Source: Clostridia bacterium (GTDB lineage: Bacteria > Bacillota > Clostridia > Peptostreptococcales > JAAYPU01). Taken from it: DNA of 64,000 nucleotides. The position numbers and the translations under genes were made by a program. The stretch's first letter is position 1, and the number at the start of each line of letters is the position of its first letter. The stretch spans positions 1-64,000 of the forward strand of contig JADQBM010000010.1 of the NCBI GenBank assembly GCA_016278615.1, read 5' to 3'. Shown in pieces: positions 1-64,000 of this stretch. Below the pieces are notes generated by a model. That model was not told where the DNA came from, searched no databases, and saw only the letters and a list, made by a program, of their open reading frames with translations.

Positions 1-130
1 TTTCGGACAGCCGCAAGGGCTGTCCCTACAGCTTTCGGGCAGGTGCGAGACCAGCCCCTACAAATTTATTTTTAAACTTTAAACTTATACTTAAACTTAC
101 ACTTACACTTAAACTTACCGCCTTTAATCC

Positions 131-754
131 TTATGCCTTTAATAATGTACTTATTTTATCTTGTAGCATTGAAAGAGCAACCATATTGAAGCCACCTTCG
201 GGTATAATGATGTCTGCATTCTTTTTGCTCGGTTCCACAAATTCTTCATGCATGAGCTTTACCGTGGTTAAATATTGATTAATCACAGATTCCATGCTTC
301 TGCCTCTTTCTTGTACGTCTCGCAAAATTCTTCTAATAAGCCTTACATCTGCATCCGTATCTACAAAAACTTTAATGTCAAACATCCCTGCAAGTTCCTT
401 GTTCTCAAAAATCAAAATTCCTTCAACAATAATGACCTTTGCCGATTCAACCGTAACGGTCTCTTTCATTCTTGTATGCTCAACAAAATTATATTCAGGT
501 CTTTGAATGGATCTGCCCTCTTTTAACGCCTTCAAATGCTCGATCATTAAGTCCGTATCAAAAGAGTGGGGGTGATCATAGTTTAGCTTTGCTCTTTCAG
601 CCAAGGGCAGATGAGCATTTGGTTTATAGTAATAATCATGACTCAATGTAATAATCTCATCACCAAAAACACCTTTAATATGATTAATAAGAGTCGTTTT
701 TCCTGATCCTGTGCCGCCTGCAATTCCAATTATGATATGTTTTTTCATTCCCAC
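131..754 (-). CDS. udk: uridine kinase
   Basis: P-loop GIAGGTGSGKTT, DHPHSFDTDL and overall uridine kinase-like sequence. Confidence 0.93.
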   Translation of the reverse strand: MGMKKHIIIGIAGGTGSGKTTLINHIKGVFGDEIITLSHDYYYKPNAHLPLAERAKLNYDHPHSFDTDLMIEHLKALKEGRSIQRPEYNFVEHTRMKETVTVESAKVIIVEGILIFENKELAGMFDIKVFVDTDADVRLIRRILRDVQERGRSMESVINQYLTTVKLMHEEFVEPSKKNADIIIPEGGFNMVALSMLQDKISTLLKA

Positions 755-763
755 ACCTCGAAG

Positions 764-1465
764 TTAAGCTAATTCAAGAGCAATTTCCATCATATCCGTG
801 AATGTTTTCTCGCGTTCTTCAGAGGTGGTTACCTCATGGGTCACAAGGCTATCGCTTACAGTTAATAATGTCAAGGCATGAGCTCCCAATCTTGCCGCAT
901 TCATGTAAAGCGCTGCCGCTTCCATTTCAACAGCTAAGACTCCCATCTTCGCCCACTTTTTCCATGAGTCCAAGTTATCATCATAGAAAACATCGCTGGA
1001 CAATATATTTCCTGCTTTTATTTCTATACCCTTTTTATCAGCAATCTCTTTTGCCTTTACCAGCAATTCAAAACTGGCAGTAGCTGCAAAATCTCCTGGA
1101 AGTTCAAAATTATGTACATATCTTGAATTCGTAGAAGCACTTACCCCTAAAACAACATCGCGGATTTTTACATCTTCCTGAAGAGAACCACAAGAGCCGA
1201 TTCTTATGAGGTTTTTAACTCCGAATTCAGAAATCAGCTCGTGGGAATAGATTCCTATGGACGGCATCCCCATTCCCGAGCCTTGTACAGATACTTTTTT
1301 TCCTTTATAGGTTCCGGTATATCCTAACATGCCTCGTACTTGGTTATAACATACTGGGTTCTCCAAAAATTTTTCTGCAATAAACTTTGCTCTTAACGGG
1401 TCTCCTGGAAGCAACACCGTTTCTGCAATATCTCCTTTATTAGCACCTATATGTACGGTAGCCAT
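764..1465 (-). CDS. deoD: purine-nucleoside phosphorylase, DeoD type
   Basis: [22 protein letters not shown]-like and VSDSL motifs; full-length DeoD-like. Confidence 0.93.
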
Positions 1466-1496
1466 TTTTATCCTCTCCTTTTGGCAATTTATTTTT

Positions 1497-2627
1497 TCAG
1501 ATATACCGATTTAGTAATTCACCAAGCATATCTTCAAATTCTTCTTCTGTTTGATCATGGAGTATTTGATTCATGGGTTCTTTATCTTGCATAGAAAGTG
1601 CCATTAAATCTTCTTGAGTTCTTATTTTGCCCATTCGTCTCGCCAGTTGAAACAATTTTTTTTCTTTTAATGAGAGCATTTCAAACTTCCTAATTATTTG
1701 CAGCATTTTTTCTTTATCTTGTGGCAGTTTCCCATCTATACTTTCAATGAGATTCACAATATGGTCACTTTTTATTATGCTGTTTATTCCATCTAGCTTT
1801 GTTATTAATAATTTAATTTCTTCTAACTTTTCAATATCAGAACACTCTGAATACTGATTATTTACAATATTATACCATATTTCAGATTCTCTTTTCACTA
1901 CAAAAGTTCTTATTCGAATAAAATCTGGATTCACTTGATTTATAACATCTGCCGTTTCTTCTGCATTTTCTTTAGATAATTTTTTTCCTCCTAAACCCGG
2001 CATGAAATAAATCGATAACTCCATTTTTGCTGCTTTAACTTTTTTACCCGCTTCTATTTGCTGAAGTTTAGTAATGCCCTTATTGATTTGATTAAGTACT
2101 TCATCGGATCCCGATTCATATCCCGAATGAATCCTGTCAATTCCAGCCTGTTTGAGTAAAATGAGATCTTCTAAAGACAACCTTGAAAGTGTATCTGCTC
2201 TTGCATAGGTGGTGATTCTTTTAATCTCAGGAAACTTACTCTTAAGATATTCTAAAACTTCTGCCATTTTTTGGGGTTTCATTACAATGGAATTCGCATC
2301 TTGTAAAAAAACTGAAGGGTATTCGCTATTCATGAAATTATAAATCATATAGTAGCATTGTTGCTCCGGTTCACTTAAAGAACTCATTTGTTCTCTCACT
2401 TTTGCAATTTCAGGTTTCTCCCCTAAAGATAGAATCCTTTTTTTATAGTGATCCATGACATCAATTTCACTTTTTATCTCTTCAACGGTTCTTGTAGAAA
2501 ATTTTGTTCCTTTATATAAGGTGCAGAATTTACATTTATTCCATGGACAATTTCTTGTAACTCTTAATAAAAGACTGCCTGCTTCGCTGGGGGGTCTAAT
2601 AGGCCCCAGTTCAAAATTCATTTCCAT
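1497..2627 (-). CDS. radical SAM protein
   Basis: CPWNKCKFC cluster motif near N-terminus, radical SAM barrel-like sequence. Confidence 0.85.
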
Positions 2628-2712
2628 CTCAGGTCCCTCCTACTGTTTTATATTTCATTCTAATAACTATTATTATATCGACAATCTATAGATTAGTGAA
2701 TCTATTTATCTA

Positions 2713-2741
2713 TTGACACGCAAAACAAACTATTATATGTT
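2713..2741 (+). promoter_or_regulatory. sigmaA promoter TTGACA-N17-TATGTT of the GntR-ABC operon, with adjoining inverted repeat (AACTATTA..TAATAGTT; GTACTA..TAGTAC)
   Basis: -35 2713-2718, -10 2736-2741; palindromic operator-like sequence follows. Confidence 0.6.
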
Positions 2742-2804
2742 ATAACTGTACTAATAGTTATAGTACATGTAGTGTGCGTGCAGCTATTATGGAAGGAGGT
2801 TGCT

Positions 2805-3194
2805 ATGTTTCAATTAGATCTTAAAAATGGAAAGCCTATTTATGAACAAATCGTGGATAAATTCAAAGAATTTATTATTACCGGCGTTTTAAAACCGGAT
2901 GAAAAAATTCCTTCTGTACGGGATCTGGCTAAGCAATTAACCATAAACCCCAATACCATACAAAAAGCCTATCGGGAATTAGAATATCAGGGTTATGTTT
3001 ACTCAGTTCAAGGATTAGGTAGTTTCACTTCATCTCCTGACAAAATATTGGACACCAATAAAGTTGATCATCTCAAAGAGCAAATAAATAATAACATATG
3101 CGAATTGTTGTATATGGGCTTTGAACCTGACGAGATGGAAAAATACATCAAAAACATACTTTCATCGTGGAAAGGGGGAAGACAAAATGATTGA
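2805..3194 (+). CDS. GntR family (YtrA-like) transcriptional regulator
   Basis: wHTH GKPIYEQIVDKFKEFIITGVLKPDEKIPSVRDLAKQLTINPNTIQKAYRELE; GGAAGGAGG RBS upstream of ATG 2805. Confidence 0.9.
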   Translation: MFQLDLKNGKPIYEQIVDKFKEFIITGVLKPDEKIPSVRDLAKQLTINPNTIQKAYRELEYQGYVYSVQGLGSFTSSPDKILDTNKVDHLKEQINNNICELLYMGFEPDEMEKYIKNILSSWKGGRQND

Positions 3195-4086
3195 AGTAAA
3201 AAATTTATATAAATCCTTTAACGGTTATCCCGTTCTTACAGATTTAAACTTAACCGTACAAAAAGGATCAATCTATGGTCTCGTTGGTGCCAATGGAGCT
3301 GGTAAGACCACACTCATCAAACACATTGTTGGCGTTTTCAAGCAAGATAAGGGGGATATATTAATAAAGGGTTGCCCTATATTTGAAAATACTCTTATGA
3401 AATCAAATGTAGGTTACATATCGGACGATTTGTTTTTCTTTTCTATGTATAGTTTAAAAAACATGTCTCGCTTTTATAAAAAAGTCTATTTCAGTTGGAA
3501 TCAAGAACGGTATCAATTCATGCTTAATCTATTCAGATTAGATGAAAACAAGAGAATTAGCAAATTCTCTAAAGGAATGCAAAAACAGGCCGCACTGATT
3601 TTAACCATGTCCTGCATGCCTGAAGTCCTTGTTTTAGATGAACCCATTGATGGTCTTGATCCCTTAGTTAGAAAAAAAGTATGGAAAATGATTATAGAAG
3701 ATGTGTCTGAAAGAGAAATAAGCGTTTTGATTTCTTCCCATAACCTTAAAGAACTTGAAGGGATATGTGATTCAATTGGCATCCTAAATGGGGGTCGAAT
3801 GGTTATAGAAAGAGAACTGGATGAACTAAAATCTGATATATCCAAAATACAAGTCGCCTACAAAACGGAGTTTCCAGAAGAGCTTTTTGAAAAATTAGAT
3901 GTACTGCACCATGAAAAAAGGGGAAGCGTTGATCTTTTTATTGTTAAAGGAAACAGAAATGCCATTATAGAAATGCTTAAGAATCTTAATCCTTTGGTAT
4001 TAGACGTGTTGCCTCTTACCTTAGAAGAAATATTTATTTACGAATTAGGAGGTGATGGCCATGAAATCGAAGGCATCCTATTTTAA
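3187..4086 (+). CDS. ABC transporter ATP-binding protein
   Basis: Walker A GANGAGKTT, signature KFSKGMQKQ, Walker B LVLDEP; overlaps GntR stop. Confidence 0.9.
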   Translation: MIEVKNLYKSFNGYPVLTDLNLTVQKGSIYGLVGANGAGKTTLIKHIVGVFKQDKGDILIKGCPIFENTLMKSNVGYISDDLFFFSMYSLKNMSRFYKKVYFSWNQERYQFMLNLFRLDENKRISKFSKGMQKQAALILTMSCMPEVLVLDEPIDGLDPLVRKKVWKMIIEDVSEREISVLISSHNLKELEGICDSIGILNGGRMVIERELDELKSDISKIQVAYKTEFPEELFEKLDVLHHEKRGSVDLFIVKGNRNAIIEMLKNLNPLVLDVLPLTLEEIFIYELGGDGHEIEGILF

Positions 4087-6085
4087 TTTAAACAAGAACG
4101 TCTTTATAGAAGATATGAGACGTTTTTGGGGAATATCTGCTTTATACTCCATAGTTTTGTTGTTTTCAAGTGTTTTCCCAATACTAATGACTTATAGTAC
4201 TTTATCTGAACATGGTTATTTTCTGATTAATAGAATACTAAACAATGGGAATTTCCTTCCCTTTTTATTTCTTACAACAGCTCCCCTTGCCGCTGCTGTG
4301 CTGATTTTCAGATATTTACAGAACAATAATTCCACAGCTGTAATCCATGCCTTTCCCTTTACAAGAAAAGAGCTGTTTGTAACCCATTGTATCTCTGGCA
4401 TCATTATAATTTCACTACCTGTGATTATTAACGGTTTGTTATTACTTTTAATTAAAAAGCCTGTCTATAGTACTGAACTTGTGCCTGTGGATATATTCAC
4501 CACAGCAGCCATATTAAAATGGGTAGGTCAAAGCCTGCTAATTGCTATTTCTGGCTTTTCAATAGCTGTGTTTGCAGGGATTATCAGCGGCACCTCTTTG
4601 CTACAAACCATATTCGGAGCTGGTTTTCTCTTTTTACTTCCTGCAATAGGAACTCTATTATTATTTTATTTTGATCATTTTTTCTTTGGATTTAATTCAG
4701 GTTGGAAAATGAGCCAACTTGTTATCAATTTGTCACCAATTACTTCGATTCTTGACCATAATGATGCTCAGTTTTCTTCAGGTTTTATTATTTTGTATAT
4801 TCTCTTAACCATTATTTTGCTGGCTGCATCTTACATACTTTATATGTTTCGAAAATTGGAACGGTCAACAGATTCAATTGCTTTTGACTTTTTGAAACCC
4901 CTGTTTAAATACAGTGTTTCGTTTTGCGGCATGACGGTTTTGGGCATATATTTCATAGGATTAAGTGAAAATAGAATTTTTGGCATGTATTTAGGTTTTA
5001 TAGTAGGTTCTCTCATTGCTTATATCATCGCTGAAATGGTTGTGGAAAAAACCATATGGGTTTTTAAACACTTGAAAGGCTATTTGTTTTTTCTTATCAT
5101 CGCGGCACTTTTTGTTACACTTATTCAAACAGATATAACCGGCTATGAAAGAAGACTTCCGGTATTTGATAAAATAGAGAGTGTGTATTATGGCAATTTC
5201 CCTTCAGATGATAGAGAATTTCATACGCTTATGAGCGAAGACAACATCGAATCTTCGCTTGAATTTCACCAAACTATTGTAGATAATAGAAAATGGTTAG
5301 AAAGAGATCCCAGTAGCGAAACCTACAATATTACATTGAATTATCTCATGAAGGATGGAAAAGTTTTTACAAGACAATACACTTTACCCTACGAATTTTT
5401 CAAACATAATCCATATGTTAAAAAAGTTTATGAATCTGCCGAATATATCAAAGCAACAAATCCAATTTTCCATGTGCAAGAAAAGGATTTAAAAATTATA
5501 TCCTTAGATTCAGCACTGCTTCCTGATAAAAGCATACAGATCATTAATTCTTTTGAAATAAAAGAGTTTTGTGAAGTTTTAAAAAGAGATCTTTTAAATG
5601 AAAGTTTTGAAGACATGATGTCCAGAAAAGCACCCCTGGCAAGAATCGAGTTTTTCTGGAAAGATAATAATGAATTACAAGAGAAGTATTACTATGGACC
5701 TGCCCTGAAAAAATCCTATGCAAATACCCTGAATTGGCTTGAAGTCAAAGACTATTTAGATGATATTACAGTTTACCCTGAGGATATCAAATACATATCC
5801 ATCAAGAGAAACAGTGAAAATTCAACGACCTATCCTCAAGAAACAAGAAGTGCCTCAAACAACCTGATGATCCCTACTGCCACAACGGATTTAATGGTCG
5901 TTACCGATAAAGAGGCAATACAAACTATCCTTGATAATTATGAAAATCGCCACTATCACAATAGCGAAGGGTATTTACTCACAATAGGTTTGAATAATGG
6001 TAGTACAAATAACGGCTTTTTTCAAATCACTACTGCTCCACCCTTTATCATAAATTATTTTAACACACCGATGGTTTCGGATTAA
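4061..6085 (+). CDS. ABC transporter permease (multi-TM, with large extracytoplasmic/C-terminal domain)
   Basis: Many hydrophobic segments, overlaps upstream ATPase; AGGAGG 8 nt before ATG 4061. Confidence 0.8.
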   Translation: MKSKASYFNLNKNVFIEDMRRFWGISALYSIVLLFSSVFPILMTYSTLSEHGYFLINRILNNGNFLPFLFLTTAPLAAAVLIFRYLQNNNSTAVIHAFPFTRKELFVTHCISGIIIISLPVIINGLLLLLIKKPVYSTELVPVDIFTTAAILKWVGQSLLIAISGFSIAVFAGIISGTSLLQTIFGAGFLFLLPAIGTLLLFYFDHFFFGFNSGWKMSQLVINLSPITSILDHNDAQFSSGFIILYILLTIILLAASYILYMFRKLERSTDSIAFDFLKPLFKYSVSFCGMTVLGIYFIGLSENRIFGMYLGFIVGSLIAYIIAEMVVEKTIWVFKHLKGYLFFLIIAALFVTLIQTDITGYERRLPVFDKIESVYYGNFPSDDREFHTLMSEDNIESSLEFHQTIVDNRKWLERDPSSETYNITLNYLMKDGKVFTRQYTLPYEFFKHNPYVKKVYESAEYIKATNPIFHVQEKDLKIISLDSALLPDKSIQIINSFEIKEFCEVLKRDLLNESFEDMMSRKAPLARIEFFWKDNNELQEKYYYGPALKKSYANTLNWLEVKDYLDDITVYPEDIKYISIKRNSENSTTYPQETRSASNNLMIPTATTDLMVVTDKEAIQTILDNYENRHYHNSEGYLLTIGLNNGSTNNGFFQITTAPPFIINYFNTPMVSD

Positions 6086-6100
6086 TGATCCGAAACCATC
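6070..6100 (+). terminator. rho-independent terminator overlapping the permease stop codon
   Basis: GATGGTTTCGGAT-TAATG-ATCCGAAACCATC then TTTTATGCTTTTT. Confidence 0.8.
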
Positions 6101-6126
6101 TTTTATGCTTTTTCATGCCTAAATTA

Positions 6127-8622
6127 TTAGTACTTACCGAAACTATCATCATCAAGTAAAATGCTTATGTCCTCTCTTTTTTCCTTTATATTATTTGGTT
6201 CCTTTTTTGTTCCTGATATCCCTTTCGTATTATTTCCCTTTAATTGGAATTGTTGAATTAATGCTTTTAATATTTGTGCCTGCCCAGCCATTTCTTCACT
6301 GGCAGATGCACTTTCTTCTGATGTTGCTGTGTTGGTTTGGGTTACTTCAGATATCTGCTGTACCCCCGTATCAACCTCAGTTATTGCCGCGGCTTGTTCG
6401 TTAGAAACTTGGGCAATCATTCCTATAATTTCTTCGGTATCCGTAACACCTACAACAATCTTTTTCAGCGCTTCCGCCGTATCATTTGTGATTTCATATC
6501 CTTCATCTACTTTATTAATAGAACTATCGATTAACTCAGTTGTTTCTTTTGCTGCAGTTGCACTACGCGCTGCAAGATTTCGCACCTCCTCTGCTACAAC
6601 AGCAAAGCCTTTACCATGTTCCCCTGCTCTTGCTGCTTCTACTGCCGCATTTAGTGCCAGTATATTGGTTTGAAATGCGATGTCCTCTATAACTTTTATA
6701 ACACTTCCAATATTTTTTGAAGACATCTTTATCTCATCCATAGAAGTAAGCATTATTCTCATTTTTTCATTTCCTTTTTGAGCATCCTCTCTTGCCATTA
6801 TGGATAACTCATTGGCTTTATTTGCATTTGTAGCATTTCCTTTAATCTTATCTGCTATTTCAGCTATTGTTGCACTAATTTGTTCTACAGAGCTTGCCTG
6901 TTCTGACGCCCCTTGAGATAAACTCTGACTTGTGCTTGCCACCTGTTCTGCCCCAAATTCTACCTGCTCTGAAGCTGTATTGATCTCTAAAAGAATAGAA
7001 TTAAACTGCTCTAATATATAGTTGATAGAACTCTTTATTTTTACAAAGTCTCCCAGATACTCTCTTTCAATACCCTTAGTAAAGTTTTTTTCGGCCATTT
7101 CTGCAAGAATTTCGGTGAGTTCTTGGATATAAGATTTTATTTCATCCGTACTGGTTTTTAAGCTATTATTGATTTTATTAAAGCTCTCAGCAATTTCCTT
7201 TGTATCTTCATCTGCTTCTGCCACTTCTATTTCTATGTCTAGATGCCCTTTAGCCAATTCCGCTAAACTAGCAATCAATTTTTCTACTTCTTTTTGCTGA
7301 TAAGCTTCCTGCTTCTTAGCGGTTTCCATTCGAGTTTGTAAGGCCTGTGCCTGTTTTTCAGATTCTCTTTGAGCTTGCTTTATAATAGATAAATCTTGTA
7401 CAACTTCCATTGCGCCTACTATGTTTCCTTGCATATCTCGCATAGGAATACCTGTATAAGAAATCTCTAAATTCGCACCATTTGGATGGGCGTCTGTTTC
7501 GGCGGAGACATCTTTATTTTCCTTCATTGACTTAGCACATGCACATCTATCGGTACCACAATCCCCTGATTTAAATAAATCCGAACATCTTAAACCATTT
7601 ATTTCATCTTTGCTTTTATCCGTTAAAGATATGCCCGCTGCATTCATAAAGTTAACATTCAAATCCTTACTCAGCATCATAATGGGCATCGGAATGCTAT
7701 CAAAATGCTTAATAAAAATATCCATCACTGTATTAATCCCCTGAATGAGTTTTTTAAAATCCCCTTCAAAACGATCTGCATTTCCTCTTTTATTTAAATG
7801 CCCTTCAATAGTTGCATCTGTTAACATGTGTGCTTCTGTGACAAGTTTTTTTAAATTGGACACCACCACCCCAAAAGATTTTGCGGCTTGTCCCATTTCA
7901 TCTTTGGAGTCATAATCCACATGAATATCTGTATTCCCCAATGCCAGCTTGTCCGCAGCATTTCTTAAATCCATGATGGGGCGGCTGATGATTCTGCTTA
8001 TATAAAAACCTACCCCCAGAGCCATAACAACGGCCAAACCAATAGCCATGCCCATGAAGATAAGTATTCTTTGAGCCTTGGATGCATTTATATCCGATGC
8101 CATTTTTGCTTCAGACACTTTCAGTTCAAGCATCCCATTAACATAGTTTTGTAATTGGACTGCTGACGCTGCTGCGTCTTTATTGAAAATCTCCAATGCA
8201 ACTTCATTATTTCCTGATTCAATATAAGAAATCCCTTCATTAATTTTATTGAAATAATCCTGAATTGCCATTTCATACTCTAAGAAAAGAGCTTTTTCTT
8301 CTTCGGAAATAAAGGAAGGCTTTAGCCTTTCTCCATCATCCTGTAATTCTTCTCTAACGCTTTGTATCTCAGATATAGATTTTTGTTGTTCATCTTCCTG
8401 TAGATTGACGAGCTTGTTCGTAGTTGCGCGTAGGGTAGCAATATTGGTTGTCATTTCTCCCAATTGCCCTAACGGAACCGTATTTTTGTCGTATAAATTC
8501 ATATTGCTTTGATTCAAATCTCGGATATTTGAAATCCCAATAAATCCTACAAATCCGATAAAGAGAATTGAAACAAGAAAACCTGAAATTATTTTCTGAG
8601 CGATTTTCATATTTTTAAACAT
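6127..8622 (-). CDS. methyl-accepting chemotaxis protein (4HB-like sensor, HAMP, Cys-containing PAS, signalling domain)
   Basis: TM-periplasmic-TM, HAMP, PAS with [20 protein letters not shown] hairpin [39 protein letters not shown]. Confidence 0.93.
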
Positions 8623-8843
8623 TTTTATATAACCTCCATCATCTACAAAATCTATTTACTTTTTACCCCACAACTTGTGAATGAAACAGTTTCTCTTATT
8701 TATTTAATCTTTTCAGGTTATAAAAATTGAATATATGCTTTTCCAATGATATAGTTATATATGGAAATTCGACTTTTTTTAACATCAAAATCCCGAGAAA
8801 ACTGACATTTGTGCTTACGAATTTATATGGGGGTATATTAGCA

Positions 8844-11033
8844 ATGGATTATATGAAGGCATTAGGAATGGATGATGAAATCTATTCTGAGGAAAATAAA
8901 ACCATATTAGAGTTTTATAAAACCATATTAAGTCAAATGATGGATGGATTTGCCTTGCATAAAATTATTTTTGATATTGAAGAAAAGCCTGTTAATTATA
9001 AATTCCTATATGTCAATCCAGCTTTTGAGGTTTTAACTGGTTTAAAAAAAGATGAAATTCTGGGTAAAAAAGTCAGTGAAATTATTCCAGATATTAGAGA
9101 AGATGAATTTGATTGGATTGGTGCCTATGGCAATGTTGCAACAAAAGGAGAACCCCTTACCTTTGAAAGTTTTTCTAAACATATTGGCAAATGGTATTCC
9201 ATACATGCCTATTCTCCTAAAAGAAATTATTTCGTCACTATCTTTAACGACATCACTCAGGTAAAAAGAAAAGAATTAGATTTGCAAGAAAGAAATGAAG
9301 AACTATCTAAAGCACAAGAGAAACTTCAATATCTAGCAAGCTATGATCCTCTAACAGAATTACCTAATTCACGCTCTCTTTTAATAAATATCAAAGCGAG
9401 ATTAGCAAAATCTCCTGATTCAAATATGGTGCTATTTTATATTGACTTTGATAACTTTAATTTTATTAATAGTACCCTGGGGCATTCTTTTGGCGAGAAA
9501 TTTGTTGTTAAGATTGGCGACAGATTGTCCTCTATATTTCATAATGACCATGAAATATATCGACTTCATGGAGCTGAATTTATTCTTATCCTATATAATT
9601 TCACATCTAAAGATGAAGTGAAGGCATGCGCAAAAAGGATGATTCAGTGTTTCCAAACCCCTTTAGATTTAGAAGATTGCAAATTACATACAACCGTAAA
9701 TATAGGAATTGCCATGTACCCTGGTCAAGGTAATAATACGGAAGCACTAATTAGGAACGCAAATATATCCATGAATAATGCTAAAAAAATCGGAAAAAAT
9801 ATGTTTGCTTTTTATACTGAAGATATGCATCATATCATAACGGAAAGATTGATTATAGAGAAACATTTATATACGGCTTTAGAAAATCATGAGTTTGAAA
9901 TCCATTATCAACCACAACTGGATTTGACCACAAAAAAGATTTGTGGTTTTGAAGCATTACTAAGATGGCATAATCAGGATTTAGGCTCTATACCGCCCTC
10001 CGTCTTCATCGTGGTAGCTGAATTTAATCATTTGATTATACCCATTGGAGAATGGGTGCTCCGGAATGCATGTTATTTTATTAAGAAACTTCAAAATAAA
10101 GGGCATACCGAATTTACCGTAGCTGTGAATGTTTCTGTCATCCAATTAATGCAGGATGATTTTGTTGATTCTGTATTTAGAATTCTTGACCTTATTAATC
10201 TAGAGCCCAAATACTTAGAACTTGAGATTACGGAATCTGTCTTTATTGAGTCCCATGATGTTATATTTGAAAAACTAATGTTTTTAAGAGATCGAGGTAT
10301 AATAATCGCCCTTGATGATTTTGGTAAAGAATACTCCGCCTTAGGCGACTTGCAGTATCTTCCCATAGACATATTAAAAGTTGACAAAACTTTTATCGAT
10401 TCCATATTGAATAATGACAAACATGTTTGTATTGCAGATATGATTATTATGCTGGGACGCAAGATGGGAATGACAGTGTTAGCGGAAGGTGTGGAAACAC
10501 AAGAGCAAATGGATTATTTGATTCAGAATCAATGTCATAGAATGCAAGGGTTTTTATTTAGCAAACCTGTTCCTGGAAATGAAATATTGTATACATTGAA
10601 CAAGAAATCTGAAGATGATACTTATATTTATGGGTTTGAATGGATGGCCAAATATAGTATTCATATTGATAGTATTGATGCTCAACACAAAAAAATGTTT
10701 GGGATTGGAAATAAATTATCAAAACATGTTTTTTCTGAAGAGAGCTTCAATGAAAAAGAATTGAGATCCATATTTCAAGAATTAAAGGATTATACAGAGT
10801 ATCATTTTAAATATGAGGAAGATTATATGTTGGCATATGGATATGCCTATTTAGAAACCCATAAAGGTGAGCATAAAATCTTCATTGAAAGAGTCCAGAA
10901 TGCGTATGCAAACCTAAATAATTATATGGAAAAAGATTATTTAGTATACTTAATTGATATGGTATCTGTTTGGATTAGTAACCACATCTTAAGGGAAGAC
11001 TTGAAATTTGGAAATTTCCTTTCCAATCGGTAA
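8844..11033 (+). CDS. PAS - degenerate GGDEF - EAL - C-terminal bacteriohemerythrin protein (putative c-di-GMP phosphodiesterase)
   Basis: HGAEF in place of GGDEF; FEALLRW, DDFG, KVDKTFI, EGVET EAL motifs; C-terminal IDAQHKKMF, HFKYEEDYM, HKGEH, HILREDLKFG hemerythrin ligands. Confidence 0.88.
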   Translation: MDYMKALGMDDEIYSEENKTILEFYKTILSQMMDGFALHKIIFDIEEKPVNYKFLYVNPAFEVLTGLKKDEILGKKVSEIIPDIREDEFDWIGAYGNVATKGEPLTFESFSKHIGKWYSIHAYSPKRNYFVTIFNDITQVKRKELDLQERNEELSKAQEKLQYLASYDPLTELPNSRSLLINIKARLAKSPDSNMVLFYIDFDNFNFINSTLGHSFGEKFVVKIGDRLSSIFHNDHEIYRLHGAEFILILYNFTSKDEVKACAKRMIQCFQTPLDLEDCKLHTTVNIGIAMYPGQGNNTEALIRNANISMNNAKKIGKNMFAFYTEDMHHIITERLIIEKHLYTALENHEFEIHYQPQLDLTTKKICGFEALLRWHNQDLGSIPPSVFIVVAEFNHLIIPIGEWVLRNACYFIKKLQNKGHTEFTVAVNVSVIQLMQDDFVDSVFRILDLINLEPKYLELEITESVFIESHDVIFEKLMFLRDRGIIIALDDFGKEYSALGDLQYLPIDILKVDKTFIDSILNNDKHVCIADMIIMLGRKMGMTVLAEGVETQEQMDYLIQNQCHRMQGFLFSKPVPGNEILYTLNKKSEDDTYIYGFEWMAKYSIHIDSIDAQHKKMFGIGNKLSKHVFSEESFNEKELRSIFQELKDYTEYHFKYEEDYMLAYGYAYLETHKGEHKIFIERVQNAYANLNNYMEKDYLVYLIDMVSVWISNHILREDLKFGNFLSNR

Positions 11034-11130
11034 GACAAGTCACTCTCCTACCATCCCCCCTTACAATGTCACCAGAATGTTGCCATTTTAATTTACAACA
11101 AAAAATCCAAGACTCTGAAGCCTTGGTATT

Positions 11131-11220
11131 TGGCGGAGAAGGAGGGATTCGAACCCTCGGCGCCCATGAGGCGCACCGGTTTTCGAGACCGGCTCATTCG
11201 GCCACTCTGACACTTCTCCA
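11131..11220 (-). tRNA. tRNA-Ser(CGA)
   Basis: Minus strand GGAGAAGTGTCAGAGTGGCCGAATGAGCCGGTCTCGAAAACCGGTGCGC...GGGTTCGAATCCCTCCTTCTCCGCCA; anticodon loop CTCGAAA; long variable arm. Confidence 0.95.
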
Positions 11221-11447
11221 TAGATCACAACAATAAATTTTACTCCCTCAATCCGTATCTGTCAAGTCAATTCAAGGGAAGCATCAGGTTCTCACATGAT
11301 AAATACTCATGTGTTAACCAGGCAGAGATAACAAACATGATATAACTGAAAAGATCTTACCCAGAGGTAAAATCTCTTCATCATATTATTCATTATTCAT
11401 TTCATTGTTCATTGTTCATTGAAATTATCCCCTGTCGACTTCCAACT

Positions 11448-12737
11448 TTACAATACTTTCTCCACATCATACATTGCAGTTAGCACTTGCCAATTTTGCG
11501 GGAAGTACCTTCCTATTGTCCAGTAGCTCACACCACCCAGGTCATATTCATTTACAAGTCTTAATTTTGCTTCAATGCTTCTTGCGTCTTCAAACCATAC
11601 GATATGTTCTATCCCCGCCTCATCATAATAATTATAGTATGGCGCCTGTGCCGTCTGATCATACTGTATGGCCGCTCCATTTCTAACAGCTCTGTTAACT
11701 GCTTCAACATTAGATATGGCTTGAGCTGCCGTATCCGGTACATAAGGTAATGTCCAGTCATATCCATAATTAGGTATGCCCATAAGTATTTTCTCACTTG
11801 GTATTGCGGATACCGCGTAGTTAAGCACCTTACGAACCTCACTAATTGGAGCAACGGCTAAAGGAGGACCGTAAGTATAGCCCCATTCATATGTCATAGG
11901 AATTACATGATCTGCAAGTGCTCCATGTACGGGGTAGTCATGGGCTTCGTAAAGGAGTCCCTGCTGCGTTGCCGAAATTTTTGGAGCAAGTGCTGTGGTG
12001 ATGGCATATCCCAAAGGTTCAAGTCTTTCTCTTGTTGTTCTCAGAAAATCATTATAGGCTTCTCTGTCCTCAGGATATATATATTCAAAATCTATATCCA
12101 GACCGTAATAATTTTCATTTTCCAATGTTTGGACGATATTATCTAAAAGAGTTTCCTGTACCTCTTGGTCTGTAAGTATGGTACGGGCAAGATCGCTACT
12201 GAAGCTTCCTCCTTCTTCAATATTGGTAATTACCATAAGCGGTGCTACATTTGCCTCTCTGGCAGCCTCAATTAATGGTTGTGCATTAAGCGTGCTCAAA
12301 CTTCCATCAGGCCGCACTTCGTAACTGAATATGCTTAAATAGGTTAGATAGGGAAGTGTTTTTCTTAGTACTTCCATATCAATACTGGGAAAAGTGTATC
12401 CATTTACTTCCATTGATCCGATTTTTTGAATCGGAGAAGGAATATTTATGACTTGCCCTGGATAAATAATGCCACTTTGAGGGATCTCAGGGTTCGCTCT
12501 TAGCAAAGCATCCACACTTACACCATATTGATTTCCTATTGAATAAAGGGACTCTCCCAGCGCAACCATGTGCCTACGGGTTCCATTTGGGATTACCAGT
12601 GTCTGTCCTACCGCCAGTTGATTCTGATTTTGTAGCTCATTGGCATCAATTATATTCGCTATAGGCACCCCATATTGTTGGGCAATAGCAAATACACTGT
12701 CACCAGGTTTTACAACGTATATAACCAATACAATCAC
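11448..12737 (-). CDS. LysM-LysM-GH18 spore cortex/peptidoglycan glycosidase (YaaH/SleL-like)
   Basis: Two LysM repeats (YVVKPGDSVFAIAQQYGV; HMVALGESLYSIGNQYGV) and GH18 core YYGLDIDFEYI. Confidence 0.88.
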   Translation of the reverse strand: MIVLVIYVVKPGDSVFAIAQQYGVPIANIIDANELQNQNQLAVGQTLVIPNGTRRHMVALGESLYSIGNQYGVSVDALLRANPEIPQSGIIYPGQVINIPSPIQKIGSMEVNGYTFPSIDMEVLRKTLPYLTYLSIFSYEVRPDGSLSTLNAQPLIEAAREANVAPLMVITNIEEGGSFSSDLARTILTDQEVQETLLDNIVQTLENENYYGLDIDFEYIYPEDREAYNDFLRTTRERLEPLGYAITTALAPKISATQQGLLYEAHDYPVHGALADHVIPMTYEWGYTYGPPLAVAPISEVRKVLNYAVSAIPSEKILMGIPNYGYDWTLPYVPDTAAQAISNVEAVNRAVRNGAAIQYDQTAQAPYYNYYDEAGIEHIVWFEDARSIEAKLRLVNEYDLGGVSYWTIGRYFPQNWQVLTAMYDVEKVL

Positions 12738-13169
12738 ACCTTCTATTTTTTTATACCAGGGCTTAGAATACTAATCCTCCATTCTTGTAGCGTAAAGATA
12801 AGAACTCAACAGCCTTTGGATAACGATTTCTAAGCTTTAAATGACATATGAAACGTCACCTGAAGCCAAAATCCGTTTATATCCAGTATATGAAGGTCCC
12901 CACAAACGGGTTACACTCCCATGCCAAGGCCTCCTGTGTAACAGCCTCCTGTAGGCATGCATATTGTAAATTGCTGATATTTTTAACACGAGGTGAACAC
13001 TTTGAAAAAAACTGATTGTAATCTCTTTGAAGGTAAAGAAGTGTAATAATATACAATTTCCATTCAAAGAAATGTGAAAAAACTTGATCCTGAGGCCTTA
13101 TGTCTTTTTTAACAAATACTTTTAAATATCGACAAAATAGAATATAATTATTATAATAAACGTTAAAGG

Positions 13170-15020
13170 TTGATGATAATGGGCTTTGGCAAGTATATTT
13201 TATCAAAATTTAATAAATGGATGAAAAATATCACTTTGTTTAACCATGGCTTAATTCCCATGGAAGAACTGCAAACCAAGCTGGCCATGGTTAATGAGAT
13301 AGCTTCTTTTTGTTTTTGGGAATGGGATAATACCTCTCAGAAAATTATCTTTTCATCAGACTCTTGTGATTTCATAGAAGATAATAAAGAAATAGCTATA
13401 AAAGATCTTCATGGTCTTATAGACGCATATGTCACACCGGATGACATAAATCAAATTAAGCAATATTGTAAAAATTTAAAAGAAAATCAAACAAACAATT
13501 CTATAGAATTCTCTTTATTACTTCCTGGTGAAATAAAAAAATATATTCGAGTAAAGAGCCGCACTTTTTCAAAAAATAATATAATAGGCATCCTATTTGA
13601 CCTTACTGAATGGAAAAGCAAAGAACTGTTGCTTGATGAAAGATTAAATTTCGCTGACACGGTAATGGAGACCATTCCCAATCCTGTTTTCTACAAGGAT
13701 AGCAATCTTATATACAAATATTGCAATGATTCTTTTTGCAAATATCTGGGTCTCAAAAAAGAGCAAATTATTAATCATACTATTTTTGAAATAAGGGCCA
13801 AAGAGCTGGCTAATGTGATCCATCAAGGTGATCTTCAATTAATGTCTTGCAAAAGTGCTCTTTCTTACCAGATGGAACTGCCTAATATAGACGGGACAAC
13901 CCATCATGTTATTTTCAATAAAGCTGCATTGCTTCATTCTGATGGTACCTTCGAAGGAATCGTTGGTGTTGCTAATGATGTAACCGAGCAAGTAGAATCG
14001 GAGCAAAAAATTCAGCGCCTTATTAAATTAAAAGACGCTGTTTTAGAAATTAACAATTCTGTCATGGATATAAATGATTTAAATGAGCTGTTTGATTTTA
14101 TTCTTAAAAAAGTCCTGTTTTCCATGGATCATGTAGATTTGGGTTGCATATTGTTACTGGGTGAGGATCGTAGATTTACTATAGAGGCTTCTATAGGATA
14201 CTTAGAATCGGAAGCTAAAGATTTCAACCTTAAGCTGGAAGATTCTATTCAGTGGCGAATCACCAATGGTCATATAAATGAAACCATTGTCATAAATGAT
14301 TTGGACCAGCATAAAGAAACCCAATTCTTAAAAAACAAAACCGGTTTGAAAATTAAATCTTTTATGAGTGCCCCCATTATAATAGACGGAAAATTATATG
14401 GAATATTAAACATCGATAGCAGTAGAAATAATGTATTTGATGAAGAAGATTTTGCTATGATGGAATATTTAAGGCGACAATTGGTCTTTGCAATTAATCA
14501 ATTCAAACTTTATGAAAACATTACTTACCTCTCTGAGCATGATGCAAATACAGGTTTATATAACAGAGGCCACTTTGAAAAGTTGTATCATACAATTAGT
14601 TGCCATGCATTTAAGAATAATGAGACTTTTTCGGTCATATTATTTGATCTCAATGGGCTTAAACATGTGAATGATACTTACGGCCATTTAGCTGGGGATG
14701 CATTGATTTTGCATTTTGCTACTACACTAAAAGATTGGATTAAAGATTCTGATATTTTAGCAAGATATGGTGGCGACGAGTTCATTGCCCTTATTTTTGG
14801 TTCGAATAATAATAGCATCATCGATCGTTTAGAAAACCTTAGGTTGCTTTTTGAAGACAATCCTATCCATCACGAGGACACGCCCATCGTTTGTAGTTTT
14901 AGCTATGGGATAGCGGAATTCCCTTATCACAGCACTGATTATGACCGACTCGTAGAAGTAGCGGATAAGAATATGTACCTATATAAAGGATATTTAAAAG
15001 GGTATAGTGAAAATGACTAA
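13170..15020 (+). CDS. PAS-GAF-GGDEF diguanylate cyclase
   Basis: PAS domains, GAF domain and intact ILARYGGDEFIALIFG. Confidence 0.9.
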   Translation: MMIMGFGKYILSKFNKWMKNITLFNHGLIPMEELQTKLAMVNEIASFCFWEWDNTSQKIIFSSDSCDFIEDNKEIAIKDLHGLIDAYVTPDDINQIKQYCKNLKENQTNNSIEFSLLLPGEIKKYIRVKSRTFSKNNIIGILFDLTEWKSKELLLDERLNFADTVMETIPNPVFYKDSNLIYKYCNDSFCKYLGLKKEQIINHTIFEIRAKELANVIHQGDLQLMSCKSALSYQMELPNIDGTTHHVIFNKAALLHSDGTFEGIVGVANDVTEQVESEQKIQRLIKLKDAVLEINNSVMDINDLNELFDFILKKVLFSMDHVDLGCILLLGEDRRFTIEASIGYLESEAKDFNLKLEDSIQWRITNGHINETIVINDLDQHKETQFLKNKTGLKIKSFMSAPIIIDGKLYGILNIDSSRNNVFDEEDFAMMEYLRRQLVFAINQFKLYENITYLSEHDANTGLYNRGHFEKLYHTISCHAFKNNETFSVILFDLNGLKHVNDTYGHLAGDALILHFATTLKDWIKDSDILARYGGDEFIALIFGSNNNSIIDRLENLRLLFEDNPIHHEDTPIVCSFSYGIAEFPYHSTDYDRLVEVADKNMYLYKGYLKGYSEND

Positions 15021-16396
15021 TTGTTAATTATAATCGTCCTACTTGCTTCATGCCATTCAATATTGTAATCAAACCCTTCAAATACATATCTTAAAGGAAT
15101 ATAAGTTCTCCCCTCTTTTATAAAAGTATTGGTGTCCATCTTAAGTATTTCATTATTTATTTTTATGTAGTCCTTATTTATAGGTATTTCAATGGTTACA
15201 TCATCCTTTCGAACCGTTACACTATATTCGTTTTCATTAAAATGAACATCTGCACCTATCCTTTCAAATGGTTTTCTAATAGGGACCAATGTTCTATTGT
15301 TTTCATCAATAAAAGGTGTTCCCATATTTTCATTTTTATTAAATGTTAATTCATGATTGTTAATAATGAAATACAATTTTTTATTGAATTCATCTTGTGA
15401 CATAGCACTCACTTCATCTATGGTATCATCAATTGCCTTCATAAGGCTTAAGTCATCCATTGTGTCTTCATTAATATCAAAAATCATAATTCCGGATGCA
15501 TTTTTAATTGCAATTCTAGTTTTCTCTTTTATGGTATTGATTCCATTATAATAAGAATCAAGGGGTTCTCCTTCAGCATAATCCCTATACGCATTTTCTT
15601 TGTTTTCTGCTACCAAGTGTCGATATTGTTTCCAACTGGGCCTTGCATAAAAAGGAACGCCTATTACTATTTTTTCTTTTGGTACACCCCTATTAATCCA
15701 ATAGCTTATAGAAGTATTGGCAAACCATACGGGGCTATGTTGCTCATTATTGGCATCATAAGCCATAATATTTATCCAATCGAATTCTTCTAATGTAGCA
15801 TCGGATACTGCTTTTGATACGGCAGGACCTTCTGCTTTCGACCATGCGCCATTAAGTGCTGCTGTTAAGTATTTTCCATTCGCTTTAACGGCTCTACTTA
15901 GCTCTAATATAAGCTGTTCATAGTTTTGAGAAGATTGTCCTAAATCTGGATATTCCCAATCAATCTCAACCCCATCAAGATTGTAGACATCTAAAAATTC
16001 AATGGTATTATCTATAAATTTCTCCCGAGTTTCTTGTGAGGCTGCCATTTTTTCAAATGTTGCGTCAAGAGGAATATTTCGATATGACCATCCACCAATA
16101 GCAACTAGCACCTCAACATTATTTTCATGACTCTTTTCAACTAATTCTCTTAGTTTTTCAGGCTTTTCAATTCCTATTAAAGAACCATCCTCAGCGGGGA
16201 TTAGAAAAGCATATATGATGTGTGTTAACTTATCAAATTGAACATTTTCTATAGGATCATCAAATATTTCCGAATAATATCCTACTACTCTAAAATCATT
16301 ATTGGTTTTGGCAAATATATGGGTTTGTTCAAAAGATACAGACAGAATATATGTAAAAATCAGTGTGAATAAAAAGAGCTTTTTAAATCGAATCAT
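15017..16396 (-). CDS. secreted GH18 glycosyl hydrolase with C-terminal copper amine oxidase-like (stalk) domain
   Basis: N-terminal signal segment; VVGYYSEIF, LDGVEIDWEYPD; C-terminal PLRYVFEGFDYNIEWHEASRTIII. Confidence 0.88.
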   Translation of the reverse strand: MIRFKKLFLFTLIFTYILSVSFEQTHIFAKTNNDFRVVGYYSEIFDDPIENVQFDKLTHIIYAFLIPAEDGSLIGIEKPEKLRELVEKSHENNVEVLVAIGGWSYRNIPLDATFEKMAASQETREKFIDNTIEFLDVYNLDGVEIDWEYPDLGQSSQNYEQLILELSRAVKANGKYLTAALNGAWSKAEGPAVSKAVSDATLEEFDWINIMAYDANNEQHSPVWFANTSISYWINRGVPKEKIVIGVPFYARPSWKQYRHLVAENKENAYRDYAEGEPLDSYYNGINTIKEKTRIAIKNASGIMIFDINEDTMDDLSLMKAIDDTIDEVSAMSQDEFNKKLYFIINNHELTFNKNENMGTPFIDENNRTLVPIRKPFERIGADVHFNENEYSVTVRKDDVTIEIPINKDYIKINNEILKMDTNTFIKEGRTYIPLRYVFEGFDYNIEWHEASRTIIINN

Positions 16397-16509
16397 TTTT
16401 GCAAGGCCTCCTTAATGTATTGTGATAGTGATTACATCTTATATGTTACTATAAAATAATATAAGTATCATAATGTAAATTTTTTCATGTTTTTCCCCTA
16501 TTCGTGAGC

Positions 16510-16580
16510 TTATAATTTTTTCCTAGTCGCAAGACCAATCATACCGTCTCTTTCGAGTTTATGTAAAATAGGATACATAG
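16510..16580 (-). pseudogene. short PadR-family regulator remnant
   Basis: Minus translation MYPILHKLERDGMIGLATRKKL*, matching the PadR wHTH TIYPILHRLEKDGLI core. Confidence 0.45.
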
Positions 16581-16697
16581 TTCAAGCCCCCTTTTGTGAA
16601 TCATCATTGCTGATCATTCAACCAAAAGGGAGCTCTTTTATAGCAATACTTTTAGTATAAAGCATTCAACTTTTTATCTTATTTTGAATTTCCTATT

Positions 16698-16829
16698 TTA
16701 ACAACGATGCCTATCATCACTTACTTCTGCCAGTATTTTATTTAGAATACAGCAAATTGATTTTAGAATTCCTTTAATTTCATCTAATTCTTCTTTGCAA
16801 TCACATCTTGACCTTTCACACGAGCTCAT
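16698..16829 (-). CDS. 43-aa Cys-rich small protein MSSCERSRCDCKEELDEIKGILKSICCILNKILAEVSDDRHRC
   Basis: Strong RBS (AAAGGAGGAATAGT-ATG), complete ORF absent from ORF track. Confidence 0.5.
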   Translation of the reverse strand: MSSCERSRCDCKEELDEIKGILKSICCILNKILAEVSDDRHRC

Positions 16830-17043
16830 ACTATTCCTCCTTTAGAATTTCTTCACCCTGAGCACCATTTATTAATGGTCTCTATTTATCATATTTTAGC
16901 GAATGGGAATGGGTGTATATTTGCCTTCTAATACTTTATTTCTGCAATTTCGTTTCCAAAAACTTTACACTTTTTTATACCCACTGCTGTAATGTTATAA
17001 TCTTCATCAACTGTAATAAATAATATAATTTTACATTTTTTTC

Positions 17044-17071
17044 TTGTCCTAACTGTTATGCTAGATAAAAT
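17044..17071 (+). promoter_or_regulatory. putative promoter of small toxin mRNA (TTGTCC-N16-TAAAAT)
   Basis: -35 17044-17049, -10 17066-17071, upstream of 17129 ORF. Confidence 0.5.
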
Positions 17072-17128
17072 CATATTAGAGAGTTGAATAGGGTGATGGC
17101 AGCTTATCCCTTTAAAGGGGGTGAGCAT

Positions 17129-17194
17129 ATGACAATATTTGAAGCGTTAGTTTTGATGATTGCATTTGCAACTTTAATTAATCGTCTAAAATAA
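17129..17194 (+). CDS. putative 21-aa holin-like/Fst-like type I toxin MTIFEALVLMIAFATLINRLK
   Basis: AAAGGGGGTGAGC RBS; M-x-x-x-EAL-x-LMI-FAT pattern of small Hol_Tox-like peptides; flanking TA architecture. Confidence 0.6.
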   Translation: MTIFEALVLMIAFATLINRLK

Positions 17195-17197
17195 AAT

Positions 17198-17287
17198 GTC
17201 ACCCTACTGCAATAGGGTGACTGAGCTAGTTCTTTAAGCTAATTTTCCAACCCGAGAGCTGACCGTCATGGTTTCAACTCTCTTTAT
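17198..17287 (-). ncRNA. putative convergent antisense antitoxin RNA
   Basis: Minus promoter TTTACA(17316-17321)-N16-TATAAT(17294-17299); ends at hairpin GTCACCCTATTGCAGTAGGGTGAC followed by ATTTTATTTT. Confidence 0.5.
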
Positions 17288-17290
17288 ATT
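17254..17290 (+). terminator. putative terminator of toxin mRNA
   Basis: GAGAGCTGA..TTCAACTCTC hairpin then TTTATATTTATATT. Confidence 0.45.
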
Positions 17291-17294
17291 TATA

Positions 17295-17679
17295 TTATAT
17301 ACAAATGTATATATATGTAAACCAAAATGTCGTATTTTGTGATAAACATTTTAGTATGTTGATAATTAAAATTATTTCCTTAACTCCTAAAATATTTATT
17401 ACTCTTTTCATATTATAGGCAAGGAAAATTAAATCAGCTTCTCCTGCAACTGAATCCAATCCTCTTGTTAAAAAGTATCCTGCATCCATTGTTCTTTTTA
17501 TAGTTCCATATGGATGTTCAACTATCATTTGTCTCTTAAGATACTTATCCATATTTTCTGCTGTCCTGGCATCACAAAGGCGTCGATCACCCTTACTGGA
17601 TTTTCTTCATCTACATAGTCGTCAAGATAACTGGAAACATTTGAGCTTGATTTCTGTTTAACCCTTTAATATATGGCAT
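17295..17679 (-). pseudogene. internally deleted IS1182-type transposase remnant
   Basis: N-terminal MPYIKGLNRNQAQMFPVIL / DDYVDEENPVRVIDAFV (frameshift) joined to C-terminal MIVEHPYGTIKRTMDAGYFLTRGLDSVAGEADLIFLAYNMKRVINILG. Confidence 0.75.
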
Positions 17680-17835
17680 AAATATCACCCTTTAACTTTA
17701 GTTATTTTATATACCTATATTATATCAAAAAACAAACTCGATTCCAGTTATATCAATGGTTCTAAGCTTGTTTTTGTGGTTAATTCTCATACAGCCTGCC
17801 ATCCCTATTGACACACATAATATAATAGTTGTAAC

Positions 17836-19410
17836 TTATTTCAATATTCTTTTGTCTACAAGAACATAGGTAGTATCACCAATTTCAGGAATATATTTAC
17901 CAGACTTATATACAAATTCTACATAGCTTTCATTAACTGTGCCATCTTCAAGTTTTTCTTGAAGGACTCCCCGTACTACATAATACCTATAAGGAGGATT
18001 TGAACTATTTGACACATATACTGTATGCCAATTTGCTAAGAGTGTTTGATTAGGCTTTAATACGGCAGGTTCAATTAAATAAAAATCTTCAATTATACCA
18101 TTTGCCGGACCTATTGCTGTATTATAATATTCAAAATCATAACAAGGCTCTCCATCATAATAAGGGTATTTTTGTAATTCTGTTACCATTTCATCTGTTA
18201 CCTTAGCTGATAACTCAATCACTAGATCGAAAGCTTTATCCCTTTTTTTATAATATTCTTCTGCATCAATTGTCATACTATCATCTGTCTCTGTAGTTGT
18301 CTCATCATTTTCCTCCGTTGGTTCTGATTGACTCTTTCTTATTATCTCTTTATCGCCTAATTTTTCTTCTCCACTAAAGTAATAAGTAGGTTCTTCGCCA
18401 AATGGTGCCGAAACATTAAATGCATATGCCATATTCTGTTTTTCAATCGTTCCGTCTTCTAAGATAGTTTGTAATGCTCCTATTATTACATAATCAGCGT
18501 ATTTTGACATATATGTTAATTTAGGGCTTGTGTAAAATTCTTCATTGTCATCAAATTCATAAATTATATCAAAAAATGTATTATATATCCATCTATGAAT
18601 ATCTGAATCTTTTGCATTAACCTGAGAAATATTGACATCGTGAACATCATTAAATCCATGCCCCTCTTTAGGCTCTCCAAACATATTATCATAATTTTGT
18701 AATATACTAATATCTTCCTCCGTTAATTCCGTAGTAGGCTCACCATACACAACTGTACCTGACAATCCAATATCTCTGGCTTTATCCTCATCAATTGCAC
18801 CCATATCCACAAGCTTTTCAGCTAAGCTTATTTCACTATCCTTTAATTGCATCTTAAATGCTAAATAGCTTACTTTTGCTATATGGTCTCTTAAAAAGGT
18901 ACTGGAATTTAACTCTAAATAATCCGAATCAGCAATCAAGTCATTATTTTTTGCAAACTCTATTGACTTATCCCATGAAAAATCACCGTCTGCATCACTG
19001 TATCCTAATGCCCTCAGGATAAAAGTAAAATAACTATTAGCCACCATTAAGTCATTTGAGCCAAAGGTCGTAGGGCTTGTACCATTGGTCAACTTTTCAT
19101 GATACAGATATCCGACGTAATCACTTGCCCAAGCCGGCACATCTGTAAATGGATGCTCATATTTTTTCTCCTGGGCTTCTTTTTCAGCACCCAATAATCT
19201 TACGAACATTATACTTGCTTCTATTCTGGTTGGTTCCCTATCAAGCTCAAATCCTGAACTGGTTCCTTTAAACACTCCTATTTCTTTTAACTTAGCAGCG
19301 TAATCTTCATATTTAACTTGATATGTATTTGCGTATATTGTTACGGATGTTAATAAAATTGTGATCAATAAGGCAATTAAAAAAGTTATTCTTCTTTTTA
19401 AATCATTCAT
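17836..19410 (-). CDS. secreted S-layer-homology (SLH)-like domain protein
   Basis: Signal-like N-terminus; PFTDVPAWASDYVGYLYHEKLTNGTSPTTFGSNDLM SLH-like repeats. Confidence 0.65.
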   Translation of the reverse strand: MNDLKRRITFLIALLITILLTSVTIYANTYQVKYEDYAAKLKEIGVFKGTSSGFELDREPTRIEASIMFVRLLGAEKEAQEKKYEHPFTDVPAWASDYVGYLYHEKLTNGTSPTTFGSNDLMVANSYFTFILRALGYSDADGDFSWDKSIEFAKNNDLIADSDYLELNSSTFLRDHIAKVSYLAFKMQLKDSEISLAEKLVDMGAIDEDKARDIGLSGTVVYGEPTTELTEEDISILQNYDNMFGEPKEGHGFNDVHDVNISQVNAKDSDIHRWIYNTFFDIIYEFDDNEEFYTSPKLTYMSKYADYVIIGALQTILEDGTIEKQNMAYAFNVSAPFGEEPTYYFSGEEKLGDKEIIRKSQSEPTEENDETTTETDDSMTIDAEEYYKKRDKAFDLVIELSAKVTDEMVTELQKYPYYDGEPCYDFEYYNTAIGPANGIIEDFYLIEPAVLKPNQTLLANWHTVYVSNSSNPPYRYYVVRGVLQEKLEDGTVNESYVEFVYKSGKYIPEIGDTTYVLVDKRILK

Positions 19411-19424
19411 TTAATCAAATCCTC

Positions 19425-19755
19425 CTAATCAGCTTCTATTATTCTTTTATTACCTAATTCTCTTATTTCTTCTAGATATATCTTTGGTTTTCCACCAAGT
19501 ATAGATTCATACCTAAATTCAGTTTCTTTATCTACTTCTTCTAGTGCATCTTCTAGTGTAGTTTGAAGTACATACCTTATCACATAATGACCTTACCAAG
19601 TCACACATGTTAAATTTTCATCAGTAAAAACCTTTTCGTGTTCACTTAAAGTAACTCTATAAATAAATATTTCATATGCAAACTTATGCATATTAGGATC
19701 ATATGGGTCAATTTGATTAAAGCCAACAAGAGGCTCTTTATCTCCAATTGATTAA
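19425..19755 (-). pseudogene. truncated paralog of the C-terminal half of the 17836-19410 protein
   Basis: GFNQIDPYDPNMHKFAYEIFIYRVTLSEHEKVFTDENLTCVTW*GHYVIRYVLQTTLEDALEE..ELGNKRIIEAD* resembles GFNDVHD..YADYVIIGALQTILEDGTIE; in-frame stop at 19593-19595. Confidence 0.65.
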
Positions 19756-20087
19756 TAGTACAAACTTTTTCAATGTTCTCCTCATTAAACAGTAAGATTA
19801 TAGCCATTTATTTATCTTTAGTTTAATACTCTTGCATGTCTCCTATATTAATATAGCATATTTTCCCAAAAATCTTATGCCTAAATTAAAAAAACACATA
19901 CTAATTCGAATACTACCAATAAGGCAAGTATTAAATCTCGTCTATTCATACGACTTATAGAATATGACGAACTATCAATAAGTTAAATTATTAAGATGTT
20001 ATAAAAAACATAAAAAGAAAGGGTATTATAACTTATTCTTCAGCTGTTGCACTAAATTTACGTAAGGCGCCATAGATAGACTTTGGC

Positions 20088-20160
20088 GGGCAGGCACGGT
20101 GACCAGCCCCTACAGATTGCCTATGATGAGATTGCCACGCTATGCTCGCAATGACAACAT
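20088..20160. repeat. REP-like intergenic repeats (GGGCAGGCACGGTGACCAGCCCCTACA and GAGATTGCCACGCTATGCTCGCAATGACAA)
   Basis: Related sequences at 1-60 and 48145-48180 (first type) and at 21268-21294 (second type). Confidence 0.65.
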
Positions 20161-20219
20161 GGTTTTTAATAACACCAATGGAGATTTTGGTACAAAATCA
20201 TCCTTCATTCTCAATTCAT

Positions 20220-21254
20220 TCATATTCTATTAAAAAAATCCATCTGACAATCACTCATTTCTCGACTATAAGAAGGCATTTTAGTTGAGATCTTATTCTC
20301 TTTGCAGAGCATTGAAAACAATTCTTTTAATTTTCCATGCCTGCTCACCCCGCAGGAATAACGTTGGTCATACCGTTTCTCATATTTTTGGCGCAATCCG
20401 GGAAACAGCAAGTCCAATTTTCCATAGTAATAAAGGCGCTGCCTGTCCCTTAGAGTCATTCCAAAGCTGGGGATAATAAATGAGGCGCCATAAGCAGCCG
20501 ACTGAGTTACAATGTTTGAAATGTTTTCTTCATTGTCTTCAATAAAAGGAAGGATAGGCATCATCAGGACCCCCGTCTTAATTCCAAGGGAAGAAAGAAT
20601 GCCCATGGCTTTCAGTCTTTCCGAAGGCAATGGCGCGCCTGGCTCTATCTTTTTTGCAAGTTCATCGTCTACCGTGGTTAGAGTAAAGGCGATACAGGCA
20701 TAGACCTTATTGATCTTATCTATAACATTAATATCTCTTAATATCAGATTGCTTTTGGTACATATGTGCAGTGGAAATCGATGCTCTGCAATAATCTCAA
20801 GACAGCGGCCTGTCAGGTTGTATTCCTTTTCTAAAGGAATATAGGGGTCACTCATGGCTCCAGTGCCGATGGTTCCTCTTTTTCTTTTATTTCTAAGTTC
20901 ATTTTCTAGAAGTTCCGGCGCATTGACTTTTATAATAATGTCATCGAACTGAAAAACTCTTAGCCAACCAGAGGTTGGAGAGTTTCTGTATGAGACCTAC
21001 ATCAAAATCAAAGATTTTAGTTAGGGCTTCAAGTTTTGTATTCTATAGCACTCACTTCTTGAATCGCAATAGATACATTGAAATTGACAGCCCCTATAAA
21101 TATTCATGCCAAAATTAACCCCAAACCAGCTGGAAGGGTACTTCATGTGATTTAATATGGTTTTCGCTTGTATTTCTTCAATCATACTTTGAACCTCTCT
21201 TATCACAACGCTGTTTACATCTATAAATATATTATGATTCCCTAAAATTTTCAA
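20220..21254 (-). pseudogene. SPL-family radical SAM protein gene interrupted by an ~85-bp repeat
   Basis: 21021-21254 encodes GCQFQCIYCDSRSECYRIQ; 20220-20855 and the sequence just upstream continue FDDIIIKVNAPELLENELRNKRKRGTIGTGAMSDPYIPLEKEYNLTGRCLEIIAEH. Confidence 0.8.
20949..21033 (-). mobile_element. ~85-bp two-hairpin repeat element, copy 1 (inserted in radical SAM gene)
   Basis: Minus strand CTTGAAGCCCTAACTAAAATCTTTGATTTTGATGTAGGTCTCATACAGAAACTCTCCAACCTCTGGTTGGCTAAGAGTTTTTCAG. Confidence 0.75.
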
Positions 21255-21267
21255 TATTTACTTATCT

Positions 21268-21294
21268 CTGTTGAGATTGCCGTGCTATACTCTC
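21268..21294. repeat. second copy of GAGATTGCC(G/A)(T/C)GCTAT(A/G)CTC..CAATGACAA repeat
   Basis: Matches 20130-20158 with few substitutions. Confidence 0.7.
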
Positions 21295-21401
21295 AATGAC
21301 AATAGGGTTTTTCTTTTGCCTTTATCTTAAAGGATCTCTATAAATTTTTTCTTGTATAACTATGCACTTAGAAACAAATAATAAAAAAGTCATCCTTAAT
21401 T

Positions 21402-21487
21402 CTTGAAGCCCTAGCTCAAATCTTTGATTTGATGTGCAGGTCTCATACAGAAACTCTCCAATCTTTGATTGGTTAAGAGTTTTTCAG
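21402..21487 (+). mobile_element. ~85-bp two-hairpin repeat element, copy 2 (ku leader)
   Basis: CTTGAAGCCCTAGCTCAAATCTTTGATTTGATGTGCAGGTCTCATACAGAAACTCTCCAATCTTTGATTGGTTAAGAGTTTTTCAG flanked by TTAATT on both sides. Confidence 0.75.
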
Positions 21488-21517
21488 TTAATTCTTAACT
21501 CTTAATTTATTAAGGCG

Positions 21518-22351
21518 GTGATTTTATTGCATACTTTATGGAAAGGGTCCATAAGCTTTGGCTTGGTAAACATTCCTGTAAAAATGTTTACGGCAACAGA
21601 GGAAAAAGATATTCGGTTTAAATACCTTCACAAGGCCTGTAATACCCCCATCAAATACGAAAAAGTCTGTCCAACCTGTGATAAGAAGATTACTGAAGAA
21701 GATATTGTTCGGGGTTTCGAATACGAACCTGGCCGCTTCATTATAATGGATGCAGCCGACTTTGATTCTCTTAAAACCAGTGTGGGCTCCAAATCCATAG
21801 AAATATTAGATTTTGTCAATCTTGAAGAAATTGATCCCATTTATTTTGAAAAATCCTATTTCCTTGCACCTCAGGATAACGGTGCCAATGCTTACAGCCT
21901 TCTTCGAAAGGTCATGATGGATACTAAAAAAATAGCCATTGCAAAAGTGACCATAAGAAACAAACAATCTTTAGCCGCTTTAAGGATCTACAACAATGTC
22001 CTTATTATGGAAACCATTTTTTTTCCTGATGAAATCAGATCCGTCAGTTTGGTTCCTGGACTTCCAGAGGAAACAGAGGTAAGTGAGAAAGAATTGGACA
22101 TTGCCACAAAACTTGTGGACAATCTTACAGAAACTTTTGATCCTGTCAAATATACAGATGATTACCGGGAAGCTCTAAGAAGCCTCATCAATAAAAAAAT
22201 TGAAGGTCAAGAAATCGAGATAGCTCCGGAAGCCCCCCAAAGAAATGTCATTGATTTGATGGAAGCCTTAAAAGCAAGTGTCAAGGAAACCAAAAAAGCG
22301 CCTGCTAAAACTAAGAAAAAGGCCTCGTCAAACAGAAAATCTGTGGGGTAA
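21518..22351 (+). CDS. ku: Ku domain protein (bacterial NHEJ)
   Basis: HTLWKGSISFGLVNIPVKMFTATEEKDIRFKYLHKACNTPIKYEKVCPTCDKKI; lysine-rich C-terminus. Confidence 0.95.
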   Translation: MILLHTLWKGSISFGLVNIPVKMFTATEEKDIRFKYLHKACNTPIKYEKVCPTCDKKITEEDIVRGFEYEPGRFIIMDAADFDSLKTSVGSKSIEILDFVNLEEIDPIYFEKSYFLAPQDNGANAYSLLRKVMMDTKKIAIAKVTIRNKQSLAALRIYNNVLIMETIFFPDEIRSVSLVPGLPEETEVSEKELDIATKLVDNLTETFDPVKYTDDYREALRSLINKKIEGQEIEIAPEAPQRNVIDLMEALKASVKETKKAPAKTKKKASSNRKSVG

Positions 22352-23304
22352 TGTTTGTGGAACTTTACAATCCTATGGAGCCTGTACTAAGAGATACCCT
22401 GATTCATCACCCTGATTTCATTCATCAGATTAAATGGGATGGCATTCGAGGTATTATCTATTTTGAAAATTCTAAAATGGAAATACGGACAAAAAATAAC
22501 TCCCACGTTACCCCCAAATACCCGGAGCTTCAAAACTTAAAAAAGCATTTTACTGGTGATAATGGGATTATCGATGGAGAAATAGTGGTTCTTGATAGCA
22601 AGGGGAAGCCTGATTTTCAAAAAATATTAGCCCGTCATATGATTCAGACGGATCATAAAATCAATTACTTGGCGCGTAACAACCCCGTATTTTATATCGT
22701 CTTTGATTTATTGTATTTAAACAATCAAGATTTAAGACGATTTAAATATTCTGATAGAAAAGAACTGTTGGAAAAATATTATGTGAATGGGAACCTTACA
22801 GCCATAACAGATGATTTCTCTGATGGAGCGTCACTTTTTAATCTTATGAAGGAAAGAGGAATGGAAGGCATTGTTTCAAAAAATAGGACCAGTGGATATG
22901 TTTCTGGGAAAAAACACAGCTATTGGTTTAAGACAAAAATAAAAAAAACAATATTGGCTGTCATTGGCGGTTTAAAACTAAAGAATAATTCACCTGTTTC
23001 AATGCTTCTGGGCATTTATGACTCTAAGGACCAACTGGTTTATTTAGGAAATGCCTCCTCAGGTTTAAAACAAAACGACTTATATCTCTTAAAAAATCAT
23101 ATGACAACCCTTAAAAGTGATGTCAGCCCTTTTATCAATTATTTACACGCCCCAAACACCTTGTGGCTTAAGCCTAATTTGACCTGTTATATCAGCTATC
23201 TTGAACGAAATGCCCAAGGTCATCTAAGACATCCTGAGGTTAATGGATTTTCCAATGAAAGTCCAAAGAGAGCACGTGGAGAGGAAATAACATGTCAACA
23301 GTGA
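22351..23304 (+). CDS. ligD: ATP-dependent DNA ligase (LigD-type ligase domain)
   Basis: QIKWDGIRGIIYF nucleotidyltransferase motif (K of KWDG), DGEIVVLD, EGIVSKN, WFKTKIKK; start overlaps ku stop (TAATG). Confidence 0.92.
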   Translation: MFVELYNPMEPVLRDTLIHHPDFIHQIKWDGIRGIIYFENSKMEIRTKNNSHVTPKYPELQNLKKHFTGDNGIIDGEIVVLDSKGKPDFQKILARHMIQTDHKINYLARNNPVFYIVFDLLYLNNQDLRRFKYSDRKELLEKYYVNGNLTAITDDFSDGASLFNLMKERGMEGIVSKNRTSGYVSGKKHSYWFKTKIKKTILAVIGGLKLKNNSPVSMLLGIYDSKDQLVYLGNASSGLKQNDLYLLKNHMTTLKSDVSPFINYLHAPNTLWLKPNLTCYISYLERNAQGHLRHPEVNGFSNESPKRARGEEITCQQ

Positions 23305-24188
23305 TCTTGCGCTATGAAGATAAAGAAATAAAAGTCTCCCATCCAGATAAATATCTATGGCCTGAGCTTGAAATAACAAAAATTGATTATATTCATCATT
23401 TAATCCAATTAGCGCCCTTCCTCTTAAATCACACAACTCATCGTCTATTAACTGTCATCCGATACCCCAACGGTGTCCACGAAAACTCATTTTTTCAAAA
23501 GCATCTCCCTGCTTATTCTCCCAAATGGGTGGACTCTATTGAGTCAAAAGGCGAAAAATATATTATTCTCAATACCCTTCCTTCACTTGCATGGTTAGGT
23601 AACCAAAGTGCTTTGGAATTTCATACAACTTTTAATCCCATTCAAAAGCCTAACCACCCTGCTGCCCTTGTTTTTGATTTAGACCCTTCAGAGGGCCAAA
23701 ACTTCCAAGAGGTTGCCCATGGGGCACTTTTAATAAAAGAAACTCTCGAGTCTCTTCATATCACAAGCTTTCCAAAAACTTCTGGTGCCACAGGCATCCA
23801 AGTGTATATTCCTGTAAATCATCAGTACACTTATGAAGAAGCAAGAAATATCAATCAGTTTTTTGCTTCATATTTTATATCAAAATTCCCTGCCTATTTT
23901 ACCATGGAACGGATGGTTCGCAAACGAGGCAAAAAGATATATTTTGATTATCTTCAAATGTGGCCTAATAAGACAATCATATCCCCCTATTCTCCAAGGG
24001 CTGTAAAAACAGCAGCCGTATCCACCCCTATTACCTGGGATGAGTTGGAACAAGGATGCCATCCCCACGACTTTACTCTCTTAAACATTCATGACCGTTT
24101 GAAAAAAACAGGGGATTTATTTGAAATGCTGAATACACCTGAATCCTATCAAGATTTGTCTTTCATTCTGGAAAATATATCAAATTAG
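23292..24188 (+). CDS. ligD: LigD-type DNA polymerase/primase (PolDom) domain protein
   Basis: VSHPDKYLWPELEITKIDYIHHL, VFDLDPSEG, SGATGIQVYIP, PYSPRA; overlaps ligase gene. Confidence 0.92.
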   Translation: MSTVILRYEDKEIKVSHPDKYLWPELEITKIDYIHHLIQLAPFLLNHTTHRLLTVIRYPNGVHENSFFQKHLPAYSPKWVDSIESKGEKYIILNTLPSLAWLGNQSALEFHTTFNPIQKPNHPAALVFDLDPSEGQNFQEVAHGALLIKETLESLHITSFPKTSGATGIQVYIPVNHQYTYEEARNINQFFASYFISKFPAYFTMERMVRKRGKKIYFDYLQMWPNKTIISPYSPRAVKTAAVSTPITWDELEQGCHPHDFTLLNIHDRLKKTGDLFEMLNTPESYQDLSFILENISN

Positions 24189-24488
24189 TATTCTATTACG
24201 AGATTGATCTATGATATAAGGAGGAAAATAGTAATTATTTGTATGTTCTGAAAAATAAGGTTCAAAAATAGGCCTATGCAGGATTTTTTCACTTAAATTT
24301 TGATACAGCTTAAGTAGCCCTTTAGACTTAAATATATACCATATAGCTGTATTTTCTTATTATTTCTTCATTAGCAAAGACCTTTGCAAATAAAATTTTC
24401 TTTATTCTATTGAAGTTAAGGTATCTTTTGCTTATAATCAAATGAGATGCATAATTTGTCTACATTTTATTCTTATGGGTGGGAAAAG

Positions 24489-25124
24489 ATGAAAATAAAC
24501 GAAATAGAGAATTTTCTAAATAAAGTCAGTTCCATTATTTGTAGTAGAATCGTTTTGGAGAATGAGGAAATAAAAGAAATTCATGTGGTTTCTGATATGC
24601 AAAAAAATCCAAAGCAGCTGTCTCGTGACATACAATCTATTTTAATTTCTAAATTTAATGTGGATGTGGATTATAAAATCATAAGTGTTGCACAAATTGA
24701 AAGTGAAGAGGTTCTTGGTGGAGACTTCAGATTGAAGCTAAACACCATTGAGCATTCTACTAATGGAAAGATATTTAAAGCCAAGGTCGTCTTGGAAAAG
24801 AATGGTGAATTCTATGAAGGGACAAGCTCTGGTCCTCATTCATCTACCAATATTCCCAAACTCCTTACTTCAGCAGTCATAGATGCCGTAGAAGATTTTT
24901 ACGGTTCAGAAAATATATTTATACTTGAAGATGTCCTGAAGGTAATCCTCTCAGGCAAGGAAGCTTTTGTGACCTTAATCACTGCATTTATCAGCGGAAA
25001 AGAAACCTTGCTTTCGGGTTCAGCTGTTAATGGAAAAAACAGTGACGAAATGATTGTAAAATCAGCTTTAGATGCAATCAATAGAGTTTTAGTCAAGTTA
25101 TCCCATGATTATCAGACCGGATAA
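24489..25124 (+). CDS. conserved hypothetical protein
   Basis: ORF with ATG 24489 (MKINEIENFLNKV) after GGTGGGAAAAG; two similar alpha/beta-like halves. Confidence 0.6.
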   Translation: MKINEIENFLNKVSSIICSRIVLENEEIKEIHVVSDMQKNPKQLSRDIQSILISKFNVDVDYKIISVAQIESEEVLGGDFRLKLNTIEHSTNGKIFKAKVVLEKNGEFYEGTSSGPHSSTNIPKLLTSAVIDAVEDFYGSENIFILEDVLKVILSGKEAFVTLITAFISGKETLLSGSAVNGKNSDEMIVKSALDAINRVLVKLSHDYQTG

Positions 25125-25138
25125 TCTTTTTTTTCTCA

Positions 25139-25250
25139 GCAGTAGAAATCTACAAATCAAAGATTTGTGATTTCCCTGCATAAGCGGAGCGAATATAGTA
25201 TGCCTTAGTTAGCGAATAGGCAGAGTACTCTGTAAAGGGGGCTATATTCG
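25139..25250 (+). promoter_or_regulatory. structured leader preceding a 25-aa ORF
   Basis: Hairpin GAAATCTACAAATC-AAA-GATTTGTGATTTC (25139-25179) and P1-like CGAATATAG(25190-25198)/CTATATTCG(25242-25250) enclosing TGCCT/AGGCA and CAGA/TCTG, RBS within. Confidence 0.45.
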
Positions 25251-25251
25251 A

Positions 25252-25329
25252 ATGAAGAGATTGATGGTTGTTGCTATGAGCATAATTTCTCTTATTCTTT
25301 CAGCAGGCGCTGGAGCTAGCTGGAGATAG
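25252..25329 (+). CDS. 25-aa signal-peptide-like small protein MKRLMVVAMSIISLILSAGAGASWR
   Basis: RBS AAAGGGGGC; positive n-region, hydrophobic h-region, small residues. Confidence 0.4.
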   Translation: MKRLMVVAMSIISLILSAGAGASWR

Positions 25330-25447
25330 TTATCAATTAAAGCCCGGTCTGGTAATTGTATTTTTTGAGATTATATTATTCTTGCTTCAACACTTTAAAG
25401 AGTCTTAATAATTATTAGCTATAAATGGGTTTTAGAGGTGAGCACAG

Positions 25448-26713
25448 ATGAATATTCCAAAAAAAGTATTACACTACATACTCATCATTACTTTTATTGC
25501 TACTGCCTTGACATGTTTCATTTCAGGTCATTATACTTTACCTGATCTTTCCGTCATCATATTTTGGGTAATTCTTGCAGCAACTTCAGAGTCCTTACTC
25601 ATTATACTTCCTAATGGTGTTGGCCTTTCTGTAAGCTTTGCCATACACCTCTCATGCATCATTGTAGGAGGTCCTTTATTAGCCATCATTGTATCTGGCT
25701 TTACCTATATTTTTTGTATTTATTCTGACGAAGGCATAAAACATATTTTTAATACACCCTTCTATAAGACTCTTTTTAATTCAACTCAAAGTATTATTTC
25801 TTCTGGTGTTACATCAATCGTATATTTGTATTCGGGAGGTTCTATAGGGGAATTCCTTTTAGTGCCTACTATTATTGCTGTTTTATTTTATACACTTATT
25901 AATACGCTTCTACTCTCCAAACTCATGTCATTATTACATAATAGAAAAAGTGTTGTTTCTGCATGGATAAATATCTTTAAAGATGTTTTTATCAATATGC
26001 TTGCAGTAGGATTAATTGGCATTATCTTAGCATTGGCCTATATGAGCTATGGGCCTGGCGCTGTTGTTTTATTCTTTGGTCCTTTACTTCTTGCTCGGTT
26101 CTCTTTTAAATTATATATCAATATGAGAACCACCTATTTAGAAACCATTCATGCTTTTAATAAATTTCTGGAAGCCAAAGACACCTATACCAGCGGTCAT
26201 GCTTCAAGGGTACAGCAATATGCTGAGATGATTGCACAAGCAGCCAATCTTCCCGAGGATAAAATCGAAAGCATAAGAACAGCCGCACTCCTTCATGATA
26301 TCGGTAAAATTGGAATCAGTGATAATATTTTGAAAAAACCTTTCTCCTTAACGGTTAATGAATATGAAGAAATTAAAAATCATGCGGTCATTGGAGCAGA
26401 ACTCATCGAAGGTGTGGATTTTCTTAAGGATATTTCTATTATCATTCGGCAACATCATGAACGTTATGATGGAAAAGGTTATCCTTCCGGATTAAAAGAA
26501 AATGAAACACGGCCAGAAGCAGCTATCTTAGCCGTTGCAGATGTCTACGATGCCATGACTTCTGAAAGGCCTTACAGAAAAGCTTTATCAAAAGGCGAAG
26601 CCTTAGAGGAAATAAAAAGAAATGCGGGAACCCAGTTACATCCTGTTTATGCCCAATGTTTGATAGAATTATTGGAAGAAGAATCTGATAAAGGTGTGGA
26701 AAGTATATGTTAA
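25448..26713 (+). CDS. membrane-anchored HD-GYP domain protein
   Basis: N-terminal multi-TM region; C-terminal HASRVQQYAEMIAQ, LLHDIGKIGISDNIL, RQHHERYDGKGYPSGL. Confidence 0.9.
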   Translation: MNIPKKVLHYILIITFIATALTCFISGHYTLPDLSVIIFWVILAATSESLLIILPNGVGLSVSFAIHLSCIIVGGPLLAIIVSGFTYIFCIYSDEGIKHIFNTPFYKTLFNSTQSIISSGVTSIVYLYSGGSIGEFLLVPTIIAVLFYTLINTLLLSKLMSLLHNRKSVVSAWINIFKDVFINMLAVGLIGIILALAYMSYGPGAVVLFFGPLLLARFSFKLYINMRTTYLETIHAFNKFLEAKDTYTSGHASRVQQYAEMIAQAANLPEDKIESIRTAALLHDIGKIGISDNILKKPFSLTVNEYEEIKNHAVIGAELIEGVDFLKDISIIIRQHHERYDGKGYPSGLKENETRPEAAILAVADVYDAMTSERPYRKALSKGEALEEIKRNAGTQLHPVYAQCLIELLEEESDKGVESIC

Positions 26714-27237
26714 TGGAAACGGTAAGTGTTTCTCTAATAACGTCTTTTTTACGAAAAGGAAAATTGAAAAATCTAAAAGATATTTATATTAGAGGCTGGT
26801 ATCTTCTTTTGGTAGCAGGACTTCTTCAAATTTTATTGAAAACAGGTGTTTTGACTGATTATTTCTATCCCATTGTGATGCTCTCTTATTTCTCCATATT
26901 ATTATGTTTAGGATTGAATTATAAAAGCATCCCTATACGAATTGCATTTGCAGGGACTTTTTTAAACTTTATGGTTATTGCCCTTAACGGTGGACTCATG
27001 CCCGTCTCATTAAAAGGTCTTCAATTTGCCGGTTACGACGTAACCTCTTCCAGATTAGATGCCTTCCACTGCTTAATTACAGAATCCACACGTTTAAGCT
27101 TTTTATCCGATATCATTCCCATCCCAGAACCTTATCCCTTTCCTCAAATGCTCAGTATTGGTGACTTTTTTCTCATGGTAGGCGTGTTTTTATTTATTAT
27201 GGAAACAGTGAAGGGAAAAGCTAGAGAAGAAACTTAA
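26707..27237 (+). CDS. DUF5317-like membrane protein
   Basis: Hydrophobic 176-aa ORF overlapping the HD-GYP gene; MPVSLKGLQFAGYD-type sequence. Confidence 0.6.
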   Translation: MLMETVSVSLITSFLRKGKLKNLKDIYIRGWYLLLVAGLLQILLKTGVLTDYFYPIVMLSYFSILLCLGLNYKSIPIRIAFAGTFLNFMVIALNGGLMPVSLKGLQFAGYDVTSSRLDAFHCLITESTRLSFLSDIIPIPEPYPFPQMLSIGDFFLMVGVFLFIMETVKGKAREET

Positions 27238-27385
27238 GTATAAGTTTAAGTGTAAGTTAAATCTCAAGTATTAAGTCTCCTAAATAGAAGCTCTAACAAT
27301 TACTATTCTCTATTTTAAACTCACTTTAACTCCGAAGGAGTTTACTTACACTTACACTCATACTTACACTTATAACTTAAGCCGC
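27235..27385. repeat. hexamer-armed palindromic intergenic element (AAGTNT / ANACTT arms, AACTCC-GAA-GGAGTT core)
   Basis: Left ACTTAAGTATAAGTTTAAGTGTAAGTT, right TTACTTACACTTACACTCATACTTACACTTATAACTTAAG. Confidence 0.7.
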
Positions 27386-27442
27386 ATAGCTCATAATGAA
27401 TTGTATATACTATATAATAAGTTTATTTTAGGAGGAATTTTT

Positions 27443-28552
27443 ATGGATCCACGAATTAAGCAACTTGCAAATACATTGGTTAATTATTCTTGTTCTGTAG
27501 AGAAAGGCGAAAAGGTTTTTGTCTCTTCTACTGGAAGTACCACGAGCAATCTTGTGCGTCAACTTATAAAGGAAATTTATGCTGCAGGCGGATATCCTTA
27601 TTATGATATTAAAGATTCATCTATCTCACGAGAACTTATTATGGATTGTAGCGAAACTCAATTGCAATTTTTAAAAGAATATGAAATGGCACAGATGAAA
27701 GGTATGGATGCATATATAGCCATCCGAGCATCTGATAATACTGCTGAACTGTCAGATGTCCCTTCTGAAAAAGTCAATCTATACAACAAGATACTGCACC
27801 CCGTACTTGAAGAAAGAGTCAATCATACAAAATGGGTGGTTTTAAGATATCCCAACAATGCCATGGCACAATTGGCAAACATGAGTTTAGAAGCTTTTGA
27901 AAATTTCTATTTTGATGTCTGTAATTTAGATTATGCTAAAATGTCACTGGCAATGAATCCTCTTGTAGATCTAATGCGCAAAACCAATAAGGTACATATC
28001 ATCGGACCTGGGACGGATTTAACTTTTTCAATCGGGGATATTCCTGTCATGAAATGTGATGGGGAACGAAACATTCCAGATGGAGAAGTTTATACGGCTC
28101 CTGTAAAAGACTCCATTAATGGGGTGTTATCTTACAATACGCCCTCCCAATATCAAGGCTATACCTACGAAAATGTGCGCTTTGAATTTGAAAACGGAAA
28201 GATAGTAAGAGCGGAATCAAATGATACGAAACGTATCAATGAGCTCTTGGATACAGATGAAGGTGCTCGTTATATCGGTGAATTTGCCATCGGCGTTAAC
28301 CCATATATATTAAAACCAATGAAAGATACTTTGTTTGATGAAAAGATTATGGGAAGCTTTCATTTTACACCTGGCAATTCTTATAAAGATGCTTTCAATG
28401 GTAATAAATCTGCAGTCCATTGGGATTTGGTATGTATACAAACGCCAGAACATGGTGGTGGAGAAATTTATTTTGATGATGTTTTGATAAGAGAAGATGG
28501 TCGGTTTGTTATCCCTCAATTGAAAGGATTAAATCCTGAGAATCTTAAATAG
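27443..28552 (+). CDS. M29 family aminopeptidase
   Basis: MDPRIKQLANTLVNYSCSVEKGEKVFV, AMNPLVDLM, DGERNIPDGEVYTAPVKDSINGVL, SAVHWDLV. Confidence 0.9.
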   Translation: MDPRIKQLANTLVNYSCSVEKGEKVFVSSTGSTTSNLVRQLIKEIYAAGGYPYYDIKDSSISRELIMDCSETQLQFLKEYEMAQMKGMDAYIAIRASDNTAELSDVPSEKVNLYNKILHPVLEERVNHTKWVVLRYPNNAMAQLANMSLEAFENFYFDVCNLDYAKMSLAMNPLVDLMRKTNKVHIIGPGTDLTFSIGDIPVMKCDGERNIPDGEVYTAPVKDSINGVLSYNTPSQYQGYTYENVRFEFENGKIVRAESNDTKRINELLDTDEGARYIGEFAIGVNPYILKPMKDTLFDEKIMGSFHFTPGNSYKDAFNGNKSAVHWDLVCIQTPEHGGGEIYFDDVLIREDGRFVIPQLKGLNPENLK

Positions 28553-28636
28553 AGCATAGGTAATTAATAAAACAATGAATAATGAATAATTGATGTGGAG
28601 ATTTTGCCATTTTGGCAAAATCTCTTTTTATTTGTA

Positions 28637-28691
28637 AAAGGTAAGGGGACACACCTCTGCAAGGCGGTCTATCTTATTGAGGAATGTCCCC
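28637..28691. repeat. ~55-bp REP-like repeat, GGGGACA..TGTCCCC, copy 1
   Basis: AAAAGGTAAGGGGACACACCTCTGCAAGGCGGTCTATCTTATTGAGGAATGTCCCC; copies at 28784-28840 and 61531-61585. Confidence 0.8.
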
Positions 28692-28745
28692 AGTTGATAT
28701 GGCCTTCTGCCCCTCTATCTTGTAAAAACTTACACAAAATACCTG

Positions 28746-28774
28746 TTGATAAAGAACATATGTTCGTGTAAAAT
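28746..28774 (+). promoter_or_regulatory. dinB promoter (TTGATA-N17-TAAAAT) with LexA/DinR box GAACATATGTTC between -35 and -10
   Basis: -35 28746-28751, -10 28769-28774, palindrome 28754-28765. Confidence 0.8.
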
Positions 28775-28783
28775 GAATATACT

Positions 28784-28840
28784 AAAAGGTACGGGGACAC
28801 ACCTCTGCAAGACGGTCTATCTTATTGAGGAATGTCCCCA
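28784..28840. repeat. ~55-bp REP-like repeat, copy 2
   Basis: Nearly identical to 28637-28691. Confidence 0.8.
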
Positions 28841-28896
28841 TGTAAAGTATTCGGGGAATTTCGGCTACTAATAAGAAATTTAGGGAGATAAACCAT

Positions 28897-30141
28897 ATGG
28901 TTATTTTTCATATAGACGCCAACTCAGCTTATCTAAGCTGGGAAGCAGCTTTTCAACTTGAACAAGGCAATACCATGGACCTTCGCCAAATCCCCTCTGT
29001 TATAGGAGGAGACCCTGACAAAAGAAGTGGGATTGTACTCACAAAGTCTATCCCTGCAAAAAAATATGGTATTAAAACAGGAGAAACTTTATATGAAGCC
29101 AAGCAGAAATGCCCTCATTTAATAATTATTCCTCCAAATTATGACTTGTACCTTAAATGTAGCAATACCATGTATCAATTGCTCCACGAATATTCTTCTA
29201 AAGTACAACGGTACTCTATAGATGAATGTTTTTTGGACTACACAGAATCTCAAAAATTATTTGGAAACCCAATAGAGACTGCCTTGGCCATAAAGGAGCG
29301 GATTAAGAATGAATTAGGCTTCACTGTCAATATTGGCATTTCCACCAATAAACTCTTAGCTAAAATGGGTTGCGAACTTGAGAAACCCGATAAGCTTCAT
29401 ACACTATTTCCCGAAGAAATAAAATATAAGCTTTGGCCTCTTCCTGTGGAAGAACTCTTTATGGTTGGCCCAGCAACTTCTCAAAAGTTGAAGAAGATTA
29501 ATATCAATACCATTGGTGAATTAGCTAATACCAATATGCTTTATCTTAAGACTTTATTAAAAAGTCACGGCATTCTTATATGGAATTATGCCAATGGCAT
29601 TGATCATTCTCCTGTTCATAATAGTGGTGAAATTATACAAAAAGGGTTAGGAAACAGCACCACCCTACCCTTTGATATAACCCATAGCAAAGAAGCCTAT
29701 AGGGTGCTCTTAGCCTTGACCGAACGCGTCTCCATGAGATTAAGGAATTTAAACTGCCTTTGCTTTTTGGTTGCCATTTCAATCAAAACCGATACTTTTG
29801 TTCGATATTCACATCAGATAAAGCTTATTGTTCCAACAAGCTCCACAACAGAAATTTTTAATTCTGTTAAAAGACTTTTTGATGATGTCTGGAAGCATGA
29901 GCCCATTCGTCATTTAGGGGTACGGGTTTCGGAATTTGTTGCAAAAGATTTTTATCAACTTTCTTTTTTCGATAGTAAATATAAAGAAAAAAATCAAAAA
30001 CTCGATAGGACAGTGGACCTTATACGAGAAAAATATGGTGATACCGCATTGATTAGAAGCTGCTTCATTCACAGCAATCTATCTCCTTTTCAGGGTGGCG
30101 TAAACGAAGGAGATTATCCCATGATGTCAAGCGTTTTGTGA
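28897..30141 (+). CDS. dinB: DNA polymerase IV (Y-family)
   Basis: VIFHIDANSAYLSWEA, YSIDECFLD, NIGISTNKLLAKMG. Confidence 0.94.
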   Translation: MVIFHIDANSAYLSWEAAFQLEQGNTMDLRQIPSVIGGDPDKRSGIVLTKSIPAKKYGIKTGETLYEAKQKCPHLIIIPPNYDLYLKCSNTMYQLLHEYSSKVQRYSIDECFLDYTESQKLFGNPIETALAIKERIKNELGFTVNIGISTNKLLAKMGCELEKPDKLHTLFPEEIKYKLWPLPVEELFMVGPATSQKLKKININTIGELANTNMLYLKTLLKSHGILIWNYANGIDHSPVHNSGEIIQKGLGNSTTLPFDITHSKEAYRVLLALTERVSMRLRNLNCLCFLVAISIKTDTFVRYSHQIKLIVPTSSTTEIFNSVKRLFDDVWKHEPIRHLGVRVSEFVAKDFYQLSFFDSKYKEKNQKLDRTVDLIREKYGDTALIRSCFIHSNLSPFQGGVNEGDYPMMSSVL

Positions 30142-30328
30142 ATTAATAATGAATAATGAACAATGAATAATTTAGAAAGAGATTTTGCCTCGAGCAAAAT
30201 CTCGCTATCTTACAGGTCTACATGCTTTATATTTAATGATTGAAGATTTTAGATACAAAATCCTCCTTCATTATTCATTATTCATTGTTCATTATTCATT
30301 ACTCATTATTCATTGTTCATTAAAACAT
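30139..30328. repeat. heptamer-armed palindromic intergenic element A (AATAATG / CATTATT arms)
   Basis: Left AATAATGAATAATGAACAATGAATAATT; core GAGATTTTGCCTCGAGCAAAATCTC; right CCTCCTTCATTATTCATTATTCATTGTTCATTATTCATTACTCATTATTCATTGTTCATT. Confidence 0.85.
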
Positions 30329-30341
30329 CGGGGGTGTTAAC

Positions 30342-30605
30342 ATGAAAATCGTTTCTAAGCCTATTGAAATGATTGCTTGGTTTAAGGAAAAAAAAATTCC
30401 TGAGCCTTTAAGGTTCAGGCTCAAGAATGATGATCATTCTTATTTAATTATAAAAGTTCATAAAATTTTGGAAATTCGAGAAGAAAAACTTGCTGGTATC
30501 CGATCCTATGTCTATCACTGTCAAAGCACCGTACACAATACAGAAAAAATCTATGAACTTAAATTCATTATTGGAGAATGCAAATGGATTCTTTATAAAA
30601 TATAG
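30342..30605 (+). CDS. hypothetical small protein downstream of dinB
   Basis: 87-aa ORF with GGGGGTGTTAAC RBS. Confidence 0.6.
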   Translation: MKIVSKPIEMIAWFKEKKIPEPLRFRLKNDDHSYLIIKVHKILEIREEKLAGIRSYVYHCQSTVHNTEKIYELKFIIGECKWILYKI

Positions 30606-30626
30606 TGTTTGAGCACTATTTATATA

Positions 30627-31169
30627 TTAACCTCTTTTAAACTCAGCAAAGTATATGGTTTTATTTTTTCTCGCTTTATCAAATTGATAGTGCCCTTCTA
30701 TCATTTTCGCTTGTCTCATGATTTTGCGCACTTCTGTGGATGAAATACCTTCGTGTGTAGAAATAGATTGTCTCACAAAGAATTTTCCTTTAGGTTTAAG
30801 CAACAACAGTAAGAATTTAACATAGGAAAGCCTTTCATCTTTAGGAATAAACTCGAGAATAGAGTTTAAAATAATTTTATCATAAATTTTATAGTCCATA
30901 TTCATTTTCCTGATATCTCCAAAGCAATAATTGATATTGTCATATCGCCTAAGAGTTGTTTTCAGCTCTTTTAAAGATAAATCAGATATGTCCGAACAGG
31001 TGAGATATCCACCCTTATCTAGTTTTTTTACAATCCCTTTAGACAAATCTCCTTCCCCACATCCAAATTCCAATATTGCTTCATTGCCTTTAATCTTGAA
31101 GCTATTAAGATATTCTTTATAGCGCCGATCCCTTGATAAAGCATTTAAAATCCTGTTTAAAACTTTCAA
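30627..31169 (-). CDS. class I SAM-dependent methyltransferase
   Basis: ILEFGCGEGDLSKGIVKKL motif I. Confidence 0.85.
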   Translation of the reverse strand: MKVLNRILNALSRDRRYKEYLNSFKIKGNEAILEFGCGEGDLSKGIVKKLDKGGYLTCSDISDLSLKELKTTLRRYDNINYCFGDIRKMNMDYKIYDKIILNSILEFIPKDERLSYVKFLLLLLKPKGKFFVRQSISTHEGISSTEVRKIMRQAKMIEGHYQFDKARKNKTIYFAEFKRG

Positions 31170-31195
31170 CGACTTTTACCTCCACCTAAGAATTA

Positions 31196-31735
31196 TTAAA
31201 TACTTTTGCCCAATTGATATGCTTTTTCCATTAGTTCTTTATTTTCTTTGGCAGGAACATGCCCACTATGGATAATGGTTTGAACCTCCATTTCGTGAGT
31301 GGTTAAATATTTTTCAATGACACGATAGTTATCCGCATAATAGCTTTCATTTGAGTTTCCTTGAGAAAACACCAAAACAGCTTTTTTACCTGGTTGTAAT
31401 TTTGAATTCATGTTAATATCTTTGGTGCAATAATGCCGATCTATAAAGCTTTTGAAAAGCCCACTAACAGTCCCCATATAATTAGGGGATCCTAAAATCA
31501 GTACATCTGCCGTTCTTAATTTATTCCAGTAATCATTTAAGTCATCGTTTAGAACGCAATAAACACCTTTTTCTTTACATACTCTGCAAGCTTGACAGCC
31601 TCTATAACTCATTTCATTTAAGTCATAGGGCAGAACAAGATGCCCATTTTCTTCTGCACCTTCAAGTATTTTATCAATAATAGAATTTGTGTTCCCATGC
31701 TTCCTGGGACTTGATTTAACGACAAGTATTTTCAT
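31196..31735 (-). CDS. NAD(P)H-dependent FMN reductase / flavodoxin-like iron-sulfur flavoprotein
   Basis: VKSSPRKHGNTNSI, CQACRVCKEKGVYCVLNDDL, LGSPNYMGTVSGLFKSFIDR. Confidence 0.88.
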   Translation of the reverse strand: MKILVVKSSPRKHGNTNSIIDKILEGAEENGHLVLPYDLNEMSYRGCQACRVCKEKGVYCVLNDDLNDYWNKLRTADVLILGSPNYMGTVSGLFKSFIDRHYCTKDINMNSKLQPGKKAVLVFSQGNSNESYYADNYRVIEKYLTTHEMEVQTIIHSGHVPAKENKELMEKAYQLGKSI

Positions 31736-31802
31736 TTTATCGCCTCCTCACTATTACCTAATAGAATAACATATTTTACCTTGTACATAAAGCAGAAAGT
31801 TA

Positions 31803-31940
31803 AAGAGAATGAAGAATGAAAAATGAAGAATTGTAGAGGATTTCAAAAACCGAAATCTTCATTATATAGATTAAAGGATTTTGCATTGCAAAATCCCTCC
31901 TTAATTCTTCATTCTTCATTCTTCATTCTTAATTATCTTA
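31803..31940. repeat. heptamer-armed palindromic intergenic element B (GAATGAA / TTCATTC arms)
   Basis: Left GAATGAAGAATGAAAAATGAAGAATTG; core GGATTTTGCATTGCAAAATCCCTCC; right TTAATTCTTCATTCTTCATTCTTCATTCTTAATT. Confidence 0.85.
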
Positions 31941-32655
31941 TCTGGCACTGGAGCATCCTCTTCTGTAATTCTTCTAGCTTACCCGGTGCCATGTCTTCAA
32001 TTCCTGTAAGGGCATAAGGTAAGTTTAAAGTTTTATATTTATGAACACCCATGGTGTGATAAGGCAATAGTTCTACCTTTTCAATATTATTAAAAGAATA
32101 AATTTCCTTCTTTAATTCTTCCAAATGCTCTTTGCTATCTGTTAAGCCAGGTACTATTACATGCTTAATCCAAACTTTCTGCTTCTTTTTGAGAACCGCT
32201 TCCTTAAATCTGTAATATTCTTTTATGTTCCCCCCTGTGAGGGTTTTATACATTTGCTCATCTTCATGTTTTATATCTATTATGACTAAATCGGTATATT
32301 TAAGAATCTCTTCATATCTTCCCATTCCTGCTCCTGAAGTATCCAAAGCCGTATGAATCCCCTTCGCCTTACATCCTTTAAGACATTGAATTAAAAATTC
32401 AGGTTGCATCAATGGCTCTCCCCCTGAAAAAGTTATGCCCCCCTTATGTGCAGCAAAATACGGCTTATACCTTTGGGCTTTCTTCACAACCTCTTCTGCC
32501 GACATTTCCAATCCTTCAGACATATCCCATGTATCCGGATTATGACAATACTGACATCTAAGGGGACATCCTTGAAAATAAACAATCATTCTTATTCCCG
32601 GGCCATCTAAAGCCCCCATTGTTTCTATAGAATGAATCTTTCCCATTTCTTTCAC
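31933..32655 (-). CDS. pflA: pyruvate formate-lyase activating enzyme
   Basis: FFQGCPLRCQYCHNPDTW-type motif (YFQGCPLRCQYCHNPDTWD), GGITFSGGEPLMQ. Confidence 0.95.
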   Translation of the reverse strand: MKEMGKIHSIETMGALDGPGIRMIVYFQGCPLRCQYCHNPDTWDMSEGLEMSAEEVVKKAQRYKPYFAAHKGGITFSGGEPLMQPEFLIQCLKGCKAKGIHTALDTSGAGMGRYEEILKYTDLVIIDIKHEDEQMYKTLTGGNIKEYYRFKEAVLKKKQKVWIKHVIVPGLTDSKEHLEELKKEIYSFNNIEKVELLPYHTMGVHKYKTLNLPYALTGIEDMAPGKLEELQKRMLQCQIR

Positions 32656-34881
32656 CTATATTTTCTCATGAAATGACCTATGAATAACGTCCATTTGCTG
32701 CTCTTCAGTTAATCGGTTGAAATTTACAGCATATCCAGAAACTCTTATGGTTAATGAAGGATACTTTTCAGGATTCTCTATTGCATCTAAGAGCATTTCT
32801 CTATCCAAAACATTGACGTTAAGGTGATGTCCCCCTTGCATAAAATAGCCATCCAAGATGGATACAAGGTTTTCTATTTGATGCCTTTCTAGTTTGCCTA
32901 GAGCATGAGGTACGATGGTAAAGGTATTTGAAATTCCATCTTCACAGATGCCTTCATATTTTATCTTAGCAACAGAATTCAAAGAGGCAAGAGCACCATT
33001 TTTATCTCTTCCATGAAGTGGGTTAGCGCCAGGGGCAAAAGGTTCGCCTATTTTTCGTCCATCTGGTGTTGATCCGGTCTTTTTACCATAGACAATATTA
33101 GAAGTAATGGTCAGGACAGATAGCGTATGCTTTGCCTCTCTATAGGCAGGTGTCTTCCGTAATTCTGAAATGAATTTTTCTAATATTTCTACTGCTATTA
33201 CATCTACTCTGTCATCATCGTTTCCATATTGTGGGTATTCCCCTTCAATTTCGAAATCGACTGTAATGCCCTTTTCACGGATAGGTCTCACCTTTGCATA
33301 TTTTATGGCACTTAAAGAATCTGCTACAATAGAAAGTCCCGCAACCCCAAAAGCCATATATCTGCCCACTTGGCTATCATGCAATGCCATTTGCCCCGCT
33401 TCATAAGCATATTTATCATGCATGTAATGAATAATATTCATGGTATTGACATAAAGCGCTGCCACTTTAGACAAAACAACATCAAAACTTTGCCTTACTT
33501 TTTCATAATCTAAGACATCGTCCTCTAATCTGTCAATACCCTCTATCACTTTCTCTTTCTTAATCTCATCAATGCCCCCATTGATGGCATATAAAAGTGA
33601 TTTAGCCAAATTACATCGAGCACCAAACAATTGCATTTCTTTCCCCGTTCTCATGGCAGATATACAACACGCAATGCTATAGTCATCCCCATACATGGGT
33701 CTCATAATGTCATCATTTTCGTATTGAATGGAAGACGTTTTTATAGACATTTCCATGGAAAATTTTTTAAAAGTCTCTGGCAAATCCTGTGACCATAAAA
33801 CCGTTATATTGGGTTCAGGTGCTGCTAAAAGATTCGTTAATGTATGAATAAATCGAAAAGATGTACGGGTTACCAGAGTTCGTCCATCTAGTCCCATTCC
33901 TCCAATGGATTCCGTTACCCAGTTGGGATCACCCGCAAACAATTCATTATATTCATGAGTTCTTAGATGCCGAACCATTCTCAGTTTTATAACCAGCTGA
34001 TCAATGATTTCTTGTGCTTCGGCTTCATTTATAATACTGTCTTTCAAGTCTCTTTCTATATAAATATCTAAAAAACTACTGACTCGCCCCAATGACATGG
34101 CCGCGCCATTACTTTCTTTTACAGCAGCTAGGTATCCAAAATATAAAAATTGCGCGGCTTCCTTAGCTGTGGCTGCTGGATGGGAAATATCGAACCCATA
34201 AGTTTTAGCCATTCTTTTCATTTTTTCCAATGCCCGAATTTGATCTGCCAGTTCTTCTCTCAGTCTGATGGTATCTTCAGTCATAATGCCTTTTAATTCT
34301 ATTTGATCTCTTTCTTTTTTATTTATCAAATAATCAATGCCATATAAAGGAACCCTTCTATAATCTCCAATAATCCTTCCCCTACCGTAAGCATCTGGGA
34401 GACCAGTTATTAATCCAACACTACGCGCTTTTTTGATTTCATCTGTATAAGCATCAAAGACACCTTGATTGTGTGTCTTTCTAAATTCTGTAAATGTTTT
34501 TTCAAGATCACCCCAAACAGGATAGTCGTATTGCTCTAAAGAACTCTTCACCATGCGAATACCACCATATGGATTTATCATTCTTTTCAACGGTGCATCT
34601 GTCTGAAGCCCCAAAATCACTTCATTTTCTTTATCAATATATCCTGCCTGAAAGTTATCAATCCCTGAAATCCTTTGAGTATCAATATCTAAAACACCTT
34701 TTTCAATCTCTTTTTTATATAGCCTTTCATATTCTTTTAAAACTTTTTGCGTCCTGTCCGTAGCTTCTGAAAGGAAACTGGCATCTCCTTCGTAAGGTGT
34801 ATAATTCAATTGAATAAAATCTCTGACATTGACCTTATGCACCCATTCTCCTTTTTGTAAACCTTCCCACTCTTTTTTCAT
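32656..34881 (-). CDS. pflB: formate acetyltransferase (pyruvate formate-lyase)
   Basis: [11 protein letters not shown] active-site Cys pair, C-terminal glycyl radical loop [11 protein letters not shown]. Confidence 0.96.
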
Positions 34882-34921
34882 CTTGACACTCCCCTACATA
34901 TTTTCCGGGTAAGTCTTCATA

Positions 34922-34956
34922 CAAAAAACCGCCCGGACTTATTATGCCCAGGCGGT
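34922..34956 (-). terminator. leader terminator upstream of pflB
   Basis: Minus ACCGCCTGGGCATAATAAGTCCGGGCGGTTTTTT. Confidence 0.8.
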
Positions 34957-35018
34957 CGACTTTCATATTCATCACACTTCACGTGGTTTTTTCCACCTAT
35001 CCGCCAGTCATGTGATGC
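34945..35018 (-). promoter_or_regulatory. ZTP riboswitch (pfl RNA motif) aptamer
   Basis: Minus GCATCACATGACTGGCGGATAGGTGGAAAAAACCACGTG...CCGCCTGGGCA immediately upstream of a terminator and pflB. Confidence 0.82.
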
Positions 35019-35069
35019 TTTTATTATAAGATAAGAATAACAAAACATTTTTATTATGTCAATAAAGCC

Positions 35070-35262
35070 TTTAGGATTTAAGATTTAGGATTTAGGATTG
35101 AAGGAGGATTTTATTTCATAAAATCTACATCTTGCTATTTAAAAAAATCATTAAAATACATGTATCTTGAACAACCTAAAGATGTCCTTAGAAAAAATAA
35201 TTAGGTTTTACCTAAGCAAAACCCACCTTCAATCTTAAATCCTAAATCCTAAATCTTAAACC
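35070..35262. repeat. heptamer-armed palindromic intergenic element C (TTTAGGA / TCCTAAA arms)
   Basis: Left TTTAAGATTTAGGATTTAGGATTGAAGGAGGATTTTATTTCATAAAATC; right GGTTTTACCTAAGCAAAACCCACCTTCAATCTTAAATCCTAAATCCTAAATCTTAAA. Confidence 0.85.
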
Positions 35263-36152
35263 CCATCCCCTGGTTCAACATGAACAATAATCTCAAAAGC
35301 ATGGGTGATGTTTTTTTTCAGTGTTTTCTCAGCTTCAACGGCGATATCATGCCCTTCATGGACAGTCATATTGGGGTCTACTTCTAATGCTATGTCTATA
35401 AACAAATACCGTCCCACATAACGTGCTTTTATCCATGGGATCCCCAAAACTTCTTCAATCTGTGAAACAGCTCGCTCTATTTCATCTAATATCTCAGTCT
35501 CTGGGGAGGAATCCATCAGTCCTTTGATAGATTGCTTTAATATGTCATAGGCAACTTTTAAAATCATGCCCGCAACAATGGCCCCTGCCAATGGGTCCAT
35601 ATATTCCAACCAGTGAATACCCATTCTTTGACCAAGCATACTGGCCCCAATACCACAAAAAGTTCCTATGGAAGAATAGGCATCTGAACGATGGTCCCAG
35701 GCATTGGCCATAATGGACTCACTATTAATTCTTTTTCCCTCAGTAAAGGTAAATCTAAACATGATTTCTTTTGCAACGATTGAAAAAAGTGCAGCCACAA
35801 GTGCAATGGATGAGGGTGTCGTGAAAGAATGGGTAGAAATAGACTCAGCAATCCTTTGAATAACCGCAAATGCAGCGGTAATTAATAATATTCCCACAAA
35901 AAGAGAGGCAAGGGGTTCTACTTTCCCATGACCATATGGATGGTTTTTATCTCTGGGTTTTTTAGCAATTCTGATGCCTATAAACACCACAATGGTAGCA
36001 ATAACGTCCGATGTTGAATGCAATGCATCTGCTATCATAGCCTTACTATTCCCTAAAATCCCCGCTATAAACTTCAATATACTCAACACAATATTACCAA
36101 CCAGACATATAAGGGTAATGGTTTCCCCCCTTTTATAATCTACAGATTGCAT
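35256..36152 (-). CDS. cation diffusion facilitator family transporter
   Basis: MIADALHSTSDV, HPYGHGKVEPLA, AWDHRSDAYSS; start at ATG 36152 after GGGGGGAGC. Confidence 0.92.
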   Translation of the reverse strand: MQSVDYKRGETITLICLVGNIVLSILKFIAGILGNSKAMIADALHSTSDVIATIVVFIGIRIAKKPRDKNHPYGHGKVEPLASLFVGILLITAAFAVIQRIAESISTHSFTTPSSIALVAALFSIVAKEIMFRFTFTEGKRINSESIMANAWDHRSDAYSSIGTFCGIGASMLGQRMGIHWLEYMDPLAGAIVAGMILKVAYDILKQSIKGLMDSSPETEILDEIERAVSQIEEVLGIPWIKARYVGRYLFIDIALEVDPNMTVHEGHDIAVEAEKTLKKNITHAFEIIVHVEPGDGV

Positions 36153-36174
36153 TAAGCTCCCCCCTTCTTCATTC

Positions 36175-36285
36175 ATAACATAAAAATAACCTGTAGGTGT
36201 ACAGTCCCACAAGTTTTACCTGCTGCTCTTCAAGCCCGGCGCACACGCAAATTTCACGTACCGCCTGATCCGTTTAGATATGGTT
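36175..36285 (-). promoter_or_regulatory. candidate NiCo (czcD-type) riboswitch leader
   Basis: Minus ACGGATCAGGCGGTACGTG..CGCCGGGCTTGAAGAGCAGCAGGTAAAACTTGTGGGACTGTAC upstream of a CDF exporter. Confidence 0.55.
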
Positions 36286-36448
36286 AATATATAACAAATA
36301 ACATTTACATGTCAATACTTTGTTTGGAGACATTTATATTTTTTTGAAAATTGCAAATATTCTGTTTAATATAGTTGAAATATTTTTACATTTAAGGTAA
36401 GCTTTTTTTGAATTGGTAAATCAATATACTTGGAAAGGAGACAGGATT

Positions 36449-36712
36449 ATGAGCCACGGACCAGCAACAGAATGGAAAGAAGATAATTGTACAGAGGAAA
36501 AATCAAAACTGGGCATAAAAATGTTTATTGCTTATACCATCGTCTATTTTGGGTTTATCTTCATTAATGTTTTCAATCCACAACTTATGAGAATGGATAT
36601 CGGAAGTATTAACTTAGCTATTGCATATGGCTTCTTTCTCATTATTTCCGCCATTATTTTGGCACTTATCTATAATTATCAATGCAACAAATTAGAAAAA
36701 GAATCTAAATGA
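36449..36712 (+). CDS. DUF485 family membrane protein
   Basis: Two TM segments, FINVFNPQLM; directly precedes acetate symporter. Confidence 0.8.
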   Translation: MSHGPATEWKEDNCTEEKSKLGIKMFIAYTIVYFGFIFINVFNPQLMRMDIGSINLAIAYGFFLIISAIILALIYNYQCNKLEKESK

Positions 36713-36737
36713 TAGTATTTAAAGGGAGGAAAACAAA

Positions 36738-38657
36738 TTGAATTATCAACCTTCTCCATTAGCAATTATTATCTTCATGACCTTTGTAGCAGCCGTTTTA
36801 TTTATCTCCTATTATTTCGCACGCAAGACCTCATCTTCCAGCAATTATTATGCAGCTGGTGGTGAAATTCATTGGGCCGTTAATGGCGTCGCGTTTGCTG
36901 GTGATTATCTGTCAGCTGCTTCTTTCTTAGGGATCTGCGGCATGATTGCCGTATCTGGATATGACGGATTTCTTTACTCCATTGGCTACTTGGCTGGATG
37001 GATTGTCGCATTGTTTGTCGTTGCCGAACCTATGAAACGATTAGGCAAATATACTTTTACAGATGCCTTAGATTCCAAGTTTAAATCTAAAGGTATTCAG
37101 CTTGCAGCAGGAATCAGCACTTTAGTTGTTTCAATGTTTTACCTTATTCCACAAATGGTTGGTGCAGGAAGTCTTGTTACACCCCTATTAGGACTACCTT
37201 ATGAATTTGGCGTCATCATGGTGGGAACCATTGTTATCTTGATTGTTGCTACTGCTGGAATGAAATCAACCACCTATGTTCAGTTTTTAAAAGGTGGATT
37301 GCTGGTCATATTTTCTCTGTTTCTTGTAATCTTACTCTTCGCACGGGGTTTTTCAACAAGTCCTGATCAAGGGGGAGATATTGAGTACCATGACTTCACC
37401 CCTATTCCTATCGTATCTCAGGATATACACTCTATTGAAATTGCAGATTCTTCATATAGCGTTGATAAAATCTGGGATATTGATAAGAAAGGAGAAACAG
37501 AAAGATTTGTTCAACTTTCAAAAAATGGACAAATCACAATCTGGAAAACCCAAGGCAATCTCCTTGAAGAAACCCTTTATGTCACCACCTTCCCTGACGG
37601 CACGATCCATTACAACGGTGCCCCTAAAGAAGATAATGCCTTTTATCAGGTAGGGCATTTTAGTGAAATTGATGGAGAGAAAGAAGCCCTTGTTGAATCT
37701 ACAGGTCCTTTTTCTTTCATTCAGAAAATAAAAAATAGTACCGTTATTCTTTGGAACAAAGACGTTATTGTAGATGGCGACAATAGAATTACTGTGTATT
37801 CTCAAAACCCAACTTCAGGAAGGGATATATTAAGTCCCGGATTGAATTTTAAAGTAGATTCTGCAAGAGGTGCTACTGGCATTGATAAACTCAATTTTAT
37901 TTCATTGATGCTGGCTTTATTCTTGGGAACCGCTGCTTTGCCGCACATTCTCATACGATATTATACCGTTCCCAGCCCTGCATGTGCTCGTAAATCAACA
38001 ATTGTAGCTATCGTTGCCATTGGATTTTTCTATATCCTCACTCTATACATGGGACTTGGTGCTATGACAAGTGGTGTTGTCGATCTCACAAATAATAATA
38101 TGTCAGCACCACTATTAGCCAAATCTTTTGGCATTATTATTTTTGCAATCATTTCTGCAGTTGCCTTTGCCACTGTATTAGGTACTGTGAGCGGCCTTAT
38201 TGTCGCATCTTCAGGAGCTGTTGCACATGATTTCATGGATAATTTCTTGGATATGAAAATGACCGACAAGCAGCAAGTCTTTGCGGGAAAAATTTCAGCT
38301 ATTGTCGTAGGAATCATAGCAATGATTCTCGGTATCCTCTTTGCGGGAATGAACGTATCTTACTTAGTAGGATGGGCTTTTGCTGTTGCTGCTTCAGCTA
38401 ACTTTCCTGCCATTATCATGATTCTATTCTGGAAAAAAGCGACACCTCAAGGGATTATTGCTTCTATCGTAGTAGGATTAACTTCTGCAATAGGCTTAAT
38501 TCTTTTATCACAAAAAACATTTAATGAAGTTTACCATTTAGTAAATGTTACGGCACCGGTACAATTAAATAACCCTGCCATTATCTCTGTACCTTTAAGC
38601 TTTGCTGCTTTAATCATTGTATCTTTGATGACTAAAAAAGAAAAAGTAACTACTTAA
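36738..38657 (+). CDS. actP: cation/acetate symporter family (SSS) with extracytoplasmic insertion
   Basis: AAGGEIHWAVNGVAFAGDYLSAASFLG, LGTAALPHILIRYYTV, SSGAVAHD; ~140-aa soluble insertion. Confidence 0.88.
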   Translation: MNYQPSPLAIIIFMTFVAAVLFISYYFARKTSSSSNYYAAGGEIHWAVNGVAFAGDYLSAASFLGICGMIAVSGYDGFLYSIGYLAGWIVALFVVAEPMKRLGKYTFTDALDSKFKSKGIQLAAGISTLVVSMFYLIPQMVGAGSLVTPLLGLPYEFGVIMVGTIVILIVATAGMKSTTYVQFLKGGLLVIFSLFLVILLFARGFSTSPDQGGDIEYHDFTPIPIVSQDIHSIEIADSSYSVDKIWDIDKKGETERFVQLSKNGQITIWKTQGNLLEETLYVTTFPDGTIHYNGAPKEDNAFYQVGHFSEIDGEKEALVESTGPFSFIQKIKNSTVILWNKDVIVDGDNRITVYSQNPTSGRDILSPGLNFKVDSARGATGIDKLNFISLMLALFLGTAALPHILIRYYTVPSPACARKSTIVAIVAIGFFYILTLYMGLGAMTSGVVDLTNNNMSAPLLAKSFGIIIFAIISAVAFATVLGTVSGLIVASSGAVAHDFMDNFLDMKMTDKQQVFAGKISAIVVGIIAMILGILFAGMNVSYLVGWAFAVAASANFPAIIMILFWKKATPQGIIASIVVGLTSAIGLILLSQKTFNEVYHLVNVTAPVQLNNPAIISVPLSFAALIIVSLMTKKEKVTT

Positions 38658-38686
38658 AACAAGAAAAAGTAACTACTTAAACAAGA

Positions 38687-38723
38687 AAAGCTTGAAATCA
38701 ATTTTCGATTCCAAGCTTTTTCT
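38687..38723 (+). terminator. rho-independent terminator downstream of actP
   Basis: AAGCTTGAAATCAATTTTCGATTCCAAGCTTTTTC. Confidence 0.75.
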
Positions 38724-38741
38724 TTCTCTATTAAAGTTTAT

Positions 38742-39503
38742 TTATGGTTTCCAAGATTTTAACATCACTTGATCAGAATCTGTATCCCATATAATAAATT
38801 GATGAAAAAAGTGAATACACGGGGCGCAAATAAATTGTGTGTCCTGTATTTTATTTTCTTGAAATTCGTGAAAATGTCCATAAATCCACAGCTTTGGATG
38901 TTTTTCCATTCTTCTCCACAAATCAGTCAGTTGCGTTTCCCCATAATCATTTTTGGGTCCTGGATCAAATCCGGCATTAATAATATAGTTAGTAACACCT
39001 CGTGAATGAAATGGCTCTCCCATCATACCAATGCCAATGCCTGCAGGGCATGAATGTGAAACGATAACATGAGGAGGCTTAGCTGAAAACTCCAGCCATG
39101 ATTTGTTTATGTCATCATCCGTTATGACATTTCCTTGTTCTCTTTGTTGGGGTTGGTCAACATGTAGGGCGCCCCCGATAAATCCTATTCGAATGTCCCC
39201 AATATCAACGGCTGAACCTCGTTGCTGATAATAAAGATTATGGCTACCCCACTTCTCTGTCATGTTTTTATCCAATGCTCTCCATAAAAACCTGAAGTCT
39301 TCATGGTTGCCATCGATTACATAAAGGGGCACTGACAGTTTTCTTAGTTTTTTTTCATTAAGGGTTCGTTTGGATATGCCAAAGTCTCCCACCTGGACGG
39401 CTGCTGAGATTTTTTCACACGCCACCACATGTAAGAGCATCTCATAAAATGCGTCCTTCTGACCATGTATATCTCCAAAAAATCCAATGCGCATCTTGAT
39501 CAA
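38742..39503 (-). CDS. metallophosphoesterase
   Basis: GFFGDIHGQ, VQVGDFG, DGNHED, VSHSCP, YGHFHEF. Confidence 0.9.
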   Translation of the reverse strand: MIKMRIGFFGDIHGQKDAFYEMLLHVVACEKISAAVQVGDFGISKRTLNEKKLRKLSVPLYVIDGNHEDFRFLWRALDKNMTEKWGSHNLYYQQRGSAVDIGDIRIGFIGGALHVDQPQQREQGNVITDDDINKSWLEFSAKPPHVIVSHSCPAGIGIGMMGEPFHSRGVTNYIINAGFDPGPKNDYGETQLTDLWRRMEKHPKLWIYGHFHEFQENKIQDTQFICAPCIHFFHQFIIWDTDSDQVMLKSWKP

Positions 39504-41971
39504 CCTATCCTTACAATATCCGAAGATAAACGCCTTTGAAGATGGCCTACTTGCCCCATTGCTCTTTTAAGCATCATCTTCTCCCATTCACTCAATTCCT
39601 CAAGCATCAAAGTATTCTCTTGAGGAAAATTGATATCCATAGCGGATATTTGATTTTCAAAACGTAATTTTAGCAAAAAGCGCCATGCATCAATGGTATC
39701 TTGGGCAATGTCTGGTGGAAGACAGCCTGAGTTCATCAATGCTTGTAATCTTTTAGTGGTATTGGTTTCATGAATGCCACTCCTAAGCGCATATATGCGT
39801 GTAAAATTGACATAATGTAACATGGCACCCTTTAGATTGATATGATTTTCATGCTTACTATCCGATCGTATACGTCCAAATATATCTGCAGGAAGGCGAA
39901 AATCCAGAGTATTCTGAGCCAGATAGAAAAGAAATCCTGGGTTTTCTTCTACTTTTTTAAAAACACTTTGACGCAAGGTCATGGCAAGGGTATCATCCCC
40001 CGCAATGGTGCGAAAATCAAAAAAGATATTTACCTTAAGCAAGTCATCTGGAAGACTTGCTTGTATCCAAGAATGGAATTTATGTTTCCACTCATTCTGG
40101 TTCATACACCATATGGGATTTGCCGCAGTATTCCCTGCGCTACAGGAAGGTATGCCTGCTTCTGTACAAATTGAAGTGACAAGTTCCCCAAAACGATGAA
40201 AGTATTCAGCATTTCGGGAACCTTTTTCACCTGATTCAAAAATAATGGCGGTATCCTGATCCGCATTCAATGTAGGCTCCCATCTGCCAACACTCCCTAC
40301 AGCCAACAAAGCATAGGGACATGGCGGTGGTCCTATTGATGTAATCGCCTTTTTCACTGCATCATCAAAAATACCATTTATGGCTCTTGAAGTCATTGCT
40401 GTAACTCTATCAACATCTATTCCCATTTTTACAAATTCTCTCAGCATCACCTTTGATCGTAAAAATTGTTGCCCCTCACTTCCCTCTCCAGATATCATTC
40501 TTAATAGATCTGTCTCCTGTGAAAATCTCCTATCAGGGGATAAAAGTTCGGACAATACATCTTGTGGGGCCCGATTCATAAGATGTAGTTGCGTCCCCTC
40601 TATTAAAAAGACCATTATCTGACCTTTCAAAGCTTTGGTCTCAATGCCAACAGACCAAGCTCTAAAATAATCTGCCATGATATGAGAAGACTGCAATAAC
40701 ATATTTTCAACTTTATTATCTATTTGAAGCTGAGTAAAGAATCGGCTTGCATCTCCTTCTTTTAATAAGTTTCGAAAGGATAATCCCAAAAGAGTTTTCA
40801 GGTCCATTTGAAACATACTTATAACCCGCTGGTCAGCTGATATAATCTTTCCACTCAAAGCATTCTCAAGTATTAATATTCCAAAACCACTTTTCCTTAG
40901 GGATTCTTGTATGATAAGGCTATTATCCGTGTTCTCTTTTAATTGGCAAAGGTATCCTGTATACAATATCGCACGATTATTATGGACAATGGTATCCTCG
41001 GCAGATAACAATACCTGCTCTGGTCCATTTTTTCCATGAAGAGCTATTTCTACAGAATGTACATCTTCCCGTTTGTCTAAGTCATTTAGTTTGTCGAACT
41101 CTAAAGCATCTACAAATAAATCCTTGAAATATTTGTAAAGTATTTCATCTTCATTCTTCCCAAGGCATTCACAAGCTTTTTTATTAGCGGCTACAATGAC
41201 ACCATCAATTGTAAGAAAAATCATCTCAACGGAAGCATGGGCTAAAGCCTGGTACCGCTCACGGGAATAAATTAGCTCTTTTTCAGCAAGACACCTTCCT
41301 GTTTCACTTTTCCAACCTCTTTGAATGGCGAATAGCAAAAGTCCCATAACAATGACCCCAACGCCTACCGATATTAACATCAACCGAAGGGTAACTGCTT
41401 CTATTTCTGCATGTACATCATCCAAATAAATACCGCTTCCAACCACCCATCCCCAAGGTTCAAAGAATCTAATGTAAGAAAGTTTGGGCAATGGATTTTC
41501 TATATTGTGCTGTCGCGGCCACATATAATGTATATATCCCTCACCATTGCTTTTAGCTATCTGGACAGCCTCAACAAAAATCAACTTGCCTTCTGAATCT
41601 GAATATTGGTTGAGAGATGTTCCTTCAAGCTCAGAAAAATAAGGATGCATAACCATATTAGGCTGAAGATCTGTAATCCACAGATAGTCCTTATTTCCGT
41701 CGCCATATCGTAAAGCTCTCATTTCAGTTAATGCTGCCTGCCTTGATTCTTCTGGGCTCACAATTCCTTCATTTTCCATTTGAGCATGCTTTTCCAGAAT
41801 AGATGTGGCAGATGTTACGATGGCCTGAATAATATCCTGTTTTTGCTGCATCAGAGCTTCTTCTGTTGCAGGAATAATAACCATTCCGATTGCTATTGCA
41901 AACAAAGCGATGGCTAAAACAGGTGGCAATATAAAGCTAAAGATCATTTTTATTCTTTGCTTTTTATCCAT
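39500..41971 (-). CDS. Cache - PAS - DUF294 putative nucleotidyltransferase signalling protein
   Basis: Cache-like DYLWITDLQPNMVMHPYFSELEG, PAS, LLAVGSVGRWEPTLNADQDTAIIFE (GSxGR..DQD), DUF294_C-like tail. Confidence 0.82.
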   Translation of the reverse strand: MDKKQRIKMIFSFILPPVLAIALFAIAIGMVIIPATEEALMQQKQDIIQAIVTSATSILEKHAQMENEGIVSPEESRQAALTEMRALRYGDGNKDYLWITDLQPNMVMHPYFSELEGTSLNQYSDSEGKLIFVEAVQIAKSNGEGYIHYMWPRQHNIENPLPKLSYIRFFEPWGWVVGSGIYLDDVHAEIEAVTLRLMLISVGVGVIVMGLLLFAIQRGWKSETGRCLAEKELIYSRERYQALAHASVEMIFLTIDGVIVAANKKACECLGKNEDEILYKYFKDLFVDALEFDKLNDLDKREDVHSVEIALHGKNGPEQVLLSAEDTIVHNNRAILYTGYLCQLKENTDNSLIIQESLRKSGFGILILENALSGKIISADQRVISMFQMDLKTLLGLSFRNLLKEGDASRFFTQLQIDNKVENMLLQSSHIMADYFRAWSVGIETKALKGQIMVFLIEGTQLHLMNRAPQDVLSELLSPDRRFSQETDLLRMISGEGSEGQQFLRSKVMLREFVKMGIDVDRVTAMTSRAINGIFDDAVKKAITSIGPPPCPYALLAVGSVGRWEPTLNADQDTAIIFESGEKGSRNAEYFHRFGELVTSICTEAGIPSCSAGNTAANPIWCMNQNEWKHKFHSWIQASLPDDLLKVNIFFDFRTIAGDDTLAMTLRQSVFKKVEENPGFLFYLAQNTLDFRLPADIFGRIRSDSKHENHINLKGAMLHYVNFTRIYALRSGIHETNTTKRLQALMNSGCLPPDIAQDTIDAWRFLLKLRFENQISAMDINFPQENTLMLEELSEWEKMMLKRAMGQVGHLQRRLSSDIVRIG

Positions 41972-42116
41972 TTCCTCAACCCTCAAATCTATTGGTATTA
42001 TTTTACATGCATTCTTCTTCATGATATTATATGGATTACAGTTCAGTCAAGAATAATTCTTTAGGTTATAATTTCATTAAAGTCTTTTTTTCTTTGAATG
42101 TAAAGGTAAATAAATA

Positions 42117-42149
42117 AGGAGAAAAGATTTTCTATATCTCTTCTCCTTA
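42117..42149 (-). terminator. terminator downstream of satP
   Basis: AAGGAGAAAAGATTTTCTATATCTCTTCTCCTT. Confidence 0.6.
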
Positions 42150-42187
42150 CATCTTTTATAAAACACATATTTTTTTAAACAGGCAAT

Positions 42188-42874
42188 CTATTTAAATATA
42201 CCAAATGGTTGTCCCACAGGAAGAAATTCTTTTCCAAAATGACCATTTAATACAGCAGCTCCCGATCCGTAAAAAGAGACCATAGCTATGAGTAATTCTG
42301 AATATGCTGCAAACTGGTGAGAAAATTCTTTTAGTATTCCAAAGGTGCTAAGGGCAAGCCCTACAAATAAACAGTCAATCAATACAAATATGATAAAAAG
42401 AACCTTGTTGGTTTCCATTGACCCAATGGTCATGAAAATCGAAAATATGAGATACCCGATAAAAGCAAAACCTAACTGGCCAATATCTGCTGTTTGCATC
42501 ATGGTTTCTCCAAACACACCGTTTTGTATGAGCCAGGTTGTAGCAATTCCAAACCAGAAAAAGGAATACCCGCCAAAAGCGGTAGCGCCAAAAACATTAT
42601 TGAGTTTTGCATCAGAAAAACATGCGTATAGCTGTGCCGCCGCACCTAAAAAAATTGCCCAAGGAATAATAAGTGCCGTTCCTTCAGTCCATCCAAGTTT
42701 TTGGGATGACGCAACCAACGTTACCATCGCAAGACCAAAGAGACCTATTGCAGAAGGATTTGCTGTTACAACTGAAACTTTTGCATTAACATCTGAAACG
42801 ATTGACTTATGGGATAAATGCTCCTCCTTTTGATTAAAATGATTTCTTGCATTCGCATTTGAAATGTCTGACAT
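42188..42874 (-). CDS. acetate uptake transporter, GPR1/FUN34/YaaH (SatP) family
   Basis: VTANPSAIGLFGLAMVTL, YSFFWFGIA motifs. Confidence 0.9.
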   Translation of the reverse strand: MSDISNANARNHFNQKEEHLSHKSIVSDVNAKVSVVTANPSAIGLFGLAMVTLVASSQKLGWTEGTALIIPWAIFLGAAAQLYACFSDAKLNNVFGATAFGGYSFFWFGIATTWLIQNGVFGETMMQTADIGQLGFAFIGYLIFSIFMTIGSMETNKVLFIIFVLIDCLFVGLALSTFGILKEFSHQFAAYSELLIAMVSFYGSGAAVLNGHFGKEFLPVGQPFGIFK

Positions 42875-43092
42875 GAGATCAGTGCCCCTTTCATTTATGA
42901 TAAAAAATAATATTGTATACTAAAAGCACACATCATCTAATATATAACAGAATACGACTAAATTCAACAGCTATTTTATTAGAACAAAAAAAAACAGAAC
43001 TGACCTTTCCAGATCAGTTTCAAAAATTCATTCCCCACTTTGTCAAAGACTTCTCCATTATAAAAATTAACCTCTCACCTTACCAGTATATA

Positions 43093-44292
43093 TTACAGTA
43101 TCGGATACCCTGATTCTTTTAATACACGCATGATTTTTTGGCCATGTTTAATGTTATTTGTTTCTAATCTTATATGAATAATGGTCGTATCCAATGATAA
43201 ATCTTTATCATATCGATCATGATAGACATTAAGTATATTGCCACCTTCTGAAGCGATTATTTCGGTAATTTTATTAAGCATCCCCGGCTTATCTGGCACC
43301 ACCGTTCGAATATTAATATTTCTTCCTGCTTTTATAAGTCCCTTCTCAATAATTTTATTAATAAAATTCATATCAATATTTCCACCAGTCAATAAGCATA
43401 TGGCTTTCTTTCCTGTGACATTTATTTTATTATTCAAAAGCGCCGCGAGTCCCACTGCCCCAGAACCTTCTACCAATTGTTTTTCTCTTTCTAAAAGTAA
43501 CAATATTGCACTTGCAATTTCTTCATCATTGGCCGTTACAACATCATCAACATATCGATTGAGTATGGGGAAATTCTTTTCTCCAGGCGTTTTAATAGCA
43601 ATCCCATCTGCAATGGTATATGCATTTTCTAACGCAATACATTTCCCTTCTTCTTTCGAACATTTATAGCTTGCGGCATTTTCTGCTTCAACACCAATGA
43701 TCAAAACATCAGGTTTTAAAGACTTCACAGCAACAGAAATTCCAGAAAGAAGTCCACCACCTCCTATTGGTGCTATAATAACACCCACGTCCGGAAGGCT
43801 GTGAATCATTTCAAGCCCAATAACACCTTGCCCTGCCATAATTTCATAATCATTAAAAGCATGTATCAACGTCATTTGTTTTTCCTTTTGGATTTCATGA
43901 GCTCTTCCATAAGCATCATCGTAGCAATTACCATGCAAGATAACTTCTGCACCGTAACCTTCCGTGGCACTAATTTTGGAAAGAGGTGCATTTTGTGGCA
44001 TTACAATAGTCGCCTTGATTTTTGCTAAGGCTGCGGCTAAAGCAACACCTTGGGCATGGTTGCCAGCACTTGCAGCAACAACACCCTTTTTTTTATCTGT
44101 TTCATTTAAAGAAACAATTTTATTATAAGCGCCTCTGATTTTAAAAGAACCTGTTCGCTGTTGATTTTCATATTTGAAATAAACTTCTCCCCCACACATT
44201 TTAGAAAAAGTATTGGATTTCTCCATGGTTGTTTTATGAATAATGCCCTCAATATTTTCCTGAGCCTTATAAATATCCTTAATATCAAGCAT
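43093..44292 (-). CDS. ilvA: threonine ammonia-lyase with C-terminal ACT domain
   Basis: GSFKIRGAYNKI PLP-lysine motif, ASAGNHAQGVA, GGGGLLSG, C-terminal ACT VPDKPGMLNKITEII. Confidence 0.93.
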   Translation of the reverse strand: MLDIKDIYKAQENIEGIIHKTTMEKSNTFSKMCGGEVYFKYENQQRTGSFKIRGAYNKIVSLNETDKKKGVVAASAGNHAQGVALAAALAKIKATIVMPQNAPLSKISATEGYGAEVILHGNCYDDAYGRAHEIQKEKQMTLIHAFNDYEIMAGQGVIGLEMIHSLPDVGVIIAPIGGGGLLSGISVAVKSLKPDVLIIGVEAENAASYKCSKEEGKCIALENAYTIADGIAIKTPGEKNFPILNRYVDDVVTANDEEIASAILLLLEREKQLVEGSGAVGLAALLNNKINVTGKKAICLLTGGNIDMNFINKIIEKGLIKAGRNINIRTVVPDKPGMLNKITEIIASEGGNILNVYHDRYDKDLSLDTTIIHIRLETNNIKHGQKIMRVLKESGYPIL

Positions 44293-44523
44293 CCCGTTTA
44301 TCTCCTTATTTCTAAATTAAAGCAATTCAAATTCTAATATATATTATGCAATTATTTAAGGAAGATTATTCCTATAACCTATACCTTTTGAGTTTTAAGT
44401 CTAAATAACTCCTTCGGAGCAGTTTAAACTTATCCTTCCACTTCCACTAATTCACACTAAAAAAATAAATACATATAATGTATTTACCTGTTGTTTTTTC
44501 ATTTTTCATGAGAGGTGTAGAAA

Positions 44524-44661
44524 ATGTCCAGTAACAATAACAATACTGACCGTTTAGCTCTTTTTGCTTCTTTTTTAAGTTTGCTTAGTTCTATCATTTT
44601 TTTCAGTATAGCGCTACGACTTGTAACCGAAGGTGGTTCAGAAGACATTATAGTAGGTTGA
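44524..44661 (+). CDS. 45-aa single-TM small protein MSSNNNNTDRLALFASFLSLLSSIIFFSIALRLVTEGGSEDIIVG
   Basis: GAGAGGTG RBS, complete ORF not in ORF track, TM-like segment. Confidence 0.4.
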   Translation: MSSNNNNTDRLALFASFLSLLSSIIFFSIALRLVTEGGSEDIIVG

Positions 44662-44695
44662 AGTATGGGAAACTTACAGATCGAAAACGTTTTTT

Positions 44696-44722
44696 AAAAA
44701 GGGCCATTTTTTGACCCTTTAT
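44696..44722 (-). terminator. terminator of the 44730-44978 gene
   Basis: Minus AAAGGGTCAAAAAATGGCCCTTTTTAAAAAA. Confidence 0.65.
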
Positions 44723-44729
44723 TACCATG

Positions 44730-44978
44730 CTACAATTCAATGTATTTGCTTCGAACGCCTTCTATTGCATTGAGTTCATCCTTAAAAGCATCCAAATTCT
44801 CTTCCTCTGGTGCAAGTTGAAGAATAATAAGTCCCTCTTCAGAACATACATCACCCGCCTCGTGGAGTCCAATTCTTGCTTTAATGTTACATCCATATTT
44901 GGTAAAAAGATCTTGCACCCTATCAATTTGCTTACTTCTGTGGTTAACGGCAACCGCTAGTATTTTATGTTTTCCCAT
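44730..44978 (-). CDS. TM1266-like iron-only hydrogenase system regulator (ACT-like)
   Basis: AVAVNHRSKQIDRVQDLFTKYGCNIKARIGLHEAGDVCSEEGLIILQL. Confidence 0.8.
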   Translation of the reverse strand: MGKHKILAVAVNHRSKQIDRVQDLFTKYGCNIKARIGLHEAGDVCSEEGLIILQLAPEEENLDAFKDELNAIEGVRSKYIEL

Positions 44979-45007
44979 GGTATTAGAACCTCCCTTGTAT
45001 CTACTCT

Positions 45008-45372
45008 TTTAAGTATAAAGCATAAATAGACGCCTTTGGCGTAGGAAAAGTGTGAGTTTAAATAGGCTACTTCGTAGCCAGTTTAAGTTTAAGTTCAAAC
45101 AGAAGATTTTGTGAAACAAAATCCTCCATAATTCTTAATTCTTAATTCTTATCTTACACTTCCACTTCTAGTTTTACTTAAACTTAAACTTAAACTTATC
45201 CTTACCCTTACACTTCCACTTCTACTTTTACTTAAACTTATCTTTCCACTTACACTTCAACTTATACTTTTACTTACACTTCAACTTATACTTACACTTA
45301 CACTTACACTTACACTTACACTTATACTTCAACTTATACTTTTACTTGCACTTCCACTTATCCTTCCACTTC
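45008..45372. repeat. composite intergenic region: GC hairpins, GATTTTGTGAAACAAAATC core, and a ~200-bp degenerate hexamer array (ACTTAC/ACTTAA)n
   Basis: CTTACACTTACACTTACACTTACACTTACACTTATACTT... period-6 array; core AAGATTTTGTGAAACAAAATCCTCC. Confidence 0.85.
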
Positions 45373-45379
45373 CGCAGAA

Positions 45380-45781
45380 TTATTTCCTCTCTGGTATGAT
45401 TTCCAACCAATAGCCATCTGGATCCGAAATAAAATAAATGCCCATAGCTTTATTTTCGAAACAGATACATCCCATTTCCTTATGAAGCTTATAAGCTCCA
45501 TCAAAATCATCCGTTCTAAAAGCAATATGAATTTCATTATCTCCTAAATTATAAGGCCCTTCCTTATCTCTAAGCCAAGTAAGTTCTATTAAATGCTTGG
45601 AAATGCCATCCCCTAAAAAAACAATAATAAAACTACCGTCATCGGCATGGGTGCGTCTTTCTTCTTTAAGCCCCAAAGCTTTATTATAGAATTCTATAGA
45701 TGCCTCAAGATTCTTTACATTAATGTTATTATGTACCACCTCAAATTTCATAAAATTCACCTCCATTCTATATTGTATCAA
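45380..45781 (-). CDS. VOC family (glyoxalase-like) protein
   Basis: VHNNINVKNLEASIEFYNKALGLKEERR, YFISDPDGYWLEIIPE. Confidence 0.9.
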   Translation of the reverse strand: MIQYRMEVNFMKFEVVHNNINVKNLEASIEFYNKALGLKEERRTHADDGSFIIVFLGDGISKHLIELTWLRDKEGPYNLGDNEIHIAFRTDDFDGAYKLHKEMGCICFENKAMGIYFISDPDGYWLEIIPERK

Positions 45782-46100
45782 ATTCCAATTGTAAATAAAA
45801 GTGTGAGTAGAAGTGTAAGTGTGAGTGTGAGTGTAAGTATGAGAGAAGAAAAGCTTTGAATAATGTGTTTTAAAAACTCAACACTTTAATCTTTATATTC
45901 ATTCAACTTAAACTACTCCGAAGGAGTTTATTTATACTTAATATCTTGACACTTACACTGCCCCGAAGGAGCCTATTCATACTTGACACTTAAATAATTC
46001 TTTGACAGAAGCACCTCAACTGGTTAAAATAGAAAGGTATGTAATTAAAGAGTTTCAAGTGCAAAGTTTAAGAATTAAGCTTAAGTGTAAGTGTAAGTGT

Positions 46101-46216
46101 AAATTGTAGAGATGGGTCCCTGTGCCCATCCGCATCATTGAATAAAAAAAAGTTTAAGTATAAGTGTAAGTTAAATTGTAGGGATGGGTCCCTGTGCCCA
46201 TCCGCATCATTGAATA
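46101..46216 (+). repeat. tandem ~72-bp duplication in ABC-F leader
   Basis: AAATTGTAG(A/G)GATGGGTCCCTGTGCCCATCCGCATCATTGAATA at 46101-46144 and 46173-46216, each preceded by hexamer repeats. Confidence 0.85.
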
Positions 46217-46230
46217 GAGGAGAATAAGTA

Positions 46231-47787
46231 ATGAGTGTATTAATTGTAGAAAATGTTTCTCATGGCTTTGGAGCACGTAAAATACTTGAAAACGCCTCAT
46301 TTCGCCTATTAAAAGGTGAGCATGTGGGGCTTATCGGTGCAAATGGAGAAGGAAAATCTACATTTCTAAATATTATTACTGGACACCTTGCTCCAGATGA
46401 AGGAAAAGTAGAATGGTCCAAAAGGGTAACTGTTGGATATCTGGATCAACATACCATTTTAAAAAAAGGCAAAACCATCAGAGAAGTATTAAGAGAAGCT
46501 TTTCAAGGCATGTTTGATCTGGAATCAGAGATGCTATTGCTATATGAAAAAATGAGTGATGCCTCATCAGAAGAATTAGATAGCATGATGGAAGATGTAG
46601 GAGAAATCCAAAACTTTCTTGAGCATAGTGGCTTTTATACACTGGATGCCAAAATCGAAGAACTAGCAAATGGATTAGGTTTAGGAGAAATAGGACTTGA
46701 CCGTGATGTTGCCGAGCTAAGTGGCGGCCAGCGAACAAAAATACTCTTGACAAAACTGCTCCTTCAAAATCCAACGATTTTACTTTTGGATGAGCCTACC
46801 AACTATCTTGATCCCGAACATATCCAATGGCTCAAAAGATATCTTCAAGAATATGAAAACAGCTTTATACTTATTTCACATGATATCCCATTCTTAAATG
46901 AAGTAATCAATGTTATTTATCATGTTGAAAATGGCATATTGACCCGGTATTCTGGAGACTACTCGCAATTTCGACAGATGTACTCAGTAAAGAAAGAACA
47001 AGAATCAAAGGCTTATGAAAAACAGCAGCAAGAAATAGATAAAATGGAAGATTTTATTTCCAGAAATAAAGCACGCGTTGCAACGCGTGGCATGGCCAAC
47101 AGCCGGCAAAAGAGACTGGATAAGATAGAAGTCATGGAAAGGCCAAGAGAAAAACCCAAACCGATTTTTGAATTTCGCGCAGGAAGAACCCCAAGTCGAT
47201 TTATCGTCGAGGCGAAAGATTTGGTATTGGGTTATGATGAGCCTCTAACCAAACCTGTAGATGTGATTATAGAAAGAGGTCAAAAAATAGCCATACGTGG
47301 TGTCAATGGGTTAGGAAAATCCACCCTTCTAAAGACTTTACTGGGTCACATTCCCCCTATATCGGGCACTGTAACCTTAGGGGATTATCTCGCTCCTGGC
47401 TATTTTGAACAAGAGTCCAATCGCAATAACAACAACACAGCCCTTGAAGAAATATGGAAAGCCTACCCTTCTATGGAGAACAGGGAAGTTCGTTCTGCAT
47501 TGGCACGTTGTGGTTTAACCAATGAACATATTACAAGTCAAATGATGGTTCTAAGTGGTGGTGAAAATGCCAAAGTCCGATTGTGTCACTTAATGTTGAA
47601 AGACATCAATTGGCTGGTATTAGACGAGCCTACCAACCACTTAGACCTTGAAGCCAAAGATGAACTGAAAAGAGCTTTAATTGCTTTTAAAGGGACTATT
47701 TTGTTAGTCTCCCATGAGCCCTATTTCTACGAAGACTGGGTAACCGACATTTGGAATGTAGAGGATTGGACGACAAAAATTGTATAA
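46231..47787 (+). CDS. ABC-F family ATP-binding cassette protein
   Basis: Two ABC domains (GANGEGKST, GVNGLGKST; LSGGQRTK, LSGGENAKV), linker, no TM. Confidence 0.94.
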   Translation: MSVLIVENVSHGFGARKILENASFRLLKGEHVGLIGANGEGKSTFLNIITGHLAPDEGKVEWSKRVTVGYLDQHTILKKGKTIREVLREAFQGMFDLESEMLLLYEKMSDASSEELDSMMEDVGEIQNFLEHSGFYTLDAKIEELANGLGLGEIGLDRDVAELSGGQRTKILLTKLLLQNPTILLLDEPTNYLDPEHIQWLKRYLQEYENSFILISHDIPFLNEVINVIYHVENGILTRYSGDYSQFRQMYSVKKEQESKAYEKQQQEIDKMEDFISRNKARVATRGMANSRQKRLDKIEVMERPREKPKPIFEFRAGRTPSRFIVEAKDLVLGYDEPLTKPVDVIIERGQKIAIRGVNGLGKSTLLKTLLGHIPPISGTVTLGDYLAPGYFEQESNRNNNNTALEEIWKAYPSMENREVRSALARCGLTNEHITSQMMVLSGGENAKVRLCHLMLKDINWLVLDEPTNHLDLEAKDELKRALIAFKGTILLVSHEPYFYEDWVTDIWNVEDWTTKIV

Positions 47788-47790
47788 AAA

Positions 47791-47946
47791 TTATTGGTTC
47801 TCGGTTTCATCCACCAACTCTTTTTCGCCTCTTGCTACAAGCTCTCTGAGGGTCATATTGCCAAAATCTGCTTCGATAAAGGTTGGTTTATTCTTATAAT
47901 CACTAAGTCTTTCATTGTTTCTTTTTACACTGCTATCTTCCTTCAT
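47791..47946 (-). CDS. 51-aa SASP-like small protein MKEDSSVKRNNERLSDYKNKPTFIEADFGNMTLRELVARGEKELVDETENQ
   Basis: ATG overlaps just downstream of the SASP-like stop; C-terminal GNMTLRELVARGEKELV resembles the adjacent SASP GGRMTHKLVEMGEKELI. Confidence 0.5.
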   Translation of the reverse strand: MKEDSSVKRNNERLSDYKNKPTFIEADFGNMTLRELVARGEKELVDETENQ

Positions 47947-47947
47947 G

Positions 47948-48118
47948 CTAACGCATCTCCTTCTTTCTAATCAATTCTTTTTCGCCCATCTCAACTAGCT
48001 TGTGCGTCATTCTTCCACCAATTTTTCCACCATTAACTATCTTTGACGTGATTTCCTGGGATACTTCTAATTTCATTTTTTCCAGAGCTTTCATTGCATT
48101 GGGATCTATTTTATCCAA
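47948..48118 (-). CDS. small acid-soluble spore protein-like (alpha/beta-type, TTG start)
   Basis: LDKIDPNAMKALEKMKLEVSQEITSKIVNGGKIGGRMTHKLVEMGEKELIRKKEMR; GGGAGG RBS. Confidence 0.65.
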   Translation of the reverse strand: MDKIDPNAMKALEKMKLEVSQEITSKIVNGGKIGGRMTHKLVEMGEKELIRKKEMR

Positions 48119-48239
48119 ATCTATCGCCTCCCTATTTGACTAGACCTATCACGGGCAGGCACAAGCCCCGCCCCAACAAGATTAAGTGTTAAGTTTAAGT
48201 GGGCTCCTTCGGAGTAGAGCGAGTTTAAAGACTTTTTAT

Positions 48240-48352
48240 GGTTTGCCCTCTGCTTCTACTTACACTTACACTTACACTTCTACTTTTTCTTACTTACCCT
48301 TCACCTTCACCTTATACTTACACTTATACTTAAGCTTAAGCTTCAGCTTTTC
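48240..48352. repeat. degenerate hexamer array (CTTACA)n adjacent to SASP stop
   Basis: CTACTTACACTTACACTTACACTTCTAC...CACCTTATACTTACACTTATACTTAAGCTTAAGC. Confidence 0.8.
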
Positions 48353-48363
48353 CCTTTTCCCTG

Positions 48364-48606
48364 TCACCTATCCCCATTAGTTGAATTCTCAAGAAGTGCT
48401 CTTTCCCCCATAGTTATAAGCCTTCTTGTCATCTCGCCACCTACAGGTCCTCCATAAAACCCATATTCTCTGGATGTCATTTCCCCTTTTTGGGTCGGTA
48501 TTGGCACACGATCCATCCCTAATTCCTCTGCTATTTCCATTTTCATCTGGTTCAAAGCTTCTTTAGCATTTCCATCAAGTAATTGTTTTGACATAATCTC
48601 TACCAC
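48364..48606 (-). CDS. alpha/beta-type small acid-soluble spore protein
   Basis: ALNQMKMEIAEELGMDRV...GGPVGGEMTRRLITMGERALL. Confidence 0.9.
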   Translation of the reverse strand: MVEIMSKQLLDGNAKEALNQMKMEIAEELGMDRVPIPTQKGEMTSREYGFYGGPVGGEMTRRLITMGERALLENSTNGDR

Positions 48607-48703
48607 CTTTTTAAATTTAATATATACTACTATTTTTATTAGTTTTCTCTAAGTCATTCAAGGCAAATAAAGGCATGCCTTCCATTGCCAAATAAAGTGA
48701 GCC

Positions 48704-48805
48704 CCATCAGTGGGAGTTTCAAACTCTCCACTGATGGCAAGACGAACAAATTTCGAATTTAGCAGCTCTTGATCTCGCCACCTATAGAGTGGGAGTCTTA
48801 GAGCT
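48704..48805. other. multi-hairpin intergenic structured region
   Basis: CCATCAGTGGGAGTTTCAAACTCTCCACTGATGG and AGCTCTTGATCTCGCCACCTATAGAGTGGGAGTCTTAGAGCT. Confidence 0.55.
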
Positions 48806-48936
48806 GTTTAATGAGATAATTTTACTCACAATACTCCACTTATGAATTTAAACACAAAACCATTTGACAACTGAAATAATTTAAAGTAAGATGGTTAAAA
48901 TTTGAATAAGAATAAATATCATAAAGGAGGTTCTAA

Positions 48937-50433
48937 ATGGCCCAAATATATACGGACATATCCAGAACGTTTAACGAGTATCTTTTAATGCCCAACCTTA
49001 CTACTAAAAGTTGTATTTCTGACTCTATTGATTTAAGCACCCCTATCACAAAATATAAAAAAGGAGAACCATGCAGTCTCAAAATAAATATTCCAATCGT
49101 ATCTGCTATCATGCAATCTGTTTCCAATGATTCTCTTGCTATTGCTTTATCAAGATGTGGTGGCTTATCCTTTATATTCGGATCACAATCTATTGAAAAA
49201 CAAGCTGAGATGGTTAGAAAAGTAAAGAAGTACAAGCAAGGTTTTGTAATAAGCGACTCCAACCTAACTGTTCATCATACCTTGAAAGATGTTTTAGAAT
49301 TAAGAGAGGCAACTGGACATTCTACAATCCCTGTAACTGAAGATGGCTTGCCTTCCGGAAAACTTATGGGCATCATTACCAGCCGAGATTACAGATTAAG
49401 TAGAGATTCTTTAGAAAAAAAAGTTTCAGATTTTATGACGCCATTTTCTAAATTAATAGCAGGTCAATACGGCATTAGCTTAAGTGAGGCAAATGACATC
49501 ATATGGGATAACAAGTTAAATTGCTTACCTATTGTTGATAATCAGCAGAACCTACACGCCTTGGTCTTCAGAAAAGATTATGACTATCATAAGCAAAATC
49601 CGAATCAATTAATGGATAGCGAAAAACGTCTTATGGTGGGAACTGGTATCAACACTCATGATTATAAAGAAAGAGTCCCTGCATTAATTGAAGCCGGAAC
49701 GGACATATTTTGTGTTGACTCATCAGATGGATACACAGAATGGCAAAAGGAAACAATTCAGTATGTTAAAAAAGCTTATGGCGATACCGTTAAAATTGGC
49801 GGTGGCAATGTTGTCGATAAAGAAGGGTTTTTATACCTTGTGGAGGCAGGCGCCGATTTTGTAAAGATTGGTATCGGTGGTGGTTCGATATGCATTACCC
49901 GAGAACAAAAAGGTATTGGCAGAGGACAGGCAACCACTGTACTTGAGGTGGCTAAGGCAAGAGATGAATATCTGAAAGAGACAGGCATATATATTCCTAT
50001 ATGCTCAGACGGAGGCATCGTTCACGATTATCATATTGTACTGGCACTTGCTATGGGTGCTGACTTTGTAATGATGGGACGATATTTTGCCCGATTTGAT
50101 GAAAGTCCTACAAAAAAAGTTAAACATGGCAACACCTATGTAAAAGAATATTGGGGCGAAGGCTCTAATCGTGCAAGAAATTGGCAAAGATATGATATTA
50201 GCGAAGAAAAAGGCCTTAAGTTTGAAGAGGGTGTAGACAGTTATGTCCCTTATGCCGGTAAACTAAAGGATAATTTAGAAGTTACACTCAGCAAAATAAA
50301 ATCAACTTTAGCAAGTTGTGGATCCAATTCAATTAGACACTTGCAAGACACAGCAAGAATAACTCTTGTTTCATCAACAAGTATCATAGAAGGTGGGTCA
50401 CATGATGTCATTTTAAAAGAAAATGATTATTGA
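48937..50433 (+). CDS. guaB: IMP dehydrogenase (divergent form with CBS domains)
   Basis: [15 protein letters not shown] region, [56 protein letters not shown]. Confidence 0.88.
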
Positions 50434-50451
50434 CAGAATAACTTTAAATAT

Positions 50452-50487
50452 AAAGCTCCTATGGAATCATTCCATAGGAGCTTTTTT
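50452..50487 (+). terminator. terminator downstream of IMP dehydrogenase
   Basis: AAGCTCCTATGGAATCATTCCATAGGAGCTTTTTT. Confidence 0.9.
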
Positions 50488-50506
50488 CATTTGGATAACA
50501 TGATAT

Positions 50507-51040
50507 CTAATAATTTTTTAATTCTACCTCAAAATATGCTTTAGGGTGCGTACATACGGGACACATTTGAGGTGCTTTACTGCATGTTATTATATGCCCA
50601 CAATTTCTGCATTTAAAAGTAACTTCTTCCTCTTTTTCAAATACCTTATTGTTTTTTACGTTATCTAATAAGGTTTTATATCTTTCTTCATGGAGTTTCT
50701 CAATCTTAGCTACCCCTTCAAACAACCTTGCGATATCTACAAATCCTTCTTCTCTTGCATCTGAAGCAAAATGATTGTACATATCTGTCCATTCATAGTG
50801 TTCTCCAGCGGCAGCTGCTGCTAAATTGTCTTCTGTTGTAGAAATACCATCTAATAGTTTAAACCATATTTTAGCATGCTCTTTTTCATTTTCAGCAGTT
50901 TCTAGAAAAAAGGCAGCAATTTGCTCGTATCCTTCTTTCTTAGCTTTCGAAGCAAAATAGGTATATTTATTTCTTGCCTGAGATTCACCTGCGAAAGCAT
51001 CTTGTAAATTTTTTTCGGTTTTAGTCCCCTTTAAATTCAT
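50507..51040 (-). CDS. rubrerythrin
   Basis: [25 protein letters not shown] di-iron motifs, C-terminal rubredoxin [18 protein letters not shown]. Confidence 0.95.
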
Positions 51041-51055
51041 TCCATTTTTCCTCCT

Positions 51056-51385
51056 TTACCATTTGCCTTTTCCAATATGTCCGGCTATTTCAGCTTTTGC
51101 TCTTTGCTTAATAATATAGACTTCATCTTTTGCTTTAGTAAAATTGTCCACACAGGGAGGATCTAACTTTATATCAATACCCTCTTTGCATAAACTAAAT
51201 ATTTGATCACAAAGATGAATCATTTCCATATGTATGTCATTGGTTCTTTCTGCTGCGTACACTTTGTCTTGTTCCTCTTTCGATAACTGTACGAATTTCT
51301 CTTTTGGCGCACCACATTTAGGACATTTATCTGGGGCATCATTTCCTTCTACTGTCATACCACACACTGTACATTTCCAAAGCAT
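51056..51385 (-). CDS. rubredoxin-domain protein
   Basis: WKCTVCGMTVEGNDAPDKCPKCGAPKEKF. Confidence 0.85.
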   Translation of the reverse strand: MLWKCTVCGMTVEGNDAPDKCPKCGAPKEKFVQLSKEEQDKVYAAERTNDIHMEMIHLCDQIFSLCKEGIDIKLDPPCVDNFTKAKDEVYIIKQRAKAEIAGHIGKGKW

Positions 51386-51417
51386 TATAATCTCTCCTTC
51401 TCGTTTTCAATATTTTT

Positions 51418-51969
51418 TTATCCAGCAAATCCTACTGGAATTTTACCATTAACAGCACTAACAATTTCATTGGCTTTTTCTTCATCAAAAGCACTGCAAA
51501 GCTCTATGAAGGCAATTCCTGAATCCGCCATTTTTTTTGCTTGGTCACAGGCCTCTTTCATATTGCTTACACCCACAACAGTCGTGTCCAACTCATCTGA
51601 TTCCATCTTCAAGTTGTGGATTTCAGGTGCAAATCCATCGACTTTTATGATGATGCCGTAAGTCTTAATGCTGGTTAAAGCATTAAATTTTGCCATTTCA
51701 ACATCATTATATCGGACAAATTTTATTCCGACATCCTTATTCACCAAAGACTTAATCTCATTGGCCTTTGCCTCATCATAATCCCCACACAAATCAATAA
51801 GTTGAGCACCATCCTTAACAGCTTTTTCAACAGTTTTGCAAGCCATATCCATAGAATTTACTCCAAATACATTGACTTTAAAAGAATCTGATTCAAATGA
51901 ACCATGATAATTTTCAGGCGTCAGAGTCTCTGAGTTTAATATAAATACATATTTAAAAACACCCATATT
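51418..51969 (-). CDS. DUF6506-like protein with internal duplication
   Basis: Two homologous halves: VNVFGVNSMDMACKTVEKAVKDGAQLIDLCGDYDEAKANEIKSLVN and TTVVGVSNMKEACDQAKKMADSGIAFIELCSAFDEEKANEIVSAVN. Confidence 0.75.
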   Translation of the reverse strand, partial: NMGVFKYVFILNSETLTPENYHGSFESDSFKVNVFGVNSMDMACKTVEKAVKDGAQLIDLCGDYDEAKANEIKSLVNKDVGIKFVRYNDVEMAKFNALTSIKTYGIIIKVDGFAPEIHNLKMESDELDTTVVGVSNMKEACDQAKKMADSGIAFIELCSAFDEEKANEIVSAVNGKIPVGFAG

Positions 51970-52101
51970 AAAACAACCCTCCATCTTTATCTATCTTCTA
52001 TTGTAAGGCAAGATTGTATATTTTTCCATGTTTTTTATTAATAAACTCATATCTAACTATTTACCCTAATAAGGAAATATCTAAACATGAAAATTAAAAA
52101 A

Positions 52102-52941
52102 CTATCCAATAAGCCGTTTAATCCCGCTTTCCGTCATTTCAATCTTTCTCTCTTTTAATAATCGGCCTACTGCTCTTTTAAAGGCTCTCTTACTCATATT
52201 CAGTTCTTGACTGATCTTATCTGGATCGCTTTTATCATTTAACAAAAGAACACCATTATTTTCTTCGAGTCTTTCTAAGATTGTTTCTGTATCTTTATTC
52301 ATCTGAATATATGCTTTATCTTTTAAAGACAATTCAAGTTTTCCATCTTCTCTCACATAAACAACCCTTGCTTCTACATGATCTCCGCATTTGCATTGAC
52401 CATAAAATTCTTTAACCGGAATTAATCCATGATATTGATTGTCGATTGCAACAAAAGCGCCTAAGTCTTCTTTAATCAGATAAAGGGTTCCCTTTACATG
52501 ATCATTAACTTCATAAGGAGACTCACTGGAGAGCATTTTATAGACATCCATGGAGGCACAAAGACGCTCACTTTTATCTATGTACAAGCCCACTAAATAG
52601 GCCTTTTCTTCTACAACTTCACAGGTTTGTTCTCTGAAGGGTAGCAGTAAATCTTTCTCCAATCCCCAATCTAAAAATGTGCCAATATCGGTAACTTGAG
52701 CAACCTTGAGCTCCGCTGTTTTTCCCAATGTTATTAATGGCGTTTTAGTGGTTGCTATGATTCTGTCATTGGAATCGTTATAAATAAATACTTCTATCTC
52801 ATCACCCAGTTCCACTCCCGTTGGGATTTGTGCAATAGGGAGCAAGACACTCTCATTAGGTAAATCCTCTGAGATGAGATAGGCACCCTGTGGTGACATT
52901 CTATCCATTACCAAACTTTGTATTTCCCCAAGTTTAATCAT
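52102..52941 (-). CDS. S1-like RNA-binding protein, CvfB/YitL family
   Basis: S1 repeats (AQVTDIGTFLDWGLEKDLLLPF) and C-terminal winged helix. Confidence 0.88.
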   Translation of the reverse strand: MIKLGEIQSLVMDRMSPQGAYLISEDLPNESVLLPIAQIPTGVELGDEIEVFIYNDSNDRIIATTKTPLITLGKTAELKVAQVTDIGTFLDWGLEKDLLLPFREQTCEVVEEKAYLVGLYIDKSERLCASMDVYKMLSSESPYEVNDHVKGTLYLIKEDLGAFVAIDNQYHGLIPVKEFYGQCKCGDHVEARVVYVREDGKLELSLKDKAYIQMNKDTETILERLEENNGVLLLNDKSDPDKISQELNMSKRAFKRAVGRLLKERKIEMTESGIKRLIG

Positions 52942-53005
52942 TAATCAAAAATCCTTCCTTTACTAATATTTAAAATAAAAAGGAGAGTTTAACTCTCCCC
53001 TTAAT

Positions 53006-53188
53006 TTACCATCTGTCGTTATTTGAAAAATTTCTACTGCTGTTTCTTTGTTGTTTTCTAGCTTTCCTACATTCGGGACATCTTTGTGGTTCGTTCTCAA
53101 ATCCTTTTTCTTTGTAAAAAGCTTGCTCGCCTTCTGTAAAAGTGAATTCACTGTTACAGTCCTTGCACAAAATTGTTTTGTCTTCCAT
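53006..53188 (-). CDS. zinc-ribbon (zf-trcl-like) small protein
   Basis: LCKDCNSEFTFTEGEQAFYKEKGFENEPQRCPECRKARK. Confidence 0.85.
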   Translation of the reverse strand: MEDKTILCKDCNSEFTFTEGEQAFYKEKGFENEPQRCPECRKARKQQRNSSRNFSNNDRW

Positions 53189-53194
53189 TTTCTA

Positions 53195-53256
53195 CCTCCT
53201 AAATTTACTTGGACCTTGACATTCTTAATACTTCTCTCCAATATAAATTTAGGAGG
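53195..53256 (-). promoter_or_regulatory. long-range hairpin sequestering the zinc-ribbon gene RBS
   Basis: CCTCCTAAATTTA (53244-53256 minus) perfectly complementary to TAAATTTAGGAGG (53195-53207 minus), the SD of ATG 53188. Confidence 0.7.
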
Positions 53257-53467
53257 CGGCACAAGAATCAATCCACGGTTTATATTAACTAACGATTTTA
53301 ATATACCATATCATTTTTCATTTAACAAGTAGTTTAAATTAAGATTTTTTAATTTCTCATATGAGCCTTATCACTGGCTTTTGGGTATGTTTAATCCTTT
53401 TGCATAACATTCTTTAACACTTAAACAAAATTATGATAAAATAAAAGAAAAGTGGAGGAAAGGGATC

Positions 53468-54400
53468 ATGAAAAAAATTGCATCCAATCTTACAGAGCTC
53501 ATTGGGAATACACCTATGTTATATCTTAACAATTACTGCACAAGGTTGTCTTTAAAATCACAAATAATTGGCAAATTAGAATACTTGAATCCTTCTGGAA
53601 GTGTAAAATGCAGAGTCGGCGCTGCAATGGTTCAAGCTGCAGAGGATAAAGGATTAATCAATAAAGATACCATCATTATTGAACCTACAAGTGGAAATAC
53701 AGGCATTGCATTGGCTTTTGTAGCAGCCGCTAAGGGCTATAAATTAATATTAACCATGCCAGAAACAATGAGTATTGAGAGAAGAAAGCTATTATCCGCA
53801 TATGGAGCAGAAGTCATTCTGACCCCAGGATCTGAAGGAATGAAAGGTGCTATAGAAAAAGCAGAATCCTTAGCTTCTGAAACACCTAATTCCTTTGTCC
53901 CTCAACAATTTAAAAACCTTGCAAACCCAGAAATCCACAGAAAAACGACAGCAGAAGAAATATGGAAAGACACCCAAGGTCTTATAGATATTTTTGTAGC
54001 AGGTGTAGGAACAGGTGGTACTATAACGGGTACTGGAGAAGCATTGAAAGCTAAAAATTCTAATGTTAAAATAGTTGCGGTAGAACCCTTTGATTCTGGT
54101 GTATTGTCTGGAGAAACTCCCGGCCCACATGAAATCCAAGGTATTGGAGCTGGTTTTATTCCTGATGTTCTTAACTTGAAAATCATAGATGAAATTTACA
54201 AGGTAAATATTGAAGAAGCTTATAGAGCTTGTCGAATCACCGCAAAATCAGAAGGTCTTCTCATAGGGATTTCTTCAGGTGCCGCACTTCATGCTGCAAC
54301 TGAAATTGCAAAACGACCTGAAAATGAAGGTAAAACCATCGTCGTTATACTTCCTGACAGCGGTGAAAGATATCTGTCTACAGATTTGTTCGAAGAATAA
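53468..54400 (+). CDS. cysK: cysteine synthase A
   Basis: [53 protein letters not shown]. Confidence 0.94.
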
Positions 54401-54401
54401 A

Positions 54402-54437
54402 ATTAAGCCTTCAATATTAATCCTGAAGGCTTAATTA
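54402..54437. terminator. bidirectional terminator between convergent cysK and livF
   Basis: AATTAAGCCTTCAATATTAATCCTGAAGGCTTAATT. Confidence 0.85.
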
Positions 54438-54449
54438 CGTTCCCATCAT

Positions 54450-55178
54450 TTATTTTTCCTTGGTTTTAATAACGGCCTCTCCTAAATAAGCTTTCTGAAC
54501 ATCTGCATTATTCAAGAGTTCACTTCCTTTTCCTTCCAATACGATGGTTCCCGTTTCCAATACATAGGCATAGTCTGCTATCTCTAACGCAGCTTTGGCA
54601 TTTTGCTCAACCAGAAGAACAGTGACCCCATTACTATTTATTTCTTTAATAATTTCAAAAATGTTTTTTACAATAAGAGGCGCCAATCCTAAAGAGGGCT
54701 CATCCATCATAATCAGTTTGGGTTTGCTCATTAAAGAGCGTCCAACAGCTAGCATCTGCTGTTCCCCACCTGATAGCGTCCCTGCAATTTGCCACTCTCT
54801 TTCCTTCAGTATGGGAAACAACTCCGTGACTTTATTGAAGTCACGATCTATTTCATTTTTATCTGTTCTCGTGTAAGCACCTAATAAAAGGTTCTCCTTA
54901 ACAGAGAGGTTTGGAAATATTCTTCTTCCTTCAGGCGTCAATACCAAGCCCCTTTTAACAATGTCCCTTGTTTTCAAGCTACTTATGTCTTGTTGATTAT
55001 AAATAATTGAGCCCTCATTTTTTTTGACAAGACCCATGATACATCTTAATGTGGTGCTTTTTCCTGCCCCATTGGCCCCAATCAGAGAAACTGTCTTTCC
55101 CTTTTCCACATTGAGATTAATCCCTTTAAGGGCATGTATTCCCCCGTAAAACACATGTAAGTTTTCTATTTTTAACAT
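54450..55178 (-). CDS. livF: branched-chain amino acid ABC transporter ATP-binding protein LivF
   Basis: GANGAGKST, LSGGEQQMLAVGRSLM. Confidence 0.93.
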   Translation of the reverse strand: MLKIENLHVFYGGIHALKGINLNVEKGKTVSLIGANGAGKSTTLRCIMGLVKKNEGSIIYNQQDISSLKTRDIVKRGLVLTPEGRRIFPNLSVKENLLLGAYTRTDKNEIDRDFNKVTELFPILKEREWQIAGTLSGGEQQMLAVGRSLMSKPKLIMMDEPSLGLAPLIVKNIFEIIKEINSNGVTVLLVEQNAKAALEIADYAYVLETGTIVLEGKGSELLNNADVQKAYLGEAVIKTKEK

Positions 55179-55179
55179 G

Positions 55180-55950
55180 TTAATCCACTCCTAAATAAGC
55201 TTCTATTACCTTTTGATTGTTTTGTATCTCAAAAGGATTTCCTTCTGCAATGGTAATCCCATAATCTAAAACATATATTTTTTCACAGACACCCATTACC
55301 ACCTGCATATGATGCTCAATCATTAGTATTGTCAGATTAAAATCATCTCTTATCCTTGCAATAAAGCCCATCAGATCCTGAGATTCCTGTGGGTTCATTC
55401 CCGCTGCAGGTTCATCTAAGAGAAGTACTTTAGGATCTGTAGCCAAGGCTCTCGCAATCTCTAATCTTCGTTGCATGCCATAGGGCAATGAATAGGAGTC
55501 TTCATCTTTCACATGAATCAAACCTACCTTTTCTAAAAGCTCCAAAGATTTTATATGCATTTCTTTTTCTTTCGTGATATAGCGAGGCGTTTTAATAACA
55601 GAGGATACCCAATTGGATTTTAATCTCAGATGATTGGCTACAAATACATTGTCTAGTACCGTAAGTTCTTTAAACAAGCGGATATTTTGAAAGGTTCTGG
55701 CAATACCAAATTGGGTAATTTCATGAGGTTTTTTCCGCGTAATATCCATATCCTTATAGAAAACCTTTCCCTCAGTAGGCAAATACACCCCTGTAATCAT
55801 ATTAAAGGCCGTGGTCTTACCTGCTCCATTAGGGCCAATTAAACCAACAATCTGATTTTCTTCTAAATTTATCTTTAAGTTGGATACTGCTGTTAGCCCA
55901 CCAAATTTCATTGTAATATTATCAGTTCTTAATATCGCCATGTATTTCAC
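55180..55950 (-). CDS. livG: branched-chain amino acid ABC transporter ATP-binding protein LivG
   Basis: GPNGAGKTTAFNMITG, YGMQRRLEIARALA, LLLDEPAAGMNPQES. Confidence 0.93.
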   Translation of the reverse strand: MKYMAILRTDNITMKFGGLTAVSNLKINLEENQIVGLIGPNGAGKTTAFNMITGVYLPTEGKVFYKDMDITRKKPHEITQFGIARTFQNIRLFKELTVLDNVFVANHLRLKSNWVSSVIKTPRYITKEKEMHIKSLELLEKVGLIHVKDEDSYSLPYGMQRRLEIARALATDPKVLLLDEPAAGMNPQESQDLMGFIARIRDDFNLTILMIEHHMQVVMGVCEKIYVLDYGITIAEGNPFEIQNNQKVIEAYLGVD

Positions 55951-55957
55951 ATCCCTT

Positions 55958-57061
55958 TCAGCAATCTTTGGTTCTGAAAACCATGCGCCTTGATACTCTT
56001 TTCAGCCATGCCCAGGAGAACTCTTTGGTCCCCATGAGGCCTCTTTGCCAAAACAAGATGACCGCCATCAACATAATTGAAAACACAACCATTCTTAAGC
56101 CTGGAATCCCTTGAATTTCTATGAATCCAAAGTCCATTCTTCCATCCAGTACTCGCAACACTTCCATCATTATGGTAACAATAACAGCTGCAATGACATT
56201 TCCCGTGATACTGCCAATACCACCAAAAACAACAATGAGGACAATGTTAAAAGTCAGTAAAAATCTGAACATAAGGGGATCAATGGTTCCCATAAGGTGT
56301 CCCAAAAGTGCACCGCCTATTCCAGCGAAAAAGCTTCCAATTATAAAAGCCATCATTTTATGCTTAAAAAGACCAATACCCATGGCTTCTGCTGCTATTT
56401 CATCTTCACGTATGGCTTTAAATGCTTTGCCATAGCTGCCATGAATCAAAAGTATCATGAAAATAATAGTTGCAATTGCAATTCCCCATGTCCACCAGAC
56501 GTTAACTGTATTGGGAAGACCTTTTAACCCTAAAGCACCGTTTGTAATGCTTTGCAAATTGGTAAATACAATGCGAATAATTTCAGCAAACCCCAGAGTT
56601 GCAATAGCAAGATAATCATCCTTCAGACGCAAAACAGGAGCCCCTATAATGGCGCCCGCAAGAGCTGCCATTATTCCCGCCATGAGCACACCTGTAGGGA
56701 AAGACACCTGCACATTTGCAAGCCATGGCACCATGGGTTTTAAAAAGAAATTCATTTGTTTAACTTCTGGAGACATAGTAAGAAGTGCGCAGGTATAAGC
56801 ACCTACAGCCATAAAGCCAGCATGTCCCAAAGAAAATAATCCTACGAATCCATTAATGAGATTCATGCTTAAAGCAAGGATAATATAAATGGCACATAAA
56901 TTTAAAATTCTGATTTGATAGTTATCCAATGTTTTATTTAAAACACCTATAATAATCAGAGTAACGATAATGGCTATTATTGTATAGAGACTGTTCTTGT
57001 TTGTAAATAAATTTTTAAGCCACCATTTCCAACTGATGGTATCTAATGTCTTTTCTTTCAT
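55958..57061 (-). CDS. livM: branched-chain amino acid ABC transporter permease LivM
   Basis: GLFSLGHAGFMAVGAYTCALL; multi-TM. Confidence 0.92.
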   Translation of the reverse strand: MKEKTLDTISWKWWLKNLFTNKNSLYTIIAIIVTLIIIGVLNKTLDNYQIRILNLCAIYIILALSMNLINGFVGLFSLGHAGFMAVGAYTCALLTMSPEVKQMNFFLKPMVPWLANVQVSFPTGVLMAGIMAALAGAIIGAPVLRLKDDYLAIATLGFAEIIRIVFTNLQSITNGALGLKGLPNTVNVWWTWGIAIATIIFMILLIHGSYGKAFKAIREDEIAAEAMGIGLFKHKMMAFIIGSFFAGIGGALLGHLMGTIDPLMFRFLLTFNIVLIVVFGGIGSITGNVIAAVIVTIMMEVLRVLDGRMDFGFIEIQGIPGLRMVVFSIMLMAVILFWQRGLMGTKEFSWAWLKRVSRRMVFRTKDC

Positions 57062-57063
57062 AG

Positions 57064-57972
57064 CTACACCTTCTCTACAGAACTTTTTCCCATTATTCCA
57101 TCGGGTTTTAGGAGTAATATCGCAATGAGCAACACAAATGCAAAAGCATCTCGGTAGCCAGATAAATCATACGGCATATATACAGATACGGCAACGATCA
57201 TAATTTCTCCAAAACCTAAAATGAAACCTCCGATAACAGCCCCCTTAATATTTCCTATTCCACCAACTACCGCAGCAATAAAACATTTCAAACCAGGCAT
57301 AAGCCCCATAAGGGGTATCAATTGGGGATATTTAAGCCCCCACATGACGCCTCCAATAGCCGCTAACGCTGAACCAATTCCAAAAGTAAATGAAATAACC
57401 GTATTCACATTTATACCCATGAGTCTAGCTGCTTCATAATCCTTAGAGACTGCCCTCATGGCCATTCCCATTTTAGTTTGATTGATGATATACCCTAATA
57501 TAAATAAGACAAGAATGGTTACAATAGGAATAATGACTGAAATACTAGATGAGCTGACGCCTGATATTTGAATTATTTTTGAAAATATAGGAACTGAAGG
57601 AAAAGCTTTTGGTATTCCACCAAAAAACACGACGGCAAGGTTTTGTATTAAGAAAGAAGCTGCTATAGCAGAAATCATAATAGAAATTCTCGGGGAATTT
57701 CTCAAAGGTCTGTACGCACCTCTCTCAAGTACTGTGCCAAATAAAATCGTTAATATAATTGCAATGGCAAATGAAATATACCAAGGTAGTAAAAAAGAAG
57801 TCATCGCATAAAATGCAAAGTAAGTGCTCAGCATAAAAACATCCCCATGGGCAAAGTTTATCAATCTTAGGATGCCATATACCATAGTATAGCCTATTGC
57901 CAGTAGTGCGTACAAACTCCCGAGAGAAGCTGCATTAACCAATTGCTGCATGAATATAGTCAAGCTCATCAT
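57064..57972 (-). CDS. livH: branched-chain amino acid ABC transporter permease LivH
   Basis: SLYALLAIGYTMVYGILRLINFAHGDVFM. Confidence 0.94.
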   Translation of the reverse strand: MMSLTIFMQQLVNAASLGSLYALLAIGYTMVYGILRLINFAHGDVFMLSTYFAFYAMTSFLLPWYISFAIAIILTILFGTVLERGAYRPLRNSPRISIMISAIAASFLIQNLAVVFFGGIPKAFPSVPIFSKIIQISGVSSSSISVIIPIVTILVLFILGYIINQTKMGMAMRAVSKDYEAARLMGINVNTVISFTFGIGSALAAIGGVMWGLKYPQLIPLMGLMPGLKCFIAAVVGGIGNIKGAVIGGFILGFGEIMIVAVSVYMPYDLSGYRDAFAFVLLIAILLLKPDGIMGKSSVEKV

Positions 57973-58074
57973 TGATCCTCCATAACATATTATTTAATCC
58001 TTAGATTTCAAATTTAATCTTTAAATATCTTGAAATAAATTCTAAATTTCAAGTCTAAGAAAAAAACAAGAATA

Positions 58075-58105
58075 ATGTAGCCTCCCTGAGAGGAAGACTA
58101 CATTA
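58075..58105 (-). terminator. intercistronic hairpin/attenuator between livK and livH
   Basis: Minus AATGTAGTCTTCCTCTCAGGGAGGCTACATTATTCTTGTTTTTTT. Confidence 0.7.
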
Positions 58106-58122
58106 TAAAACTTTTCTCTTAT

Positions 58123-59304
58123 CTAAAAAGGTTCCACAGTAGATTTATAAGTAAATTTACCGTCTTGGATTGTTTTGATGATAGCAGATTTTACCGCATC
58201 ACCATTTTCATCCAATGTAACGATTCCAGCTGCGCCTTGGAAGTTTTCAGTTGCTGCTAATGCATCTCGAATAGCAGGTCCATCTGTAGAGCCTGCTCTT
58301 TCAATGGCATCTAAAGCAAGGATATACGCATCAAAAGCCAGTGCTGTTACAGCAGCCGGTTCTTTGTCTTCTCCATATTTGGCTCTATAAGCATCTAAGA
58401 AAACAGTTGTAGTATCTGTTAATGGCACTGCAGAGTCAAAGAATGTAGAAAATACTGCGCCCTCAACAGCTTCGCCACCGATTTCGATAACTGCAGGTGT
58501 TTCCCAAGTATCTCCACCAAGGAAAGCAATATCAATACTAAGTTCTTTTGCTTGCTTCATAAGCAATGCAGATTCAGTAAAGTTGCCTGGAGCAAATATA
58601 GCATCTGCGCCAGATTCTTTAATGGATGTCAGTTGAGCCGTAAAGTCTTGGTCTCCTGTATTATAATTACTTACACTCACAATAGCGTCTTCATCATCCG
58701 TCAATTTTTTAAATTCATTTTGGAAAATTTGAGAAAGTGCAACGGAATAATCATTTGAAATCTCTTGAATGATGGCTACTTTTTTAGCGCCGGCTTCATT
58801 ATAAGCATAATTTGCCATTACAACGCCTTGGAAGGAATCAATGAAGCAAACTCTGAAGTAATATTCATTGCCCAATGTTACAAGAGGATTTGTACATGAA
58901 GTTCCGATCGCAGGAATCTGAGCTTCTTCAAAGATTGGACCTGCAGCCATAGAGAATGAACTTCCCCAACTACCAAGAACCACAGCAACTTTTTCCTTGT
59001 CAACAAGGTTTCTTCCAGCATTTGCTGCTTCAACTTTGTCCGATTTGTTGTCTACATAAACAACTTCAATCTCTTTGTCAAGTACCGTTGGAAATAGCTC
59101 ATGGGCCAACTCAATACCTTCTTTTTCCAATGCACCACCCGCAGCATTCGCTCCGGTAAAAGGCTCAAATACGCCAATCTTAATGACCTCATCTTCGCCT
59201 TCAGTACCACTATCTGCTGGCTCACTTGAGCAGCCAAACATTAAAGCTACAGACATTAAAAGAAAAACTAAAAATATGTTTCTTTTCATTTTTATCCCCC
59301 TCAC
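58123..59304 (-). CDS. livK: branched-chain amino acid ABC transporter substrate-binding lipoprotein
   Basis: Lipobox LMFGCSSEP; IKIGVFEPFTGANAAGG. Confidence 0.93.
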   Translation of the reverse strand: MRGIKMKRNIFLVFLLMSVALMFGCSSEPADSGTEGEDEVIKIGVFEPFTGANAAGGALEKEGIELAHELFPTVLDKEIEVVYVDNKSDKVEAANAGRNLVDKEKVAVVLGSWGSSFSMAAGPIFEEAQIPAIGTSCTNPLVTLGNEYYFRVCFIDSFQGVVMANYAYNEAGAKKVAIIQEISNDYSVALSQIFQNEFKKLTDDEDAIVSVSNYNTGDQDFTAQLTSIKESGADAIFAPGNFTESALLMKQAKELSIDIAFLGGDTWETPAVIEIGGEAVEGAVFSTFFDSAVPLTDTTTVFLDAYRAKYGEDKEPAAVTALAFDAYILALDAIERAGSTDGPAIRDALAATENFQGAAGIVTLDENGDAVKSAIIKTIQDGKFTYKSTVEPF

Positions 59305-59436
59305 TTTTTTTATAAAGCAATATTATTATATCAGATAAATAGGTTTTGATATATAAAAAAATTGAATTTTAAGAAATGATGTTAGTAACATTATTCATAT
59401 TTTCATAAATAAAATGAATTTAAAGGCAATTCATCC

Positions 59437-60771
59437 CTAAATAAACGATTTATACAAAGCCGTGTAAGATTTCATATTTTTTGAAATTTTATATAACAGC
59501 TCAATTAATTTGTTAATTTCATCAAAATTATTATAGAGGCCAAAGCTGATTCTTACCATTCCCGGAATTAAAACATTGTGATGGGTACGATAATGATCTA
59601 AATCATTCTCCGATAAATTCAACATCTTTTCAACATAAAGATGAGAACAAAACAGCCCATCTCTTACTGCAATCCCGCCCTCTCTGGAAATAATTTCCGC
59701 CAGTAAGGAATGGGGTATCCCTTTCATGGTAAAGGAAATGAGGGCAACTCTCTCATCCTCCTTTTTATCATAACAATACAAATCAATTCCAGGTATATTC
59801 TTTAGTTCACTTATGGCATAGTGAATCAGACTATTCTCATACTCATGAATGGCATCTAAACCAACCAATTTCAATGTTTTTACAGAATCTATCAAGGCAT
59901 TCACGCCCATTATATTAGGTGTTCCAGCTTCATCCTTTGACGGTGAATCTGCCCATTCAATGAAATTACGAGAAACAAGCCTTACATCTCCCCCTCCTTT
60001 ATAAGTGGGCTCCCCTTTTTCAAAAGTTTCTTTTGGTCCCACCAAAACACCTACACCAAAAGGTGCATACATCTTATGCGAAGAAAAGGCTAAATAATCA
60101 ATATGTTCCAATGAACCATGAGGTTTCATATCGAAAGAGACATGGGGAACTAATTGGGCGCCATCAACAAGAATCTTTGCACCATATTTATGGGCTATTT
60201 GGGCAATTTTATAAATAGGATTGATATATCCAGTCACGTTTGAAGCGCCTGTCACCGTCACCAAAGCTACTTTTCCCTTGTGCTTAATCAGTTTATCTTC
60301 CAAGTCATTCAAAGACAATTTTCCAACTCCATCGATGCTCACATATTCCACAGTAAATTTATCTCTCCAAGGCAAATCATTCGCAAGGTGCTCCATATCT
60401 GTTGATAAAATAACACTCTCACCATTTTCCTGAGCAAATCGATATGCAATTATATTAATAGACTCTGTTGTATTTTTTGTAAAGATCACTGTATCTTTAG
60501 CTTTATCTGCTTTTATGAAATCATAAATGATTTGGCGACCTTCTTCATATGTATTAGAAGATAACCTTGATTTAAAACCTTTTCCCCGATGAATGGATGA
60601 ATACCATGGAGCAAAATTCACAATACCATTCATCACAGAAATAAGTGGAGGCGTTGTTGCCGCATTATCAAAATTTATGGCTGTAACGTAATGCCCACTT
60701 GCTAATGGGATCTTAGTCTCCACTCCTAATACCGAACTTCTTAAATACTTACTAAAATCAGTTTGTTTCAT
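59437..60771 (-). CDS. class V aminotransferase / cysteine desulfurase-like
   Basis: NFDNAATTPPL, DGAQLVPHV, YLAFSSHKMYAPFGVGVLVG. Confidence 0.9.
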   Translation of the reverse strand: MKQTDFSKYLRSSVLGVETKIPLASGHYVTAINFDNAATTPPLISVMNGIVNFAPWYSSIHRGKGFKSRLSSNTYEEGRQIIYDFIKADKAKDTVIFTKNTTESINIIAYRFAQENGESVILSTDMEHLANDLPWRDKFTVEYVSIDGVGKLSLNDLEDKLIKHKGKVALVTVTGASNVTGYINPIYKIAQIAHKYGAKILVDGAQLVPHVSFDMKPHGSLEHIDYLAFSSHKMYAPFGVGVLVGPKETFEKGEPTYKGGGDVRLVSRNFIEWADSPSKDEAGTPNIMGVNALIDSVKTLKLVGLDAIHEYENSLIHYAISELKNIPGIDLYCYDKKEDERVALISFTMKGIPHSLLAEIISREGGIAVRDGLFCSHLYVEKMLNLSENDLDHYRTHHNVLIPGMVRISFGLYNNFDEINKLIELLYKISKNMKSYTALYKSFI

Positions 60772-60869
60772 ATGAACCCTATCAACTCCAATCTTTCATT
60801 TAAATTATATGCTTTTTCAATAATCTTTATTTATGAATAGAAGAAAAGAGAAAATTAAGCAAATAAAAT

Positions 60870-60901
60870 AATGCAGATCTTTATAAGCCAAAATCTGCAT
60901 T
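60870..60901 (-). terminator. terminator downstream of YjdF-like remnant
   Basis: Minus AAATGCAGATTTTGGCTTATAAAGATCTGCATTATTTTATTT. Confidence 0.7.
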
Positions 60902-60910
60902 TATTAAATG

Positions 60911-61249
60911 TTAGACACACCGTATGATTATTAATGTCCCTTTTTCTTCTCTTTCTTCTTTTTCAATCTTATTTGATATTTTTCTTTTTCCATTTTTTTC
61001 TTTTTCTTCTTTTGACCTAACCTTACGTTCTACTTTCCGAGATTCATGCTCAAGTTTAAGAGCTTGCTGTGCTTTAGTACCAACACCTGTGTTTTTTAGC
61101 TGTCTTTTTATTTGCCGCTGCATACGTTTCGGGTTAACCCGTCGGTCCATTTTACTCTTATCTTTAACAGGTCTGCTAAATTTTAAATCATAAAAATGCT
61201 GTGATATAAAATCATAGATAATACCTATAGAAAGAATAGTGATCTTCAT
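60911..61249 (-). pseudogene. N-terminally truncated YjdF/DUF2992-like protein
   Basis: YDFISQHFYDLKFSRPVKD...NPKRMQRQIKRQLKNTGVGTKAQQALKLEHESRKVERKVRSKEEKEKNGKRK matches the C-terminal part of the YjdF family; N-terminal domain absent. Confidence 0.6.
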
Positions 61250-61530
61250 GTTACTGCTACTTGAGAAAAAAACTCACTTAAACCATTTATTAAGTTAAAC
61301 TTTTGCGTAATGTTTTTCATGCGTTACAATTTCAATGTGTAAGAGATGTTTAATGTATTTATTAGCAGGTTTGTATTAGTTTTTGCAGTAAATTTCGATT
61401 AAGGGACTTAAATATTATTTACTGTAAAAACCGGTCCCTACATCACATTTTGCGTGGATTTAGCGTACCGCGTCTTTGCTGAAGCTTAACCTATCTTAAG
61501 GGTTCGTTTGCAAAACAAGAATAAATATAT

Positions 61531-61585
61531 AAGGTAAAGGGACACACCTTTCGCTTAAGGGTCTATCTTTCTAAGGAATGTCCCT
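61531..61585. repeat. ~55-bp REP-like repeat, copy 3 (diverged)
   Basis: AAGGTAAAGGGACACACCTTTCGCTTAAGGGTCTATCTTTCTAAGGAATGTCCCT. Confidence 0.7.
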
Positions 61586-61671
61586 GGTCTATTAACATCC
61601 AACTTACTTTTCCGTGCAAAAGTTGATAGTTAATAGCTTTAAAGCAACGATAAATTCTCTTAATATTAAAC

Positions 61672-61699
61672 CGGAGGTAGATTTTATTCTACCTCCGGA
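61672..61699. terminator. strong hairpin downstream of citrate synthase
   Basis: CCGGAGGTAGATTTTATTCTACCTCCGG. Confidence 0.55.
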
Positions 61700-61822
61700 A
61701 AATATATTGCTTATTTTGTTTTACAAGAGCTCTACCCCAACATTTGACACAGAGCCAAAAAATAAAATGGCTTTGCTGTAAAGCAAAACCATCCTTCAAT
61801 CTTAAATCCTAAATCTTATTAC

Positions 61823-63196
61823 CTATCTTTTATCTATTGGTACATATTCTCGCCTTGGAGCAATACTTTTATAGGCTGGTCGAATAATCTTCCCTTTATT
61901 GACAATCTCTTCTATACGATGGGCACTCCATCCTACAATTCGAGCAATTCCAAATATAGGTGTAAATAATTCCATGGGAATATCCAACATATTATAAACA
62001 AATCCAGAATAAAAGTCTACATTAATACTAACGCCTTTATACATTGTTCTGGATTGAGAAATGACCTCAGGTGCTAATTTTTCAACCTTCGCATATAAAT
62101 TAAACTCTTCACTCTTCCCTTTTGCTTCAGATAGCTTTTCAACATAATCTTTAAATATGACTGCTCTTGGGTCTGATATGGAATAAACCGCATGTCCAAC
62201 GCCATAGATTAATCCAGACTGATCAAAGGCCTCCTTGTTAAGTATTTTATCAAGATAACGGCTAATTTCTTCATCATCTTTCCAATCCTTGACCTGAGTT
62301 TTTATCTCTTCAAACATCTGAACAACTTTAATGTTTGCACCTCCATGACGAGGCCCTTTGAGGCATCCTAATGCTGCTGCCATAACAGAATAGGTATCTG
62401 TTCCTGAAGATGTGGCCACATGAGTGACAAAGGATGAATTGTTTCCACCTCCATGCTCAGCATGGAGTACCAATGCTAAATCCAATAAAGTTGCTTCTAT
62501 CTTCGAAAAGGAACTATCAGGTCTTAGCATATGTAAAAAATTTTCAGCAGTGCCTAAATCAGGTCTTGGACTGTGAATGATTAAACTTTGATTTTCATAA
62601 TAGTGTTTAAATGTCTGATACCCATATACAGCAAGCATTGAAAAATATGCAATCATCTGAATACATTGTCTTAAAACATTTCTAATAGATGTATCATCTG
62701 CATGTTCATCATGAGAGTACAATGTCAATACACTTCTGGAAATGACATTCATCAAATCTTTGCTGGGAACATTCATAATCATATCTCTTACAAATTCCTC
62801 AGGAAGGGTTCTATACATGCTAAGCAAGTCATTAAATGCATTAAGTTCCTCACCATTGGGTAATCTTCCGAATAGTAACAAATAGCATGTTTCCTCAAAT
62901 CCAAATCTGTCTTCGCTAACAAAGCCATCTACAATATCAACAATATCAATGCCTCGATACATAAGTCGCCCGGGTGCAGGTATTATTTCATTTTCATCAA
63001 TGATATAAGAATGAACTTCCCCAATCTCTGTTAATCCTGCTAATACGCCTCTTCCACTAATATCTCGCAGACCTCTTTTTACCTCATATTTATTATAAAA
63101 CTCTGGGTTAATAAAACTACATTTTTCAGTTAAAGTGCTTAGGGTATCTAATGTTTGATCTTCAAATCGTCTTAAATATTTCTCATCTTTCTTCAT
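61823..63196 (-). CDS. gltA: citrate/2-methylcitrate synthase
   Basis: LHAEHGGGNNSSFVTHVATSSGTDTYSVMAAALGCLKGPRHGGANIKV, YGVGHAVYSISDPRA; ATG 63196 after GGAGGTAAAC. Confidence 0.93.
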   Translation of the reverse strand: MKKDEKYLRRFEDQTLDTLSTLTEKCSFINPEFYNKYEVKRGLRDISGRGVLAGLTEIGEVHSYIIDENEIIPAPGRLMYRGIDIVDIVDGFVSEDRFGFEETCYLLLFGRLPNGEELNAFNDLLSMYRTLPEEFVRDMIMNVPSKDLMNVISRSVLTLYSHDEHADDTSIRNVLRQCIQMIAYFSMLAVYGYQTFKHYYENQSLIIHSPRPDLGTAENFLHMLRPDSSFSKIEATLLDLALVLHAEHGGGNNSSFVTHVATSSGTDTYSVMAAALGCLKGPRHGGANIKVVQMFEEIKTQVKDWKDDEEISRYLDKILNKEAFDQSGLIYGVGHAVYSISDPRAVIFKDYVEKLSEAKGKSEEFNLYAKVEKLAPEVISQSRTMYKGVSINVDFYSGFVYNMLDIPMELFTPIFGIARIVGWSAHRIEEIVNKGKIIRPAYKSIAPRREYVPIDKR

Positions 63197-63218
63197 GTTT
63201 ACCTCCTTCACCATTCCT

Positions 63219-63383
63219 TAGTACAGCGTTCTCTAAATACCTACGCATTCCTATGGTCTCTTTTACGATTATACTGCGTCAAAGAAACTTGACGTAGAGC
63301 CTACTACGCCTGCGTTTCTTTTTCTTGCCTAATCAAAAAACAACCTCATAGTAGTACCCAGTTATTTAGAGAACGATGTACTA
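63219..63383. mobile_element. MITE-like element with ~24-bp terminal inverted repeats
   Basis: TAGTACAGCGTTCTCTAAATACCT .. revcomp TAGTACATCGTTCTCTAAATAACT (22/24). Confidence 0.75.
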
Positions 63384-63484
63384 GCACATAAAAAACAGAA
63401 TATTAGGAATGACTACCATTGTCCATTTTAAAGTTAGTTGACAAATATTATATCACAAACCATCTGCCATATGTTAATTATTTT

Positions 63485-63559
63485 ATAGCTATTTACATTG
63501 TTCTAAATAGCTATAATTAAATGTTTAAGAGGGTACAGTTTTAAACTGTACCCTCTTAA
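63485..63559. other. two adjacent perfect hairpins
   Basis: ATAGCTATTTA-cattgttc-TAAATAGCTAT and TTAAGAGGGTACAGTTT-T-AAACTGTACCCTCTTAA. Confidence 0.7.
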
Positions 63560-63593
63560 CATTACGCTCTATTTAAGTTAAAAAAAGCATTAT

Positions 63594-63805
63594 TTAATAA
63601 TCGTGCTTTAAAAGTAATAATTGTTTAACATCGTCTAATACCTGTTTTTCATCTACGCAAATCATTAAGCACAAGGTCCCATTAAATGGTTTGGTTGATT
63701 TAATTGAAGGATTTCCCATAAAGTATAACCGCCAGGATTTATATAATCTTCTATTTCACTAAATGAAGGCAAATGCATGGGATTCATAATTAAATCATGG
63801 CTCAT
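63594..63805 (-). pseudogene. frameshifted small ORF(s), MSHDLIMNPMHLPSFSEIEDYINPGGYTLWEILQLNQPNHLMGPCA / ..SWRLYFMGNPSIKSTKPFNGTLCLMICVDEKQVLDDVKQLLLLKHDY
   Basis: GAGGAG RBS before ATG 63805; overlapping frames suggest a decayed protein fragment. Confidence 0.35.
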
Positions 63806-63820
63806 ATTTAAAGTTCTCCT

Positions 63821-64000
63821 CTATTTAACAGGGAATACAATCTTAGTCAACAATTCATTTTCTGACACTTCAGCAGGATTGTTGTAATAATATTCATAAC
63901 TTACGCCTGTGGGTTCATAACCATTTTCATTTATCCACTGTACCATTGCATTATAAGGCGCTTCCATATCTTTATAGGGTCCTTTATACATACAGGATAC
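63821..64000 (-). CDS. GyrI-like/AraC effector-binding domain protein, C-terminal part (gene runs off window)
   Basis: VSCMYKGPYKDMEAPYNAMVQWINENGYEPTGVSYEYYYNNPAEVSENELLTKIVFPVK*. Confidence 0.8.
   Translation of the reverse strand, partial: VSCMYKGPYKDMEAPYNAMVQWINENGYEPTGVSYEYYYNNPAEVSENELLTKIVFPVK

Follow-up and report, generated by a model that had tools for sequence, protein, structure and literature searches.

What kind of sequence follows dinB in this clostridial genome, where the stop codon runs directly into an array of seven-base repeats, then hairpins, then a second array on the opposite strand? The locus, here called element A, spans 30141–30321 (about 180 bases) of the window, the whole 64,000-nucleotide stretch of DNA that was analysed. 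Element A is probably a non-autonomous miniature mobile element of the foldback type, and the family to which it belongs is a real, high-copy copying element of that type in one small group of Clostridia. The parts of element A, its neighbours and two sister elements are as follows.

28897–30141, plus strand: dinB (Y-family DNA polymerase), the host gene of the element; stop codon TGA at 30139–30141
30141–30171, plus strand: left heptamer arm, class N (AAYAATG), about 4 units; overlaps the last base of the stop codon
30172–30178, plus strand: left connector, in which the family motif TTAAGGAA has decayed; family consensus beside the arm, A(A/T)GG
30179–30203, plus strand: hairpin 1, GAGATTTTGC-CTCGA-GCAAAATCTC
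30204–30241, no strand: AT-rich spacer separating hairpins 1 and 2
30242–30265, minus strand: hairpin 2, read on this strand as AAGGAGGATTTTG-TATC-TAAAATCTTC; inverted copy of the half-module type
30262–30268, minus strand: right connector CCTCCTT (AAGGAGG on the minus strand)
30267–30321, minus strand: right heptamer arm, inverse complement of class N, about 7.6 units
30342–30605, plus strand: small conserved open reading frame of 87 amino acids, present 3' of dinB at each of the three orthologous loci, with its start 20 nt past the right arm
31806–31934, no strand: sister element with class E arms (GAAGAAT)
35070–35260, no strand: sister element with class T arms (TTTAGGA/TTTAAGA)

The layout of paired heptamer arms around two hairpins, described in an earlier note on this DNA, holds; the two arrays are unequal, since the right one has nearly twice the units of the left. 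The right array contains one CATTACT unit, and hairpin 2 reads GAAGATTTTA-GATA-CAAAATCCTC on the plus strand, with a 6-bp core GATTTT/AAAATC. The heptamer repeats exceed chance (AAYAATGAAYAATG is matched 13 times in the window; 0.5 expected). Folding of the whole as one long hairpin, which the same note had proposed, is confirmed by calculation: as RNA (190 bases) the minimum free energy is -53.3 kcal/mol versus -25.3 in shuffles (z -8.2), as single-stranded DNA -35.3 (z -7.8), and the predicted shape is a single long arm-arm stem around both hairpins. Rfam gave only sub-threshold matches to plant microRNA models, which are long-hairpin artefacts, and an integron attC site (ends RYYYAAC...GTTRRRY) was rejected on the right end, which has no GTTRRRY. 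The 87-amino-acid reading frame had no Pfam match.

Element A is a diverged member of a large family; a look for genome-wide copies of the discrete palindromic element had been advised in the earlier note. BLAST with element A gave 144 matches in its own genome, no near-identical twin among them; three consecutive AAYAATG units occur 152 times (0 for the reversed control); and 94 paired-arm copies were found in the 1.40 Mb surveyed of the 3.5-Mb genome. In a 707-kb sample of stretches mostly picked independently of arms, 104 period-7 arrays were counted versus 0–4 at periods 3–5, 8–11 and 13, periods 12 and 14 being multiples of 6 and 7; hexamer arrays (21) form a separate class. Scaled up to the whole genome, the 21 arm pairs of this sample give about 100; this is a lower bound, as arm-rich stretches had already been removed from it.

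The family layout is arm, A(A/T)GG, hairpin, AT-rich spacer, inverted second hairpin, CC(A/T)T and inverted arm, with TTTTGC/GCAAAA hairpin stems. Four arm classes (N, AAYAATG; R, AGATAAY; E, AAGAATT; T, TTTARGA) occur with one core; arms have a median of 4.9 heptamers, uneven between the two ends, and paired copies including arms measure roughly 80–330 bp and lack coding capacity. Core length is bimodal, 27–40 nt with one hairpin and 60–182 nt with two. The same arm class stands on both sides of the core in 78 of the 94 copies (mean 33.9 and maximum 49 in 10,000 shuffles), namely in 78/87 two-hairpin copies versus 0/7 single-hairpin copies (Fisher P 1e-6); in the nearest relative (G001), two further single-hairpin copies, and likewise the short single-hairpin element behind its dinB, have mixed-class arms. 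The unit is best described as two inverted half-modules, each a heptamer array, A(A/T)GG and a TTTTGC/GCAAAA hairpin, joined by the AT-rich spacer, so that the arrays form its terminal inverted repeats.

The two local hairpins conserve pairing while their sequences change. Among 158 hairpins with 74 different 8-nt stems, 98% of positions are paired, a percentage biased upward as the hairpins were found by a pairing search; the 95th percentile of the shuffled control, 11.7, is exceeded by 91% of real halves. Half-stems combined across elements pair at only about 58–61%, and long-range pairing between hairpin 1 and hairpin 2 is at 58–61%, no better than between random elements. An alignment of 26 class-R copies has at least one compensatory change at 8 of 15 pairs.

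A pair of inverted hairpins, a short motif conserved at their outer foot, compensatory stem changes and more than 90 extragenic copies near 3' ends recall REP, REPIN and BIME sequences; REPs occur as inverted pairs with preserved palindromes (Nunvar et al., PMC2817692). The elements could accordingly be two inverted REPs mobilised by a REP-associated tyrosine transposase (RAYT), the heptamer arrays being incidental neighbours, and six Y1 transposase genes are present in the genome. RAYT genes are, however, described as always flanked by their own REPs (PMC2817692), and the AAGG/TTTTGC half-module forms the ends of none of the six (flanks scanned for arms and hairpins); the one hairpin with an R arm near such a gene (L106) lies more than 1 kb away and is not terminal. 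The conserved motif is A(A/T)GG, with no GTAG head (the test for GT(A/G)G failed), and homology between copies covers the heptamer arms, which travel with the unit. With two defining features absent, the GTAG head and a cognate RAYT between inverted copies, filing as REPIN was rejected, and this origin is considered unlikely; a mobile unit that includes its arms is preferred.

A separate REP system does coexist in the genome. The Y1 genes L106 (G000:C101:12440) and L105 (G000:C109:644) lie amid GTAGGG-type REP hairpins and are its probable RAYTs, whereas two others (L101 and L102) adjoin GGGGAC-type repeats; similar GTAGGG hairpins elsewhere adjoin hexamer (AAGTNT) or RATTAGG heptamer arrays. 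A search for an autonomous element between unpaired same-class arms 0.2–3.5 kb apart yielded three candidates, none with a convincing transposase.

New intergenic gaps have received copies of whole units, arms included, in one orientation or the other. Homology between class-R copies spans arms and core in both orientations while the flanks are unrelated, and the heptamer arms belong to the unit because this homology covers them. Contig C18 (L238) carries an element at 1074–1228 (site 1), common to this genome (G000) and G001 at the orthologous place, and about 1 kb away at 2184–2341 (site 2) an inverted copy whose core is 86% identical to that of site 1; G001 has no element at site 2. At a second candidate empty site (L224), judged from coordinates only, the gap measures 195 nt here and 37 nt in G001. 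The outer ends show no surplus of direct matches that would mark target-site duplications, a weak test, as array ends are ambiguous; because no such duplication was seen, the elements are said only to work like MITEs.

That the arms had arisen independently, as ordinary slippage repeats without matched partners, had been named in the earlier note as the finding that would count against an element; this was not borne out, the arms being matched in class far more often than by chance and moving with the core as one unit. Immobile slippage arrays that had grown where they stand, flanking old hairpins, would fit the weak correlation of arm lengths within an element (r 0.23) and the orthologous gaps that often hold different arrays, and period 7 is given as the most frequent of the long repeat periods in many bacteria (Mrazek, as cited in PMC4679880). 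Inverse-complement arms of the same class in 78/94 copies, the recurrence of whole units with arms between unrelated flanks and the copy filled here at a site empty in G001 (L238 site 2) argue against such growth; it is already contradicted by the filled/empty pair, unless the pair is a duplication that included flanks, and is regarded as highly improbable in favour of copied units. Part of the turnover could still be change in place, because many orthologous gaps of G001 hold some other heptamer-and-hairpin sequence.

The arms agree in class and are anti-matched in unit order. The presence of the minority unit AACAATG in both arms of element A had been read as a sign of matched arms; this reading does not survive, because the C/T variant is common genome-wide and unit order is not mirrored between the arms. 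At the variable base of the units (C/T; in class R any of the four), agreement between arms is lower within than between elements: with near-duplicates removed, zero-register identity is 0.794 within versus 0.820 between elements in class N (P 0.001) and 0.832 versus 0.852 in class R (P 0.0005). The deficit lies at variable unit positions (for example, 2/26 matches at the innermost R unit versus 8.1 expected); it is modest, yet seen in two independent classes. An origin of one arm as a mirror copy of the other, by hairpin-primed copying, was rejected on this result. The anti-matching probably arises because long perfect palindromes are lost.

Copies are retained only behind genes, immediately downstream of stop codons, and divergent promoter regions have none. 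Compared with element-free gaps of at least 120 nt, copies are missing between divergent genes (0/83 versus 105/436, P 2e-9) and enriched between convergent genes (19/83 versus 43/436, P 0.0025); co-directional genes flank 64/83, often with the whole gap filled. The median distance from stop codon to arm is 12.5 nt, individual distances being approximate as genes were called by a simple ORF finder, and 7 copies lie inside called, mostly short, reading frames. The array of element A, which starts on the last base of the dinB TGA, was correctly noted as flush with the stop; this is typical, because family copies sit close behind stop codons.

Such positions would also suit a bidirectional intrinsic terminator or another selected 3'-end RNA element, with the arms as secondary expansions: every copy lies behind at least one gene, the 8 nt on the inner side of the hairpins are T-rich (51% T), and the terminator hairpin at 28574–28640 is conserved in G001, the heptamer arm beside it being present only in this genome. 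Yet only 20/158 hairpins have six or more T among the 8 nt that follow the stem, hairpin 1 of element A has GCTATCTT behind it and no U-run after its stem, presence differs between close relatives, and most copies stand between co-directional genes. Termination as the origin is thus quite unlikely, and the element behind dinB most likely rides in the 3' untranslated region as a tolerated passenger, adding a stable RNA hairpin before the next gene. The stretch 28571–28640 of the window is a half-module on a terminator.

The family is confined to a narrow group. The core module AAGGWNGATTTTG..CAAAATC occurs 51 times in this genome, 8 times in G001 and once in G002 (reversed control 0), and is absent from 115 other genomes of the order; the three carriers are the three genomes of the taxonomic family. 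The best DinB match elsewhere is 78% identical in amino acids over its full length (L107, genome G060), and the L107 sequence equals that of G001 at two places compared. The region behind dinB was compared in relatives, as the earlier note had advised. In Alkalibaculum bacchi (DinB 62%) the gap has no element; in the nearest relative the dinB stop is at the same place and behind it lies another element, with one hairpin and a different arm class, and the insertion event of element A itself was not caught.

SbcCD is a nuclease that cuts hairpins and long palindromes. SbcD scored above the curated cut-off in 23/28 other genomes of the order tested and in 0/3 carriers, where full-length SbcC neighbours were likewise not found (locus noted: G000:C86:29417–29692); five non-carrier genomes also lack SbcD. 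Because the carriers form one clade, the absence counts as one correlated event and is no more than a lead. Inverted-repeat arms of at least 28 nt numbered 0 in 400 kb of five SbcCD-positive genomes, 3 in 314 kb of five SbcCD-negative genomes outside the family and 16 in 707 kb here; the direction is the same, but outside the family the counts are too small for a conclusion. Other heptamer arrays (CAGGAGA, TGAATAC) stand in a distant relative, Paradesulfitobacterium (L160, 13816–14221), which suggests that the phenomenon is wider than this family.

Over-representation of heptamers in bacteria has been noted for years without explanation (PMC4692102, PMC4679880). The closest published relatives are the intergenic GGGAATC arrays of Xanthomonas, which form convergent inverted pairs, 70–75 per genome and mostly of 4 units (Rehm et al. 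2015, PMC4692102); they lie close behind stop codons, are under-represented between divergent genes and were interpreted as G-quadruplex DNA (PMC4692102). Period, pairing and position at gene ends are in common; there, one G-rich unit with no core was described (PMC4692102), whereas here four AT-rich classes, a two-hairpin core and copying of whole units are found, and the AT-rich arms cannot form quadruplexes. Intergenic period-7 arrays of few units, as here, are also present in cyanobacteria, Beggiatoaceae (TAACTGA, PMC4679880) and Geobacter (PMC2700814), but are mostly single and direct, with neither inverted partner nor hairpin core. In foldback elements (Drosophila FB, nematode Tm1) the terminal inverted repeats are short tandem repeats whose number varies between ends (PMC3169594), and such inverted ends are found here. 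Those elements are eukaryotic and longer, with target-site duplications and sometimes a transposase (PMC3169594); the present ones have 7-base units, measure about 180 bp, have unrelated sequence and show no duplication.

Several features of MITEs are likewise present: copies are short, non-coding, many and dispersed; they have terminal inverted repeats, same-class arms with homology that reaches the arm ends; and they are present or absent at orthologous sites (L238 site 2; L224, by coordinates only; the A. bacchi dinB gap). Ends shared with an autonomous transposon were not found among the six Y1 transposase genes. The BrickBuilt MITE of Porphyromonas gingivalis is likewise a bacterial miniature intergenic element with a minisatellite of variable unit copy number; its tandem 23-mers are internal, between simple IS5-type inverted ends, whereas here the tandem repeats are the inverted ends (PMC4596501). 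A literature search found no description of palindromic heptamer elements in Clostridia.

As a mechanism we propose that the unit would be copied by an enzyme acting in trans that recognises single strands or hairpins; that arm length may then change after insertion by slippage of 7-base units; and that long perfect palindromes would be lost, leaving arms with mismatched unit order and, with one hairpin, arms of different class. A wider proposal, tentative and on balance doubtful, is that of a bacterial foldback-transposon family with interchangeable heptamer-array ends, expanded in a lineage that lost SbcCD, where residual pressure against palindromes is seen as anti-matched unit order and mixed-class single-hairpin copies, the G-rich convergent pairs of Xanthomonas being another branch. 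If this is true, foldback and not quadruplex formation is the property common to those pairs and the present elements. That the arrays here terminate a unit which is copied and has a defined core gives a concrete reason for inverted pairs behind genes, and mismatched arms together with the absence of SbcCD in three carriers make palindrome tolerance testable by genome comparison and in a laboratory strain.

Further arrays and motifs were recorded. A different palindromic core (AAACTCTCCAATCTTTGATTGGTAAGAGTTT) stands between or beside the same heptamer arms at L223:8649–8954, L250:1257–1624 and L099:13923–14160; several N-class elements lie among tRNA genes at L083 (G000:C75) 3405–4998 and L085:68–785, and two contigs carry near-identical copies. 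Arrays of the hexamers AAGTNT/TTAAAC, some forming inverted pairs, occupy 45080–45371, 46075–46216, 48253–48349 and 27235–27372 of the window, some adjoining a GTAGAGATGGGTCCCTGTGCCCATCCGC hairpin; the array at 27235 is missing in G001 (185 versus 30 nt). Upstream of dinB, about 130 nt before its start codon, GAACATATGTTC at 28754–28765 is a LexA-type SOS box conserved in the relative L107 and flanked in this genome by two copies of a GGGGACACACCTCTGCAAG..GAATGTCCCC repeat. A ZMP/ZTP riboswitch (34939–35021, minus strand) and a NiCo riboswitch (36200–36282, minus strand) score above the Rfam gathering threshold.
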